A stretch of DNA of 37,970 nt, taken from positions 1-37,970 of the IMG/VR virus record IMGVR_UViG_3300044622_000909. One strand, written 5' to 3'. This DNA comes from a virus. The notes under the pieces are model-generated. The model searched no databases. It saw nothing but the letters and a program-made list of their open reading frames with translations, and was not told the origin of the DNA. Below, piece by piece: positions 1-37,970 of this stretch; the stretch's first letter is position 1, and each line of letters starts with the position of its first letter. Both the position numbers and the translations under genes were made by a program.

Positions 1-89
1 AAAACAAACATATTTTTTTTTAGAGAATCTTTTCTATAAGATTCAACTAAACAATCTTCAATCCTTGATTTTAATATTCCAAATTTCAT
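1..89 (-). CDS. partial hypothetical protein, 5' end only
   Basis: An open frame starts with ATG at base 89 and runs out of the window at the left edge. About 29 residues are visible, beginning MKFGILKSRIEDCL, basic and helical in character with no stop. It follows the portal gene in the same direction, and a late-type TATTTATA motif lies 13 bases before the ATG, so it has its own promoter candidate. In T4 the genes after portal gene 20 encode prohead core proteins and the prohead protease, so a head-morphogenesis role is possible, but the visible part is too short to assign a family. Confidence 0.6.
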   Translation of the reverse strand, partial: MKFGILKSRIEDCLVESYRKDSLKKNMFV

Positions 90-102
90 AATTTTTTTTT
101 AT

Positions 103-110
103 TATAAATA
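103..110 (-). promoter_or_regulatory. late-type motif TATTTATA
   Basis: The minus strand reads TATTTATA 13 bases before the ATG at base 89, overlapping the 3' end region of the portal gene. It belongs to the set of similar motifs found before many structural genes in this window. Confidence 0.5.
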
Positions 111-1922
111 TCAATCATTTAGTAATTTGTTTAATTGATCTTCCATAGATCCCAAAGAATTTCTACCTTTTGATAAATCAATAAACGTATCCCCCAATAT
201 ATTATCATTTTCTAATAGTATATTTAAGTTATCTTTTTTTGATTCACCTACAGGCATTTCAGCTGGAGCGTCAGGTGGTGGTGGCATTGCCCCTCCTCCC
301 ATATCAGGTGACGATCCAGGTGCAGGTGGTGCTCCTCCCGCATTTTCTGTTGTCCCTGTTGATGTGTGATAAAGTTTATCAACATTATCAAATAACCCCG
401 TATGTGTGATTATAGTTGCGGTGTTATCTAACTCAGCAGATACCGCTCTTTCTAATCTTATTTGTTGTACTTCAAGTTTAATATCTTCATCAGAGAAACC
501 AAAGATATGTTTCTTAGCCCAAGTAGCAGATGTTGGTTGGATTGATTTAGGAATCTCAGTAACCATATCTTTATACAATGTTACTTTTTCTTTCCATACG
601 TCAATCATTAATAGATCGGCTTGTTTAGATGGATTTGTTAAACCTAAGGTAAAGTTGTGTAATTCATCCTCAAATCCTAATAAGAATAGGTGAATGATTG
701 CAATTTTATTTAATTCGGCAATAATTGCCTTTTGTATTTTATTGATTGTTCTTGCAAATCTAATGTCCAATAAAGATAGATTTTTACCATCTCCAAGAAC
801 TTCCTCAAAACCTAAATACGCTTTTGGAATTCTAAGTGCGGTTAATAATTTCTTTTGAATATATTCTATATCTGCAATTTCCGATAAGTTTGTTGCTCCC
901 GCCAATGTCTCAATAGGCATTGTTTGGGCCACATCACGAACAGGAACAAAGTAATCTTGATCCACCGCCATTTGATTGAAACGTAAATCCACATTACCTG
1001 TTTTACTATCCACAACTTGTTCTCTTTTAAACTTGTTTGCTACACGTTGCACATATGCCTCAACATCTTTGTCATCCATGTTACCAACAAACACTTTGAA
1101 AACTCGTCTTTCAGGTGCTCTTGATGTTCTATAGATTAACATCGCATCTTCCGCTAAAACTAATTGTTTCCAAATACGACGAGCTTTTTCTAACATTGAT
1201 GTGCCATAAGGTAATTTTCTATCATCACCAAGTAATCTAAAGTGTGCAATTTCCCAAGTATTAAATTCCATGTCTTTTACTTTCCAATTGAATCTTAATC
1301 CTTTGTCGTTTGGATTTGGAGTTGCATTTACGGTTCTTGATTCCATACCCCTCTCTAATCTTTCAATTTCAATATTAGGTAATTGGATACATCCCGTAAC
1401 ACCTTTTTCGGTATCTAATTTAAGGTAAACAAAGTTGTCGCCATATTTACAAGTATTTCTAACCCACATAGGTAAGTTAGTATTAATATCTAAGTTGTTA
1501 ACAAATAAATCAACCAAGATACTTTTAATTCTTTTTGATTCGGAGTAAATTTGTAATAAATAACCATCCTGATTAGGTGTGGTAGATTCTTCAGAGTAAA
1601 TGTCTAATGCCGTAGAAATCTCAGGTGTAAATTCCATTGATTCATAATCATAGAATGACGCAATTCTATTTGGTTCATAATAAATTGCTTGAGTATATAA
1701 ATTGTTTTCAATTTTTGCCCATTGATTATTTAAAAATACTGTTTGTTGGTATTGTAGTTTTTCTTTTTCGTACTCTTTCTTATCAGTAGTTTTAAGAAGG
1801 ACTTGTTTGTCCAACTTATATGTTGGATAATCCATCCCTAATAACGAGTTAGGACCAAAAGTCTTTGATAACCTCTGCCATATCGTTAAATTATTCATGT
1901 TATTATTATTATTTTGCTCCAT
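111..1922 (-). CDS. portal protein, T4 gp20-like
   Basis: A 603-residue protein recognised as a T4 gp20-type portal, which forms the dodecameric ring at the unique capsid vertex through which DNA is packaged and to which the tail neck attaches. Supporting segments are the region around residues 90-115 (YESMEFTPEISTALDIYSEE), the family's typical 'all alpha' start, and the central core with W-R-N-T-C-K-Y-G-D-N (about 150-165), followed by the clip/stem region with AHFRLLGDDRKLPYG (about 225-240). The last 100 residues are Pro/Gly/Met-rich (PPAPG, PPPPDAP) and end in a short helical tail, as in many portals. The start follows a run of Asn codons (MEQNNNNNMNN). It lies downstream of the terminase and a 56-residue gene, the usual T4-like neighbourhood. 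Identification is by family resemblance; no search was run. Confidence 0.9.
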   Translation of the reverse strand: MEQNNNNNMNNLTIWQRLSKTFGPNSLLGMDYPTYKLDKQVLLKTTDKKEYEKEKLQYQQTVFLNNQWAKIENNLYTQAIYYEPNRIASFYDYESMEFTPEISTALDIYSEESTTPNQDGYLLQIYSESKRIKSILVDLFVNNLDINTNLPMWVRNTCKYGDNFVYLKLDTEKGVTGCIQLPNIEIERLERGMESRTVNATPNPNDKGLRFNWKVKDMEFNTWEIAHFRLLGDDRKLPYGTSMLEKARRIWKQLVLAEDAMLIYRTSRAPERRVFKVFVGNMDDKDVEAYVQRVANKFKREQVVDSKTGNVDLRFNQMAVDQDYFVPVRDVAQTMPIETLAGATNLSEIADIEYIQKKLLTALRIPKAYLGFEEVLGDGKNLSLLDIRFARTINKIQKAIIAELNKIAIIHLFLLGFEDELHNFTLGLTNPSKQADLLMIDVWKEKVTLYKDMVTEIPKSIQPTSATWAKKHIFGFSDEDIKLEVQQIRLERAVSAELDNTATIITHTGLFDNVDKLYHTSTGTTENAGGAPPAPGSSPDMGGGAMPPPPDAPAEMPVGESKKDNLNILLENDNILGDTFIDLSKGRNSLGSMEDQLNKLLND

Positions 1923-1969
1923 ATTAAAAATCTAATAATTTTTTGTCAATACTAAACATTTCACTCATT

Positions 1970-2140
1970 TTACTTTTTATCAGTATTATTTGTGGTATTA
2001 GGTTGTTTACCATTACTTTTATCCCCCTTACTATTAAATGACGGATCATTTACTTTTACATTATAAATAGGTTGACCGGGAACCACAAGTCGTGATCCTC
2101 CAATTATATTCCCTGATTTTTTTCTTGTAGTAAGTCCCAT
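1970..2140 (-). CDS. small hypothetical protein, 56 aa
   Basis: An ATG-to-TAA frame of 57 codons sits between terminase and portal on the same strand. The protein starts MGLTTRKKSGNIIGG and contains RLVVPGQPIYNVKV, then a polar Asn/Lys/Ser tail ending NNTDKK. It is basic, has no membrane segment, and I recognise no family. The terminase stop is only 11 bases upstream, so the two genes are probably cotranscribed. A TATTTATA motif ends 3 bases before the ATG, which would leave almost no leader if used as a promoter for this gene. The position suggests a small head or packaging accessory protein, an inference from location only. Confidence 0.7.
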   Translation of the reverse strand: MGLTTRKKSGNIIGGSRLVVPGQPIYNVKVNDPSFNSKGDKSNGKQPNTTNNTDKK

Positions 2141-2143
2141 GTC

Positions 2144-2151
2144 TATAAATA
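2144..2151 (-). promoter_or_regulatory. late-type motif TATTTATA
   Basis: TATTTATA on the minus strand, 3 bases before the ATG of the 56-residue gene and just after the terminase stop codon. Confidence 0.4.
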
Positions 2152-3921
2152 TTATCTATTACCAAATAACCAATTATATTTAATATAATCATCTTTAGAT
2201 GGACCTGCATCTCTTGACCATCTGTCATTTCTTACATTATTATTTGGAATAACTGGGTCAAAATGTGTTTGTTGTCTTGCCGTGTTATCATTAACTACCG
2301 TCCAAGATTCTAACATTATTTTTGTTCTCTCAACCACCTTTTCTAATTTATTAAAAGACGACTCCCCAACATATATTGCCATAGAAATACCCATGATAAG
2401 GTCATCATGTTGACCTCTTTGGTGGTCAGGTCTACCATTAAGGTAAATAAAGGTGTTCATTTCGTTATATAACCTTACACTACGTATCTTAAACTTATGT
2501 CTTACATATTCCTCAAATGCTGCAATAATCTGCACACGTTTATTGTTAAAGTTTAATCCCGGTATTTTATCCGCCAATTTTGCATTGTATGACCATATGC
2601 TTGTAGAATCAATTCCCTCAATGTATAAATTTTTATATCCAAGTTCTTGTAGTTTTCTTACGGTGGTAATTCCCATACCACCAGTTATATCCACAACAAT
2701 GAATGCGTTATACATCATCCCCCATTTATATGCGATTTCAGCAAGAGCATCAGGTGGAATTTTTCCAACATATTCAAATACTTGTTCTCTATCGTCAAAA
2801 TCAATAATTTGTATGGAAGAAAAGTCTTCACTATCTCCACGAGAAACGTCAACACCCATAATGTATTTATGTTCAGGTATTGGTTCTTTCCACATCCATA
2901 ATGAATTACCCATTAATTTACCTGTTGGGTCCATAAGGGTGTTATTTTTAATATATTCTAATTGCGTATTTTCAAATACGTTATCACCCGAACCTAAAAA
3001 TTCACAATTTAACTCTTGGTTAATCTTTCTCTTATCGTATTTAAGTTTTTTAACCATTTTCTCATACCAAGTAGAACATGGTTTATATCCTTTCTTGAAA
3101 TATGAGTCTAATTCGTTATAATCCCTTTTAAATGGGTCAATGTGAGCAAAGGATATGTGTTTACTCTCATCATGTTCTTCTTTATTAAGAAGATATTTAA
3201 CTAAATCTTCAGTTGGGACTAAAAATAAATCTTTTGAGTATCTTGGATCTCTATACCAAAACATCTCAGAGATTTTGAAGTTATTCATTCCTTTTAATGC
3301 CTGATCATATATTTCATAATAAATTGGGTCATAACCATTTGGTGTTGAAACCACAATTACCTTACCCCCTGTGGATAAGGATGCCATACAAGCAGCCCAA
3401 AAGTCACTGTCGGCTTCAATAAACGCGGCCTCATCAAATACAAGAATTGTAGGTGTAAAACCACGCAAGGCATCTTTTGATGTTGCAACCGCCTTTACCT
3501 CAGACCCATTTGTTAATTTATAATGTTTTTGTGAATTTTTATCGTTAGAGAATCCCGCACCAACCCAACTTGGCCATTGGTCCACGAAAGCTCGTATCTT
3601 ATTCGCCATCTCCATAGATGTATCCAATTTGTTGGCAATAATAAGAATTTTCTCAGGTTGTGTTTTTTTAGCAAATACTAATCTCTTTGATATCCAAGCA
3701 CCTGTTACCGTAGATACACCTGCCTGACGATACTTTAATGCAATATTTTCCTCATAATTTTCATAGTCATTTAATAATGATATCTGATCGGGAAATAACT
3801 CCAATGGTACGTATTTTGAAACGGTGTTATCGTATGTTTGTAGATATGTTTTTAATGCGTATGGAGTATCTTTCATACACTTCACATATTCCAACATTAC
3901 CTGTTCTTTAGTTAAACCCAT
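2152..3921 (-). CDS. terminase large subunit, T4 gp17-like
   Basis: A 589-residue packaging motor: an N-terminal ATPase that pumps DNA through the portal and a C-terminal RNase H-like nuclease that cuts concatemers. The ATPase part shows a P-loop-like YRQAGVSTVTG (residues 64-74), Walker B TILVFDEAAF (158-167, D163 E164) and a coupling motif STPNGYD (192-198). The nuclease part shows YIMGVDVSRGDSEDF (353-367, acidic D358), VVDITGG (409-415, D411) and HDDLIMG (505-511). These three acidic clusters fit the gp17 metal site. The P-loop lacks the usual lysine (RQAGVST instead of RQxGKTT), a variant discussed under findings. The start follows a late-type motif and a rho-independent terminator that insulates it from upstream genes. 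Confidence 0.95.
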   Translation of the reverse strand: MGLTKEQVMLEYVKCMKDTPYALKTYLQTYDNTVSKYVPLELFPDQISLLNDYENYEENIALKYRQAGVSTVTGAWISKRLVFAKKTQPEKILIIANKLDTSMEMANKIRAFVDQWPSWVGAGFSNDKNSQKHYKLTNGSEVKAVATSKDALRGFTPTILVFDEAAFIEADSDFWAACMASLSTGGKVIVVSTPNGYDPIYYEIYDQALKGMNNFKISEMFWYRDPRYSKDLFLVPTEDLVKYLLNKEEHDESKHISFAHIDPFKRDYNELDSYFKKGYKPCSTWYEKMVKKLKYDKRKINQELNCEFLGSGDNVFENTQLEYIKNNTLMDPTGKLMGNSLWMWKEPIPEHKYIMGVDVSRGDSEDFSSIQIIDFDDREQVFEYVGKIPPDALAEIAYKWGMMYNAFIVVDITGGMGITTVRKLQELGYKNLYIEGIDSTSIWSYNAKLADKIPGLNFNNKRVQIIAAFEEYVRHKFKIRSVRLYNEMNTFIYLNGRPDHQRGQHDDLIMGISMAIYVGESSFNKLEKVVERTKIMLESWTVVNDNTARQQTHFDPVIPNNNVRNDRWSRDAGPSKDDYIKYNWLFGNR

Positions 3922-3933
3922 AAGACATTTCTA

Positions 3934-3941
3934 TATAAATA
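3934..3941 (-). promoter_or_regulatory. late-type promoter candidate for terminase
   Basis: TATTTATA on the minus strand, 12 bases before the terminase ATG, directly after the terminator of the upstream gene. This supports a separate transcription start for terminase. Confidence 0.55.
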
Positions 3942-3943
3942 TC

Positions 3944-3977
3944 AAAACCCCCAGTTATTTTAATAAAAGGGGGTTTT
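3944..3977 (-). terminator. rho-independent terminator
   Basis: AAAACCCCC and GGGGGTTTT arms surround a 16-base loop. T-runs lie on both sides, so it may work in both directions. It separates the upstream 456-residue gene from terminase. Confidence 0.75.
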
Positions 3978-3995
3978 AAGTATTTGTAGTTTAAA

Positions 3996-5366
3996 TTAGA
4001 AACCTAATTTAGATAAGATATCATCATCTTCATCCTCATCTTCATAGTCTTCATCATCCCCATCACCTTTATATTTTTTGTAATCTTCTTTCGCCTTAAC
4101 TAATAATTCGTTGAATTTTCGTTTTGCTTTATCATTATCTCTTGGGTCTTCAGAAACAACATTAGCCATAATTTCTTTTAAGAATTCTTCAGCAGGAACT
4201 GCATAAAGTAATCTTTCAAAGAATGGTAATAAATCTCTATTTTCAATATTTATCGTTAAATCGTCAGGTAAAAGGAATCTTAATTTTGTGATTAATTCTC
4301 CACCTACTCTAAATTGCATTGGTTCATTTGAAAATACATCTGTTTGTCCCATCACATCTTGAGCTTTTCCTGGTTCCATACCTCTCCATTGTTCTCTTGT
4401 TGGTATTGCGGCAAAACCTTTAACTAACTCATGTAATAAAATAGGAAATATAACACCATTTGCAATAACTAAGTCTTTGTCTTCATCTTCACCATCTTCA
4501 TCAACACCTGATGATCCAGCGGCACTACCACCCATAGCTTCAATTAAATCCTCATCGGTAAAATACATTAAGTCATTTGCCGACATAATTTTATTATAAA
4601 GTGGGTATAAACGAGGATCAATTTCATCTAATCTATCTTTAAATGCTTGGAAAGCAAATTGACCTTTTTTACCTTTACCTTGAATAATTGCGTTAATAAC
4701 ATTTCTTTTTTCAACCTCAAGTTGGAATTCTTCTTGTGGAGTTAACTCATCAACATCAAACGAGAAATTTGAAGGAATTTCAAATTCAGGCTCCTCTTCC
4801 TTTTCCATTTGGAATTCGTTAGGGTTAATTCTTTTTTCGTTTAAAAATACCTCAACGTTAATAAATTCAAATTTATACTTTGTTCCAGCTCCGTTTGATG
4901 GTTCTTTTTCAATCAATCCCTCATCCATTGCATCTTCCAAAGTTTTACTATATGGTAACCAACCTTCTTCTTTAGCTGAAATTTCTAAGGCTAAATCTTT
5001 TAATTCGTTTTTTTTAGGTGATTCAATTCCCATAACTTCTCTTACTGCATTCAATTGTTCAACTTGAATACCGTGTTTAACTCTTGGGTCAGTAATATTA
5101 ATACCCTTATTTGGTCTACCTTGATCATCAACCATACCATAATAACGTTTAACGTAATCTACAATATCTTTAAATCGTTTTGATGTTATTTTTTCAACAT
5201 CAGACGTACCACCTCTAAAGGCTTTATTTTTACCATATAAGTTTTTTTCAGGATTCTCAATATTACTTTGAGTTTTTGGATCCATTCTTTCAGGATAATC
5301 TCCATAATCAACAGGTGCTTCTTTAATAACCTTATTAATTAAATGTTGTATGTATTTTTCTTTCAT
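3996..5366 (-). CDS. hypothetical head-region protein, 456 aa
   Basis: No family recognised. The protein begins MKEKYIQHLINKVIKEAPVDYG, a basic amphipathic helix ending in I14-K-E16 followed by Ala, a close match to the T4 gp21 cleavage rule (I/L)xE before a small residue. The body is polar and charged. The C terminus is very acidic (DDEDYEDEDEDDDILSKLGF), and another acidic patch lies around residues 285-300. There is no membrane segment. The gene lies 2 bases after the stop of the upstream 294-residue gene and shares its operon. Position between the head genes and the terminase, together with the N-terminal signal-like helix, suggests a capsid-internal or core protein (inference). Confidence 0.75.
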   Translation of the reverse strand: MKEKYIQHLINKVIKEAPVDYGDYPERMDPKTQSNIENPEKNLYGKNKAFRGGTSDVEKITSKRFKDIVDYVKRYYGMVDDQGRPNKGINITDPRVKHGIQVEQLNAVREVMGIESPKKNELKDLALEISAKEEGWLPYSKTLEDAMDEGLIEKEPSNGAGTKYKFEFINVEVFLNEKRINPNEFQMEKEEEPEFEIPSNFSFDVDELTPQEEFQLEVEKRNVINAIIQGKGKKGQFAFQAFKDRLDEIDPRLYPLYNKIMSANDLMYFTDEDLIEAMGGSAAGSSGVDEDGEDEDKDLVIANGVIFPILLHELVKGFAAIPTREQWRGMEPGKAQDVMGQTDVFSNEPMQFRVGGELITKLRFLLPDDLTINIENRDLLPFFERLLYAVPAEEFLKEIMANVVSEDPRDNDKAKRKFNELLVKAKEDYKKYKGDGDDEDYEDEDEDDDILSKLGF

Positions 5367-5368
5367 TA

Positions 5369-6253
5369 TTATTTAGTTAAAGCCTGTTTAATTAATCCAA
5401 TAAAATCTTTTTTCATTTCATCCTTAGTTTTTATTTGTCCTCTTGGTTTTTCTTTTGTACCAGGGTTTGGATTCTTAAATGGATTGTCTCTTCTTTTTGG
5501 TGGTGTTTTAATTCCAGGTTCTTTTGTTGGAGCTTCTTTTTCTTTGGTATTTTCTTCCATTGTTCCCATAACTGGCATTCCCATTGTTGGTCTTTTCATA
5601 CGTTTCATTTCAATTCCTGATTCTTTTGAAAACATAGTATTTTTTAATGGGTTTCTCAATATCATAGACGACTCTTGTGATTTTTCATTAATAGTACGAA
5701 TTAAATCACCTTTACTCATTCTAGGACTAATATTTTTTTCAATCAATCTAACGATACTTTCTTCTATGAATTTTTCATCAGATTCATTTTTTTCTTTTTT
5801 CTCAGGTGTTGTTTCATAGTCGGTTTTTTTAGAAGATTCTTTTGCCCATTTACACCATTTTTTTTCTGTTTTTGTTTTACCATTACCACATCTTGCATAA
5901 AACAATCTTTGTTGTGACTTTGATTCAAACTTTTCAAAAATACCCATACCATCTTCGGTAGCGTCTGGATCGTTAACAACATCTAATGTTGCGTCTTCTC
6001 CAATTTCAGTCGCTTTAACCATTCCAGTTGGGTCAACTTTTATATTAACATTACCAATATCGGCTCCTGTTGTTTTTGCGGTTTCAGGAGAAATCTCATA
6101 AGTTGTTGCCACTTTTTTTGTGACTTGTTCCTTACTTTCCTCTTTAGAAATTTTCTCAGATAACACTCTTACCTGCGCTTCATTTAATCTTGCAACGGTG
6201 TCAAATTTAAACCCGTGAGATAATAAGTTTAAAACGTGATCTTTAGTTTTCAT
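5369..6253 (-). CDS. hypothetical protein with KSQQRLFYARC motif, 294 aa
   Basis: I chose the ATG at 6253 (MKTKDHVLNLLSHGF) over an upstream ATG at 6295 because the latter would overlap the preceding gene by 53 bases; the chosen start overlaps by 11. A central segment reads FESKSQQRLFYARCGNGKTK, then EKKWCKWAKESSKKTDY, with two cysteines and conserved-looking Trp/Lys. From memory, similar 'KSQQRLF..RC..K..EKKWCKWAKE' modules occur in proteins of marine T4-like phages, but I cannot name a function. The C-terminal third is rich in Pro, Lys, Arg and Met (KRMKRPTMGMP, PPKRRDNPFKNP) and likely disordered, ending in a helical IGLIKQALTK. It is cotranscribed with the head genes, so a virion or assembly role is the simplest guess. 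Confidence 0.7.
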   Translation of the reverse strand: MKTKDHVLNLLSHGFKFDTVARLNEAQVRVLSEKISKEESKEQVTKKVATTYEISPETAKTTGADIGNVNIKVDPTGMVKATEIGEDATLDVVNDPDATEDGMGIFEKFESKSQQRLFYARCGNGKTKTEKKWCKWAKESSKKTDYETTPEKKEKNESDEKFIEESIVRLIEKNISPRMSKGDLIRTINEKSQESSMILRNPLKNTMFSKESGIEMKRMKRPTMGMPVMGTMEENTKEKEAPTKEPGIKTPPKRRDNPFKNPNPGTKEKPRGQIKTKDEMKKDFIGLIKQALTK

Positions 6254-6650
6254 ATACCACTTTTTTTTCAAATTCAAGAACGATATCTCGTTCATATAGT
6301 TTATCTTTTACGTCTTGTTCTGAATCACCAAATTTAAATACTAATCTTTTGACGATTGAGAAATCAACATTGTTATTCTCTTTTTCCCACCCTAACGCTA
6401 ACACACCATCCATTGAGTCTATAACTGAAAAAACATCAGAGTCTTGTACTAACTCCAATGTTATCTCTCCGTTAGTCAAAACCCCAACTCGTTTAATATA
6501 TTCAACATCAGGAGGAAGTGGGTAACCATTCGCAGGTTTTGATTCCCAATTTTCTCCCCAAACTTCTAACGTGTCTGAGAATATAAATTCATAAATGTTG
6601 TCTCCCTTATAATTTGGACCCATACCATTTATGTAAATTAATTTATTCAT
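6243..6650 (-). CDS. hypothetical protein, 135 aa
   Basis: Starts MNKLIYINGMGPNYKGDNIYEFIFSD and is a compact, acidic, beta-rich-looking protein with regular hydrophobic alternation throughout (EITLELVQDSDVF, VLALGWEKENNN, RLVFKFGD). No signal peptide, membrane segment or catalytic motif is visible. The start overlaps the stop of the upstream gene by 4 bases (ATGA), the sign of translational coupling, and its own 3' end overlaps the next gene by 11 bases. From memory, similar short proteins occur among marine phage virion gene clusters, but without a known function. Likely a head or neck accessory component, by context only. Confidence 0.75.
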   Translation of the reverse strand: MNKLIYINGMGPNYKGDNIYEFIFSDTLEVWGENWESKPANGYPLPPDVEYIKRVGVLTNGEITLELVQDSDVFSVIDSMDGVLALGWEKENNNVDFSIVKRLVFKFGDSEQDVKDKLYERDIVLEFEKKVVYEN

Positions 6651-8122
6651 ATAACTTGTCCGTTTGGTGTTATTCTAAATTCTTTAATACCTTCTTTAAA
6701 TACCAAATTTTTCTTAACGGTAGCACCAACTAAAATTGCTTTTGGATTTTCCTCCATAAACTTCAAAGAAGATCTTTCTTGTTTTATAGATTCTGATAAT
6801 CTATAAACTTCTTTTTCGTTTAATTTTTTTAAAGTTTGTTTTTGTTTTTGTTCTTTTATTAATTTTTCATTTTTGTCAACCGAAAAATAATTTGAAATAA
6901 TTTTATCTACTTTAGACTCAGTAAAAAGATCTTCAAATGTTTCTTCATCATCATATCTTCTAATTTTTTCTCTTGATCCGTGTCTTGGGTATTCATTTTC
7001 ATACTCATTATATTCTTCATCATCAAATTCATTCATTAAATTATCTGACATTTTTGATGTGTATGCCGCTCCAAGATAATCGTTAAAAGCCCCTCCGAAG
7101 TTATCATATTCTTCACCCATTTCAGCTTCAGGTTGTGGTTCAGTTACTTCACCTTCCATTCCTTCACCTTCGGTGTCCATTTCTTCACCTTCTAATCCTT
7201 CTTCCTCACCATCTATTTCTTCTTCTTCACCCTCCAATCTTGAGATTATATCTTCAACATCATCTTCTTCCAATGTTGTTAAATCAAGTGCCGATAAAAT
7301 TGAATTGATTACGTATTTTGTATCATTGGAACTCATTTCTTCTTGACCGGAATAAGTTCTAATTTTTTGAGCTAATTTACCTGTAAGTTTTTGAATTATT
7401 TTAAATGTAACTTCCTCTTCAGTTGCAGGTGCTTCTTCAGGTTCCATACCTTCTTCAGGTACAGGTGCTTCTTCAGGTGCCGCAGCAGGATCAGGAGCAG
7501 GTGCCGCAGCAGGATCAGGAGCAGGTGCCGCATTAGGATCAGGAGCAGGTGCTGGTCCAGGTTGTGGTGCCAATAATGGATTTAATGTGGGGTCACCTTG
7601 TTCTTCCATTGGTTGTGGAGTTGTAGGTGCTACAACAGGTGGTGCTGCAACAGTAGGTGCTGCAACAGGTGGTGCTGCAACAGGTGGTGCCGCAATTGTT
7701 GTTGTGGTAGTTGTTACAGGTTGTTTAGATGTGGAAATTACGTATTTAGTGTCTTTTTTTTTTTCGTCCTCTTGTTCAAAAAGAGAAGTACCACTTTCGT
7801 TACCGTGTAGTTGATTGAACTCCCTCGCCATCAAGTTCATTTTCTTCAACGCTTGAGAATAAGAAGAATAATATCTTCTATTTTTCATAGGTGCAATATA
7901 ATCAGAAACTGATTCAGATATCGTTTGTTTAATAATATACCCTTGTCTTTCTTTAATTATTTCATATGTGTTACCATCAGACAAAGACAACTTATATTCA
8001 GATGATTTGTCTTCATTTATTGGTTTTGGTATATTTTCTTTGTATCTGGCAATTTCCATAATTCTACGGATCTTGTCCATACCGTCTAATTTCTCACTTC
8101 CAATAGGTTTTAATCCTCCCAT
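6647..8122 (-). CDS. hypothetical Pro/Ala-rich repeat protein, 491 aa
   Basis: No family recognised. The N terminus (MGGLKPIGSEKLDGMDKIRRIMEIAR) is a basic helix followed by a small folded-looking part to about residue 110. Residues 130-230 form a long Pro/Ala/Val linker with repeated units such as VAAPP and APAPDPAAA. It ends in an acidic section. Residues 235-285 look helical (FKIIQKLTGKLAQKIRTYSGQEE). A Glu/Gly-rich stretch follows (EGEEEEIDGEEEG), and the last 100 residues are mixed-charge and helical. The DNA encoding the linker has tandem repeats. Length, acidity and low complexity would suit a scaffold or extended virion protein; that is an inference. It is the first gene of the operon, with a late-type motif 31 bases before the ATG. 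Confidence 0.75.
   Translation of the reverse strand: MGGLKPIGSEKLDGMDKIRRIMEIARYKENIPKPINEDKSSEYKLSLSDGNTYEIIKERQGYIIKQTISESVSDYIAPMKNRRYYSSYSQALKKMNLMAREFNQLHGNESGTSLFEQEDEKKKDTKYVISTSKQPVTTTTTTIAAPPVAAPPVAAPTVAAPPVVAPTTPQPMEEQGDPTLNPLLAPQPGPAPAPDPNAAPAPDPAAAPAPDPAAAPEEAPVPEEGMEPEEAPATEEEVTFKIIQKLTGKLAQKIRTYSGQEEMSSNDTKYVINSILSALDLTTLEEDDVEDIISRLEGEEEEIDGEEEGLEGEEMDTEGEGMEGEVTEPQPEAEMGEEYDNFGGAFNDYLGAAYTSKMSDNLMNEFDDEEYNEYENEYPRHGSREKIRRYDDEETFEDLFTESKVDKIISNYFSVDKNEKLIKEQKQKQTLKKLNEKEVYRLSESIKQERSSLKFMEENPKAILVGATVKKNLVFKEGIKEFRITPNGQVI
7480..7700. repeat. tandem coding repeats for a Pro/Ala linker
   Basis: Two sets of short direct repeats lie inside the 491-residue gene: units of about 24 bases containing CAGGAGCAGGTGCCGCAGCA near 7480-7560, and units containing GGTGCTGCAACAGGTGGTGC near 7625-7700. 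All periods are multiples of three, so they only lengthen the Pro/Ala linker. Confidence 0.8.
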
Positions 8123-8153
8123 AGTATATTTGTTTTTAAAATATTATTTTCTA

Positions 8154-8161
8154 TATAAATA
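8154..8161 (-). promoter_or_regulatory. late-type promoter candidate
   Basis: TATTTATA on the minus strand, 31 bases before the ATG of the 491-residue gene; the spacing leaves a leader of about 25 bases, the most promoter-like arrangement of the set. Confidence 0.55.
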
Positions 8162-8197
8162 TATCGATAAATAGGTTTATTTGTTGGTTTTATTTTA

Positions 8198-8935
8198 TTA
8201 TTGTTTCATTGATAGTTTTTTATCAATAATTTTAGTTGGTAGGTCGTATAATTTTTCAATATAACCATTTCTTCTAAGGAGTTTAAATACCAAATTTTCT
8301 AAAGACATTTCACCACCTTTTTCTAATCCACAATTTCTAAAATTTTTTAATTTTTCTTTATATTTTTTTACAATATTTTTTATTTCTTCAGGGTCTTCGT
8401 CTTCTATGTTGTCAACAACACCATCAATAATTCTCATCCATTGTTTGGATCTTTCTTTAATTAATTCTTTGTCTATAGTTTCTTTATTAATTTTTTTAGG
8501 TTCATTAATCCACATATCATAAAGAATTGAATATACCCCACTACTAAATGCTTCTGTGTTTTCATCTTGAACAAAACACTCAACATCATACCCAAACATA
8601 TTTATATTATGTTTTTGGTTAAAAATAATTTTTTTCAAATCAAAAAATTCTAAATACAAATCTTTGGTGTTTTCAGAAAATTGATTAAAATTTACAACAA
8701 TATGTAAATCTATATCTGAATATTTTGACCAATTATAGTTAACAAGAGATCCGATCATAATTATGTCGGTGATAATAACATCAACACCTAATGAATCAAT
8801 AAAAATATTTGAGGTTTCTAAAAGTTTTTTTCTAACTTCAGATTTTAAAGTATAAGATTTACCATCTTTTTCCCAAACTTTTGGGTTGAGGTTATCTTGT
8901 ATTTTAAAACTATTAATTAATTCTGCGTCCATCAT
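8198..8935 (-). CDS. nucleotidyltransferase-fold protein
   Basis: A 245-residue protein starting MMDAELINSF. The frame is open to a TTG at 8947, but that codon would lie inside the TATTTATA motif, so the ATG pair at 8930-8935 is preferred. Residues 62-82 read GSLVNYNWSKYSDIDLHIVV, the GS-x10-DxD signature of the polymerase-beta-like nucleotidyltransferase superfamily, with catalytic D74 and D76. The rest is charged and helical, with no second recognisable domain. Family members add nucleotides to RNA, proteins or small molecules. Minimal members occur in toxin-antitoxin pairs, so phage defence or counter-defence is possible, but no partner gene is evident next to it. Substrate unknown. Confidence 0.7.
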   Translation of the reverse strand: MMDAELINSFKIQDNLNPKVWEKDGKSYTLKSEVRKKLLETSNIFIDSLGVDVIITDIIMIGSLVNYNWSKYSDIDLHIVVNFNQFSENTKDLYLEFFDLKKIIFNQKHNINMFGYDVECFVQDENTEAFSSGVYSILYDMWINEPKKINKETIDKELIKERSKQWMRIIDGVVDNIEDEDPEEIKNIVKKYKEKLKNFRNCGLEKGGEMSLENLVFKLLRRNGYIEKLYDLPTKIIDKKLSMKQ

Positions 8936-8936
8936 A

Positions 8937-8944
8937 TATAAATA
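8937..8944 (-). promoter_or_regulatory. late-type motif TATTTATA abutting a start codon
   Basis: TATTTATA on the minus strand, 1 base before the ATG of the nucleotidyltransferase gene. If it is a promoter for this gene the transcript would be leaderless or start inside the gene. Confidence 0.4.
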
Positions 8945-8959
8945 CAACGTTATTATAAA

Positions 8960-9205
8960 TTAACCTAGCTTATTGTACTTGTATTTTTTTGCGATTTGTA
9001 AATTAAAGTAATTACCCTGAGATGGTGCGGATCTAAATTCCGTATATGATTGATGTGGTACATTATCATATTCATACTTAATACCATTTTTAAATTCCAC
9101 AATTAATTTTTTTGTTGCGGTATCATACTCACTTCTTACAACATTAGATGATTGAACCTCGTTCAATATTTTTGTTCCAACATATTCTTCTTTTAAGATT
9201 GCCAT
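8960..9205 (-). CDS. KTSC-domain protein, 81 aa
   Basis: A small protein whose residues 19-81 match the KTSC domain: VRSEYDTATKKLIVEFKNG, then Y-x-Y-x-x-VP (YEYDNVP), and a C-terminal segment SAPSQGNYFNLQIAKKYKY with the conserved S-x-G-x-(Y/F)-(F/L)-N. KTSC domains are named after a lysyl-tRNA synthetase C-terminal extension and are frequent as stand-alone small proteins in phages and bacteria; a nucleic-acid-binding role is suspected but not shown. It lies between the UVR-motif protein and the nucleotidyltransferase on the same strand. Confidence 0.8.
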   Translation of the reverse strand: MAILKEEYVGTKILNEVQSSNVVRSEYDTATKKLIVEFKNGIKYEYDNVPHQSYTEFRSAPSQGNYFNLQIAKKYKYNKLG

Positions 9206-9237
9206 AATATTTTTATTTTAAATATATTTCTATAAAT

Positions 9238-9263
9238 TAAAAAATCCACCCTTTTGGGTGGAT
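9238..9263 (-). terminator. rho-independent terminator
   Basis: ATCCACCC and GGGTGGAT arms with a 4-base loop; on the minus strand a T-run follows. It ends the UVR-motif gene just downstream of its stop. Confidence 0.8.
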
Positions 9264-9268
9264 CTTAA

Positions 9269-9640
9269 TTATTTTAACTTGTTTATCTGATCACGATATT
9301 CAATGGACTTTTCAAATTCTTGATTCTTTATTGATTCGTCTAATTTGGATTGTAGTTCAAATATTTTTTCTTTATTCTCCTCCAATTTTTTTATCTTATC
9401 ACGTAACTCTACGGCTTCCTCAAAATTTTGATCTTCTATTGCCAAAATTAATTTATCTTTTAAATCAATCAAATCATCACCTTCAGTTTTACGAGTCATG
9501 TAGGTATAGGAAAAAGATCCATCTGGGGATTTATAGGTTTTTTTAGTCCAATTCTTATCATCTAAAAATGATGAACTTAAACTCATTCGTTCTGAGAACA
9601 TTTCATTAAAAATTTTATCAAAATTTCTAAAATTAAACAT
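9269..9640 (-). CDS. UVR-motif protein, possible Clp adaptor
   Basis: A 123-residue protein with two tandem UVR motifs in its C-terminal half: DLKDKLILAIEDQNFEEAVELRDKI (about 59-83) and ELQSKLDESIKNQEFEKSIEYRDQI (about 95-119), each a helical hairpin with the typical (N/E)(F/Y)E.A..(L/Y)RD core. UVR motifs mediate contacts in UvrB-UvrC and also occur in ClpC and its partner McsA. The N-terminal half starts MFNFRNFDKIFNEMFSE and holds a short beta-like segment, with no zinc cysteines, so it is not a full McsA. It is divergent from the ClpC-like gene, with paired palindromes between them. This suggests a common regulator and perhaps a functional pair (inference). Confidence 0.7.
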   Translation of the reverse strand: MFNFRNFDKIFNEMFSERMSLSSSFLDDKNWTKKTYKSPDGSFSYTYMTRKTEGDDLIDLKDKLILAIEDQNFEEAVELRDKIKKLEENKEKIFELQSKLDESIKNQEFEKSIEYRDQINKLK

Positions 9641-9706
9641 AGTATTATTTTTTATAGTTTATTATTTTTACCTTTTTTTACTAAATATGTGCCAAACCAT
9701 AAAATA

Positions 9707-9750
9707 TGACAAAATGTCAGTTAGTATTTTTTTACCATGACATTTTGTCA
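9707..9750. promoter_or_regulatory. paired palindromic operator candidate
   Basis: TGACAAAATGTCA at 9707-9719 and TGACATTTTGTCA at 9738-9750. Each has 5-bp arms TGACA/TGTCA around 3 bases, and the two 13-mers are exact reverse complements. Their centres are 31 bp apart, close to three helical turns. They lie in the divergent region between the UVR-motif gene and the ClpC-like gene, as expected for a dimeric regulator's operators; together they could also fold into a 13-bp hairpin. Confidence 0.6.
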
Positions 9751-9802
9751 AAAGGTATACTTTTTAAACTTGATTTACTATTTTTTAATAAAACAAAAAG
9801 AT

Positions 9803-11863
9803 ATGATTGAATTTATGGATGAAAACGATAAAGGTAAAAAAAAGACAGATGGGGGAACACCAGTTTTAGATAACTTTAGTAAGGATTTAAATAAATTGGC
9901 AAGTGAAGGAAAATTAGATCCTGTAATTGGTCGTGAAAAGGAAATTTTTAGAATTGCACAAGTATTATCTCGTAGAAAGAAAAATAACCCAATAATCATT
10001 GGTGAGCCAGGTGCAGGTAAAACTGCAATTGTTGAGGGACTTGCAATGATGATACATAATGGTGAATGTCCAAAAAATTTATCAGATAAAAGAATCGTAT
10101 CTTTAGATATTAACTCTATTGTTGCAGGTACAAAATATAGAGGTCAATTTGAGGAAAGAATGAAGATTATCATTGAGGAACTTCAAATGGCTCCAAATAT
10201 CATAATTTTTATTGATGAGATCCACACAATGGTTGGTGCTGGTAATAGTTCAGGATCTTTAGACGCATCCAACATATTCAAACCTGCGTTATCTCGTGGT
10301 GAACTTCAATGTATTGGGGCAACAACTTTAGATGAGTATCGTAGACATTTTGAAAAGGATGGCGCATTAGAAAGAAGATTCCAAAAAATTGTTATTGATC
10401 CATCTACCAAAGAAGAAACCTTTGAAATCCTTAAACAAAGTAAGGGGAAATATGAAGAACATCACAAAGTTAACTATACTGATGAGGCATTGTTATTATG
10501 TGTAGAATTAGCCGATCGTTATATTACAGATCGTGAATTTCCTGATAAGGCATTTGATATTTTAGATGAGGTTGGATCAAGAATGCAAATTGACATTAAA
10601 CTTCCTGAAATTATTGAAAAATTAAAACAGGATGCTCAAAATATTAAAAAAGAAAAGGTAGATGTTATTAAAAAACAAAACTACGAACAAGCCGCAGAAT
10701 TACGTGATAAAGAACGTAAAATTTTAACTGATTTGGAAAACGAAAAGAAAAAATTTGACAATGAACTTAAAACAAGTAAACGTGGTATTCCAGAAGAGAT
10801 AATTTATGAGGTAGTTTCAAATATGACTAAAATACCTGTAAGTAAGATAAATATTGATGAGAAAAATTCTTTAGTTAATTTAGAATCAACATTAAACACT
10901 AACGTTATTGGTCAAGAAGAAGCCGTTGGTAAAATATCTAAATCAATTAGAAGAAATCGTGTTGGAATTAAAGATCCAAATAGACCTATCGGTTCATTCA
11001 TCTTTTTAGGGTCTACAGGTGTTGGTAAAACATTCTTAGCAAAACAATTAGCAAAAGAAATATTCGGTAGTGAGGATAATCTTATCCGTGTGGATATGTC
11101 CGAATACCAAGAAAAACACACAATATCAAGATTAATTGGATCTCCTCCAGGATATGTAGGACACGAAGAAGGTGGACAACTTACAGAACAAGTTAAGAAC
11201 AAACCTTATTGTGTTATTTTATTTGATGAGATTGAGAAGGCAAATAAAGACATATTCTCAACATTATTACAGATGTTAGATGATGGACATTTAACTGATG
11301 GGTTAGGTAGAAAGATCAATTTTAAGAATTGTTTGATTATCATGACATCTAACATTGGGGTTAGAAAATTACAAGACTTTGGTACAGGTGTTGGTTTCAA
11401 ATCAAGTAACTCAAGTGAAGTTGTCCAAGAAGAACAAAAAAGAGATGTTCTTAAAAAAGAACTTAGTAAATTTTTCGCCCCTGAATTTTTAAATAGAATT
11501 GATGATGTTGTTATATTTAACTCTCTAAATAAAGATAACATTGATAAAATTGTAAAATTAGAAATTGATATTTTAGTTAAAAGACTAAAATCTATGAAGT
11601 ATAATTTCACATATGAAAATTCAATAATTGATTTAATTTCAAAAGTTGGTTTTGATGAGATATTTGGGGCAAGACCAATTAAAAGAGCAATTCAAAATAA
11701 AATAGAAGATTTAATATCTGAAAAAATCTTAACAGGTGAAGTTACAGAAAACAAAGATTATAGGTTATTTGTTAAAACAGAAAATGATGAACAAATAATT
11801 GATCTTGAAGAGGGGGTATTAATAGAACCTAAGAAAAAAGTTAGAAAGAAAAAGGGAGAATAA
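9803..11863 (+). CDS. ClpC-like AAA+ unfoldase without N-domain
   Basis: A 686-residue double AAA+ protein of the Clp/Hsp100 class. I chose the ATG at 9803 (MIEFMDENDK) because the frame upstream overlaps the palindromes and reads as non-conserved hydrophobic sequence. The first AAA domain has Walker A GEPGAGKT (67-74), Walker B IIIFIDE (133-139) and pore loop KYRG (111-114). A middle segment VIKKQNYEQAAELRDKE (288-304) is a UVR motif as in ClpC. The second AAA domain has GSTGVGKT (403-410), pore loop GYVG (450-453), VILFDE (471-476) and GVGF (529-532), the loop that ClpC uses to dock on ClpP. The usual N-terminal adaptor/substrate domain is absent. It probably unfolds proteins, perhaps feeding host ClpP or remodelling phage or host complexes. 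Confidence 0.9.
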   Translation: MIEFMDENDKGKKKTDGGTPVLDNFSKDLNKLASEGKLDPVIGREKEIFRIAQVLSRRKKNNPIIIGEPGAGKTAIVEGLAMMIHNGECPKNLSDKRIVSLDINSIVAGTKYRGQFEERMKIIIEELQMAPNIIIFIDEIHTMVGAGNSSGSLDASNIFKPALSRGELQCIGATTLDEYRRHFEKDGALERRFQKIVIDPSTKEETFEILKQSKGKYEEHHKVNYTDEALLLCVELADRYITDREFPDKAFDILDEVGSRMQIDIKLPEIIEKLKQDAQNIKKEKVDVIKKQNYEQAAELRDKERKILTDLENEKKKFDNELKTSKRGIPEEIIYEVVSNMTKIPVSKINIDEKNSLVNLESTLNTNVIGQEEAVGKISKSIRRNRVGIKDPNRPIGSFIFLGSTGVGKTFLAKQLAKEIFGSEDNLIRVDMSEYQEKHTISRLIGSPPGYVGHEEGGQLTEQVKNKPYCVILFDEIEKANKDIFSTLLQMLDDGHLTDGLGRKINFKNCLIIMTSNIGVRKLQDFGTGVGFKSSNSSEVVQEEQKRDVLKKELSKFFAPEFLNRIDDVVIFNSLNKDNIDKIVKLEIDILVKRLKSMKYNFTYENSIIDLISKVGFDEIFGARPIKRAIQNKIEDLISEKILTGEVTENKDYRLFVKTENDEQIIDLEEGVLIEPKKKVRKKKGE

Positions 11864-11874
11864 TCTCCCTTTTT
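11851..11874. terminator. bidirectional rho-independent terminator
   Basis: AAAGGGAGA and TCTCCCTTT arms with a 4-base loop, then a T-run; the clpC-like stop codon lies in the hairpin. It also ends the convergent peptidase gene. Confidence 0.85.
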
Positions 11875-11878
11875 TTAT

Positions 11879-12664
11879 TTAGTGTTTTTCGTAACCTAAT
11901 TCCTCAATCATCATCTTACCAACTTTAATTCCGTTATAAGTGTCTTCTACGACCACGTATTCGTTTCTTGTATGGTAGTTATAGTATCCTATAGAAATAT
12001 TGAAACACGGGATGTTAAACATAGTTCTAATAGGATAAATGTCCGTGTAAGGATGTTTGTGGTATTTTGTATCAGATGGAAAGTGTTCTGTAATCAATCG
12101 TCCACCAACTTCAAAGAATTTACTATCACGATCAAACATACTTCTTCCCATCAAAAACTCAGAAATCATATTATTCTCAGGAGCGTCAAATTGGATCCCA
12201 TAACCAACATTTGTGAAAAACTCAGGATCCGCCTTAAATGAACCTTTACAACCTGTTTCCTCAGATACAAAAAATGCAGATTTTAAATTAGGTAGTTCAT
12301 TCAACAATTCCAAACAACCGTACACACCACATTTATCGTCACCACCAATACCTGTTGGTTCGTCATTGTCGTTATACGCTTTTAATGATAATTTTACATT
12401 GCCCTGAGCGTCAGGTAACATTTCTTCAAATACATTAATTGTATCAATGTTATGTACCGTATCGGTATGTGCAATCACACATGGGAAATATGATATGTTT
12501 TCATCGGTTTGTTTTGTTGCATAAATGTTTGACATTTCGTCAACATAAAAAGGAATATTGTTTTCGGTCAACCAATTTGTAATAAATTGAACCATTCTTT
12601 CTTCCTGATAAGTTTTAGTGGGTACGGATAATACCTCTTTCAATAATTCATAATTTCGTTCCAT
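11879..12664 (-). CDS. M20-type metallopeptidase
   Basis: A 261-residue protein of the M20/M28 zinc peptidase type, similar to peptidase T and other aminopeptidases. Metal and catalytic motifs are in order: AHTDT (65-69, H66 with catalytic D68), GIGGDDKCG (105-113, bridging D109), FFVSEETGCKGS (131-142, catalytic E135 and ligand E136), QFDAPEN (158-164, D160) and NYHTRNEYVV (229-238, final ligand H231). The lid domain present in full M20 enzymes is reduced, since those are normally 380-420 residues, so this is a compact form. It would cleave small peptides or amide bonds in the cytoplasm; no signal peptide is present. It is rare in phages, and a role in recycling peptides or removing a host peptide is conjecture. 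A weak TATATTTG element precedes the start. Confidence 0.85.
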   Translation of the reverse strand: MERNYELLKEVLSVPTKTYQEERMVQFITNWLTENNIPFYVDEMSNIYATKQTDENISYFPCVIAHTDTVHNIDTINVFEEMLPDAQGNVKLSLKAYNDNDEPTGIGGDDKCGVYGCLELLNELPNLKSAFFVSEETGCKGSFKADPEFFTNVGYGIQFDAPENNMISEFLMGRSMFDRDSKFFEVGGRLITEHFPSDTKYHKHPYTDIYPIRTMFNIPCFNISIGYYNYHTRNEYVVVEDTYNGIKVGKMMIEELGYEKH

Positions 12665-12668
12665 AACA

Positions 12669-12676
12669 CAAATATA
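12669..12676 (-). promoter_or_regulatory. weak host-type -7 element TATATTTG
   Basis: TATATTTG on the minus strand, 4 bases before the peptidase ATG. It fits the Bacteroidota TAnnTTTG element, but I see no TTG at the right distance upstream and the leader would be almost nil. Confidence 0.3.
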
Positions 12677-12691
12677 GACAATTAATTTGAA

Positions 12692-14065
12692 TTATAAAAA
12701 TTTTTTTCTTACTATCCTTCTTTCGTTAAATAATTCGGGTTGATTGTCCAATTGATATAAACCGTCAACATCCAAAAGTCTTTGATGGTATTTACCGGTC
12801 TTATCGTTATGAACGTTAACTAAAACTTTATTAGTTTCAGGTTGGACCTTTAAAATTAAAAATTGTAGGTTTGGATCTTTTTCTGTATGTCTCCATTCAT
12901 ACCCATATGTTTTTTCAACATGATCTAACATTTCATTGTAATCATCAATATTAATAAAACGATCATCCTCTTGTATTTTTTCTAACATTGAGTCCAAACT
13001 TTTTGAGTAATACTCTTGCATAACATTATCGTCCCAATCATCACAATTTACTTCATACATTAACTCATTCCAATAACCTCTATCTTTCTTATCATAAAGT
13101 TTTATTAATTTATTTAATAACTCACTTAACGTAAATTTATCATTTTCAACATCACTATACCAATGTAATAATACTCCAACAGTTGTTTCAAATCTATATC
13201 CTCTATGTATTTCTTTTATTCCGAATTTATCAAATGGTTTAGCAATCTCACCTAAGATTATATCTTTAACCACATCATCAATACAATCTTGCCATTTGGA
13301 TGTGTACTCATAAATTAAATCATCAACAATTCTTCCAAAGTGTTCACTTAAAATAGCCGCAATACCTCTTTTACTACTAAGTTCAGCTCTATTTTCATAA
13401 AATTTGGCAACTTGGAGTGCTTTACGTTGGTTTTCATCGTTAAAATGGTATTCAATAAATTCACCATCTTTCCATCTATCCCCCTCACCATATGTGTCAT
13501 AATCACGACCTGAGTAATTACCAACAAACGTTCTATAAGTATATAGATCGTCAGCATCCTCAACACCTATAGTGTCCAAAAAAACCTCATCATCTTCAAA
13601 TTTAATAACAACCTTAGAATTGCTTGGGTTTTTGGTATTGAATTTTACTTCATCAATTAGAGGATCGTCCCCATTACTTCTCCAATGTGGATCATAACCT
13701 TTGGAAACCTCCCTTAAAAATTCATATGTTTTACCACCTTTAATCAACGGTGATAATATCTTTAATGAAGATAAAAATGCACGTTTTAAATCGTTTACAG
13801 TAACAATTTCATTGTTTTTATTAAGGTCTCTAATAACACTACCATCCTTATCATTAAAAATAGAATATATATTTTTATCCTTTTTACTAATTATAAAATA
13901 TAGATCACCATTTCTATAGTGACTATTCCAATTATCATTACCATAAAAATCAGTTCCAAAATATTGGGCAGATTTTAAATTTAATGTTTTAACAACTTTA
14001 ACGTTCTCATCATCCTGTATTATATCAACATCCTCATCGTATGGGTTATAATTTCCTTTTTCCAT
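12692..14065 (-). CDS. hypothetical protein, 457 aa
   Basis: No family recognised. The protein starts MEKGNYNPYDEDVDIIQDDENV and is acidic and soluble, without signal peptide or membrane helices. Residues 35-150 look like a small mixed domain with aromatic-rich strands (AQYFGTDFYGNDNWNSHYRNGDLYFIISKKD). This resembles short beta repeats found in phage DNA- or substrate-interacting proteins, but too weakly to name. The middle and end are helical and charged, with WDDNVMQEYYSKSLDSML near 345-360. A degenerate late-type motif (TATTTATT) lies about 5 bases before the ATG. It is separated from the peptidase by 27 bases and may be cotranscribed with it. Confidence 0.75.
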   Translation of the reverse strand: MEKGNYNPYDEDVDIIQDDENVKVVKTLNLKSAQYFGTDFYGNDNWNSHYRNGDLYFIISKKDKNIYSIFNDKDGSVIRDLNKNNEIVTVNDLKRAFLSSLKILSPLIKGGKTYEFLREVSKGYDPHWRSNGDDPLIDEVKFNTKNPSNSKVVIKFEDDEVFLDTIGVEDADDLYTYRTFVGNYSGRDYDTYGEGDRWKDGEFIEYHFNDENQRKALQVAKFYENRAELSSKRGIAAILSEHFGRIVDDLIYEYTSKWQDCIDDVVKDIILGEIAKPFDKFGIKEIHRGYRFETTVGVLLHWYSDVENDKFTLSELLNKLIKLYDKKDRGYWNELMYEVNCDDWDDNVMQEYYSKSLDSMLEKIQEDDRFINIDDYNEMLDHVEKTYGYEWRHTEKDPNLQFLILKVQPETNKVLVNVHNDKTGKYHQRLLDVDGLYQLDNQPELFNERRIVRKKFL

Positions 14066-14087
14066 ATGAAATAAATATCAAAAAATT

Positions 14088-14117
14088 TTGATTATTGTAG
14101 TTTTACACTTATATTTG
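14088..14117 (+). promoter_or_regulatory. host-type promoter of the tmRNA
   Basis: TTG at 14088-14090, 19 bases, then TATATTTG at 14110-14117, the Bacteroidota housekeeping consensus. The predicted start is near 14122, leaving about 20 bases to be removed by RNase P before the mature 5' end at 14144. Confidence 0.75.
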
Positions 14118-14143
14118 TATTTATAATAAGTTATTTGACATAT

Positions 14144-14561
14144 GGGGGTGTTTTTGGATTTGACAGGTATTGGCTGAAGACAAAGGGCACGTGGAGACTG
14201 AATTAATCTCCTTAAAAACTGATTCACAAAAACAATCGGCGACGTTTTATCGAAAATGGAAACTCTTGGTTTACTAAGAGAATCCGAAGTTACTGTAGCC
14301 TAAGAGGTTTACGGAAACGGGGGGTCGGTGGACACATAACCTAGCAACAGAAGTCCTTAAGGTGTGGTTTCTACCCTAAAAGGAACAAACGGTCTCGTTC
14401 AGAGTGCTACCGTAACAAAAGTGAACTCAACACAGTTATTGGTAACGATGTCAAAATAGGAACCAAATATTTCGGAAGGTATCACAAACCTTGACCTAAA
14501 CGTGTAGTCCTTCTCTGACAGGATATTATGGACCGGAGTTCGAGCCTCCGCACCTCCACCA
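14144..14561 (+). ncRNA. ssrA: transfer-messenger RNA (tmRNA)
   Basis: A complete one-piece tmRNA of 418 bases. The 5' end GGGGGTG pairs with CACCTCC near the 3' end (one G-U), followed by discriminator A and an encoded CCA (14559-14561). The T arm reads CCGGAG-TTCGAGC-CTCCG (about 14533-14550), and the 5' part carries the conserved GGATTTGACAGG. A resume codon is proposed at GGC 14238 (nucleotide 95; E. coli uses 90), preceded by AATC. The frame then encodes 21 residues from GDVLSK to ESEVTVA and stops at TAA 14301-14303. tmRNA rescues stalled ribosomes and tags the product for proteolysis with host SmpB. The proposed tag is longer than typical Bacteroidota tags (about 9 residues, ending ALAA), so the frame assignment is an inference. 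Confidence 0.93.
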
Positions 14562-14566
14562 AATGT

Positions 14567-14594
14567 AAACCTCATCTTCGGATGGGGTTTTTTT
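14567..14594 (+). terminator. terminator of the tmRNA gene
   Basis: A 10-bp stem AAACCTCATC/GATGGGGTTT closed by a UUCG tetraloop and followed by a T-run. Confidence 0.9.
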
Positions 14595-14650
14595 ATGCAC
14601 TATAATTATATTTTAGTGTTGTATGAATATTATATTTTAGTGCATAAAAA
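14590..14650. repeat. 13-bp inverted repeat with internal direct repeat
   Basis: TTTTTATGCACTA at 14590-14602 and TAGTGCATAAAAA at 14638-14650 are exact reverse complements. The 35-base interval contains a direct repeat of TATATTTTAGTG (about 14608-14619 and 14631-14642, the second overlapping the right arm). It lies between two terminators, outside any gene. Confidence 0.7.
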
Positions 14651-14670
14651 AACCCACCAAAAGGTAGGTT
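14646..14670 (-). terminator. terminator of the small lipoprotein gene
   Basis: On the minus strand AACCTACC-TTTT-GGTGGGTT is followed by a T-run, 22 bases after the lipoprotein stop codon. Confidence 0.8.
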
Positions 14671-14692
14671 CCGTTTTAAAATAAATGTAAAA

Positions 14693-14878
14693 TTATTTTT
14701 TTGTTGTGTCAGAAACAACTTCAGTTGTTGTTAAAGTAGAATCCGATACATTTGTTACATCTTCACTTGAAACTTCAGTCGAAGCATCAGTTGTGGATCC
14801 ATTTCCGTTTTCACCACAAGCCGTCATAAGAGTGATTGTTGTAAAAAGAACGATAGATAAGATAATTAATTTTTGCAT
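14693..14878 (-). CDS. small lipoprotein, 61 aa
   Basis: The sequence MQKLIILSIVLFTTITLMTAC is a typical lipoprotein signal: a Lys near the start, a hydrophobic core and a lipobox ending in Cys at residue 21. The mature part is only about 40 residues, rich in Ser, Thr, Asp and Glu (for example TTDASTEVSSEDV), and is probably an unstructured surface or periplasmic tail. Small phage lipoproteins made during infection can block entry of other phages, but nothing in the sequence proves that here. It lies 29 bases downstream of the large structured RNA on the same strand and has no obvious promoter of its own, so it may be expressed by read-through from the RNA promoters. Confidence 0.75.
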   Translation of the reverse strand: MQKLIILSIVLFTTITLMTACGENGNGSTTDASTEVSSEDVTNVSDSTLTTTEVVSDTTKK

Positions 14879-14906
14879 GCTTTCAATTGAATTTAAAGTT
14901 TATGTT

Positions 14907-15817
14907 AAAAAAACCTGAGATTACAGTTTTTGTAAGTGTCTTTTGAGTCATTATTGGTTCTACTCTTATCCACAGGATTTTGTCCTGTAACACTCATTAC
15001 CGATTGGTTAGACCAATCACTCCTTGACGATACAACTACTCTCTTACTACTCCTGTCTCCCCAAGATTGCGTCCTGGTTCGGTCTTCGACGACCTAGAAA
15101 TTTTTCATAAAAATACGGTCAAACTTGCGGTTATCACGTTCCACTGACAGCCAGTGAATAGGTGGGTAACTTCCGTTATATCGTGACGAACACTTTTGCT
15201 TTTTAGTTATAAGTTTTACCTTTTCTATAAAAGTTTTTGTGTTGTGGATTGATCAAAGTTGTGGTCCGTCTTAAGCTTCATTATCTTTTGAATAACAAAA
15301 TACCAAACAACTCCGTGAAATGTCCCCATTTCAATATTTCAAGACTACTTCGAAACTAACCCCTTGGTAGAAGTTGGTTAAGGTCAATAACGGCACCACC
15401 CGTACATTAACATACCTTTCGGTTTTAAGTATCCTATGATACTGGAACCCGCAATAACAACATTGGAAATATTGATTCATGCAACGTCCCTACGAGTTAT
15501 TCCTATTAGAGTTCCCTCCTCAACAAGATGACCCACATCACCTCGTCATAAAATCACTTTCCCTACACCGTTGGCCTCGGTACTAAAGATTTTATGGTAT
15601 CTCGCCTGTGTACTCGACCTCAATATTCCGAAGACTATTAAGACGCAAACCCGTTACACTTGGGGTTCACTTTATCCTACTTTCGTAGTTTATTTTATGG
15701 ACTATACACGGCCCAATATCTTTATCAGTTTCACTCTTAAACCCGAAGGTTCTTAACTTAATCCTGAACGGATAATATCTAAAATTTCAAAGAACGTTAT
15801 CGGACGTTTCCGATTTG
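14907..15817 (-). ncRNA. large structured non-coding RNA candidate (about 0.9 kb)
   Basis: About 900 bases without a credible gene on either strand, less AT-rich than neighbouring genes and dense in hairpins on the minus-strand RNA. Examples are AACC-UUCG-GGTT (near 15738), CTAC-GAAA-GTAG (near 15684), AGTATC-ATAG-GATACT (near 15435), CACTG-GCTGT-CAGTG (near 15148), GATTGGT-CTA-ACCAATC (near 15010) and ACAGGA-CAAAA-TCCTGT (near 14978). UUCG and GNRA tetraloops are typical of structured RNA. Two tandem TTG-N-TAnnTTTG promoters point into it. The 3' end is placed at a T-run (14907-14913), although the final hairpin is not clear. Size and phage tRNA/tmRNA context recall the GOLLD and ROOL giant phage RNAs, but I could not match a consensus, so the class is open. 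Confidence 0.7.
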
Positions 15818-15912
15818 TTTTACAAAGTTAAGAATACTTTTTGAATTTTACAAATTTTTTCTAATCTTTTTTATTTTTTTTATTCGGACGTTTCCGAATT
15901 TGTTTTACAAAG
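15800..15912 (-). repeat. duplicated promoter/leader unit
   Basis: Two copies of the leader following TAnCTTTG: GTAAAACAAAT then (T)TCGGAAACGTCCGA(A), at about 15800-15827 and 15883-15912. Each contains a CGGA-AACG-TCCG hairpin, and each directly follows its own promoter. Confidence 0.75.
15823..15854 (-). promoter_or_regulatory. proximal promoter of the large RNA
   Basis: Minus strand TTG (15853-15851), 20 bases, TAACTTTG (15830-15823). It fits the Bacteroidota consensus, with a predicted start near 15817. Confidence 0.7.
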
Positions 15913-15938
15913 ATAAGACATTTTTTTCATTTGTCAAA
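15908..15938 (-). promoter_or_regulatory. distal promoter of the large RNA
   Basis: Minus strand TTTGAC with TTG at 15937-15935, 19 bases, TATCTTTG (15915-15908). It is a near-perfect Bacteroidota promoter 85 bases upstream of the proximal one. Confidence 0.75.
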
Positions 15939-15956
15939 TTATATGTAAATATTTTT

Positions 15957-16103
15957 TTAATATTTTTCTATGTACACTGTTTCCGTACCGTAGTAATACG
16001 CTCTTGCTTCAGCAAAAGATGAGTTTGGTGTTGTATATTTCTTACCATTATTGTCATAATAGTAGAAAGTATAGTTAACCAATACTTGAGTTTCATCACT
16101 CAT
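15957..16103 (-). CDS. small hypothetical protein, 48 aa
   Basis: An ATG-to-TAA frame beginning MSDETQVLVNYTFYYYDNNGKKY and ending in YYYGTETVYIEKY. It is rich in Tyr (about a quarter of residues), acidic to neutral, with no membrane segment. The pattern suggests a small beta fold, but I recognise no family. It has a complete host-type promoter (16153-16183) and a leader of about 44 bases, so it is likely expressed early and independently of the downstream RNA, whose promoters lie just past its stop codon. Confidence 0.7.
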   Translation of the reverse strand: MSDETQVLVNYTFYYYDNNGKKYTTPNSSFAEARAYYYGTETVYIEKY

Positions 16104-16152
16104 TTTTTGATTTTTAAAGGTTAATAAATTAATGAACTTTTTAATTATACAA

Positions 16153-16183
16153 CAAAGATAGTATATTTATTCCGATAAAACAA
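16153..16183 (-). promoter_or_regulatory. host-type promoter
   Basis: Minus strand TTG (16183-16181), 20 bases, TATCTTTG (16160-16153), upstream of the 48-residue gene. Confidence 0.7.
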
Positions 16184-16196
16184 ATGGGTTTGGTAA

Positions 16197-17066
16197 TTAT
16201 TTTAATAAATTTTTAATTCGTTGTACGTCTTCTTCTATTTTTAAGTCTTCTTTGTTTTTTAATATACCACCAAGTCTTTTAAAAAAGTCAAATGGGTTGG
16301 TTTTTTTAGGTTCCGTGGTAGTTGTTTTAACATCTTTAGTGTCATCTTCAACATCAACCTCATCATCATCTGACTTATTATCGTTATATTCCGAATTATC
16401 TTTTTTATCTTTAAAAATTTCATTGTCTTTTACTTTAGGATCTTCATCTTTACCTAACTCATCATCAGTGTCTGGTAATTGATCCTCAGGTGTGTTCCAA
16501 TACTTATTTGCATATCTCTTACACTTTTGACCCTCATCCACCATTTTTTCAGTACTAACTTCACCATGACCTATTATTTGATTTAAGGAAAAACCTTGAT
16601 CTTTAACTAATAAAAGTGCCGATTTACATTGTTTTATTAAAACGTCTTTATCATTTTTGGCAATGATCTCAACACCCTTTGAGTTTGAGTTAGTAACATC
16701 CAAAGGTCCTTTTCCCACTCTGACTACATGACCACCTGATGATCCATCAGGTAAACCTCTATAAACCTTACCTTCTCTATCAATAATAAATTGAACACCT
16801 AATATCATACAACCTGGTTTATTATTTTTCCGTTTTCTACAATTTAAAATTTTAATAACTCCTGGTGCATCACCTCTACCTGCGGTATGATGAAAAATAA
16901 AATATTTATTATTTTTTATTTGACCACCCTTAAAATTGGATTGACTTGAAATATCTGTAATTTGTAAAGATTCCGTTATAATTTTTTTTCTATTAGGCAC
17001 TTTGGTGGATGAAAGTTTTTGTTGTAAAACTTTTAAGTGTTCTAATAAAACTATATCGTTTTTCAT
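16197..17066 (-). CDS. N-acetylmuramoyl-L-alanine amidase (endolysin)
   Basis: A 289-residue protein with an amidase_2/PGRP-type zinc domain at about residues 50-200, related to T7 lysozyme. Visible elements are YFIFHHTAGRGD (55-66; zinc ligand H59), GVQFIIDREGKVYRG (90-104), GSSGGHVV (108-115), SKGVEIIA (129-136) and IIGHGEVS (164-171; H167) with C182 as the likely third ligand. It cleaves the bond between MurNAc and the stem peptide in peptidoglycan. A long acidic tail (DDELGKDEDPKVKDNE onward) follows the catalytic domain. There is no signal peptide, so export would need a holin; a two-helix holin candidate lies 1.3 kb upstream on the same strand. The N terminus is a helix leading to KKIITES, similar to the capsid-targeting-like signals elsewhere in the window. 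Confidence 0.88.
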   Translation of the reverse strand: MKNDIVLLEHLKVLQQKLSSTKVPNRKKIITESLQITDISSQSNFKGGQIKNNKYFIFHHTAGRGDAPGVIKILNCRKRKNNKPGCMILGVQFIIDREGKVYRGLPDGSSGGHVVRVGKGPLDVTNSNSKGVEIIAKNDKDVLIKQCKSALLLVKDQGFSLNQIIGHGEVSTEKMVDEGQKCKRYANKYWNTPEDQLPDTDDELGKDEDPKVKDNEIFKDKKDNSEYNDNKSDDDEVDVEDDTKDVKTTTTEPKKTNPFDFFKRLGGILKNKEDLKIEEDVQRIKNLLK

Positions 17067-17083
17067 ATTATTGTTGTAAATAA

Positions 17084-17641
17084 TTAACCATTATGTTTTC
17101 CGCCAAGTAAATTACCTAAATTAAATTTAACACCAACATCAAAACTTGAATGTGGTATAGATGTTGGTTGTGTATTGTGTCCACCGTGTGAATCCCCGTG
17201 TTGTGCAAATGATTTACCCAACATTAATGTTGTGTTATGATTTTTACCTAAACTTGGAAACTCTAAAGTCATATGGCCATCTTTAGTTACGTGTCCATGA
17301 ATGTTATGTGAAATATCGGATAAAAAATTATCTTCAGTATGGTGTGGTTGTAAACCAAGATTTTTTTTTAATTCTTCGTCTGAATTTATTTTATTCCACA
17401 AAGCTGATGATATTTTTGTTTTATCGTCAGTTGTTAGTGTGTTAACACCACTTTTTATAGGTTCAATAGGTGATTTAACCCAAGGGTTTGCTAATTTTGA
17501 ACTATCACTTGTTGTTGATGGTTGACTTATAGGTAATGGTTGCTTTATAGGTGGTGTTTCATCTTCACTTATAAATTTTTTTGACAAATATCTTTGTTCT
17601 GCCAGAATGTTTACTTTGGTTATTCTTGTTTTTTTTGTCAT
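17084..17641 (-). CDS. hypothetical protein, 185 aa
   Basis: No family recognised. It starts MTKKTRITKVNILAEQRYLSKKFISEDE, a basic helix containing L-A-E and I-S-E sites of the gp21 type. A Pro/Ser/Thr-rich linker follows to about residue 70, then a His- and Gly-rich second half with strands such as GHVTKDGHMTLEFPSLG and a final FDVGVKFNLGNLLGGKHNG. The stop lies 17 bases before the amidase ATG and the start 2 bases after the preceding stop, so it is in the lysis operon. It could be a virion-associated protein. Function unknown. Confidence 0.7.
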   Translation of the reverse strand: MTKKTRITKVNILAEQRYLSKKFISEDETPPIKQPLPISQPSTTSDSSKLANPWVKSPIEPIKSGVNTLTTDDKTKISSALWNKINSDEELKKNLGLQPHHTEDNFLSDISHNIHGHVTKDGHMTLEFPSLGKNHNTTLMLGKSFAQHGDSHGGHNTQPTSIPHSSFDVGVKFNLGNLLGGKHNG

Positions 17642-17643
17642 AA

Positions 17644-18258
17644 TTATTGTTCTAAATGTGTCATAAGAACACCACCCAAAGAGGTTGCGTGAACTTGTAG
17701 GTGATTAATTGATTCCATGTCTAATTTCTTCTTACGTTTTGTATAATCTAAACCTAAAGTCCCAATGAACTTATCATCAATTGTTTTAATTGCAAATAGA
17801 TAACCTGATTTACATCCTGTGTCTTCAGCGATATATTTTAACCCAAAAGTTGCAATAGTTTCGTCTTTATAATCTGAAATTTCAATAATATCATTACTTA
17901 ATAATTCATTTATTGATTTTGAAAATAAATTAACGGGTATGTTATGAAAATTACTTTGTACCGATGGTACTCCAGGATGAACCGTTTCATACATTATTGA
18001 GAACTTTGCCATTGATTTACCCGTTGGGTAGAAATTACCTCCATTGTGGAATTGGGTTATCCAAACACGATCAGCATCAAATTCATCCTTTATGTGTTCT
18101 ATTTTTGTTGTTACCAATTCACTCACACGAAGAGTTTCTCTAACCATATCTGGCTTATCTTTTTTCTTTTCTAATATACTTTTTATGTAAAGTAAAAGGA
18201 TCGGACCTATAACACCTGTTATAAACGCAATAATAATTCCTGTCATATTTTCAAACAT
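17644..18258 (-). CDS. membrane-anchored GAF-like protein, 204 aa
   Basis: Residues 1-9 are followed by one hydrophobic helix, about 8-28 (IIIAFITGVIGPILLLYIKS), and a basic stop-transfer KKKDK. The remainder resembles a GAF-type sensor domain: an N-terminal helix (MVRETLRVSELVTTKIEHIKDEFDADRVWITQFHNGG), a strand-rich core with FGLKYIAEDTGCKSGYLFAIKT, and a closing helix (INHLQVHATSLGGVL). Ligand and role are unknown. It sits between a holin candidate and the endolysin, so a part in lysis timing is conceivable but only by position. A variant late motif (TATTTATT) precedes the ATG by 6 bases. Confidence 0.65.
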   Translation of the reverse strand: MFENMTGIIIAFITGVIGPILLLYIKSILEKKKDKPDMVRETLRVSELVTTKIEHIKDEFDADRVWITQFHNGGNFYPTGKSMAKFSIMYETVHPGVPSVQSNFHNIPVNLFSKSINELLSNDIIEISDYKDETIATFGLKYIAEDTGCKSGYLFAIKTIDDKFIGTLGLDYTKRKKKLDMESINHLQVHATSLGGVLMTHLEQ

Positions 18259-18305
18259 ATAATTAATAAATACCTAACAAATTAAAAAAATAAAATCACA
18301 TAACA

Positions 18306-18330
18306 AAAAAACCCACCTTGTGGGTGGGTT
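18306..18330 (-). terminator. rho-independent terminator after the holin candidate
   Basis: Minus strand AACCCACC-CACAA-GGTGGGTT followed by a long T-run. Confidence 0.85.
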
Positions 18331-18351
18331 TTACTTTTATTCTAATAAAAT

Positions 18352-18525
18352 TTAAGCTTTGTTTTTTACAACAATTGACCAAATTGCACCTGTTAGAGCA
18401 ATTGCACCACCGATTACCTCATTTAAAATACTTTCATCAATAAGTCCTTTTGTAATAAAAATACCACCGATAAATGTTAATGAGTGTCTTACAATACCCA
18501 AAAGTTGTTCTTTAGAAAATTTCAT
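18352..18525 (-). CDS. holin candidate, 57 aa, two membrane helices
   Basis: Starts MKFSKEQLLGIVRHSLTFIGG. Two hydrophobic segments lie at about residues 10-26 and 36-53 (IGGAIALTGAIWSIVV), joined by a short polar turn (TKGLIDESIL), with a basic C terminus KNKA. The two-helix layout, size and the sequence K-E-Q-L-L-G-I-V-R-H fit a family of small phage holins (Pam3 gp28 type, as I recall it). A holin forms lesions in the inner membrane to release the cytoplasmic amidase encoded downstream. It has its own terminator, and a late-type ATATTTAT motif about 35 bases upstream. Confidence 0.7.
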   Translation of the reverse strand: MKFSKEQLLGIVRHSLTFIGGIFITKGLIDESILNEVIGGAIALTGAIWSIVVKNKA

Positions 18526-18574
18526 AATTTTTGTTTTTAAAAGTTTATTTATAACAATAAATATTTCAAAAACA

Positions 18575-18667
18575 TCATTTAGTCATTTTATCTTTAATAA
18601 TTAAGTAAGTAAATACCGATAATATAATGGCTGGTGTTATAATTGCTACAATGATATCTGATCCCAT
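18575..18667 (-). CDS. single-helix membrane peptide, 30 aa
   Basis: An ATG-to-TGA frame of 31 codons upstream of the holin candidate, starting MGSDIIVAIITPAIILSVF. Almost the whole peptide is one membrane helix followed by a basic tail IKDKMTK. Similar tiny membrane peptides accompany phage lysis genes, so it could be a holin partner or inhibitor. Because the frame is short, its status as a real gene is uncertain. Confidence 0.45.
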   Translation of the reverse strand: MGSDIIVAIITPAIILSVFTYLIIKDKMTK

Positions 18668-18767
18668 AATGGTGTTTTTAATATAAACGTAAATAAAATT
18701 TTAAAGTTTTAGTTAATTAATATTGATGTAAAAATAGTGTTTATTAACCAATTATTAATTATTATTG

Positions 18768-18841
18768 TGGACCATCCTGGATTCGAACCAGGGACCTACG
18801 CATTATGAGTGCGGTGCTCTAACCTGCTGAGCTAAAAGTCC
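18768..18841 (-). tRNA. tRNA with CAU anticodon (Met elongator or Ile2)
   Basis: Acceptor GGACUUU pairs with AUGGUCC, discriminator A, no encoded CCA. The D arm is AGCUCAGCAGGUUAGAGC, the anticodon loop CUCAUAA, and the T arm CCUGG-UUCGAAU-CCAGG. G1-C72 is paired, so this is not the initiator. CAU could be Met, or Ile after lysidine modification. Confidence 0.93.
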
Positions 18842-18845
18842 TGAG

Positions 18846-18935
18846 TAATCAAAAAAGGATTCGAACCAATACAACCGTTTTTAACTCGGTCTCCCCAATA
18901 AGATGGGTAGCGTCTACCAATTCCGCCATTTGATT
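18846..18935 (-). tRNA. Leu-like class II tRNA with atypical anticodon arm
   Basis: Acceptor AAUCAAA pairs perfectly with UUUGAUU. The D arm GGCGGAAUUGGUAGACGC is the tRNA-Leu type, and a long variable arm (ACCG..CGGU) is present. The T loop is UUCGAAU, but the T stem has two U-U mismatches. The anticodon arm fits best as UACCC-AUCUUAUU-GGGGA, giving an 8-base loop, so the anticodon is not certain. It lies 4 bases from the next tRNA. Confidence 0.65.
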
Positions 18936-19096
18936 ATAAATTAACTTACGAGAGTACGTTGATTCTTCACTTCTCTTTGATCTTCCCCGTGGTTAGTCAA
19001 ACCAGATATAACCTTGTCATATCAGCAGTTCCATATGAAGTATCACCTCACTTCTCATCGTATTGGACATACTATTCGGTGATGAACCGAACCGTG
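18936..19096 (-). ncRNA. structured spacer in the tRNA array
   Basis: 161 bases with no gene or tRNA on either strand. The minus-strand RNA contains TTCGGT-TCATC-ACCGAA (near 19085) and smaller repeats such as GAAGTGA. It is probably part of the array transcript; function unknown. Confidence 0.35.
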
Positions 19097-19180
19097 TAGT
19101 CAGGATAGGATTCGAACCTACAATGAGCAACCTTCCTCAACGGAAGGGATCAACACCGATGTCTAATTACACTCCTGACT
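19097..19180 (-). ncRNA. tRNA-like RNA 1 (84 nt)
   Basis: The 5' AGUCAGG pairs perfectly with CCUGACU, discriminator A, and the T arm GUAGG-UUCGAAU-CCUAU is normal. Between them is a perfect hairpin CCUUC-CGUUGAG-GAAGG, which would read as anticodon UUG (Gln) but with G at the usually invariant U33. The D region (GUGUAAUUAGACAUC plus about 10 extra bases) does not fold canonically. It is either a degenerate tRNA or a tRNA-like RNA. Confidence 0.6.
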
Positions 19181-19183
19181 ATA

Positions 19184-19272
19184 AACACACTCTTAAGCAT
19201 TCTACTTCCCGCAGTACGAAATTGTATCTTACTTAGCCCACCGTTAGCGGTATGGGTACTTAAGTTTATGTG
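19184..19272 (-). ncRNA. structured spacer RNA with CTTAAG arms
   Basis: On the minus strand ACACA..CTTAAG and CTTAAG..TGTGT close an 85-base segment, with an internal stem ACCG-CUAA-CGGU flanked by CCC/GGG pairs. It lies exactly between tRNA-like RNAs 1 and 2. Confidence 0.4.
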
Positions 19273-19275
19273 TTG

Positions 19276-19408
19276 TAGTCAAGGTCGGACTCGAACCGAA
19301 TACCGTTCAAGACGGATTAGACAACCTTACGACTTCTCGCGTCCAAATGCTTATGAACCGTGGTGTCTTGGGGACTTGGGTACCATCCCTCATTACGCCC
19401 ACTTGACT
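19276..19408 (-). ncRNA. tRNA-like RNA 2 (133 nt)
   Basis: The 5' AGUCAAG pairs perfectly with CUUGACU, discriminator A, and the T loop is UUCGAGU with a stem of about 4 bp. The core is about 95 bases instead of about 45. It contains GGGA/UCCC, AGACA/UGUCU enclosing GAC-GCGAGAA-GUC, and CCGU-CUUGA-ACGG. It starts 3 bases after the stop codon of the 174-residue gene. It is too long for a tRNA and has no known class. Confidence 0.6.
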
Positions 19409-19411
19409 ATT

Positions 19412-19936
19412 TTATTTTACCAAATACCGGTAGTGTGGTCTTTGGATCTCACCTGATGCGATGATCGTGAACGCTCTTACCGTTTTCTCACCGTCAGTTA
19501 ATGTTGTGTTGATGTTAACACCGATGTGAGAAGTTTCAACAACAAGTTTCTCTACGATCAAACCTTTTTTCTCAATTCGGTTTGCAAGTTTCACGATAGA
19601 TCCTTCGTAGTGTAACTCAGCCTTTTTCTCTTCAGCCAACATGAATCCCTCAACACCCATTTGTTTAACTTTTGACGCTTTGTCTTTGAAGTTATTGTAC
19701 TCACGACTTTGTTTAGAGTTGTAAAATCTTCTTGGGAATGACTTAAACTCAGAAGGTCTTCCTTCGTTATAAACATCTTGTGTTAATCCAAAAAAGTTAC
19801 ACCATTGAAGGTTGTCCCAACCTGATCTCACCATAATTGCCTCGAACTGATCTTTCGCCCACTCTTTAGTTTTAGCAATGTACTGAACTTTTAATGTTTC
19901 AGTCTCTGTCTTCAAAATGTTTATCAAGTTTTCCAT
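19412..19936 (-). CDS. hypothetical protein, 174 aa
   Basis: A protein-coding gene inside the tRNA array. The protein starts MENLINILKTETETLKVQYIAKTKEWAKDQFEAIMV, a helical and charged region. It has aromatic segments (SGWDNLQWCNFFGLTQDVYNE) and a C-terminal half with a likely beta core (ELHYEGSIVKLANRI, VEKLVVETSHIGVNINTTL). No signal peptide or membrane helix. It has a strong promoter and a leader of about 15-20 bases beginning with the ACAAACAACGAGAG sequence shared with the array promoter. The codon use is less AT-rich than in its neighbours. It may be an early gene; no family recognised. Confidence 0.85.
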   Translation of the reverse strand: MENLINILKTETETLKVQYIAKTKEWAKDQFEAIMVRSGWDNLQWCNFFGLTQDVYNEGRPSEFKSFPRRFYNSKQSREYNNFKDKASKVKQMGVEGFMLAEEKKAELHYEGSIVKLANRIEKKGLIVEKLVVETSHIGVNINTTLTDGEKTVRAFTIIASGEIQRPHYRYLVK

Positions 19937-19956
19937 ATCTCTCGTTGTTTGTTTAA

Positions 19957-19986
19957 CAAAGATATGGCATTTAATTCAATTGGCAA
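19957..19986 (-). promoter_or_regulatory. host-type promoter
   Basis: Minus strand TTGCCA (TTG 19986-19984), 19 bases, TATCTTTG (19964-19957), driving the 174-residue gene and possibly the tRNA genes beyond it. Confidence 0.8.
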
Positions 19987-20007
19987 TGAAAATTATTCAT
20001 TATTTTG

Positions 20008-20080
20008 CGGTCCCGACGGGATTCGAACCCGTATCTCGCACCGTGACAGGGTGGAATTGTAACCATTCAACCACGGGACC
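20008..20080 (-). tRNA. tRNA-Asp (GUC)
   Basis: Acceptor GGUCCCG/CGGGACC, discriminator G, anticodon loop CUGUCAC (GUC), T arm ACGGG-UUCGAAU-CCCGU. No encoded CCA. Confidence 0.95.
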
Positions 20081-20160
20081 AAGTTTATCAGTCTTTCCTG
20101 ATCGTCACCCCTAACCCACAGGTATGAACCCGTATCGTAGTAAAGCTTGGTTGGCTATAG
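20081..20160 (-). ncRNA. structured spacer with T-arm-like hairpin
   Basis: 80 bases between tRNA-Asp and tRNA-Glu. It contains ACGGG-UUCAUA-CCUGU, CCAACC/GGUUAGG arms around it, and AUCAG-GAAAGA-CUGAU. It is not a complete tRNA. Confidence 0.35.
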
Positions 20161-20232
20161 TAGTCCCACCGGGAATCGAACCCGACTTTCCAGGATGAAA
20201 ACCTGACGACCTAACCGATAGTCGATGGGACC
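20161..20232 (-). tRNA. tRNA-Glu (UUC)
   Basis: Acceptor GGUCCCA with UGGGACU, anticodon stem UCAGG/CCUGG with loop UUUUCAU (UUC), T arm GUCGGG-UUCGAUU-CCCGG, discriminator A. No encoded CCA. Confidence 0.93.
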
Positions 20233-20238
20233 AAAAAT

Positions 20239-20301
20239 AAGGGTAGACACGGGCCTAGCTAGCCATCTTTCAGGAAAGGCCCTTACGAATATTCTACCCT
20301 T
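20239..20301 (-). ncRNA. small hairpin RNA between tRNA genes
   Basis: A perfect 9-bp outer stem AAGGGTAGA/TCTACCCTT closes a 45-base interior holding GGGCC/GGCCC and CUUUC-CU-GAAAG. On the minus strand it is followed by ATTTTT, so it could end transcription or mark a processed small RNA. Confidence 0.5.
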
Positions 20302-20305
20302 TTAG

Positions 20306-20378
20306 TTGCGGGAGCAGGATTCGAACCTGCGATCTCGGCTTATGAGACCGAGCGGATAACCATCTTCCACATCCCGCG
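20306..20378 (-). tRNA. initiator tRNA-fMet (CAU)
   Basis: Acceptor G2-A7 (GCGGGA) pairs with UCCCGC, leaving C1 opposite A72, the bacterial initiator signature. The 11-24 pair is purine-pyrimidine (G-C), also an initiator mark. Anticodon stem UCGGU/GCCGA with loop CUCAUAA, T arm CGCAGG-UUCGAAU-CCUGC, discriminator A. One of the three G-C pairs of the classical initiator anticodon stem is U-G here. Confidence 0.85.
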
Positions 20379-20383
20379 ATATG

Positions 20384-20457
20384 TAGTTAATACTGGGCTC
20401 GAACCAATGACCTATTCCGTATCAGGGAATCGCTCTAACCAACTGAGCTAATTAACT
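20384..20457 (-). tRNA. tRNA-Ile (GAU)
   Basis: Acceptor AGUUAAU/AUUAACU (7 bp), D arm AGCUCAGUUGGUUAGAGC, anticodon loop CUGAUAC (GAU) on stem AUUCC/GGAAU, T arm AUUGG-UUCGAGC-CCAGU, discriminator A. Confidence 0.95.
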
Positions 20458-20532
20458 ATATTCTCGTCTTTCCGAGATGTCAATAGGGATCTTTTGTGCG
20501 CAATTCAGGACTCTCATATACTTCCTTAGTTG
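20458..20532 (-). ncRNA. spacer between tRNA-Ile and tRNA-like RNA 3
   Basis: 75 bases; the only clear element is CUCG-GAAAGA-CGAG near 20461-20476. Nothing else supported. Confidence 0.25.
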
Positions 20533-20686
20533 TAGTCAGGACAGGATTCTAACCTGCATGAACACTTTGAATTTTACCTACGCACAGTGAGGTAGTGTTC
20601 TTCATCATTCGCATTGCCTTTTCAAAGTGCACTTATTCAAGGTTGCCGTGCGTGTCACTATGTGTCTATCATTCCACCACCTGACT
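20533..20686 (-). ncRNA. tRNA-like RNA 3 (154 nt)
   Basis: The 5' AGUCAGG pairs perfectly with CCUGACU, discriminator A. The T arm GCAGG-UUAGAAU-CCUGU and a Leu-type D arm GUGGAAUGAUAGACAC are intact. A possible anticodon stem AUAGUG/CACUGU encloses 66 bases. CACUUUGAA/UUCAAAGUG (9 bp) and CCUU/AAGG cross it in a pseudoknot-like way, and the variable region is about 27 bases. It resembles a tRNA-Leu with an insertion in the anticodon loop, but no known intron type is that small. Confidence 0.6.
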
Positions 20687-20697
20687 ATTCTCTTTAG

Positions 20698-20771
20698 GGT
20701 GAATGGTGGGTTACGATCCCACTACCTTCGGTCCCACAAACCGACACTCTTCCGATTGAGCTACACACACC
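20698..20771 (-). tRNA. tRNA-His (GUG)
   Basis: Anticodon stem UCGGU/ACCGA with loop UUGUGGG (GUG), T arm GUGGG-AUCGUAA-CCCAC, D arm GCUCAAUCGGAAGAGU. An extra 5' G (-1) faces discriminator C73, the identity pair of tRNA-His. One U-U mismatch lies in the acceptor stem. Confidence 0.93.
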
Positions 20772-21042
20772 ATTTATTTGTAGTTAAGTAGCTGACACAC
20801 ACTCTCGTTTCACCATCTTATGTCAACAGGTTAATGCACTTTACGAGTTTCCCGTTTCTTACCACCACAATATTTTTAAACGAATAAGGTAGGACTTACA
20901 CTCTGTCTTGCATTCCATCTCAAGAGACGCCTAATACCAGTGGGTTCGTGGTTACCTTATTCAAACTATTTCAATGAACTTCTTCTTTCTTCACGGGAGT
21001 AGGACACCAACCTCTCACTTCCTACCCCCGTTGTTTGTCTTA
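20772..21042 (-). ncRNA. structured leader of the tRNA array
   Basis: 271 bases from the array promoter to tRNA-His with no gene or tRNA. Minus-strand RNA elements are ACGGG-g-GTAGGA with TCCTAC-t-CCCGT (about 20992-21029), and GAATAAGGTA/TACCTTATTC (10 bp, about 20881-20960) enclosing TCTC-TT-GAGA. Further elements are CTCGT/ACGAG and GTTGACA/TGTCAGC. Perfect long stems this close together suggest one or more stable small RNAs. Confidence 0.5.
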
Positions 21043-21074
21043 CAAAGATATGTAATTACTTTTGATTTGCCAAA
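21043..21074 (-). promoter_or_regulatory. promoter of the tRNA/ncRNA array
   Basis: Minus strand TTTGGC (TTG 21073-21071), 20 bases, TATCTTTG (21050-21043), followed by TAAGACAAACAACG, the initial sequence shared with other promoters here. Confidence 0.8.
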
Positions 21075-21095
21075 CAATTTGTAAAATATTTTTTA

Positions 21096-21593
21096 TTATT
21101 TTACTTCAAACGCATGAAGTAATATGCGTTTTTTCTTGATTGAATCCTCGTGGTTACCGATCACCACGCCATCTTTGATTGTGAAGGCGTGACGGCTAAC
21201 TAACATAAAGAATGTCCCAACAGGGTTTTGTTTTGTAAACGTGCCCACAGTCATTTTACGGTTAACTTTTTCACCCTTTACGTTAACAGTATACTCCAAA
21301 GTGTGTCTACTACGGTAATTGTTTAATTTACCGATACATTTAACTTTTTTGTAATTTATTTGATTTCTATTTTCCGCAAGTTTGGTCATTTTATCTACGG
21401 TACCATATGTCCCGTTACGATCTATACGACCAAAATTTTCTCTAACGTATTTGTGAGCGTAATCGTAAGACACATCAAAACAAGATGCAAATGCTCTTAC
21501 AACACAGTCGTTGGTTTCACGTTTTGCAATTACGGATTCTTCATAACCTTTGATTGCTTTTTCTGTAGTACAATATGGTAGTGTGTCTTTCAT
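21096..21593 (-). CDS. papain-like cysteine peptidase candidate, 165 aa
   Basis: I start it at the ATG at 21593 (MKDTLPYCTTEK) since an upstream ATG at 21620 lies within the promoter. The order is RETNDCVVRAFASCFDVSYDYAHKYV (about residues 25-50), then GRIDRNGTYGTVDKM, NPVGTFFMLVSRHAFTIKDG (about 125-145) and GNHEDS. The Cys in NDCVVRA, the His in RHAFTIKDG and the Asn/Asp after it fit the catalytic triad of a papain-fold family frequent in phages. In these, 'NDC.VRA' and 'GT(Y/F)...GHA..' are the landmarks (from memory). Substrate unknown. The promoter's predicted start is at or next to the ATG, so the mRNA may be leaderless. Confidence 0.65.
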   Translation of the reverse strand: MKDTLPYCTTEKAIKGYEESVIAKRETNDCVVRAFASCFDVSYDYAHKYVRENFGRIDRNGTYGTVDKMTKLAENRNQINYKKVKCIGKLNNYRSRHTLEYTVNVKGEKVNRKMTVGTFTKQNPVGTFFMLVSRHAFTIKDGVVIGNHEDSIKKKRILLHAFEVK

Positions 21594-21597
21594 ACTG

Positions 21598-21627
21598 TAA
21601 AGATACGAAATCTTTTTCAATTGGCAA
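21598..21627 (-). promoter_or_regulatory. host-type promoter
   Basis: Minus strand TTGCCA (TTG 21627-21625), 19 bases, TATCTTTA (21605-21598), 4 bases before the peptidase-like ATG. Confidence 0.65.
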
Positions 21628-21636
21628 AATGGTTAA

Positions 21637-21747
21637 TTATTTTGCCATGTATAATTTTTCTTCAAACTCAAGCATTTCTTTAATGTAGAACGTAAATTCC
21701 TCAGAGTTAATAAACTCATTGTGGATCTCTTCAAATATATCTTCCAT
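21637..21747 (-). CDS. small acidic protein, 36 aa
   Basis: ATG-to-TAA frame starting MEDIFEEIHNEFINSEEFTFY and ending EEKLYMAK. It is acidic, aromatic and probably a helix pair. Its end is about 10 bases before the next promoter, and its start is 31 bases after the stop of the 744-residue gene. No family; a real but minor gene is plausible from codon use and placement. Confidence 0.5.
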   Translation of the reverse strand: MEDIFEEIHNEFINSEEFTFYIKEMLEFEEKLYMAK

Positions 21748-21778
21748 AGTGGTATTATAAATGAATTATTGATATTAA

Positions 21779-24013
21779 TCAAATTAAACCTGTTGTTGCA
21801 GTACTAATTGTTGCATTTGCAATTTTCTTTTGTATTTCTTTTCTTGTTGGCAGACCCACATATCCAAGTAGTTCTTCTTCGGCCTTTTTAATCGTCGTGT
21901 CTACAATATGTTTTTGTAATCCAGGAGTTGTTTTAAGTTTTGACAATATTTGTGTGGATATAGCCTTATCATATTGTGTTACATTTTTCAAAGCATTTAA
22001 TTCCTCAAGACTTAATGCTCCTCCATTAAAAAGTTTAGACCCAAGACTTTTGGCAATAGAGTTACTTATTTTAGCAACACCAGGTATTTTACCTAACATA
22101 GGTATTAATGCAAATAACGCATCCACCGCAGCTTCTTTTCGTTTACCTTGTTTCCAATGCATTGCGGCATTACCTAAACTAATCCCCGCACTAATGAATG
22201 GACCCACAACAGGTATGAATGCTGATGCGAACGCAATTGTATTTGTTACCATCTCTATTGAGTCGGAATGAGACCAATTTGTAGATTTTTGTGTGTCATT
22301 AATTTTACTACCAATATTAATACTTCCTGAATCGGATTGTAAAGACATTACGATTGTTGGATTTGACATATCTCTACAACCACACGTATACTCACCGGTT
22401 CCAACACCATGTACCCATAAACCCCCAAAATTTTTACAAAGGGTATACATACTAATAAAACCACCCTTTCCTAATTTATCCCAATCAGGAATTGAGCTCA
22501 TAGCGCTTGGGACATATTCTCTTTCAAGTGGTGTTTTACAATATTTTGGAATTAACTCTTTTTGTTTGATAAAAGAATTATTAAAATTAATCATTGCTTT
22601 ACCAATATTTCTATTATATACATCCTCCTTGGACATAAAATCATTTTTGTTAAATTCATTTCCCAAATAAGATTTACTAACTGCGGTAGTCTCACTATCT
22701 GATCTTTGAACAGTATACCCAGGATCTGTGTATTCTTTAAGAAAAATATTAGATTTTGCTTCTTTCTTCGCCCATTCACCTGAAGTGTCAACACATGATT
22801 GAGAATAAAGTTTTGGGTACGGGTATATATTATTGTTAAATTTCCATCCAAAATCCGAAGGAATAGTTACATTTGGGTCTCCTAACATAGTAGGAGAAAG
22901 TAGAGGATCTAAATGCACCCCTCTAGATTTATATCCCCAATATTTAAAAATATCAACAGGGGCATTATTTGTATTATTACCACCTGGTTTTTCTACTGTT
23001 AAAGTTAAAGGACATTTTTCTGGAAAATTTTCAACGGAAACTTGTTGTCCACCGCCACCAACAACACCACTATTAATAAATTTATAACTAACCCCAATAG
23101 CCTGTACGTGATACTTTTCATTCACATCCATAAATGATGCAACATATTTATATGGATCTTGACCTAACGCCGCTTTGACTTTGTTATACATATCAGGAGT
23201 CTTTATCGCCATAAACGCCGCTTCTGCCCACGCCTCATAATCATCAAAATTTCCTTTAGATTCTTTAATAATTTTTGCAATAAATTGAGGTGTTGGCCAA
23301 CTCAGTAATTCCCCATAAGGATATTTTCCGGCCACTTTTTTTGGTTTTGGACATAAATAACCTGATTGAATATATCCATCAACATATGTACCCCACCCAC
23401 AAGTTTTAGCGTTCGTATTTATGTTGGATTCTACTTTTTGAACTTTGGCGCACTCGTCTTGAATTCCTTTTACTTTCGGAGGCCAAGGTTTATCAATTGT
23501 TATCCCCATTAAATTAGGATCTACTTTTAATATTTTTACATAACCATTTATTGATTTTCCAACCGCACTTAGTTTATAACCTGTTACATAAACTTGTTCC
23601 CCAACTTTAAAAAAACCTTTAGTAAATGGTTTTGTCCCTATTATTTTAACAGACCCATTTTCAAAACCGTTTTTACATCCAACCCAATTTAATGAAGAAA
23701 TTGTACTTCCTTGTTTAAGATATGTTCCAGAGTTGGATTTAAAGATAGTTTTATATACATTTCTTATTGTAACCTCGTCTGTAATTTGAACCCATTTAGA
23801 TTTACTATCTGGTTGTTTATTTTTACCAACTTTTGCATAGTAAAAATTGTAACCCTCACGTTTGTACGCATTTTCGTCGTTTGGTGGTTTAATAACCTCT
23901 TCACTTAGAACATTCCCATATTTTTTTGGTTTGGAGACATCTTTAATGATGTAGTTATCATAAACATTATTTATGATCTCTTTTATTTGTTCTTCTGTGA
24001 CAATTATCTTCAT
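21779..24013 (-). CDS. large hypothetical late protein, 744 aa
   Basis: Starts MKIIVTEEQIKEIINNVYDNY, the recurrent amphipathic N terminus; a gp21-type V-L-S-E site follows near residue 36. Residues 50-400 are a Trp/Lys/Gly-rich extracellular-looking region with several cysteines (WVGCKNGFENG, TCGWGTYVDGYIQSGYLC), and another cysteine-containing region is at 520-560 (CKNFGGLWVHGVGTGEYTCGC). Near 600-660 two hydrophobic helices occur, VTNTIAFASAFIPVVGPFISAGISLG and AAVDALFALIPMLGKIPGVAK. This layout resembles a pre-toxin or glycine-zipper helical module seen in large phage and polymorphic-toxin proteins. It could be a capsid-internal ejected protein or a tail component. A late-type TATTTATA motif precedes the ATG by 7 bases and a terminator insulates it upstream. 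Confidence 0.75.
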   Translation of the reverse strand: MKIIVTEEQIKEIINNVYDNYIIKDVSKPKKYGNVLSEEVIKPPNDENAYKREGYNFYYAKVGKNKQPDSKSKWVQITDEVTIRNVYKTIFKSNSGTYLKQGSTISSLNWVGCKNGFENGSVKIIGTKPFTKGFFKVGEQVYVTGYKLSAVGKSINGYVKILKVDPNLMGITIDKPWPPKVKGIQDECAKVQKVESNINTNAKTCGWGTYVDGYIQSGYLCPKPKKVAGKYPYGELLSWPTPQFIAKIIKESKGNFDDYEAWAEAAFMAIKTPDMYNKVKAALGQDPYKYVASFMDVNEKYHVQAIGVSYKFINSGVVGGGGQQVSVENFPEKCPLTLTVEKPGGNNTNNAPVDIFKYWGYKSRGVHLDPLLSPTMLGDPNVTIPSDFGWKFNNNIYPYPKLYSQSCVDTSGEWAKKEAKSNIFLKEYTDPGYTVQRSDSETTAVSKSYLGNEFNKNDFMSKEDVYNRNIGKAMINFNNSFIKQKELIPKYCKTPLEREYVPSAMSSIPDWDKLGKGGFISMYTLCKNFGGLWVHGVGTGEYTCGCRDMSNPTIVMSLQSDSGSINIGSKINDTQKSTNWSHSDSIEMVTNTIAFASAFIPVVGPFISAGISLGNAAMHWKQGKRKEAAVDALFALIPMLGKIPGVAKISNSIAKSLGSKLFNGGALSLEELNALKNVTQYDKAISTQILSKLKTTPGLQKHIVDTTIKKAEEELLGYVGLPTRKEIQKKIANATISTATTGLI

Positions 24014-24020
24014 ACTAATT

Positions 24021-24028
24021 TATAAATA
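24021..24028 (-). promoter_or_regulatory. late-type promoter candidate
   Basis: TATTTATA on the minus strand within GATATTTATAAATT, 7 bases before the ATG of the 744-residue gene. Confidence 0.5.
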
Positions 24029-24039
24029 TCACTAAAAAC

Positions 24040-24066
24040 AAAAACCCCCATTTTACAGGGGGTGTT
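24040..24066 (-). terminator. rho-independent terminator
   Basis: Minus strand ACCCCC-8-base loop-GGGGGT with a T-run, just after the stop of the DUF2927-like gene. Confidence 0.8.
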
Positions 24067-24068
24067 TT

Positions 24069-24788
24069 TTAGTTGTACAACATTTGAATCAACTCTTTGT
24101 CAAGTTCAGTGTATTCAGTGGTCTCAGTCCACCCTTGGTAGAAGATACTCTCAGGGTAGTCGTAAGAGTCGTTACACAAACCCAATGATTGGGTCAACTC
24201 CTCACGTAACAAGTGTTTTTGAGCGTCATCTCTAGTTGTTCGTTTAATATCAACATACATTGTGGCTTTTGTTAAATTTTCACCTCCGTATGCAATAAAT
24301 AAACCTTGATTGTGTTCAGTATATCCGATAGACTCACTGTCGTAGTTATTATAGTCTTGTGATGATCCAAAAAGAATGAAAAAATTGGCGTCAGACTCAT
24401 TATCCACAATAGTGATATTAATAGTGGAAATAAGTCCGTTCAACTCACTAACAATATCGTTTAATTCTGACATCAAATAATCACGTTTTTCACCAACAAC
24501 ATAGATATTAATGTCTTGGTTCCATTTTGATAATGAAGTATTTCCACCATCAAACTCACTTCCGTAAGCCACTTTATTGAAGTATTCTTTTGCCTCAGGA
24601 GAAAAATCTTTTGTTTCGTATCCGCCAGAACCAACAGATGTGTCATCGTTAACTGGTTTGTTAATTTCTTTAGAAACTTCTTCTTTAAGATCTGAAAATT
24701 CATGTCTCATACCTTTATTCACATCACTGTTAACAAAGAAACAATATACACTGAAGATTGCGATTGAAACGACTAATAACTTTTTCAT
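24069..24788 (-). CDS. secreted DUF2927-like protein, 239 aa
   Basis: An N-terminal hydrophobic signal (MKKLLVVSIAIFSVYCFF) is followed by a polar linker and a domain at about residues 90-239. The C-terminal part, HLLREELTQSLGLCNDSYDYPESIFYQGW, matches the most conserved block of DUF2927 proteins, which look like zinc peptidases where the HExxH helix is altered: here REELTQ replaces it, so catalysis is doubtful. It is likely periplasmic or surface-exposed. It has a full host-type promoter and its own terminator, so it is an independent, probably early gene. A role at the cell envelope during infection is an inference. Confidence 0.75.
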   Translation of the reverse strand: MKKLLVVSIAIFSVYCFFVNSDVNKGMRHEFSDLKEEVSKEINKPVNDDTSVGSGGYETKDFSPEAKEYFNKVAYGSEFDGGNTSLSKWNQDINIYVVGEKRDYLMSELNDIVSELNGLISTINITIVDNESDANFFILFGSSQDYNNYDSESIGYTEHNQGLFIAYGGENLTKATMYVDIKRTTRDDAQKHLLREELTQSLGLCNDSYDYPESIFYQGWTETTEYTELDKELIQMLYN

Positions 24789-24820
24789 AATTTTTTTGGG
24801 GGTTTTAAATGAGTACTCTA

Positions 24821-24851
24821 CAAAGATACAAAATTAATTGGATCTGCCAAA
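24821..24851 (-). promoter_or_regulatory. host-type promoter
   Basis: Minus strand TTTGGC (TTG 24850-24848), 19 bases, TATCTTTG (24828-24821), upstream of the DUF2927-like gene. Confidence 0.8.
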
Positions 24852-24869
24852 CATATTTGAAAAAAATAG

Positions 24870-24941
24870 TAGTCCCGCCTGGATTCGAACCAGGAATAGA
24901 AGATTAGAAATCTACTGTGATATCCCTTTCACTACGGAACC
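24870..24941 (-). tRNA. tRNA-Arg (UCU)
   Basis: Acceptor GGUUCCG with CGGGACU, anticodon stem GUAGA/UCUUC with loop UUUCUAA (UCU), T arm CCUGG-UUCGAAU-CCAGG, discriminator A. AGA is a frequent Arg codon in the AT-rich genes here. Confidence 0.93.
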
Positions 24942-24947
24942 ATATTG

Positions 24948-25124
24948 TTAAACTTTTTTAACTTCGTATTTGTGACCTGAATCGGTATTAGCGTTAAAAA
25001 TATTAACCATATCTTGGGCTTTATCTTTATTGTCAAATTCCCACACTTCACCTTGGGTGTCTAATAGAATTACAGGTAATTTCCTGTCATTATGTGTTTT
25101 TACGTGTTTGATTATTATATACAT
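24948..25124 (-). CDS. small hypothetical protein, 58 aa
   Basis: ATG-to-TAA frame beginning MYIIIKHVKTHNDRKLPVILLD and continuing with WEFDNKDKAQDMVNIFN and a final YEVKKV. The strand-strand-helix-strand pattern suggests a small alpha/beta fold. Its stop lies 6 bases before the tRNA-Arg 5' end, so both can share a transcript. No family named. Confidence 0.7.
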   Translation of the reverse strand: MYIIIKHVKTHNDRKLPVILLDTQGEVWEFDNKDKAQDMVNIFNANTDSGHKYEVKKV

Positions 25125-25160
25125 AAACCAATCATAAAAAAAACAAATTATTATGTCAAA

Positions 25161-26237
25161 TTATTTAATAATTTTTCCACCAACATTAAGATATGTAACA
25201 TCACTCCTCCTATTTTTTTTACCTGGAAAATTTAACTTAACCATTTCTTTATTTGTTGTAATTTTATTTTCAGGTACTTTATTATCTTCTTTTACTTTAG
25301 GTATTGGTTTTGGAATAGTTTTATTTTTAAGTAAGTTATTAACTTTTTCATAATTAATAGATGATACTTTCTTTTCAGGTACAACATCCTCTTGTTTTTG
25401 TTTTTTGTTATTAATTGTTTTAATAACATCATTTACGATTTGTTTTCTAGCATTAATTGTGTTAACATAATCGTCTACTTCTTCATTATCACTATTGGTA
25501 TCACCAACTTTAAAAATATCATTATTTGTATATTCCGCAATGTTTATAGGTTGATATTCGGCAATTTTTAATTCTGGTAAAGGCCCAAAATATTTTTTTG
25601 ACTTACTAATTGAAGCGTACTTTGATCTCAATGAAGATCTTAATCCTGTATCAGGACGACTAGTTAACCCTTTATCGTGTAATCTCCTTAATAATAATAT
25701 TTCCTGAGTCAAATCAACTGAGGTATTATTTTTATATAAACGATTCATAAAATCAGAATCCGCAGCAACTAACCATCCTTCAAATCCATTATGGTAATCA
25801 AAAATAGGTTTTCTTATTGCAAAAACACCCTCACCCCAATTTTTACGACCCGCCTCATTAACCATTTCACCATTGACGATTCTAAAATTACGTAATCTTG
25901 GTTTAACACATTGGTATTTATCTAAAGATTTTAAACAGTATTCAATCATATTTTCTTCCATCATATCATCAGAATCAAAGAATAATAAATTGTCGTATTT
26001 TGCTAAAGTGGATAATGTATTTTTTATTAAATAAGGACCTTTATTTGTAGGGAAGAAAAAAATCTTTGTATTATCAGGATAAGTCTTATCCTTTAAATAT
26101 TTTAAACTTTTATTACAACCGTCAATACCGATTAAAATCTCATATTCAAGATCTTTACCTGATTTATATATTGAATCAAGTGTTTCGTCAATATATTCAA
26201 TATTGTCAAATGTTGGTATAATTACTGAAATTCCCAT
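25161..26237 (-). CDS. family 2 glycosyltransferase, 358 aa
   Basis: Residues 1-230 are a GT-A fold: MGISVIIPTFDN (nucleotide-binding start), YEILIGIDGCN (about 33-43) and YDNLLFFDSDDMMEENMIEY (about 80-99), where DSDD is the DxD metal/sugar-nucleotide site. An aromatic acceptor region (WLVAADSDFMNRLY, near 155-170) follows. The last 120 residues are a Lys/Asn/Pro-rich linker ending in LNVGGKIIK, unlike ordinary GT2 enzymes. The start codon overlaps the stop region of the next GT by 1 base. It probably transfers a sugar in building or modifying a glycan on the host surface, on virion proteins or on phage DNA; the target is unknown. Confidence 0.85.
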   Translation of the reverse strand: MGISVIIPTFDNIEYIDETLDSIYKSGKDLEYEILIGIDGCNKSLKYLKDKTYPDNTKIFFFPTNKGPYLIKNTLSTLAKYDNLLFFDSDDMMEENMIEYCLKSLDKYQCVKPRLRNFRIVNGEMVNEAGRKNWGEGVFAIRKPIFDYHNGFEGWLVAADSDFMNRLYKNNTSVDLTQEILLLRRLHDKGLTSRPDTGLRSSLRSKYASISKSKKYFGPLPELKIAEYQPINIAEYTNNDIFKVGDTNSDNEEVDDYVNTINARKQIVNDVIKTINNKKQKQEDVVPEKKVSSINYEKVNNLLKNKTIPKPIPKVKEDNKVPENKITTNKEMVKLNFPGKKNRRSDVTYLNVGGKIIK

Positions 26238-26875
26238 TACTTAATTAATTTATCATACTTACCTATTGCAGATAATTTATTATTTTTATGGATAATCAAA
26301 TGGCAAGATCCTTCATCTAACGTAAAAACTTTTTCCCCCAAACTACAAACCTGCCCATGTTTAACCGATAGTAGTGATTTATCACATTTTTTTTGACATA
26401 AAGACGTAAACATAGAGGTATTTGAATCACTATACCTAAAATCCATTTGATATTTTTTATTCTCAGTAATATCATACTTATATGGTTGTACTTGTACGAC
26501 GAAAGAACCATACTTATTAATATTTTTACTATAAATGTTCTGTATTTGTTCAACATATGTATTACACATCCAATCATCACAATCATGCCTTGTTTGTATA
26601 TCAATATTTTCACTCAAAATATAGTCAACATAATCCGTATTCATATTATTCAAAAATATTAGTTGTGGTTTTTTCTTATTTAATTTTTCACATATCACAT
26701 CAATTATTCCTTCAATTAAACCTCTATGTTTTTCATTTGAAAAAATGCCTAAAATAAAATTTTGATTTGTTTGAGAAATAATGGATGGAAAAAATGTTTG
26801 TTTGGATATTTCTAAATATTCCATTAAAAGTTCATCGTCTTTAAATTTAATACGTGTTGTTATTAAATGTTTCAT
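26237..26875 (-). CDS. putative rhamnosyltransferase-family protein, 212 aa
   Basis: Starts MKHLITTRIKFKDDELLMEYL and has FFPSIISQTNQNFILGIFSNE (30-50) and IQTRHDCDDWMCNTYVEQI (about 93-111), with a D-x-D-D site after a TRhD segment. This layout fits the 'putative rhamnosyl transferase' GT-A family known from bacteria and phages (recognised by pattern). The rest is GT-A-like strands with cysteines (KKCDKSLLSVKHGQVCSLG). It is the upstream gene of the minus-strand pair with the GT2 gene and divergent from the plus-strand glycosyltransferase. Confidence 0.65.
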   Translation of the reverse strand: MKHLITTRIKFKDDELLMEYLEISKQTFFPSIISQTNQNFILGIFSNEKHRGLIEGIIDVICEKLNKKKPQLIFLNNMNTDYVDYILSENIDIQTRHDCDDWMCNTYVEQIQNIYSKNINKYGSFVVQVQPYKYDITENKKYQMDFRYSDSNTSMFTSLCQKKCDKSLLSVKHGQVCSLGEKVFTLDEGSCHLIIHKNNKLSAIGKYDKLIK

Positions 26876-26914
26876 GTTTTTTATTTTTTATAGGATGTTT
26901 ATATACTTATAGAC

Positions 26915-27526
26915 ATGAAATTTACAATTGGCTATATTGATCATAATGATGATGTTTATAATAAATACTTGGGTCCATCGTTATTAAATTTATCAGGAGA
27001 TTTTGATGTAATTAAAACCAATTCATTAGAATCCCCCGCAGTTAATTATAATCACATTTTAAAAAAATCAAATAATAGATTTGTAATATTGACACATCAA
27101 GATATTTCTTTCTCAAAAACACTTTTAGAAAGGGTTGAAAAAACCATTACCGATAACCCTAATTTTGGTGTATTAGGTCTTGTGGGGGTAGATAGTAATA
27201 AACAATATTTTTGGTCAGATTTAAATAAACAACACGAGGTTCAAACCTTAGATTGTTGTTTTATTGTTGTGGATAAAGAAAATAATATATTTTTTGATGA
27301 TAAAACATTTAACGATTTTCATTTATACGTTGAGGATTTTTGTTTACAGACCAAAAAATCAACTGGTAAATTACCATGCACAATTTTAATTTCAAAAGAT
27401 CCTAAAACTGAAAATTTTTTATGTCATCATTCGGTAACATTAAGAACTCTTGGATCAAGATGGGGTAAATATAATGAATACAGAAAAAAGTTATCAGATA
27501 AATGGGGAGATGTTAAAACTACCTAA
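26915..27526 (+). CDS. glycosyltransferase-like protein, 203 aa
   Basis: Features of the GT2-like family that handles tail or surface glycans: MKFTIGYIDHNDDVYNKYLGPSL, FVILTHQDISFSKTLLERV (about 55-73; HQD as the metal-site equivalent), GVLGLVGV (85-92), QTLDCCFIVVDK (111-122) and FNDFHLYVEDFCLQ (132-145), then CHHSVTLRTLG. Its end overlaps the convergent RgpF-like gene by 4 bases, leaving no room for a terminator. A weak late-like element (TACTTATA) is 3 bases before the ATG. Confidence 0.75.
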   Translation: MKFTIGYIDHNDDVYNKYLGPSLLNLSGDFDVIKTNSLESPAVNYNHILKKSNNRFVILTHQDISFSKTLLERVEKTITDNPNFGVLGLVGVDSNKQYFWSDLNKQHEVQTLDCCFIVVDKENNIFFDDKTFNDFHLYVEDFCLQTKKSTGKLPCTILISKDPKTENFLCHHSVTLRTLGSRWGKYNEYRKKLSDKWGDVKTT

Positions 27527-28257
27527 TTAATAACTTTTATATCCTTACCTTCCGATTTAACCATATACCCAAATATCCTTTCAATTGCGTGTTGAGGGGA
27601 TGGTTCAATAATATATCCGTCAGACATACTTTTTAATATCGTATCTATCGTATTATCGTTCAAATATTTTTTTAAAATATCATACCTAACCCAAAATATT
27701 GTTCCCCCAATAAATTCACCACCAATCAAATCTTTATTTAAATTAATTAAATTCATTATTTTTATTATTTCATCTTCATTGGGTCCAAGATTATTATATA
27801 ATTTAAAACCAACCATTCCACATTTTTGATTTGTTTTAAATTCATTAATAATATTATTTACACTACTAACATCTTTTAGTATTCCTACCATCATATCATG
27901 AAACCATTTATTTGCATCCCTCATGGTAGGTATTAAACCTTTACGTTTAACCGATGCTGATGGAGTTAATTCAGAACCAATACCTTTTTTTGTGTGTATT
28001 TTAATGATTAAATCTGTGTCACCGTCAATTTTTTTAAATGTATATAAAAATCCACCAACATCAACACCTTTATTCCTTGAGACATTAATTATTGCATCAG
28101 GTTTGTAATTGTAGATTAAATCAACTTGTTTCTTATTATACTTTCCAGGACATAAGTTAATATAAAGTTTATAGGGGTAATCCAAATTATTCAAATATGG
28201 GATAATCTGTTCAAACATATCAGGGTAAAATAAGTGAACACATACAGCAATCTTCAT
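27523..28257 (-). CDS. rhamnan synthesis protein F-like glycosyltransferase, 244 aa
   Basis: Starts MKIAVCVHLFYPDMFEQII, which I prefer to an upstream TTG at 28290. Family marks of RgpF-type proteins are VSRNKGVDVGGFL (about 68-80), DLIIKIHTKKG (about 90-100) and GEFIGGTIFWVRYDIL (about 185-200), with PSPQHAIERIFGYMV near the C terminus. RgpF proteins build rhamnose-glucose polysaccharides in bacteria; phage copies presumably modify surface or virion glycans. A variant late motif (TATTTATT) lies 13 bases before the ATG. Confidence 0.85.
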   Translation of the reverse strand: MKIAVCVHLFYPDMFEQIIPYLNNLDYPYKLYINLCPGKYNKKQVDLIYNYKPDAIINVSRNKGVDVGGFLYTFKKIDGDTDLIIKIHTKKGIGSELTPSASVKRKGLIPTMRDANKWFHDMMVGILKDVSSVNNIINEFKTNQKCGMVGFKLYNNLGPNEDEIIKIMNLINLNKDLIGGEFIGGTIFWVRYDILKKYLNDNTIDTILKSMSDGYIIEPSPQHAIERIFGYMVKSEGKDIKVIN

Positions 28258-28285
28258 AAATTCATTTACAATAAATACACATAAA

Positions 28286-28310
28286 AACAAAATAGGAACC
28301 GAAGTTCCTA
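28286..28310 (-). terminator. rho-independent terminator with UUCG loop
   Basis: Minus strand TAGGAAC-TTCG-GTTCCTA then a T-rich run; it ends the 508-residue gene's transcript. Confidence 0.85.
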
Positions 28311-28393
28311 CTTTGCTAGATAACTGAACACCTCCCTTTCTTTAGATGGTTTATCCTTATTCGGTATCTACACCAAATAAGTGCTTTCAAGTA
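28311..28393 (-). other. structured 3' UTR
   Basis: Between the stop of the 508-residue gene and the terminator lie about 80 bases with a 10-bp hairpin CTTATTTGGT/ATACCGAATAAG (one U-G, loop about 6). It could stabilise the mRNA or yield a 3' UTR-derived small RNA. Confidence 0.4.
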
Positions 28394-29920
28394 TTACCTA
28401 ATGTATCTACGTAAATTATTTTTGATAATTGAATCTAAGTTTTTGTTGTTGTTTTTGTTAATTGTTTCACTAATAACACTTTTAATTGATTTGTTTAATG
28501 ATTCAAATACATCACTAGATCTTGCACCTGGATTCGTAGTTTGTGTACTATTAATTGGTGTTGCCAAACCATATTGTCCTGATAAAGATTGTAAATTAGT
28601 TAACATACCCTCATATCTTTTGTTAAGGTTAATCTCTTTATTTTTTACACAGAAACCAAGTAATGTTTTTATGGCGTTAATTTTATTTGTAAATCCTGTT
28701 TGACCAAGACTAATTAATCCTTGTGCTTCCATGTCATCAATTTGTTTTTCACATAATCCATTGTCATTAACTGTATTACAATAATCAAGTATTCCAATAC
28801 CCGCTTGACAAGATTTTCTATCCGCAAGAGAATTAAGACCTTGTTTCATAGATCTATTAACTTTGAATCTATTACTGTCATTCATTTTATCTGAAAATGT
28901 TGACTGATTATCTACATTAGTTCCTGCCGTAGTTGTCCCATCAGCATTTATTACCTCTTTTGCGGCATCCGCTCTTTGTTGAGGGGTCATTGGCCAAATA
29001 TCAATATTATTGTTTTTAATATATTCTTTTATTATAGGTGCACATACCTTATTACCACCACATAGTTCCGCAACCGTTGTTTTACTCAGTGCTTGCGACG
29101 ACCCAGCATCTTCAGGTTCAATATTAGTGTATCCCATTTTTTTAATAGCGGTTTGTACTGATTTAACTATATCCGTACGTGACGTTCTAGCTCCCACCGA
29201 CATATACAAAAAGAATTTTCCAGGTGTAAACCCATAACCTTTAATGATATCCATATCTTGAGTGGCTATCTGTTGTTCACCGTTTTCATCTTTACCAGTT
29301 GCCAAATCAACCTTACGATAATTTGAATCAGCACCGATTTCATTACTAGTGTAAAATTTATACCCACGAGTATTTAGGTAAGTTTTTGCATCGGTTATTT
29401 TCTTAATTGCATCTGCTTGATCGGCAGTTAATAATTCTCCTTGTGATGCCGCATTTTTACTTATATTAAATGTTGCGTCACACTTCCAACCATTAGACGA
29501 TAAATAATTTTGGTTTGGATCAGTACTTGCCTTAACATCTTTATTTCTTCCCACCGCAAGATATCCCCCAATGTATTGTGGATCTTTAGATAGTATTCCA
29601 AACATATAATAGTCTGCATCTCCTGCTTTAATTTTAACAAATGGATCTCCAGCTTTGATACTAGGGTCAATCTTATTTAACGCATAAAGATAATTTTGAT
29701 TAACCTGTGTAAAAGGATTACTTTTATCCCAAACAAATCCTTTTGCGTCCCAACAACTTTTGTCACCTACTTTTGCCGACATAGCACGTGTTAATATCAT
29801 TTCGGGAGTATCTACCTCAGTTACAGGTACTTCTGGTTCTTCGGTTATTAAAGGTTTTACATTACCCATCTCAGACTCAAGAAGGGACATCATTCTTTTT
29901 ATTTCTTCACTTATGTTCAT
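28394..29920 (-). CDS. hypothetical virion-like protein, 508 aa
   Basis: Starts MNISEEIKRMMSLLESEMGNVKP, an amphipathic helix ending L13-L14-E15 before Ser, the best gp21-type site in the set with its 33284 and 35500 counterparts. The body is globular and polar with scattered cysteines (KSCWDAKGFVW, ELCGGNKVCAPIIKEYI, KSCQAGIGILDYC), and the C terminus is a basic helix (SIIKNNLRRYIR). No family recognised. It is followed by a structured 3' UTR and terminator and lies 18 bases downstream of the membrane protein at 29939-30799. Probably a capsid-internal or late protein. Confidence 0.75.
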   Translation of the reverse strand: MNISEEIKRMMSLLESEMGNVKPLITEEPEVPVTEVDTPEMILTRAMSAKVGDKSCWDAKGFVWDKSNPFTQVNQNYLYALNKIDPSIKAGDPFVKIKAGDADYYMFGILSKDPQYIGGYLAVGRNKDVKASTDPNQNYLSSNGWKCDATFNISKNAASQGELLTADQADAIKKITDAKTYLNTRGYKFYTSNEIGADSNYRKVDLATGKDENGEQQIATQDMDIIKGYGFTPGKFFLYMSVGARTSRTDIVKSVQTAIKKMGYTNIEPEDAGSSQALSKTTVAELCGGNKVCAPIIKEYIKNNNIDIWPMTPQQRADAAKEVINADGTTTAGTNVDNQSTFSDKMNDSNRFKVNRSMKQGLNSLADRKSCQAGIGILDYCNTVNDNGLCEKQIDDMEAQGLISLGQTGFTNKINAIKTLLGFCVKNKEINLNKRYEGMLTNLQSLSGQYGLATPINSTQTTNPGARSSDVFESLNKSIKSVISETINKNNNKNLDSIIKNNLRRYIR

Positions 29921-29938
29921 ATTGTTTTTTTTTAATTT

Positions 29939-30799
29939 TTATAAAAATTTATCTCCAGGATCTTCATCTTTACACAACGTCCAAACTTCTCTTTCGTCAA
30001 TAGATGTATTACCAGTTTTTTGTTTTAATGATGATTCAGTGTTAGGACCAAATTTGCCTGTTTGTTTAACACCTAAACAACCTTGTAGTTGCCACACCAC
30101 ATTTTTATCTTCGTCTTTACAACCAAGTTTATAAGTACCTGAACAACTATTGTATACCATAGTGTCTCCATTTGGAGTTTTTGTACCTTCTTCATCTTTA
30201 CCTTCTTCATCTTTACCTTCTTCACCATCACCTGGTTCTTCACCTCCACCACCTTTCTCACCGTCCTGATTGGCTTTTGCGGTTGTTTTAACTGCATTGG
30301 AAAGTGGTATTCTAACGGACGTTTCCCATCCACCAAAATTAACATCACCATCAATATCCTCATACATATCCGCACCATAATTTAATTCATATTCTGAAAC
30401 AACTTTACAATAATCAGGGACTGATTTTATTTTAGATAACGCCGATGCAAGTTTTTTTTCTCCAGCTCCACTGAAATCTAATCCCGAAATACCATCATGG
30501 ATTTCATTTGCAATTTTCTCAAGTTCACTACCACTCTGTAATGGTTTACCTAATTTGGAACTTTTACAGGAGTCATGTAACGCCTTTACTGATTTATTTG
30601 CATCAGTACCTTCCCAATTGTAAGCGGCAACACCACCTGCAATTAATGCGGCTCCACCTAAAGCCCACCAAATCCATTCATTAAGTTGTTGTTTTTCTTC
30701 TTTAATTAAATTAAGGTATTGTCTACCTGTAGATTTTTGGTGCATTTCCAAGATTCTATTTTTCTCTTCTCTGTTAAGATCAAATGATACTTTTTTCAT
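29939..30799 (-). CDS. membrane protein with peptidoglycan-binding-like domain, 286 aa
   Basis: Starts MKKVSFDLNREEKNRILEMHQ, with I16-L-E18 in a signal-like helix. One membrane segment follows at about residues 41-58 (WIWWALGGAALIAGGVAAY). The centre is soluble, then comes an acidic Gly/Glu/Lys repeat (about 195-215: EEGKDEEGKDEEG). The last 60 residues (VWQLQGCLGVKQTGKFGPNTESSLKQKTG) match the PG_binding_1 pattern (LQ..LG....G.FG..T...L...), with a nearby CSGTYKLGC loop. A small tail-tip or ejected protein that meets the cell wall would suit this layout, though that is an inference. Confidence 0.75.
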   Translation of the reverse strand: MKKVSFDLNREEKNRILEMHQKSTGRQYLNLIKEEKQQLNEWIWWALGGAALIAGGVAAYNWEGTDANKSVKALHDSCKSSKLGKPLQSGSELEKIANEIHDGISGLDFSGAGEKKLASALSKIKSVPDYCKVVSEYELNYGADMYEDIDGDVNFGGWETSVRIPLSNAVKTTAKANQDGEKGGGGEEPGDGEEGKDEEGKDEEGTKTPNGDTMVYNSCSGTYKLGCKDEDKNVVWQLQGCLGVKQTGKFGPNTESSLKQKTGNTSIDEREVWTLCKDEDPGDKFL

Positions 30800-30811
30800 A
30801 TTTTTTTAGTT

Positions 30812-31048
30812 TTAAATTAAGGTATTACCTTTACCTCTTGTTATTTTATATAATGATGACCAAGTAACTTTAGCATCAAGAGTATTCGCAACGCTTCTTG
30901 TTAACCCTGTTTCCCATTTTGTTACGGTTGGGTATGTTGCCCCTCCTCCACCACCCGCAGGTGCTGCATCTTGTTCTCCTAATTCACCATTCCTATCACT
31001 ATAAGTAAATTTTTTCATTAACATTATAAGATCATCAAGACGTTCCAA
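30812..31048 (-). CDS. small hypothetical protein, 78 aa
   Basis: The frame begins at TTG (MERLDDLIMLMKKFTYSDRNGELG) with ATGs at 31024 and 31018; the TTG start fits the helical N terminus but is uncertain. A Gly-rich patch (PAGGGGGATYPTV) and a Trp/Lys end (TWSSLYKITRGKGNTLI) follow. Late-type GAATATTTATTA lies about 16 bases before the TTG. It lies 12 bases upstream of the 286-residue membrane protein gene, so they are cotranscribed. No family. Confidence 0.65.
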   Translation of the reverse strand: MERLDDLIMLMKKFTYSDRNGELGEQDAAPAGGGGGATYPTVTKWETGLTRSVANTLDAKVTWSSLYKITRGKGNTLI

Positions 31049-31133
31049 AGTAATAAGTTTTATAATAAATATTCAAATAAGCAAAAAAAGTAAAATATAA
31101 TCATTAATGTTATCGTACTTTAAAAAATATTTG

Positions 31134-31141
31134 TATATTTG
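31134..31141 (+). promoter_or_regulatory. host-type -7 element TATATTTG
   Basis: TATATTTG 13 bases before the ATG of the lipoprotein gene at 31155. No TTG at the expected distance, so it is a partial match. Confidence 0.45.
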
Positions 31142-31154
31142 TAAAAAAGGATAT

Positions 31155-31652
31155 ATGAAAAGATTAGTTTTTATTTTAGCGATTATACCATTTATTACTT
31201 CTTGTTTGAAGTATTCTGAACCTAAATCTTTAAGTTTGAGTGGTGAGTATGTGATTGATAAAATCACTTACCAAGAAACTGATGGTGAACCATCTCCACA
31301 AGATAGTACTTACTTGACAGGATCAGTATATAACGATAATACAGAAATACCCGTATTAAGTGCAATTATTGTTGGTGAGACTAAATTACATATGGATTAT
31401 AGTATGATTCGTTTTGACCCTGTTCAAAATCAATTTGGGGGTACTAATTGGCAAACAGAGTATTACTATTTTGTACAAGGACAACGTACCGCATATGATT
31501 TGGGTAATATTGTGTTTAATTGTGAGAGTACAAGACGTATTTGGAAGATCCTTGATGACTCTAACGAATCATTAACTGTAAGAACGTCAGGTCAGTGGGT
31601 TAATGGTACCAGAAAATCAGTGGTATATTCATTAACAAGAATAGGTCCTTAA
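31155..31652 (+). CDS. lipoprotein, 165 aa
   Basis: I use the ATG at 31155: MKRLVFILAIIPFITSC is a lipoprotein signal with the lipobox Cys at residue 17. The mature domain is beta-rich with regular strand pairs (SLSGEYVIDKITYQE, TKLHMDYSMIRFD, WQTEYYYFVQGQRTAYDLGNIVF, SLTVRTSGQWVNGTRKSVVYSLTRIG). It looks like a small lipocalin- or calycin-type barrel common in Bacteroidota lipoproteins, which I infer from the strand pattern only. An envelope protein made by the phage could affect superinfection or receptor exposure. Confidence 0.75.
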   Translation: MKRLVFILAIIPFITSCLKYSEPKSLSLSGEYVIDKITYQETDGEPSPQDSTYLTGSVYNDNTEIPVLSAIIVGETKLHMDYSMIRFDPVQNQFGGTNWQTEYYYFVQGQRTAYDLGNIVFNCESTRRIWKILDDSNESLTVRTSGQWVNGTRKSVVYSLTRIGP

Positions 31653-31662
31653 TGGGACCTAT
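31641..31662. terminator. bidirectional terminator
   Basis: ATAGGTCC and GGACCTAT arms with a 6-base loop; the lipoprotein stop TAA is in the loop and T-rich sequence follows. It also ends the convergent gene at 31669. Confidence 0.8.
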
Positions 31663-31668
31663 TTTCTT

Positions 31669-31968
31669 TTATAATATTTCTGTTTTTGGTAATTTAGTTG
31701 GATTTACAATATAATACTCATTTAAGAAATTTATTAATAAATCTTCATCCATATCAATAAAATCGTCAAAATCTTCTTCTTCCTCATCATCAAATTGGAA
31801 GAAATCATTATTGTCATTTATTAGTTTATATCCAAATTCCTCAGCTTCTTCTAAATTAATAATATCATTTCTGACTTCATCTTCAGAATCAAGTGTTAAT
31901 CTAAACGTCACCTCAATTCTTTTTGTGTCTTCATAAACATAATAAGACACCAATTCTCTAATTTCCAT
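31669..31968 (-). CDS. acidic hypothetical protein, 99 aa
   Basis: Starts MEIRELVSYYVYEDTKRIEVTFRL. The first half looks like a small beta-alpha domain (IEVTFRLTLDSEDEVRNDIINLEEAEEFGY), followed by an acidic stretch (FDDEEEEDFDDFIDMDEDL) and a hydrophobic end. Its start overlaps the preceding gene's stop by one base (TAATG), so translation is coupled. No function can be assigned. Confidence 0.7.
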   Translation of the reverse strand: MEIRELVSYYVYEDTKRIEVTFRLTLDSEDEVRNDIINLEEAEEFGYKLINDNNDFFQFDDEEEEDFDDFIDMDEDLLINFLNEYYIVNPTKLPKTEIL

Positions 31969-32540
31969 TAGTTATATTTTTTAAATCTCCTAAACATATC
32001 TAAAGATTCGTTTAACTTATTCAGGAACTCATCTTTTTCTTCTTCGTCAACCTCATCAAACCCGTCATCATAAATGTCATTAACAATTTCTTCTTCATCA
32101 GACCATTCAGGTTTAAGATCTAAGATTGTATCATCAACTTCATCTAATTCAATATCAAAAGATTCTTCTTCATCATCATATTCAAAGTCATCATCGTCAT
32201 CGTCATTAATAGATATACCTAATGATATATAACTATCATCGTCATCATTGTCAATACTTGAGAAATCAACGGTACCATTTCTTAGATCGTCATCCCCATC
32301 TCCAATCATATCCAATCTACCATCTATAGATTCATTGATTCCCATATTTGTGTAAGGTTTAACCTCACCTTTGTTGTTCACCGTGATTCCACCTTTATCG
32401 TTTGCGAAATCCTGAACATATAAAGGTTGTTTGTTTTCACCTTGTGCATATTCTGTAACATACCCATCATAAATTGTTTTATGTTGGTCAAGGATATTAG
32501 TTCTTTCCTCATTTGTCATCTTAAAAAAATATTGTGCCAT
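31968..32540 (-). CDS. very acidic hypothetical protein, 190 aa
   Basis: The N terminus MAQYFFKMTNEERTNILDQHKTIYDG repeats the recurrent signal-like helix, but with I-L-D-Q instead of LxE. The middle (about 90-165) is mostly Asp/Glu (SINDDDDDDFEYDDEEESFD), and the C terminus is a basic helix LDMFRRFKKYN. Such highly acidic, helix-capped proteins are compatible with capsid core or scaffold roles. It lies 28 bases after the stop of the 226-residue gene, with a TATTTATA motif in between. Confidence 0.7.
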   Translation of the reverse strand: MAQYFFKMTNEERTNILDQHKTIYDGYVTEYAQGENKQPLYVQDFANDKGGITVNNKGEVKPYTNMGINESIDGRLDMIGDGDDDLRNGTVDFSSIDNDDDDSYISLGISINDDDDDDFEYDDEEESFDIELDEVDDTILDLKPEWSDEEEIVNDIYDDGFDEVDEEEKDEFLNKLNESLDMFRRFKKYN

Positions 32541-32554
32541 AATTTTGTTTTTGT

Positions 32555-32562
32555 TATAAATA
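32555..32562 (-). promoter_or_regulatory. late-type motif TATTTATA
   Basis: Minus strand, 14 bases before the ATG of the acidic protein gene. Confidence 0.45.
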
Positions 32563-32568
32563 GTTTAA

Positions 32569-33249
32569 TTATCTCAATCTTGCGGCATTACCCTTTAATT
32601 GCATCCAAAGAGATAATAGATCCTGTGCGTCTCGTCTCATTTTATTTTCCACACTACGTAAATATCTTGAATCAAGTTCATCTTCGTCATCATTATCATT
32701 ACCTTGATTTTTATCATCAATATAACTAAATGACCCTCGTATCATTTCATCTCTAACCTCTTCTGCCATATCTAAGACTTCATCAAATGCTTCCTGAGTA
32801 TCATCACTAAATTCATTATATTTGTGTTCATGGGCAATTCTTTCTTTTCCTAAATAAAGATACTGACCCGCTTGGAACATATTAGTAACACTTGAGAGTC
32901 TTAATGCGTCAAGGAATTTTTTAATTAATCGTATGTCATAGTACTCAGATAAATCATTAAACTTTTCAGATGCCTTTTTTGATTCTCTTATAAGACCCTT
33001 TTTAGTCATAAAAAAACTTTCTTCTATTGTGTCATCTTGGACAACTCTCATCCATTTATCAACACCTTCAATTAAAGCTAATTTAGAACCATTGTCCCAT
33101 TCAACATAATATTGCATATCACCCATTACATTTGCAACAGATTTAACAACCCCCGGTACTCCACCAGGAACACCATATTCATCTTGCATTTTAATACAGA
33201 CAACCGTGTCTCCTTTTTCTAATGGTGCGTTTTTTACGTATTTTTCCAT
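32569..33249 (-). CDS. hypothetical protein with SH3-like start, 226 aa
   Basis: Residues 1-75 (NAPLEKGDTVVCIKMQDEYGV, then GVVKSVANVMGDMQYYVEWDNGSKLALIEG) read like a five-strand SH3/KOW-type beta barrel. The rest is helical with a second region around SSVTNMFQAGQYLYLGKERIAHEH and a basic C terminus (MRRDAQDLLSLWMQLKGNAARLR). No enzyme motif. It is divergent from the 205-residue membrane protein gene across a palindromic late-type element. Confidence 0.7.
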   Translation of the reverse strand: MEKYVKNAPLEKGDTVVCIKMQDEYGVPGGVPGVVKSVANVMGDMQYYVEWDNGSKLALIEGVDKWMRVVQDDTIEESFFMTKKGLIRESKKASEKFNDLSEYYDIRLIKKFLDALRLSSVTNMFQAGQYLYLGKERIAHEHKYNEFSDDTQEAFDEVLDMAEEVRDEMIRGSFSYIDDKNQGNDNDDEDELDSRYLRSVENKMRRDAQDLLSLWMQLKGNAARLR

Positions 33250-33252
33250 AAT

Positions 33253-33275
33253 AATAAATATATCGTAATATTTAT
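33253..33275. promoter_or_regulatory. divergent late-type promoter pair
   Basis: TAATAAATATAT then CG then TAATATTTATTA: two TATTTATT-type elements in opposite orientation forming a near-palindrome. One faces each of the divergent genes, 4 and 8 bases from their start codons. Confidence 0.6.
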
Positions 33276-33283
33276 TATTCAGT

Positions 33284-33901
33284 ATGAAGATTGTAATAAC
33301 TGAACATCAATATGAAAAATTATTATTAGAGAGTAGTAAATCTATAATCGGTGATGAAATTAAACGTTCTAAAGAGTTTATTAAGAAGATAGTTAGATCT
33401 GTTAAAGAAGATACTAAATTAGATTTTAGTTTCTTATTTACATGGGGAGCGGCAATTGGTGGATTCTCAAGACCTGTATTTAATTATTTTGAAGGTAAGA
33501 ACCCTGAACTAACTAATCAAGATTTGGCTCTATTATCAATCGCTTGTGCGGTTACTTACTACACATCTAATAAAGAAAAATTAAGTAAATTATTAGGTAT
33601 CATTAAAGAACGTGGTTTAGTTACTTCTTTTAACGAAATGTTAGAAAAAACAGATGAATTAAAAAATACTTTCTTATCATTTGTTGATAGTTTAAAAGTT
33701 ACAGGTCATAAAATGTCGGGTATGTTAGCATACACATTTATTATTCCTTTTTTATCAAAATTATTGGATATGAGTGGTGGAGCAACAAGTTCTGATATAA
33801 CGGTATTATCTAAAATAATATTAGGTTACTTGGCGGTTAAATTATCTTCTACGACTTTAACAGAATTAATCACAAAGATTATTGAAAGATTTAGATCTTA
33901 A
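33284..33901 (+). CDS. membrane protein, 205 aa
   Basis: Starts MKIVITEHQYEKLLLESSKSI, with L14-L-E16 before Ser in a signal-like helix. Three or four hydrophobic stretches follow at about residues 48-68 (FLFTWGAAIGGFSRPVF), 76-92 (LALLSIACAVTYY), 146-160 (GMLAYTFIIPFLSKLL) and 176-195 (LSKIILGYLAVKL), ending in a basic helix. It lacks enzyme motifs. Together with the N-terminal signal it resembles an ejected or capsid-stored membrane protein. Its end overlaps the convergent zincin gene by 4 bases. Confidence 0.7.
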   Translation: MKIVITEHQYEKLLLESSKSIIGDEIKRSKEFIKKIVRSVKEDTKLDFSFLFTWGAAIGGFSRPVFNYFEGKNPELTNQDLALLSIACAVTYYTSNKEKLSKLLGIIKERGLVTSFNEMLEKTDELKNTFLSFVDSLKVTGHKMSGMLAYTFIIPFLSKLLDMSGGATSSDITVLSKIILGYLAVKLSSTTLTELITKIIERFRS

Positions 33902-34521
33902 AGACCTTTTTCTTTTTTAAACTCCATTATCTTATCAATAACGTATTTAACATCAGTGTCATTCATTTGATGTAAATTACTATGGGTGTTAAACCATCTT
34001 TTTACAACAATATCAAATGGAGTTCTAGTTAATTTAGATATTCTTTTAAATCCAAATATTTGAGCGTCTAACTCATGAGGTTGTGTGTAATATTTTTTAC
34101 CTTCTTGTCCTTTACGAGTTTTTGTGTTATATGATCCTGTGGTTTCTTGATCAATATGTCTAATTTCATGTGCAATAATTTCATTTAATTCACCACTTAA
34201 ATCATATAATAATTTATTTTTATTTTCAGAATTATAGTTTATTGTAAGTTCTATAACATCATCATCTGAAATCCAATCCGCATTAACCTCAAATTTATCA
34301 ATTTCATCATCAATAATAATAGTTAATTCAATTGTTAAAATTGCTTTAATTTTATTAAAATCATAGAATTCTTCACCATTTACATCTTCAGGTAAATAAA
34401 AATTACCCTCATCGTTTTTTTTAAAGATTGAAATAATGTCTCTAACAATTTTTCTAATCTCTTCTCTCTTGTTATTATTCTCATTTAATAACGACTTTAT
34501 TTTTAAATCTAAAAAACTCAT
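33898..34521 (-). CDS. zincin-like metallopeptidase candidate, 207 aa
   Basis: The HExxH core is at about residues 117-121: LNEIIAHEIRHIDQETTGS, with both zinc-binding His and the catalytic Glu. A third ligand is not obvious; a possible glutamate is far downstream (PHELDAQIFGF), which would resemble the gluzincin arrangement HExxH..E. The N terminus MSFLDLKIKSLLNENNNK has L-N-E before Asn, another signal-like site. Substrate unknown; a virion-associated or host-targeted protease is possible. TATTTATT lies 4 bases before the ATG. Confidence 0.65.
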   Translation of the reverse strand: MSFLDLKIKSLLNENNNKREEIRKIVRDIISIFKKNDEGNFYLPEDVNGEEFYDFNKIKAILTIELTIIIDDEIDKFEVNADWISDDDVIELTINYNSENKNKLLYDLSGELNEIIAHEIRHIDQETTGSYNTKTRKGQEGKKYYTQPHELDAQIFGFKRISKLTRTPFDIVVKRWFNTHSNLHQMNDTDVKYVIDKIMEFKKEKGL

Positions 34522-34541
34522 ATCAATAAATATTATATAAT

Positions 34542-34560
34542 GTTGATTATACCAATCAAC
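34542..34560. repeat. 7-bp inverted repeat in a divergent region
   Basis: GTTGATT-ATACC-AATCAAC between the zincin gene and the thioesterase gene, 14 bases before the thioesterase ATG. It could be an operator or an mRNA hairpin. Confidence 0.5.
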
Positions 34561-34573
34561 TTAATTATCTTTT

Positions 34574-34990
34574 ATGAAAAAGTATATGGAATTATTAAAT
34601 ACTCACCCAATTAAAAAATCTGACTTAGGATTTCATGGTAATTTATTTGGAGGTAAATTATTAGCTTGGATTGATGCTGCGGCTGCGGGGTATTCAATGC
34701 AATTATGTGATTCACCAAGAATGGTTACCGTTTCTATTGATAAGTGTAACTTTGAGAAACCGGCAAAAGAGGGTCAATTATTAAAAATATATGGTCACCC
34801 ATCAAAAATAGGTAATAGTTCCGTTACATTATATATGGAGGCAAGAGCTCACGACGTATATACAGGTAATCAAATTTTAGTATTGAAGACAACTATAAGA
34901 TTCGTCCATATTAGTGAATACGGGAACCCAATTCCAATTGGAGAACGGGGTAGAAATAGAATAAACAATTTGATTGGTGAACAAGAATAG
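34574..34990 (+). CDS. acyl-CoA thioesterase (hotdog fold), 138 aa
   Basis: A single hotdog domain of the YciA/ACOT type. The signature is GFHGNLFGGKLLAWIDAAAAGYS (about residues 19-41) with N23, the GG turn and D34 of the active site. The second conserved stretch is SIDKCNFEKPAKEGQLLKIYG (about 54-74), and the last is GNSSVTLYMEARA (about 81-93). The length fits a complete enzyme. It hydrolyses acyl-CoA to free fatty acid and CoA in the cytoplasm. As a phage gene it is an auxiliary metabolic candidate, affecting host lipid or CoA pools during infection. It is read from its own divergent region with an inverted repeat. Confidence 0.88.
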   Translation: MKKYMELLNTHPIKKSDLGFHGNLFGGKLLAWIDAAAAGYSMQLCDSPRMVTVSIDKCNFEKPAKEGQLLKIYGHPSKIGNSSVTLYMEARAHDVYTGNQILVLKTTIRFVHISEYGNPIPIGERGRNRINNLIGEQE

Positions 34991-35008
34991 GATCACAATA
35001 AGTTAAAA

Positions 35009-35419
35009 TCACCAAGTTCTACACGCCCAATATCTTGGTTTCCATCTTGGACCGGGATTATCACAATTGTGTCTTGCTCTGAATGATCTTCTTCTTTCAG
35101 GGTTATTTTTCTTAATCCTCATTATTTTACCTTTGGCTGATTTTCCACCAAAACCAAAGTTTACCTTAACAACCTTACCTTTATCATTCTTAACATATAC
35201 TTTGGACTTTTTAATGTCACCTTGCATTATCTTACCCAACTGAACTTTTCTTCCCTGATATTCCGCTTCGGTTATTAAATCACCAATAATAAAGTTGGTT
35301 TCTTCTACTGAACCAAACAAATCCTCATATAGAAAATTTGATTCATTAGTTTCTTGTAACACACTTAAAACAATTCTTTGTATGTCTGATTCGGTTAAAG
35401 TAACAATATTTTTTGACAT
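35009..35419 (-). CDS. small protein with Cys/Trp-rich C-terminal module, 136 aa
   Basis: N terminus MSKNIVTLTESDIQRIVLSVLQETNES contains L21-Q-E23 before Thr in the signal-like helix, and a second L-I-T-E site before Ala lies near residue 50. The middle looks like a small beta domain (GRKVQLGKIMQGDIKKSKVYVKNDKGK). The C terminus RSFRARHNCDNPGPRWKPRYWACRTW has a conserved-looking C-D-N-P-G-P-x-W-K-x-R-Y-W-x-C-R motif that I remember from many marine T4-like phage proteins, where the function is unknown. It could bind metal or nucleic acid. No close terminator. Confidence 0.75.
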   Translation of the reverse strand: MSKNIVTLTESDIQRIVLSVLQETNESNFLYEDLFGSVEETNFIIGDLITEAEYQGRKVQLGKIMQGDIKKSKVYVKNDKGKVVKVNFGFGGKSAKGKIMRIKKNNPERRRSFRARHNCDNPGPRWKPRYWACRTW

Positions 35420-35476
35420 TAGTGTAAATTTATATATTTATTTAGATAAATACCTATAAACTTTACAATTGAAATA

Positions 35477-35484
35477 TATTTATA
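35477..35484 (+). promoter_or_regulatory. late-type promoter candidate
   Basis: TATTTATA on the plus strand, 15 bases before the ATG of the 175-residue gene. Confidence 0.55.
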
Positions 35485-35499
35485 GAAAAACTTTTCACT

Positions 35500-36027
35500 A
35501 TGAAAAAAAATAATTTAAATGAAAACACACTTAGAAGCATTATAAGACGTACTCTTTTAGAGAACGATGCAGAAGTAAAAGATAAGAAAAAGGCTAGACC
35601 TACTTGTTTACCTGAAAACACAATTTCATTAGATGAGATGGTTGGTCAGTCAGATGAATTTACCAGATACTCACCTGGAGTAAGTAAAAGAAGAAATGGG
35701 GTTAATTCAATGGTAGATACTTTAGGTATATTAAATAACATTAGATTATTTAAAGATGTGAAAGATGGTGGTAGCCATTTAGCATATGAAATGATGAATA
35801 ATTTGAATAAATTCAGAAATAAAAACTATTTTGATGAAACAAATCAAAAATGTAATAAAGCAATGGATAAAGTAATTGAGTTATATAAAGAAAATGAACA
35901 CGGAACCGAATTAGTTAAGGATATTGAACGAGTTTTAAACCTCCAAACAAGAGACGATGAGTATACACCATCACCAAGAACTAAAGAATACCTTAAACAA
36001 TGTATTAACTTAGCTAAAGGAGAGTAA
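35500..36027 (+). CDS. hypothetical protein with signal-like helix, 175 aa
   Basis: Starts MKKNNLNENTLRSIIRRTLLEND: a basic amphipathic helix ending L19-L-E21 before Asn, the clearest capsid-targeting-like N terminus in the window. The body is helical and charged (KDVKDGGSHLAYEMMNNLNKFRNKNYF) with two cysteines far apart. No family recognised. It is preceded by a late-type motif and followed by two hairpins ending in a T-run, so it is a single-gene transcript. Confidence 0.75.
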   Translation: MKKNNLNENTLRSIIRRTLLENDAEVKDKKKARPTCLPENTISLDEMVGQSDEFTRYSPGVSKRRNGVNSMVDTLGILNNIRLFKDVKDGGSHLAYEMMNNLNKFRNKNYFDETNQKCNKAMDKVIELYKENEHGTELVKDIERVLNLQTRDDEYTPSPRTKEYLKQCINLAKGE

Positions 36028-36044
36028 AATTTTGCTTAGGATCG

Positions 36045-36097
36045 TTACCGTTAAGGTAACAAACTAAAGGGACAATTCGCTACTGTCCCTTTTTATT
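36045..36097 (+). terminator. hairpin plus rho-independent terminator
   Basis: GTTACC-GTTAA-GGTAAC at 36045-36061 is followed by AAAGGGACA/TGTCCCTTT (36066-36092) and a T-run. Confidence 0.85.
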
Positions 36098-36163
36098 TTT
36101 CAAAAATTTTGGTATCGTAATATAAATTTTTATAAAGTAAATAGATTTTACATAAAAAATAAA

Positions 36164-36171
36164 TATTTATT
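36164..36171 (+). promoter_or_regulatory. late-type motif TATTTATT
   Basis: Plus strand, within AAATATTTATTT, 14 bases before the ATG at 36186. Confidence 0.45.
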
Positions 36172-36185
36172 TAAAAACAAATACT

Positions 36186-36455
36186 ATGAAAAAATTTTTT
36201 AATCAGTTGTTCTGTGATAACAACTCAATCAATGAAAAATCCGTTGTTGGATTTATTGCATTCGTTATGATGTGTTTATTTGCTGGTGCAGATATTGTAA
36301 CAGGGTTTTTAGGAAAACCATTAGTAGTTAATGAGTTTATCTTTAATTCATTCCTAGTTATAGTGTTGGGATCTTTCGCAATTGGTTCTGTGGATAAGTT
36401 TGTTCACAAAAAACACGGTTCTGAAAAAGAAGAAGGTGAAACTCCCGTAGAATAA
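36186..36455 (+). CDS. two-helix membrane protein, 89 aa
   Basis: A short N-terminal region (MKKFFNQLFCDNNSINEK) is followed by two membrane helices at about residues 20-42 (VVGFIAFVMMCLFAGADIV) and 50-70 (FIFNSFLVIVLGSFAIGSV), and a charged tail KKHGSEKEEGE. This topology matches type II holins and their relatives as well as small virion membrane proteins. With a late-type motif upstream and a terminator downstream it is a monocistronic late gene. A second holin or anti-holin is possible but not shown. Confidence 0.65.
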   Translation: MKKFFNQLFCDNNSINEKSVVGFIAFVMMCLFAGADIVTGFLGKPLVVNEFIFNSFLVIVLGSFAIGSVDKFVHKKHGSEKEEGETPVE

Positions 36456-36472
36456 TCACAATTATTGTATTT

Positions 36473-36505
36473 TTAACTCCCCTCCACAAGAGGGGTTTGT
36501 TTTTT
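36473..36505 (+). terminator. rho-independent terminator
   Basis: AACTCCCCTC and GAGGGGTTT arms with a short loop, then a T-run, 18 bases after the membrane protein stop. Confidence 0.8.
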
Positions 36506-36527
36506 AAAAAAATAATCACTATATTTG
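36497..36527 (+). promoter_or_regulatory. host-type promoter of the ART operon
   Basis: TTG at 36497-36499, 20 bases, TATATTTG at 36520-36527, 3 bases before the ATG at 36531. The transcript would be leaderless or nearly so. Confidence 0.6.
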
Positions 36528-36530
36528 TAT

Positions 36531-36680
36531 ATGACAGAAAAGAAAAAACCCATAGAAACTAAGAAATACGAAAGAATTTACGAAACTGAGGACTCAATTA
36601 GTATTTGGAGATATGATACTAGTAAGTCAACCACAGGTCCTTATGAGGTTGAGATAAAACCTAAGAAGAAACAGTCATAA
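36531..36680 (+). CDS. small hypothetical protein, 49 aa
   Basis: ATG-to-TAA frame beginning MTEKKKPIETKKYERIYETED and ending KPKKKQS. Basic ends surround an acidic and aromatic middle (SISIWRYDTSKSTTGPYEVEI), suggesting a small beta sheet. It ends 3 bases before the ART-like gene, so the two form an operon from a host-type promoter. It might be a partner of the ART protein, which is only a positional inference. Confidence 0.65.
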   Translation: MTEKKKPIETKKYERIYETEDSISIWRYDTSKSTTGPYEVEIKPKKKQS

Positions 36681-36683
36681 AAT

Positions 36684-37109
36684 ATGGATATTTTACCTAT
36701 TTTAAGTGAAATAATACACAAAAAAGTCCTATTAAACGACCTAAAAACGATGGATTTTAGTGAAAAAGACGCTAAAAATGAGCTAGAATACCACATAAAT
36801 AGGGTAAAAGACCTACCAGAAACGATAAAAGCGTACCGAATTGTGTCTGTAAATGATAAAAAAGACATAAATATGACCAAAATTGGGTCACATTTTGCTC
36901 TAAATAGGTCAAATTTGGTCAAAAACCACTCATTTTCAACAGGATCAGGTGAAAAATACTACATAATTACCGCAAATATACCCAAAAAAGAGGTAGATGT
37001 ACAAGAAACTATACATAATAACATACTTTACCCCCAAGAAAACGAGATTACGGTCAAAAATAAGGGAAAAAACGTAGAAATAGTATCAATTAAAGAAATA
37101 AAACCCTAA
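36684..37109 (+). CDS. ADP-ribosyltransferase-like protein, 141 aa
   Basis: Features of the R-S-E class of mono-ADP-ribosyltransferases appear in order: AYRIVS with R52 (strand 1), FSTGSG around residues 84-89 for the STS motif, and YPQENEITV with E119 and E121 for the ExE motif. Between them lies a helix-strand run. At 141 residues it is smaller than full toxins (about 200), so it would be a minimal domain. T4 uses ART enzymes (Alt, ModA, ModB) to modify host RNA polymerase and ribosomes; a similar early role is possible. Identification rests on spaced motifs only. Confidence 0.55.
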   Translation: MDILPILSEIIHKKVLLNDLKTMDFSEKDAKNELEYHINRVKDLPETIKAYRIVSVNDKKDINMTKIGSHFALNRSNLVKNHSFSTGSGEKYYIITANIPKKEVDVQETIHNNILYPQENEITVKNKGKNVEIVSIKEIKP

Positions 37110-37121
37110 TTAATAGGGTTT
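37101..37121. terminator. palindromic bidirectional terminator
   Basis: AAACCCT-7 bases-AGGGTTT between the convergent ART-like gene (stop in the loop region) and the gene at 37121. Confidence 0.75.
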
Positions 37122-37342
37122 TATTGTCTTTTCTTTAAAAAATCTTGGATTGTTTTCATTTGTTCAGTAAAATTATCCATTTTACCTAAATTATTAGGGT
37201 TAAACATGGATTTATTCATTTTATTAAGGTTTTTTGCCATATCAAAGAATGATTTACCAAATTTCCTCCACCAAATGATGACTCCAACACCAAAAGCGAT
37301 CATTACTACCGTAAAAACGGTTAAAACTATTGTAAAAAACAT
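37121..37342 (-). CDS. single-helix membrane protein, 73 aa
   Basis: An N-terminal hydrophobic helix at about residues 3-27 (TIVLTVFTVVMIAFGVGVIIWW) is followed by a basic, amphipathic cytoplasmic part (KFGKSFFDMAKNLNKMNK) and a polar end (EQMKTIQDFLKKRQ). It sits 51 bases after the endolysin stop on the same strand, an arrangement seen for small lysis or spanin-like accessory proteins. No family recognised. Confidence 0.65.
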   Translation of the reverse strand: MFFTIVLTVFTVVMIAFGVGVIIWWRKFGKSFFDMAKNLNKMNKSMFNPNNLGKMDNFTEQMKTIQDFLKKRQ

Positions 37343-37392
37343 ATTATTAAGATTTATACCTAATTTTAATCAATTTTAGTGTCTATGTCAAG

Positions 37393-37970
37393 TTATTTAA
37401 GTAAATTATAGTACTCTTTAAAGTGTTTTATACGATCCACAAGACCAATTGTACCTCCATTAACTCTTTTTGTTACTGAAGTTACCGTTGCATCGTCCGC
37501 ACCCTTGTCACAGATAGCCCATAACTTGTTTGAGTCAAAAAAGAACGCCGCAGAAGCTAATGGATACTTAGTTGCGACCAAATCAGGGTTAGAAACACAA
37601 TCTTCACCAATAAATTTAGTAAAACTAGTGTAATTTGACTTACCGGTTAACTGAATATACCCTCTACCTCTGAATTTGAACCCTTCTTTAGTAGTTTCGT
37701 CACCATTTCCCATTCTACCACCATAAACACGAGCCGCAATCTTCTCAGGTTGTCTTGCATATGATTCAGCAAGGGTTCCAGGGAAGTATTTTCCGAATAT
37801 TTTCTTCAAACCATCAGCAGAATAGTTTAAATTCTCAGAAACCGCTTTAAAACCTCCTGATTCGTGACCACATTGAGCCAAAAAGTGAGCCAAACGTAGA
37901 TTATTTGTAATATTGAACTTTTTTGCGGTCTCAGGGATCTGTGCAATGACTGCATCCGGTATATGACCCT
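37393..37970 (-). CDS. GH19 chitinase-like endolysin, partial (N terminus outside window)
   Basis: The frame is open past the TTG at 37893 to the right edge (GHIPDAVIAQIPETAKKFNIT before AHFLAQ), so the true start lies beyond base 37970. The visible 192 residues show the GH19 fold: AHFLAQCGHESGGFKAVSENL with the catalytic Glu of HESGGF, then YGGRMGNGDE and FKFRGRGYIQLTGKSNY (the second Glu region and substrate site), then NPDLVATKYPLASAAFFF and a C-terminal helix (DRIKHFKEYYNLL). Phage GH19 enzymes are endolysins that cleave the glycan strands of peptidoglycan. With the amidase at 16197 the phage encodes two wall hydrolases; one may belong to the tail. Confidence 0.9.
   Translation of the reverse strand, partial: GHIPDAVIAQIPETAKKFNITNNLRLAHFLAQCGHESGGFKAVSENLNYSADGLKKIFGKYFPGTLAESYARQPEKIAARVYGGRMGNGDETTKEGFKFRGRGYIQLTGKSNYTSFTKFIGEDCVSNPDLVATKYPLASAAFFFDSNKLWAICDKGADDATVTSVTKRVNGGTIGLVDRIKHFKEYYNLLK

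Follow-up and report, generated by a model that had tools for sequence, protein, structure and literature searches.

Promoters of the NtrC-type sigma54 systems, such as those of glnA/NtrC and PspF, combine a -24/-12 element with paired dyads that lie about three helical turns apart, and are served by an AAA+ activator with a Fis-type helix-turn-helix. In the CIRCE/HrcA, CtsR and HAIR/HspR systems, small repeated or palindromic repressor operators are found at sigmaA-type promoters before chaperone and clp genes.

The accessible part of a study that used position-specific matrices reports sigma54 enrichment for IbpA/Hsp20, GroES, GroEL, GrpE, DnaK, DnaJ and ClpA-type genes in Flavobacteriia and relatives (Bacteroidota) (PMC12316311). 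Neither "UAS" nor "upstream activat" occurs in the text of that paper, and its sole use of "phage" is in phage shock protein. Moraphages, according to the portion available of their description, are large, mainly freshwater phages that carry DnaK, DnaJ, Hsp20 and Clp and have predicted Flavobacteriia hosts (PMC12619734). Available sections on the bS21 phages place Hsp20 and Clp near bS21, and Flavobacteriia or Bacteroidota hosts are predicted for the moraphages and bS21 phages (PMC9723584). A full-text literature search, with most subscription journals outside its coverage, yielded no paper that we recognized as concerning phage promoters of the kind described below.

The DNA analyzed here, which we call the window in its entirety, is a virus record of 37,970 bases in which portal and terminase genes are present. 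A preliminary description had claimed two complementary 13-bp palindromes 31 bp apart in the region between divergent clp and UVR genes, and both were confirmed (Table 1). Judging from sequence comparisons, we consider it probable that these twins are enhancer sites (upstream activating sequences, UAS) at which a sigma54 activator (bacterial enhancer-binding protein, bEBP) encoded by the host and belonging to the Bacteroidota heat-shock regulon would act, and that they were captured by phage chaperone cassettes.

Table 1. Positions of the twin palindromes and surrounding features in the window
Feature	Positions	Strand	Description
Palindrome 1, TGACAAAATGTCA	9707..9719	none	Promoter-proximal putative UAS of the leftward promoter; kept in related phage loci
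Palindrome 2, TGACATTTTGTCA	9738..9750	none	Distal putative UAS, 31 bp (~3 helical turns) from palindrome 1
Sigma54-type -24/-12 element, TTTGGCACATATTTAGT	9680..9696	minus	GG-N10-GT; its GG (9693-9692) is separated from palindrome 1 by 13 nt; reads into UVR gene
UVR gene	9269..9640	minus	Encodes 123 aa containing UVR (UvrB/UvrC) motifs; two stretches match PF02151, E 7.7e-14
Intrinsic terminator	9241..9266	minus	Directly 3' of UVR gene; fold -16.4 kcal/mol, z -4.74
clp	9803..11863	plus	Clp-type AAA+ ATPase, divergent from UVR gene; AAA_2, AAA_lid_9, ClpB_D2-small

The sequences TGACAAAATGTCA and TGACATTTTGTCA are reverse complements, each with perfect 5-bp arms, and are of the type TGACA-N3-TGTCA; the 31 bp between them is measured from start to start. 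An exact search of the window for TGACANNNTGTCA returned two matches, which are the twins alone, while 100 dinucleotide shuffles gave a mean of 0.05 matches and no shuffle with two. When two mismatches were allowed, the whole window contained no excess of the palindrome (16 found versus 22.2 expected), and therefore the signal is an exact pair rather than a dispersed repeat.

The earliest listed ATG for clp, at 9737, would overlap palindrome 2. The alignment of relatives begins instead at ATG 9803 (MIEFMDEN), and among the close relatives L003-L006 the distance from the site to the corresponding ATG is -65 or -66. Because this distance shifts by one base, the 9737 start is disfavored, and both palindromes are therefore most likely intergenic. 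The terminator that follows the UVR gene suggests that the UVR transcript comprises a single gene, and a second terminator is located at the end of clp. On the 3' side of the UVR gene, the minus strand carries a KTSC-domain gene (8960-9205) and a nucleotidyltransferase-like gene (8198-8947). Genes of these kinds adjoin clp in other phages that have no UVR or chaperone gene there.

Relatives of the Clp protein were collected from viral contigs, and the best 80 of 598 were kept, which together with the window provided 81 clp loci. In the best 80 of 598, every exact copy of the motif falls between 58 and 108 bases upstream of where the clp match begins, and the rest of the DNA fetched for these loci has no exact copy. 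Divergent genes were classified by short sequence patterns, with Pfam confirming a single member each for Hsp20, DnaK and UVR in addition to the UVR gene of the window. By this classification, a site (exact or with one mismatch) is present in 35/35 loci with a UVR neighbor, and this conservation in related phages is a positive outcome for a check that had been suggested at the outset. Hsp20 or DnaK occupies the place of the UVR gene in some relatives, and the site is present in 8/8 and 4/5 such loci, respectively, as well as in 3/5 with a KTSC gene. It is found in 0 of the 28 loci that have other divergent neighbors (13 with a small "EGW"-motif protein, 11 with a nucleotidyltransferase-like gene, 3 with some other gene and 1 where the contig is cut off).

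Because the presence of the site tracks the divergent gene, we assign the site chiefly to the leftward gene, which is of proteostasis type, rather than to clp. The associated promoter reads left into UVR, and sites are missing from most clp loci that have no UVR, Hsp20 or DnaK neighbor. The loci with a DnaK/Hsp70 gene divergent from clp are L022, L028, L030, L036 and L067, and Pfam HSP70 was confirmed for one of them. Clp genes that lack the twins (L008, L012, L013 and similar) have in common an ACTTTT / TTACCTTTG-like upstream promoter region, which is perhaps a constitutive clp promoter.

The promoter association claimed for the palindromes is supported by the sigma54-type element to their left. 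This element fits the sigma54 pattern (-24 GG and -12 GC 10 nt apart in a YTGGYAY...TTGC context) with a variant -12 box, which reads GT rather than the canonical GC; host chaperone promoters also show GT. When scored by the sigma54 part alone of a host-trained model, with the palindrome excluded, it comes first among the 75,906 window positions scored, and by the UAS part alone the window site ranks 3 of 75,912. On the right, or clp-side, flank of the window there is no sigma54 element (best score -8.2), and clp's own promoter in the window is probably not of sigma54 type.

Similar asymmetry is evident in the relatives. A strict GG-N10-G at 12-14 nt occurs on the left in 18/35 non-identical clp loci with an exact site, versus 2/35 on the right. 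With one shared cut-off for the sigma54 score per clp locus, 17/34 pass on the left, 3/34 on the right, and 3 of 1,620 random 60-mers pass; the window's left score was taken directly, the per-locus tally having used a two-mismatch site at 9593 as its outermost site.

Some loci depart from this asymmetry. The clp side scores for sigma54 as well in the distant loci L073, L079 and L080, and the site is kept beside a KTSC gene in L004, L009 and L031, whose left side has no sigma54 element. In these loci, the sites may also serve clp. Both sets of loci would suit a bidirectional activator that has clp as its main target and works with a housekeeping sigma factor on the right side. We regard such an activator as unlikely, however, because the 28 clp loci with other or no divergent gene are without a site, and because the right flank of the window has the poor score given above.

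Among the matches listed from a whole-genome twin scan (at least 119 stretches), the single Bacteroidota match was in Kordia zhangzhouensis, where a twin with 32-bp spacing precedes the organism's own hsp20. Exact twins are present in 2/299 Flavobacteriaceae genomes, Kordia and one more, both 32 bp apart upstream of the genome's own hsp20 and with GG 13 nt beyond the site. More generally, the upstream regions of 30 hsp20, 15 groES and 13 clpB genes from Bacteroidota mostly contain sigma54-type elements with degenerate palindrome copies at the same distance. For hsp20, one locus was taken from each of 30 genomes; 158 genomes had been searched, and 150 of them gave a match. Sigma54 scores of at least 16 were reached by 47/59 host chaperone upstreams versus 19/101 control genes of the same loci, and among upstreams with such scores at least eight of the ten UAS bases are present at the fixed offset in 21/47 chaperone versus 3/19 control cases. 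Host sites vary more than phage sites, with most being degenerate and exact twins rare.

A weight matrix was trained on 46 of 58 host upstreams, namely those with a sigma54 score of at least 16, including the Kordia hsp20 promoter with its exact twins. The UAS columns, which had not been used in picking the training sites, nonetheless show TGACA-N3-TGTCA. When both strands of the window were scanned with this matrix, positions 9678-9721 on the minus strand received 30.5 bits and the runner-up place 11.3; none of 200 order-2 Markov shuffles of the window reached 30.5 (maximum 22.2). The window thus has in common with host hsp20, groES and clpB promoters the UAS, the spacing and the -24/-12 element that characterize the predicted Bacteroidota chaperone sigma54 regulon. 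RpoN is encoded by 31/31 Bacteroidota genomes searched.

Spacing between the palindromes provides a separate line of evidence. When twins linked to chaperone genes are considered (45 distinct cases), spacings fall at 19-21, 29-33 or 41-43 bp, with a phase concentration of R=0.86 at 10.5 bp. Phase is weaker (R=0.35) for 66 other distinct viral twins, which do not belong to the chaperone set. The window twins, at 31 bp, are likewise paired dyads that keep helical phase and stand upstream of a -24/-12 element. In the hsp20 loci L089, L118, L120 and L183, about one extra helical turn lies between the site and the GG; in L089, it is an 11-bp insertion that separates the site from the -24 box. Both the phased spacing and this one-turn insertion would fit an activator that is kept on one face of the DNA. 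The preliminary description had spoken of twin operators on one helix face, and paired, in-phase sites, suited to a dimeric regulator, are supported. Its wording as plain operators fits less well, the sites being better read as enhancers of a sigma54-type promoter.

Scans beyond the clp loci extend the pattern. A twin-site scan of viral contigs (at least 119 stretches) returned many matches away from clp that are upstream of phage hsp20. In the viral and genome twin scans, the site precedes a match to the Hsp20 model in 20 loci, 18 of them viral, and most have the same -24/-12 element. A further hsp20 locus from the genome scan (L291) has a G+C content of 0.57 and 42-bp spacing. Both palindromes and the -24/-12 element could be aligned in register for 12 promoters: eight clp-linked ones from phages (L023 and L125 share a contig), another two that precede phage hsp20, and the two of host hsp20. 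The host-trained matrix found 57 distinct places of at least 18 bits in 199 viral loci, versus 1 in one Markov shuffle, and 45 of the 57 precede UVR, Hsp20 or DnaK genes.

In 22 phage records, mostly picked for having a site, there are 48 occurrences of the exact motif versus one of the reversed pattern. A genome-wide phage regulon was considered and dropped, as many extra sites in 13 fetched regions fall within genes. In one phage record of 245,874 b (G452), a lone exact site at position 1239 of locus L473 precedes a gene that encodes a sigma70-type factor (Sigma70_r2), and GG-N10-GA follows after 13 nt. In this case, a sigma factor of the phage itself may be subject to the same host control.

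The matches listed from the whole-genome twin scan are mostly from Firmicutes, along with other twins that have G/C-rich cores. Many Firmicutes loci (L202-L320) contain TGACACNGTGTCA-like twins about 36 bp apart, and both they and the twins with G/C-rich cores look like operators of other regulators. To our eyes, these TGACA-N3-TGTCA-type twins resemble repressor operators, and the phage sites do sit between divergent genes, as would operators for a phage or host repressor that silences both the clp and UVR promoters until it is lost or inactivated. Nevertheless, a repressor is an improbable explanation, because the sites track the leftward gene rather than clp and, in hosts and phages, stand at a fixed 13 nt upstream of the -24/-12 element without overlapping it. 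That the pair has no regulatory role and reflects chance, hairpins or attachment-like repeats is scarcely credible: although the window has no palindrome excess at two mismatches, chance palindromes are ruled out by the shuffles and by conservation in relatives, and the conserved position, the phase and the match to the host-trained model all speak against this reading.

The most probable reading, in which the twins are UAS for a host bEBP, calls for an activator supplied by the cell. The regulator had been described as absent from the window, and this agrees with a search of 23 phage records for the sigma54-activator domain. The sole match in 19 records is the Clp ATPase itself, which is weak (29.7-37 bits), and four have no match, such that no bEBP was found in any of the 23. 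The regulator is most likely a host protein.

Kordia encodes two true bEBPs. The first is a receiver-AAA+ protein with no Pfam helix-turn-helix match and 11 residues after the lid domain. The second lacks a receiver, has its AAA+ domain at the very start and a Fis-type helix-turn-helix (HTH_8) at the end, and is encoded 2.1 kb from groES. This receiver-less kind was found in 15/15 genomes and in 16/16 others, within 3 kb of groES in 13 of the first 15, and Kordia, G120, G132 and G175 each have two bEBPs only. Elimination within a single host genome, together with linkage to groES, makes the receiver-less bEBP the likely first candidate for the activator. Its representatives (L330, L437-L451, L480-L495) have a long stretch between the AAA+ lid and the helix-turn-helix, and we speculate that this middle region could be the sensor. 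Both the candidate and RpoN are present in all 31 host genomes, even in the five with the lowest-scoring sampled hsp20 upstreams, and thus their presence does not discriminate.

We propose that a host bEBP, likely the receiver-less protein with a Fis-type helix-turn-helix encoded near groES, would bind as dimers at both palindromes, in phase on the DNA. The bound protein would then contact the sigma54 polymerase poised at the -24/-12 element, whose GG lies 13 nt from palindrome 1, and spend ATP to open the promoter. A short UVR-gene transcript would result that stops at the downstream terminator, and the same promoter would drive Hsp20 or DnaK in related phages. In this way, a phage proteostasis protein would be made while the host stress circuit is on. 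We infer the inducing signal from the target genes, and heat induction is a prediction of the same sort, as is any effect on clp. Against this proposal, one DnaK locus has no site, and the strict GG-N10-G was found on the left in just 18 of the 35 loci mentioned above. Many textbook sigma54 promoters also have their UAS farther from the -24 box than in the window.

With apparent sites for the host's heat-shock activator before one of its own stress genes, the phage seems to be connected to the stress alarm of the host. A phage lineage whose chaperone-type genes are placed under a stress promoter of host type offers a route to learning when and why phages make chaperones. For the bacteria, the UAS, the spacing and the -24/-12 element together define, at the level of sequence, a Bacteroidota-wide chaperone regulon, and a candidate activator that can be tested is named for it. 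We give about even chances to a broader proposal. In this proposal, the Bacteroidota heat-shock master switch would be sigma54 plus the receiver-less activator beside groES, recognizing TGACA-N3-TGTCA; large phages of these hosts would repeatedly have brought proteostasis genes of their own (UVR, Hsp20 and DnaK, plus a sigma70-type factor in a single phage) under its control, and part of the phage program would depend on how stressed the host is.

Chaperone sigma54 targets are shared between this case and the prediction in the accessible part of PMC12316311. The moraphages and bS21 phages have the same kinds of genes as found here, and the available portions of their descriptions are silent on control by host stress promoters (PMC12619734; PMC9723584).

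Like CIRCE/HrcA, CtsR and HAIR/HspR, the window has small sites at chaperone or clp genes, but their sequence is different and the promoter is of sigma54 type. On direct reading, positions 9700-9755 contain no inverted repeat of the CIRCE consensus and no direct repeat of the CtsR consensus. The arrangement is closer to glnA/NtrC and PspF, with a -24/-12 element, dyads about three turns apart and a candidate AAA+ activator that has a Fis-type helix-turn-helix. Unlike those systems, the sites here read TGACA-N3-TGTCA and lie 13 nt from the -24 box, the targets are chaperones, and the promoter is carried by a phage.
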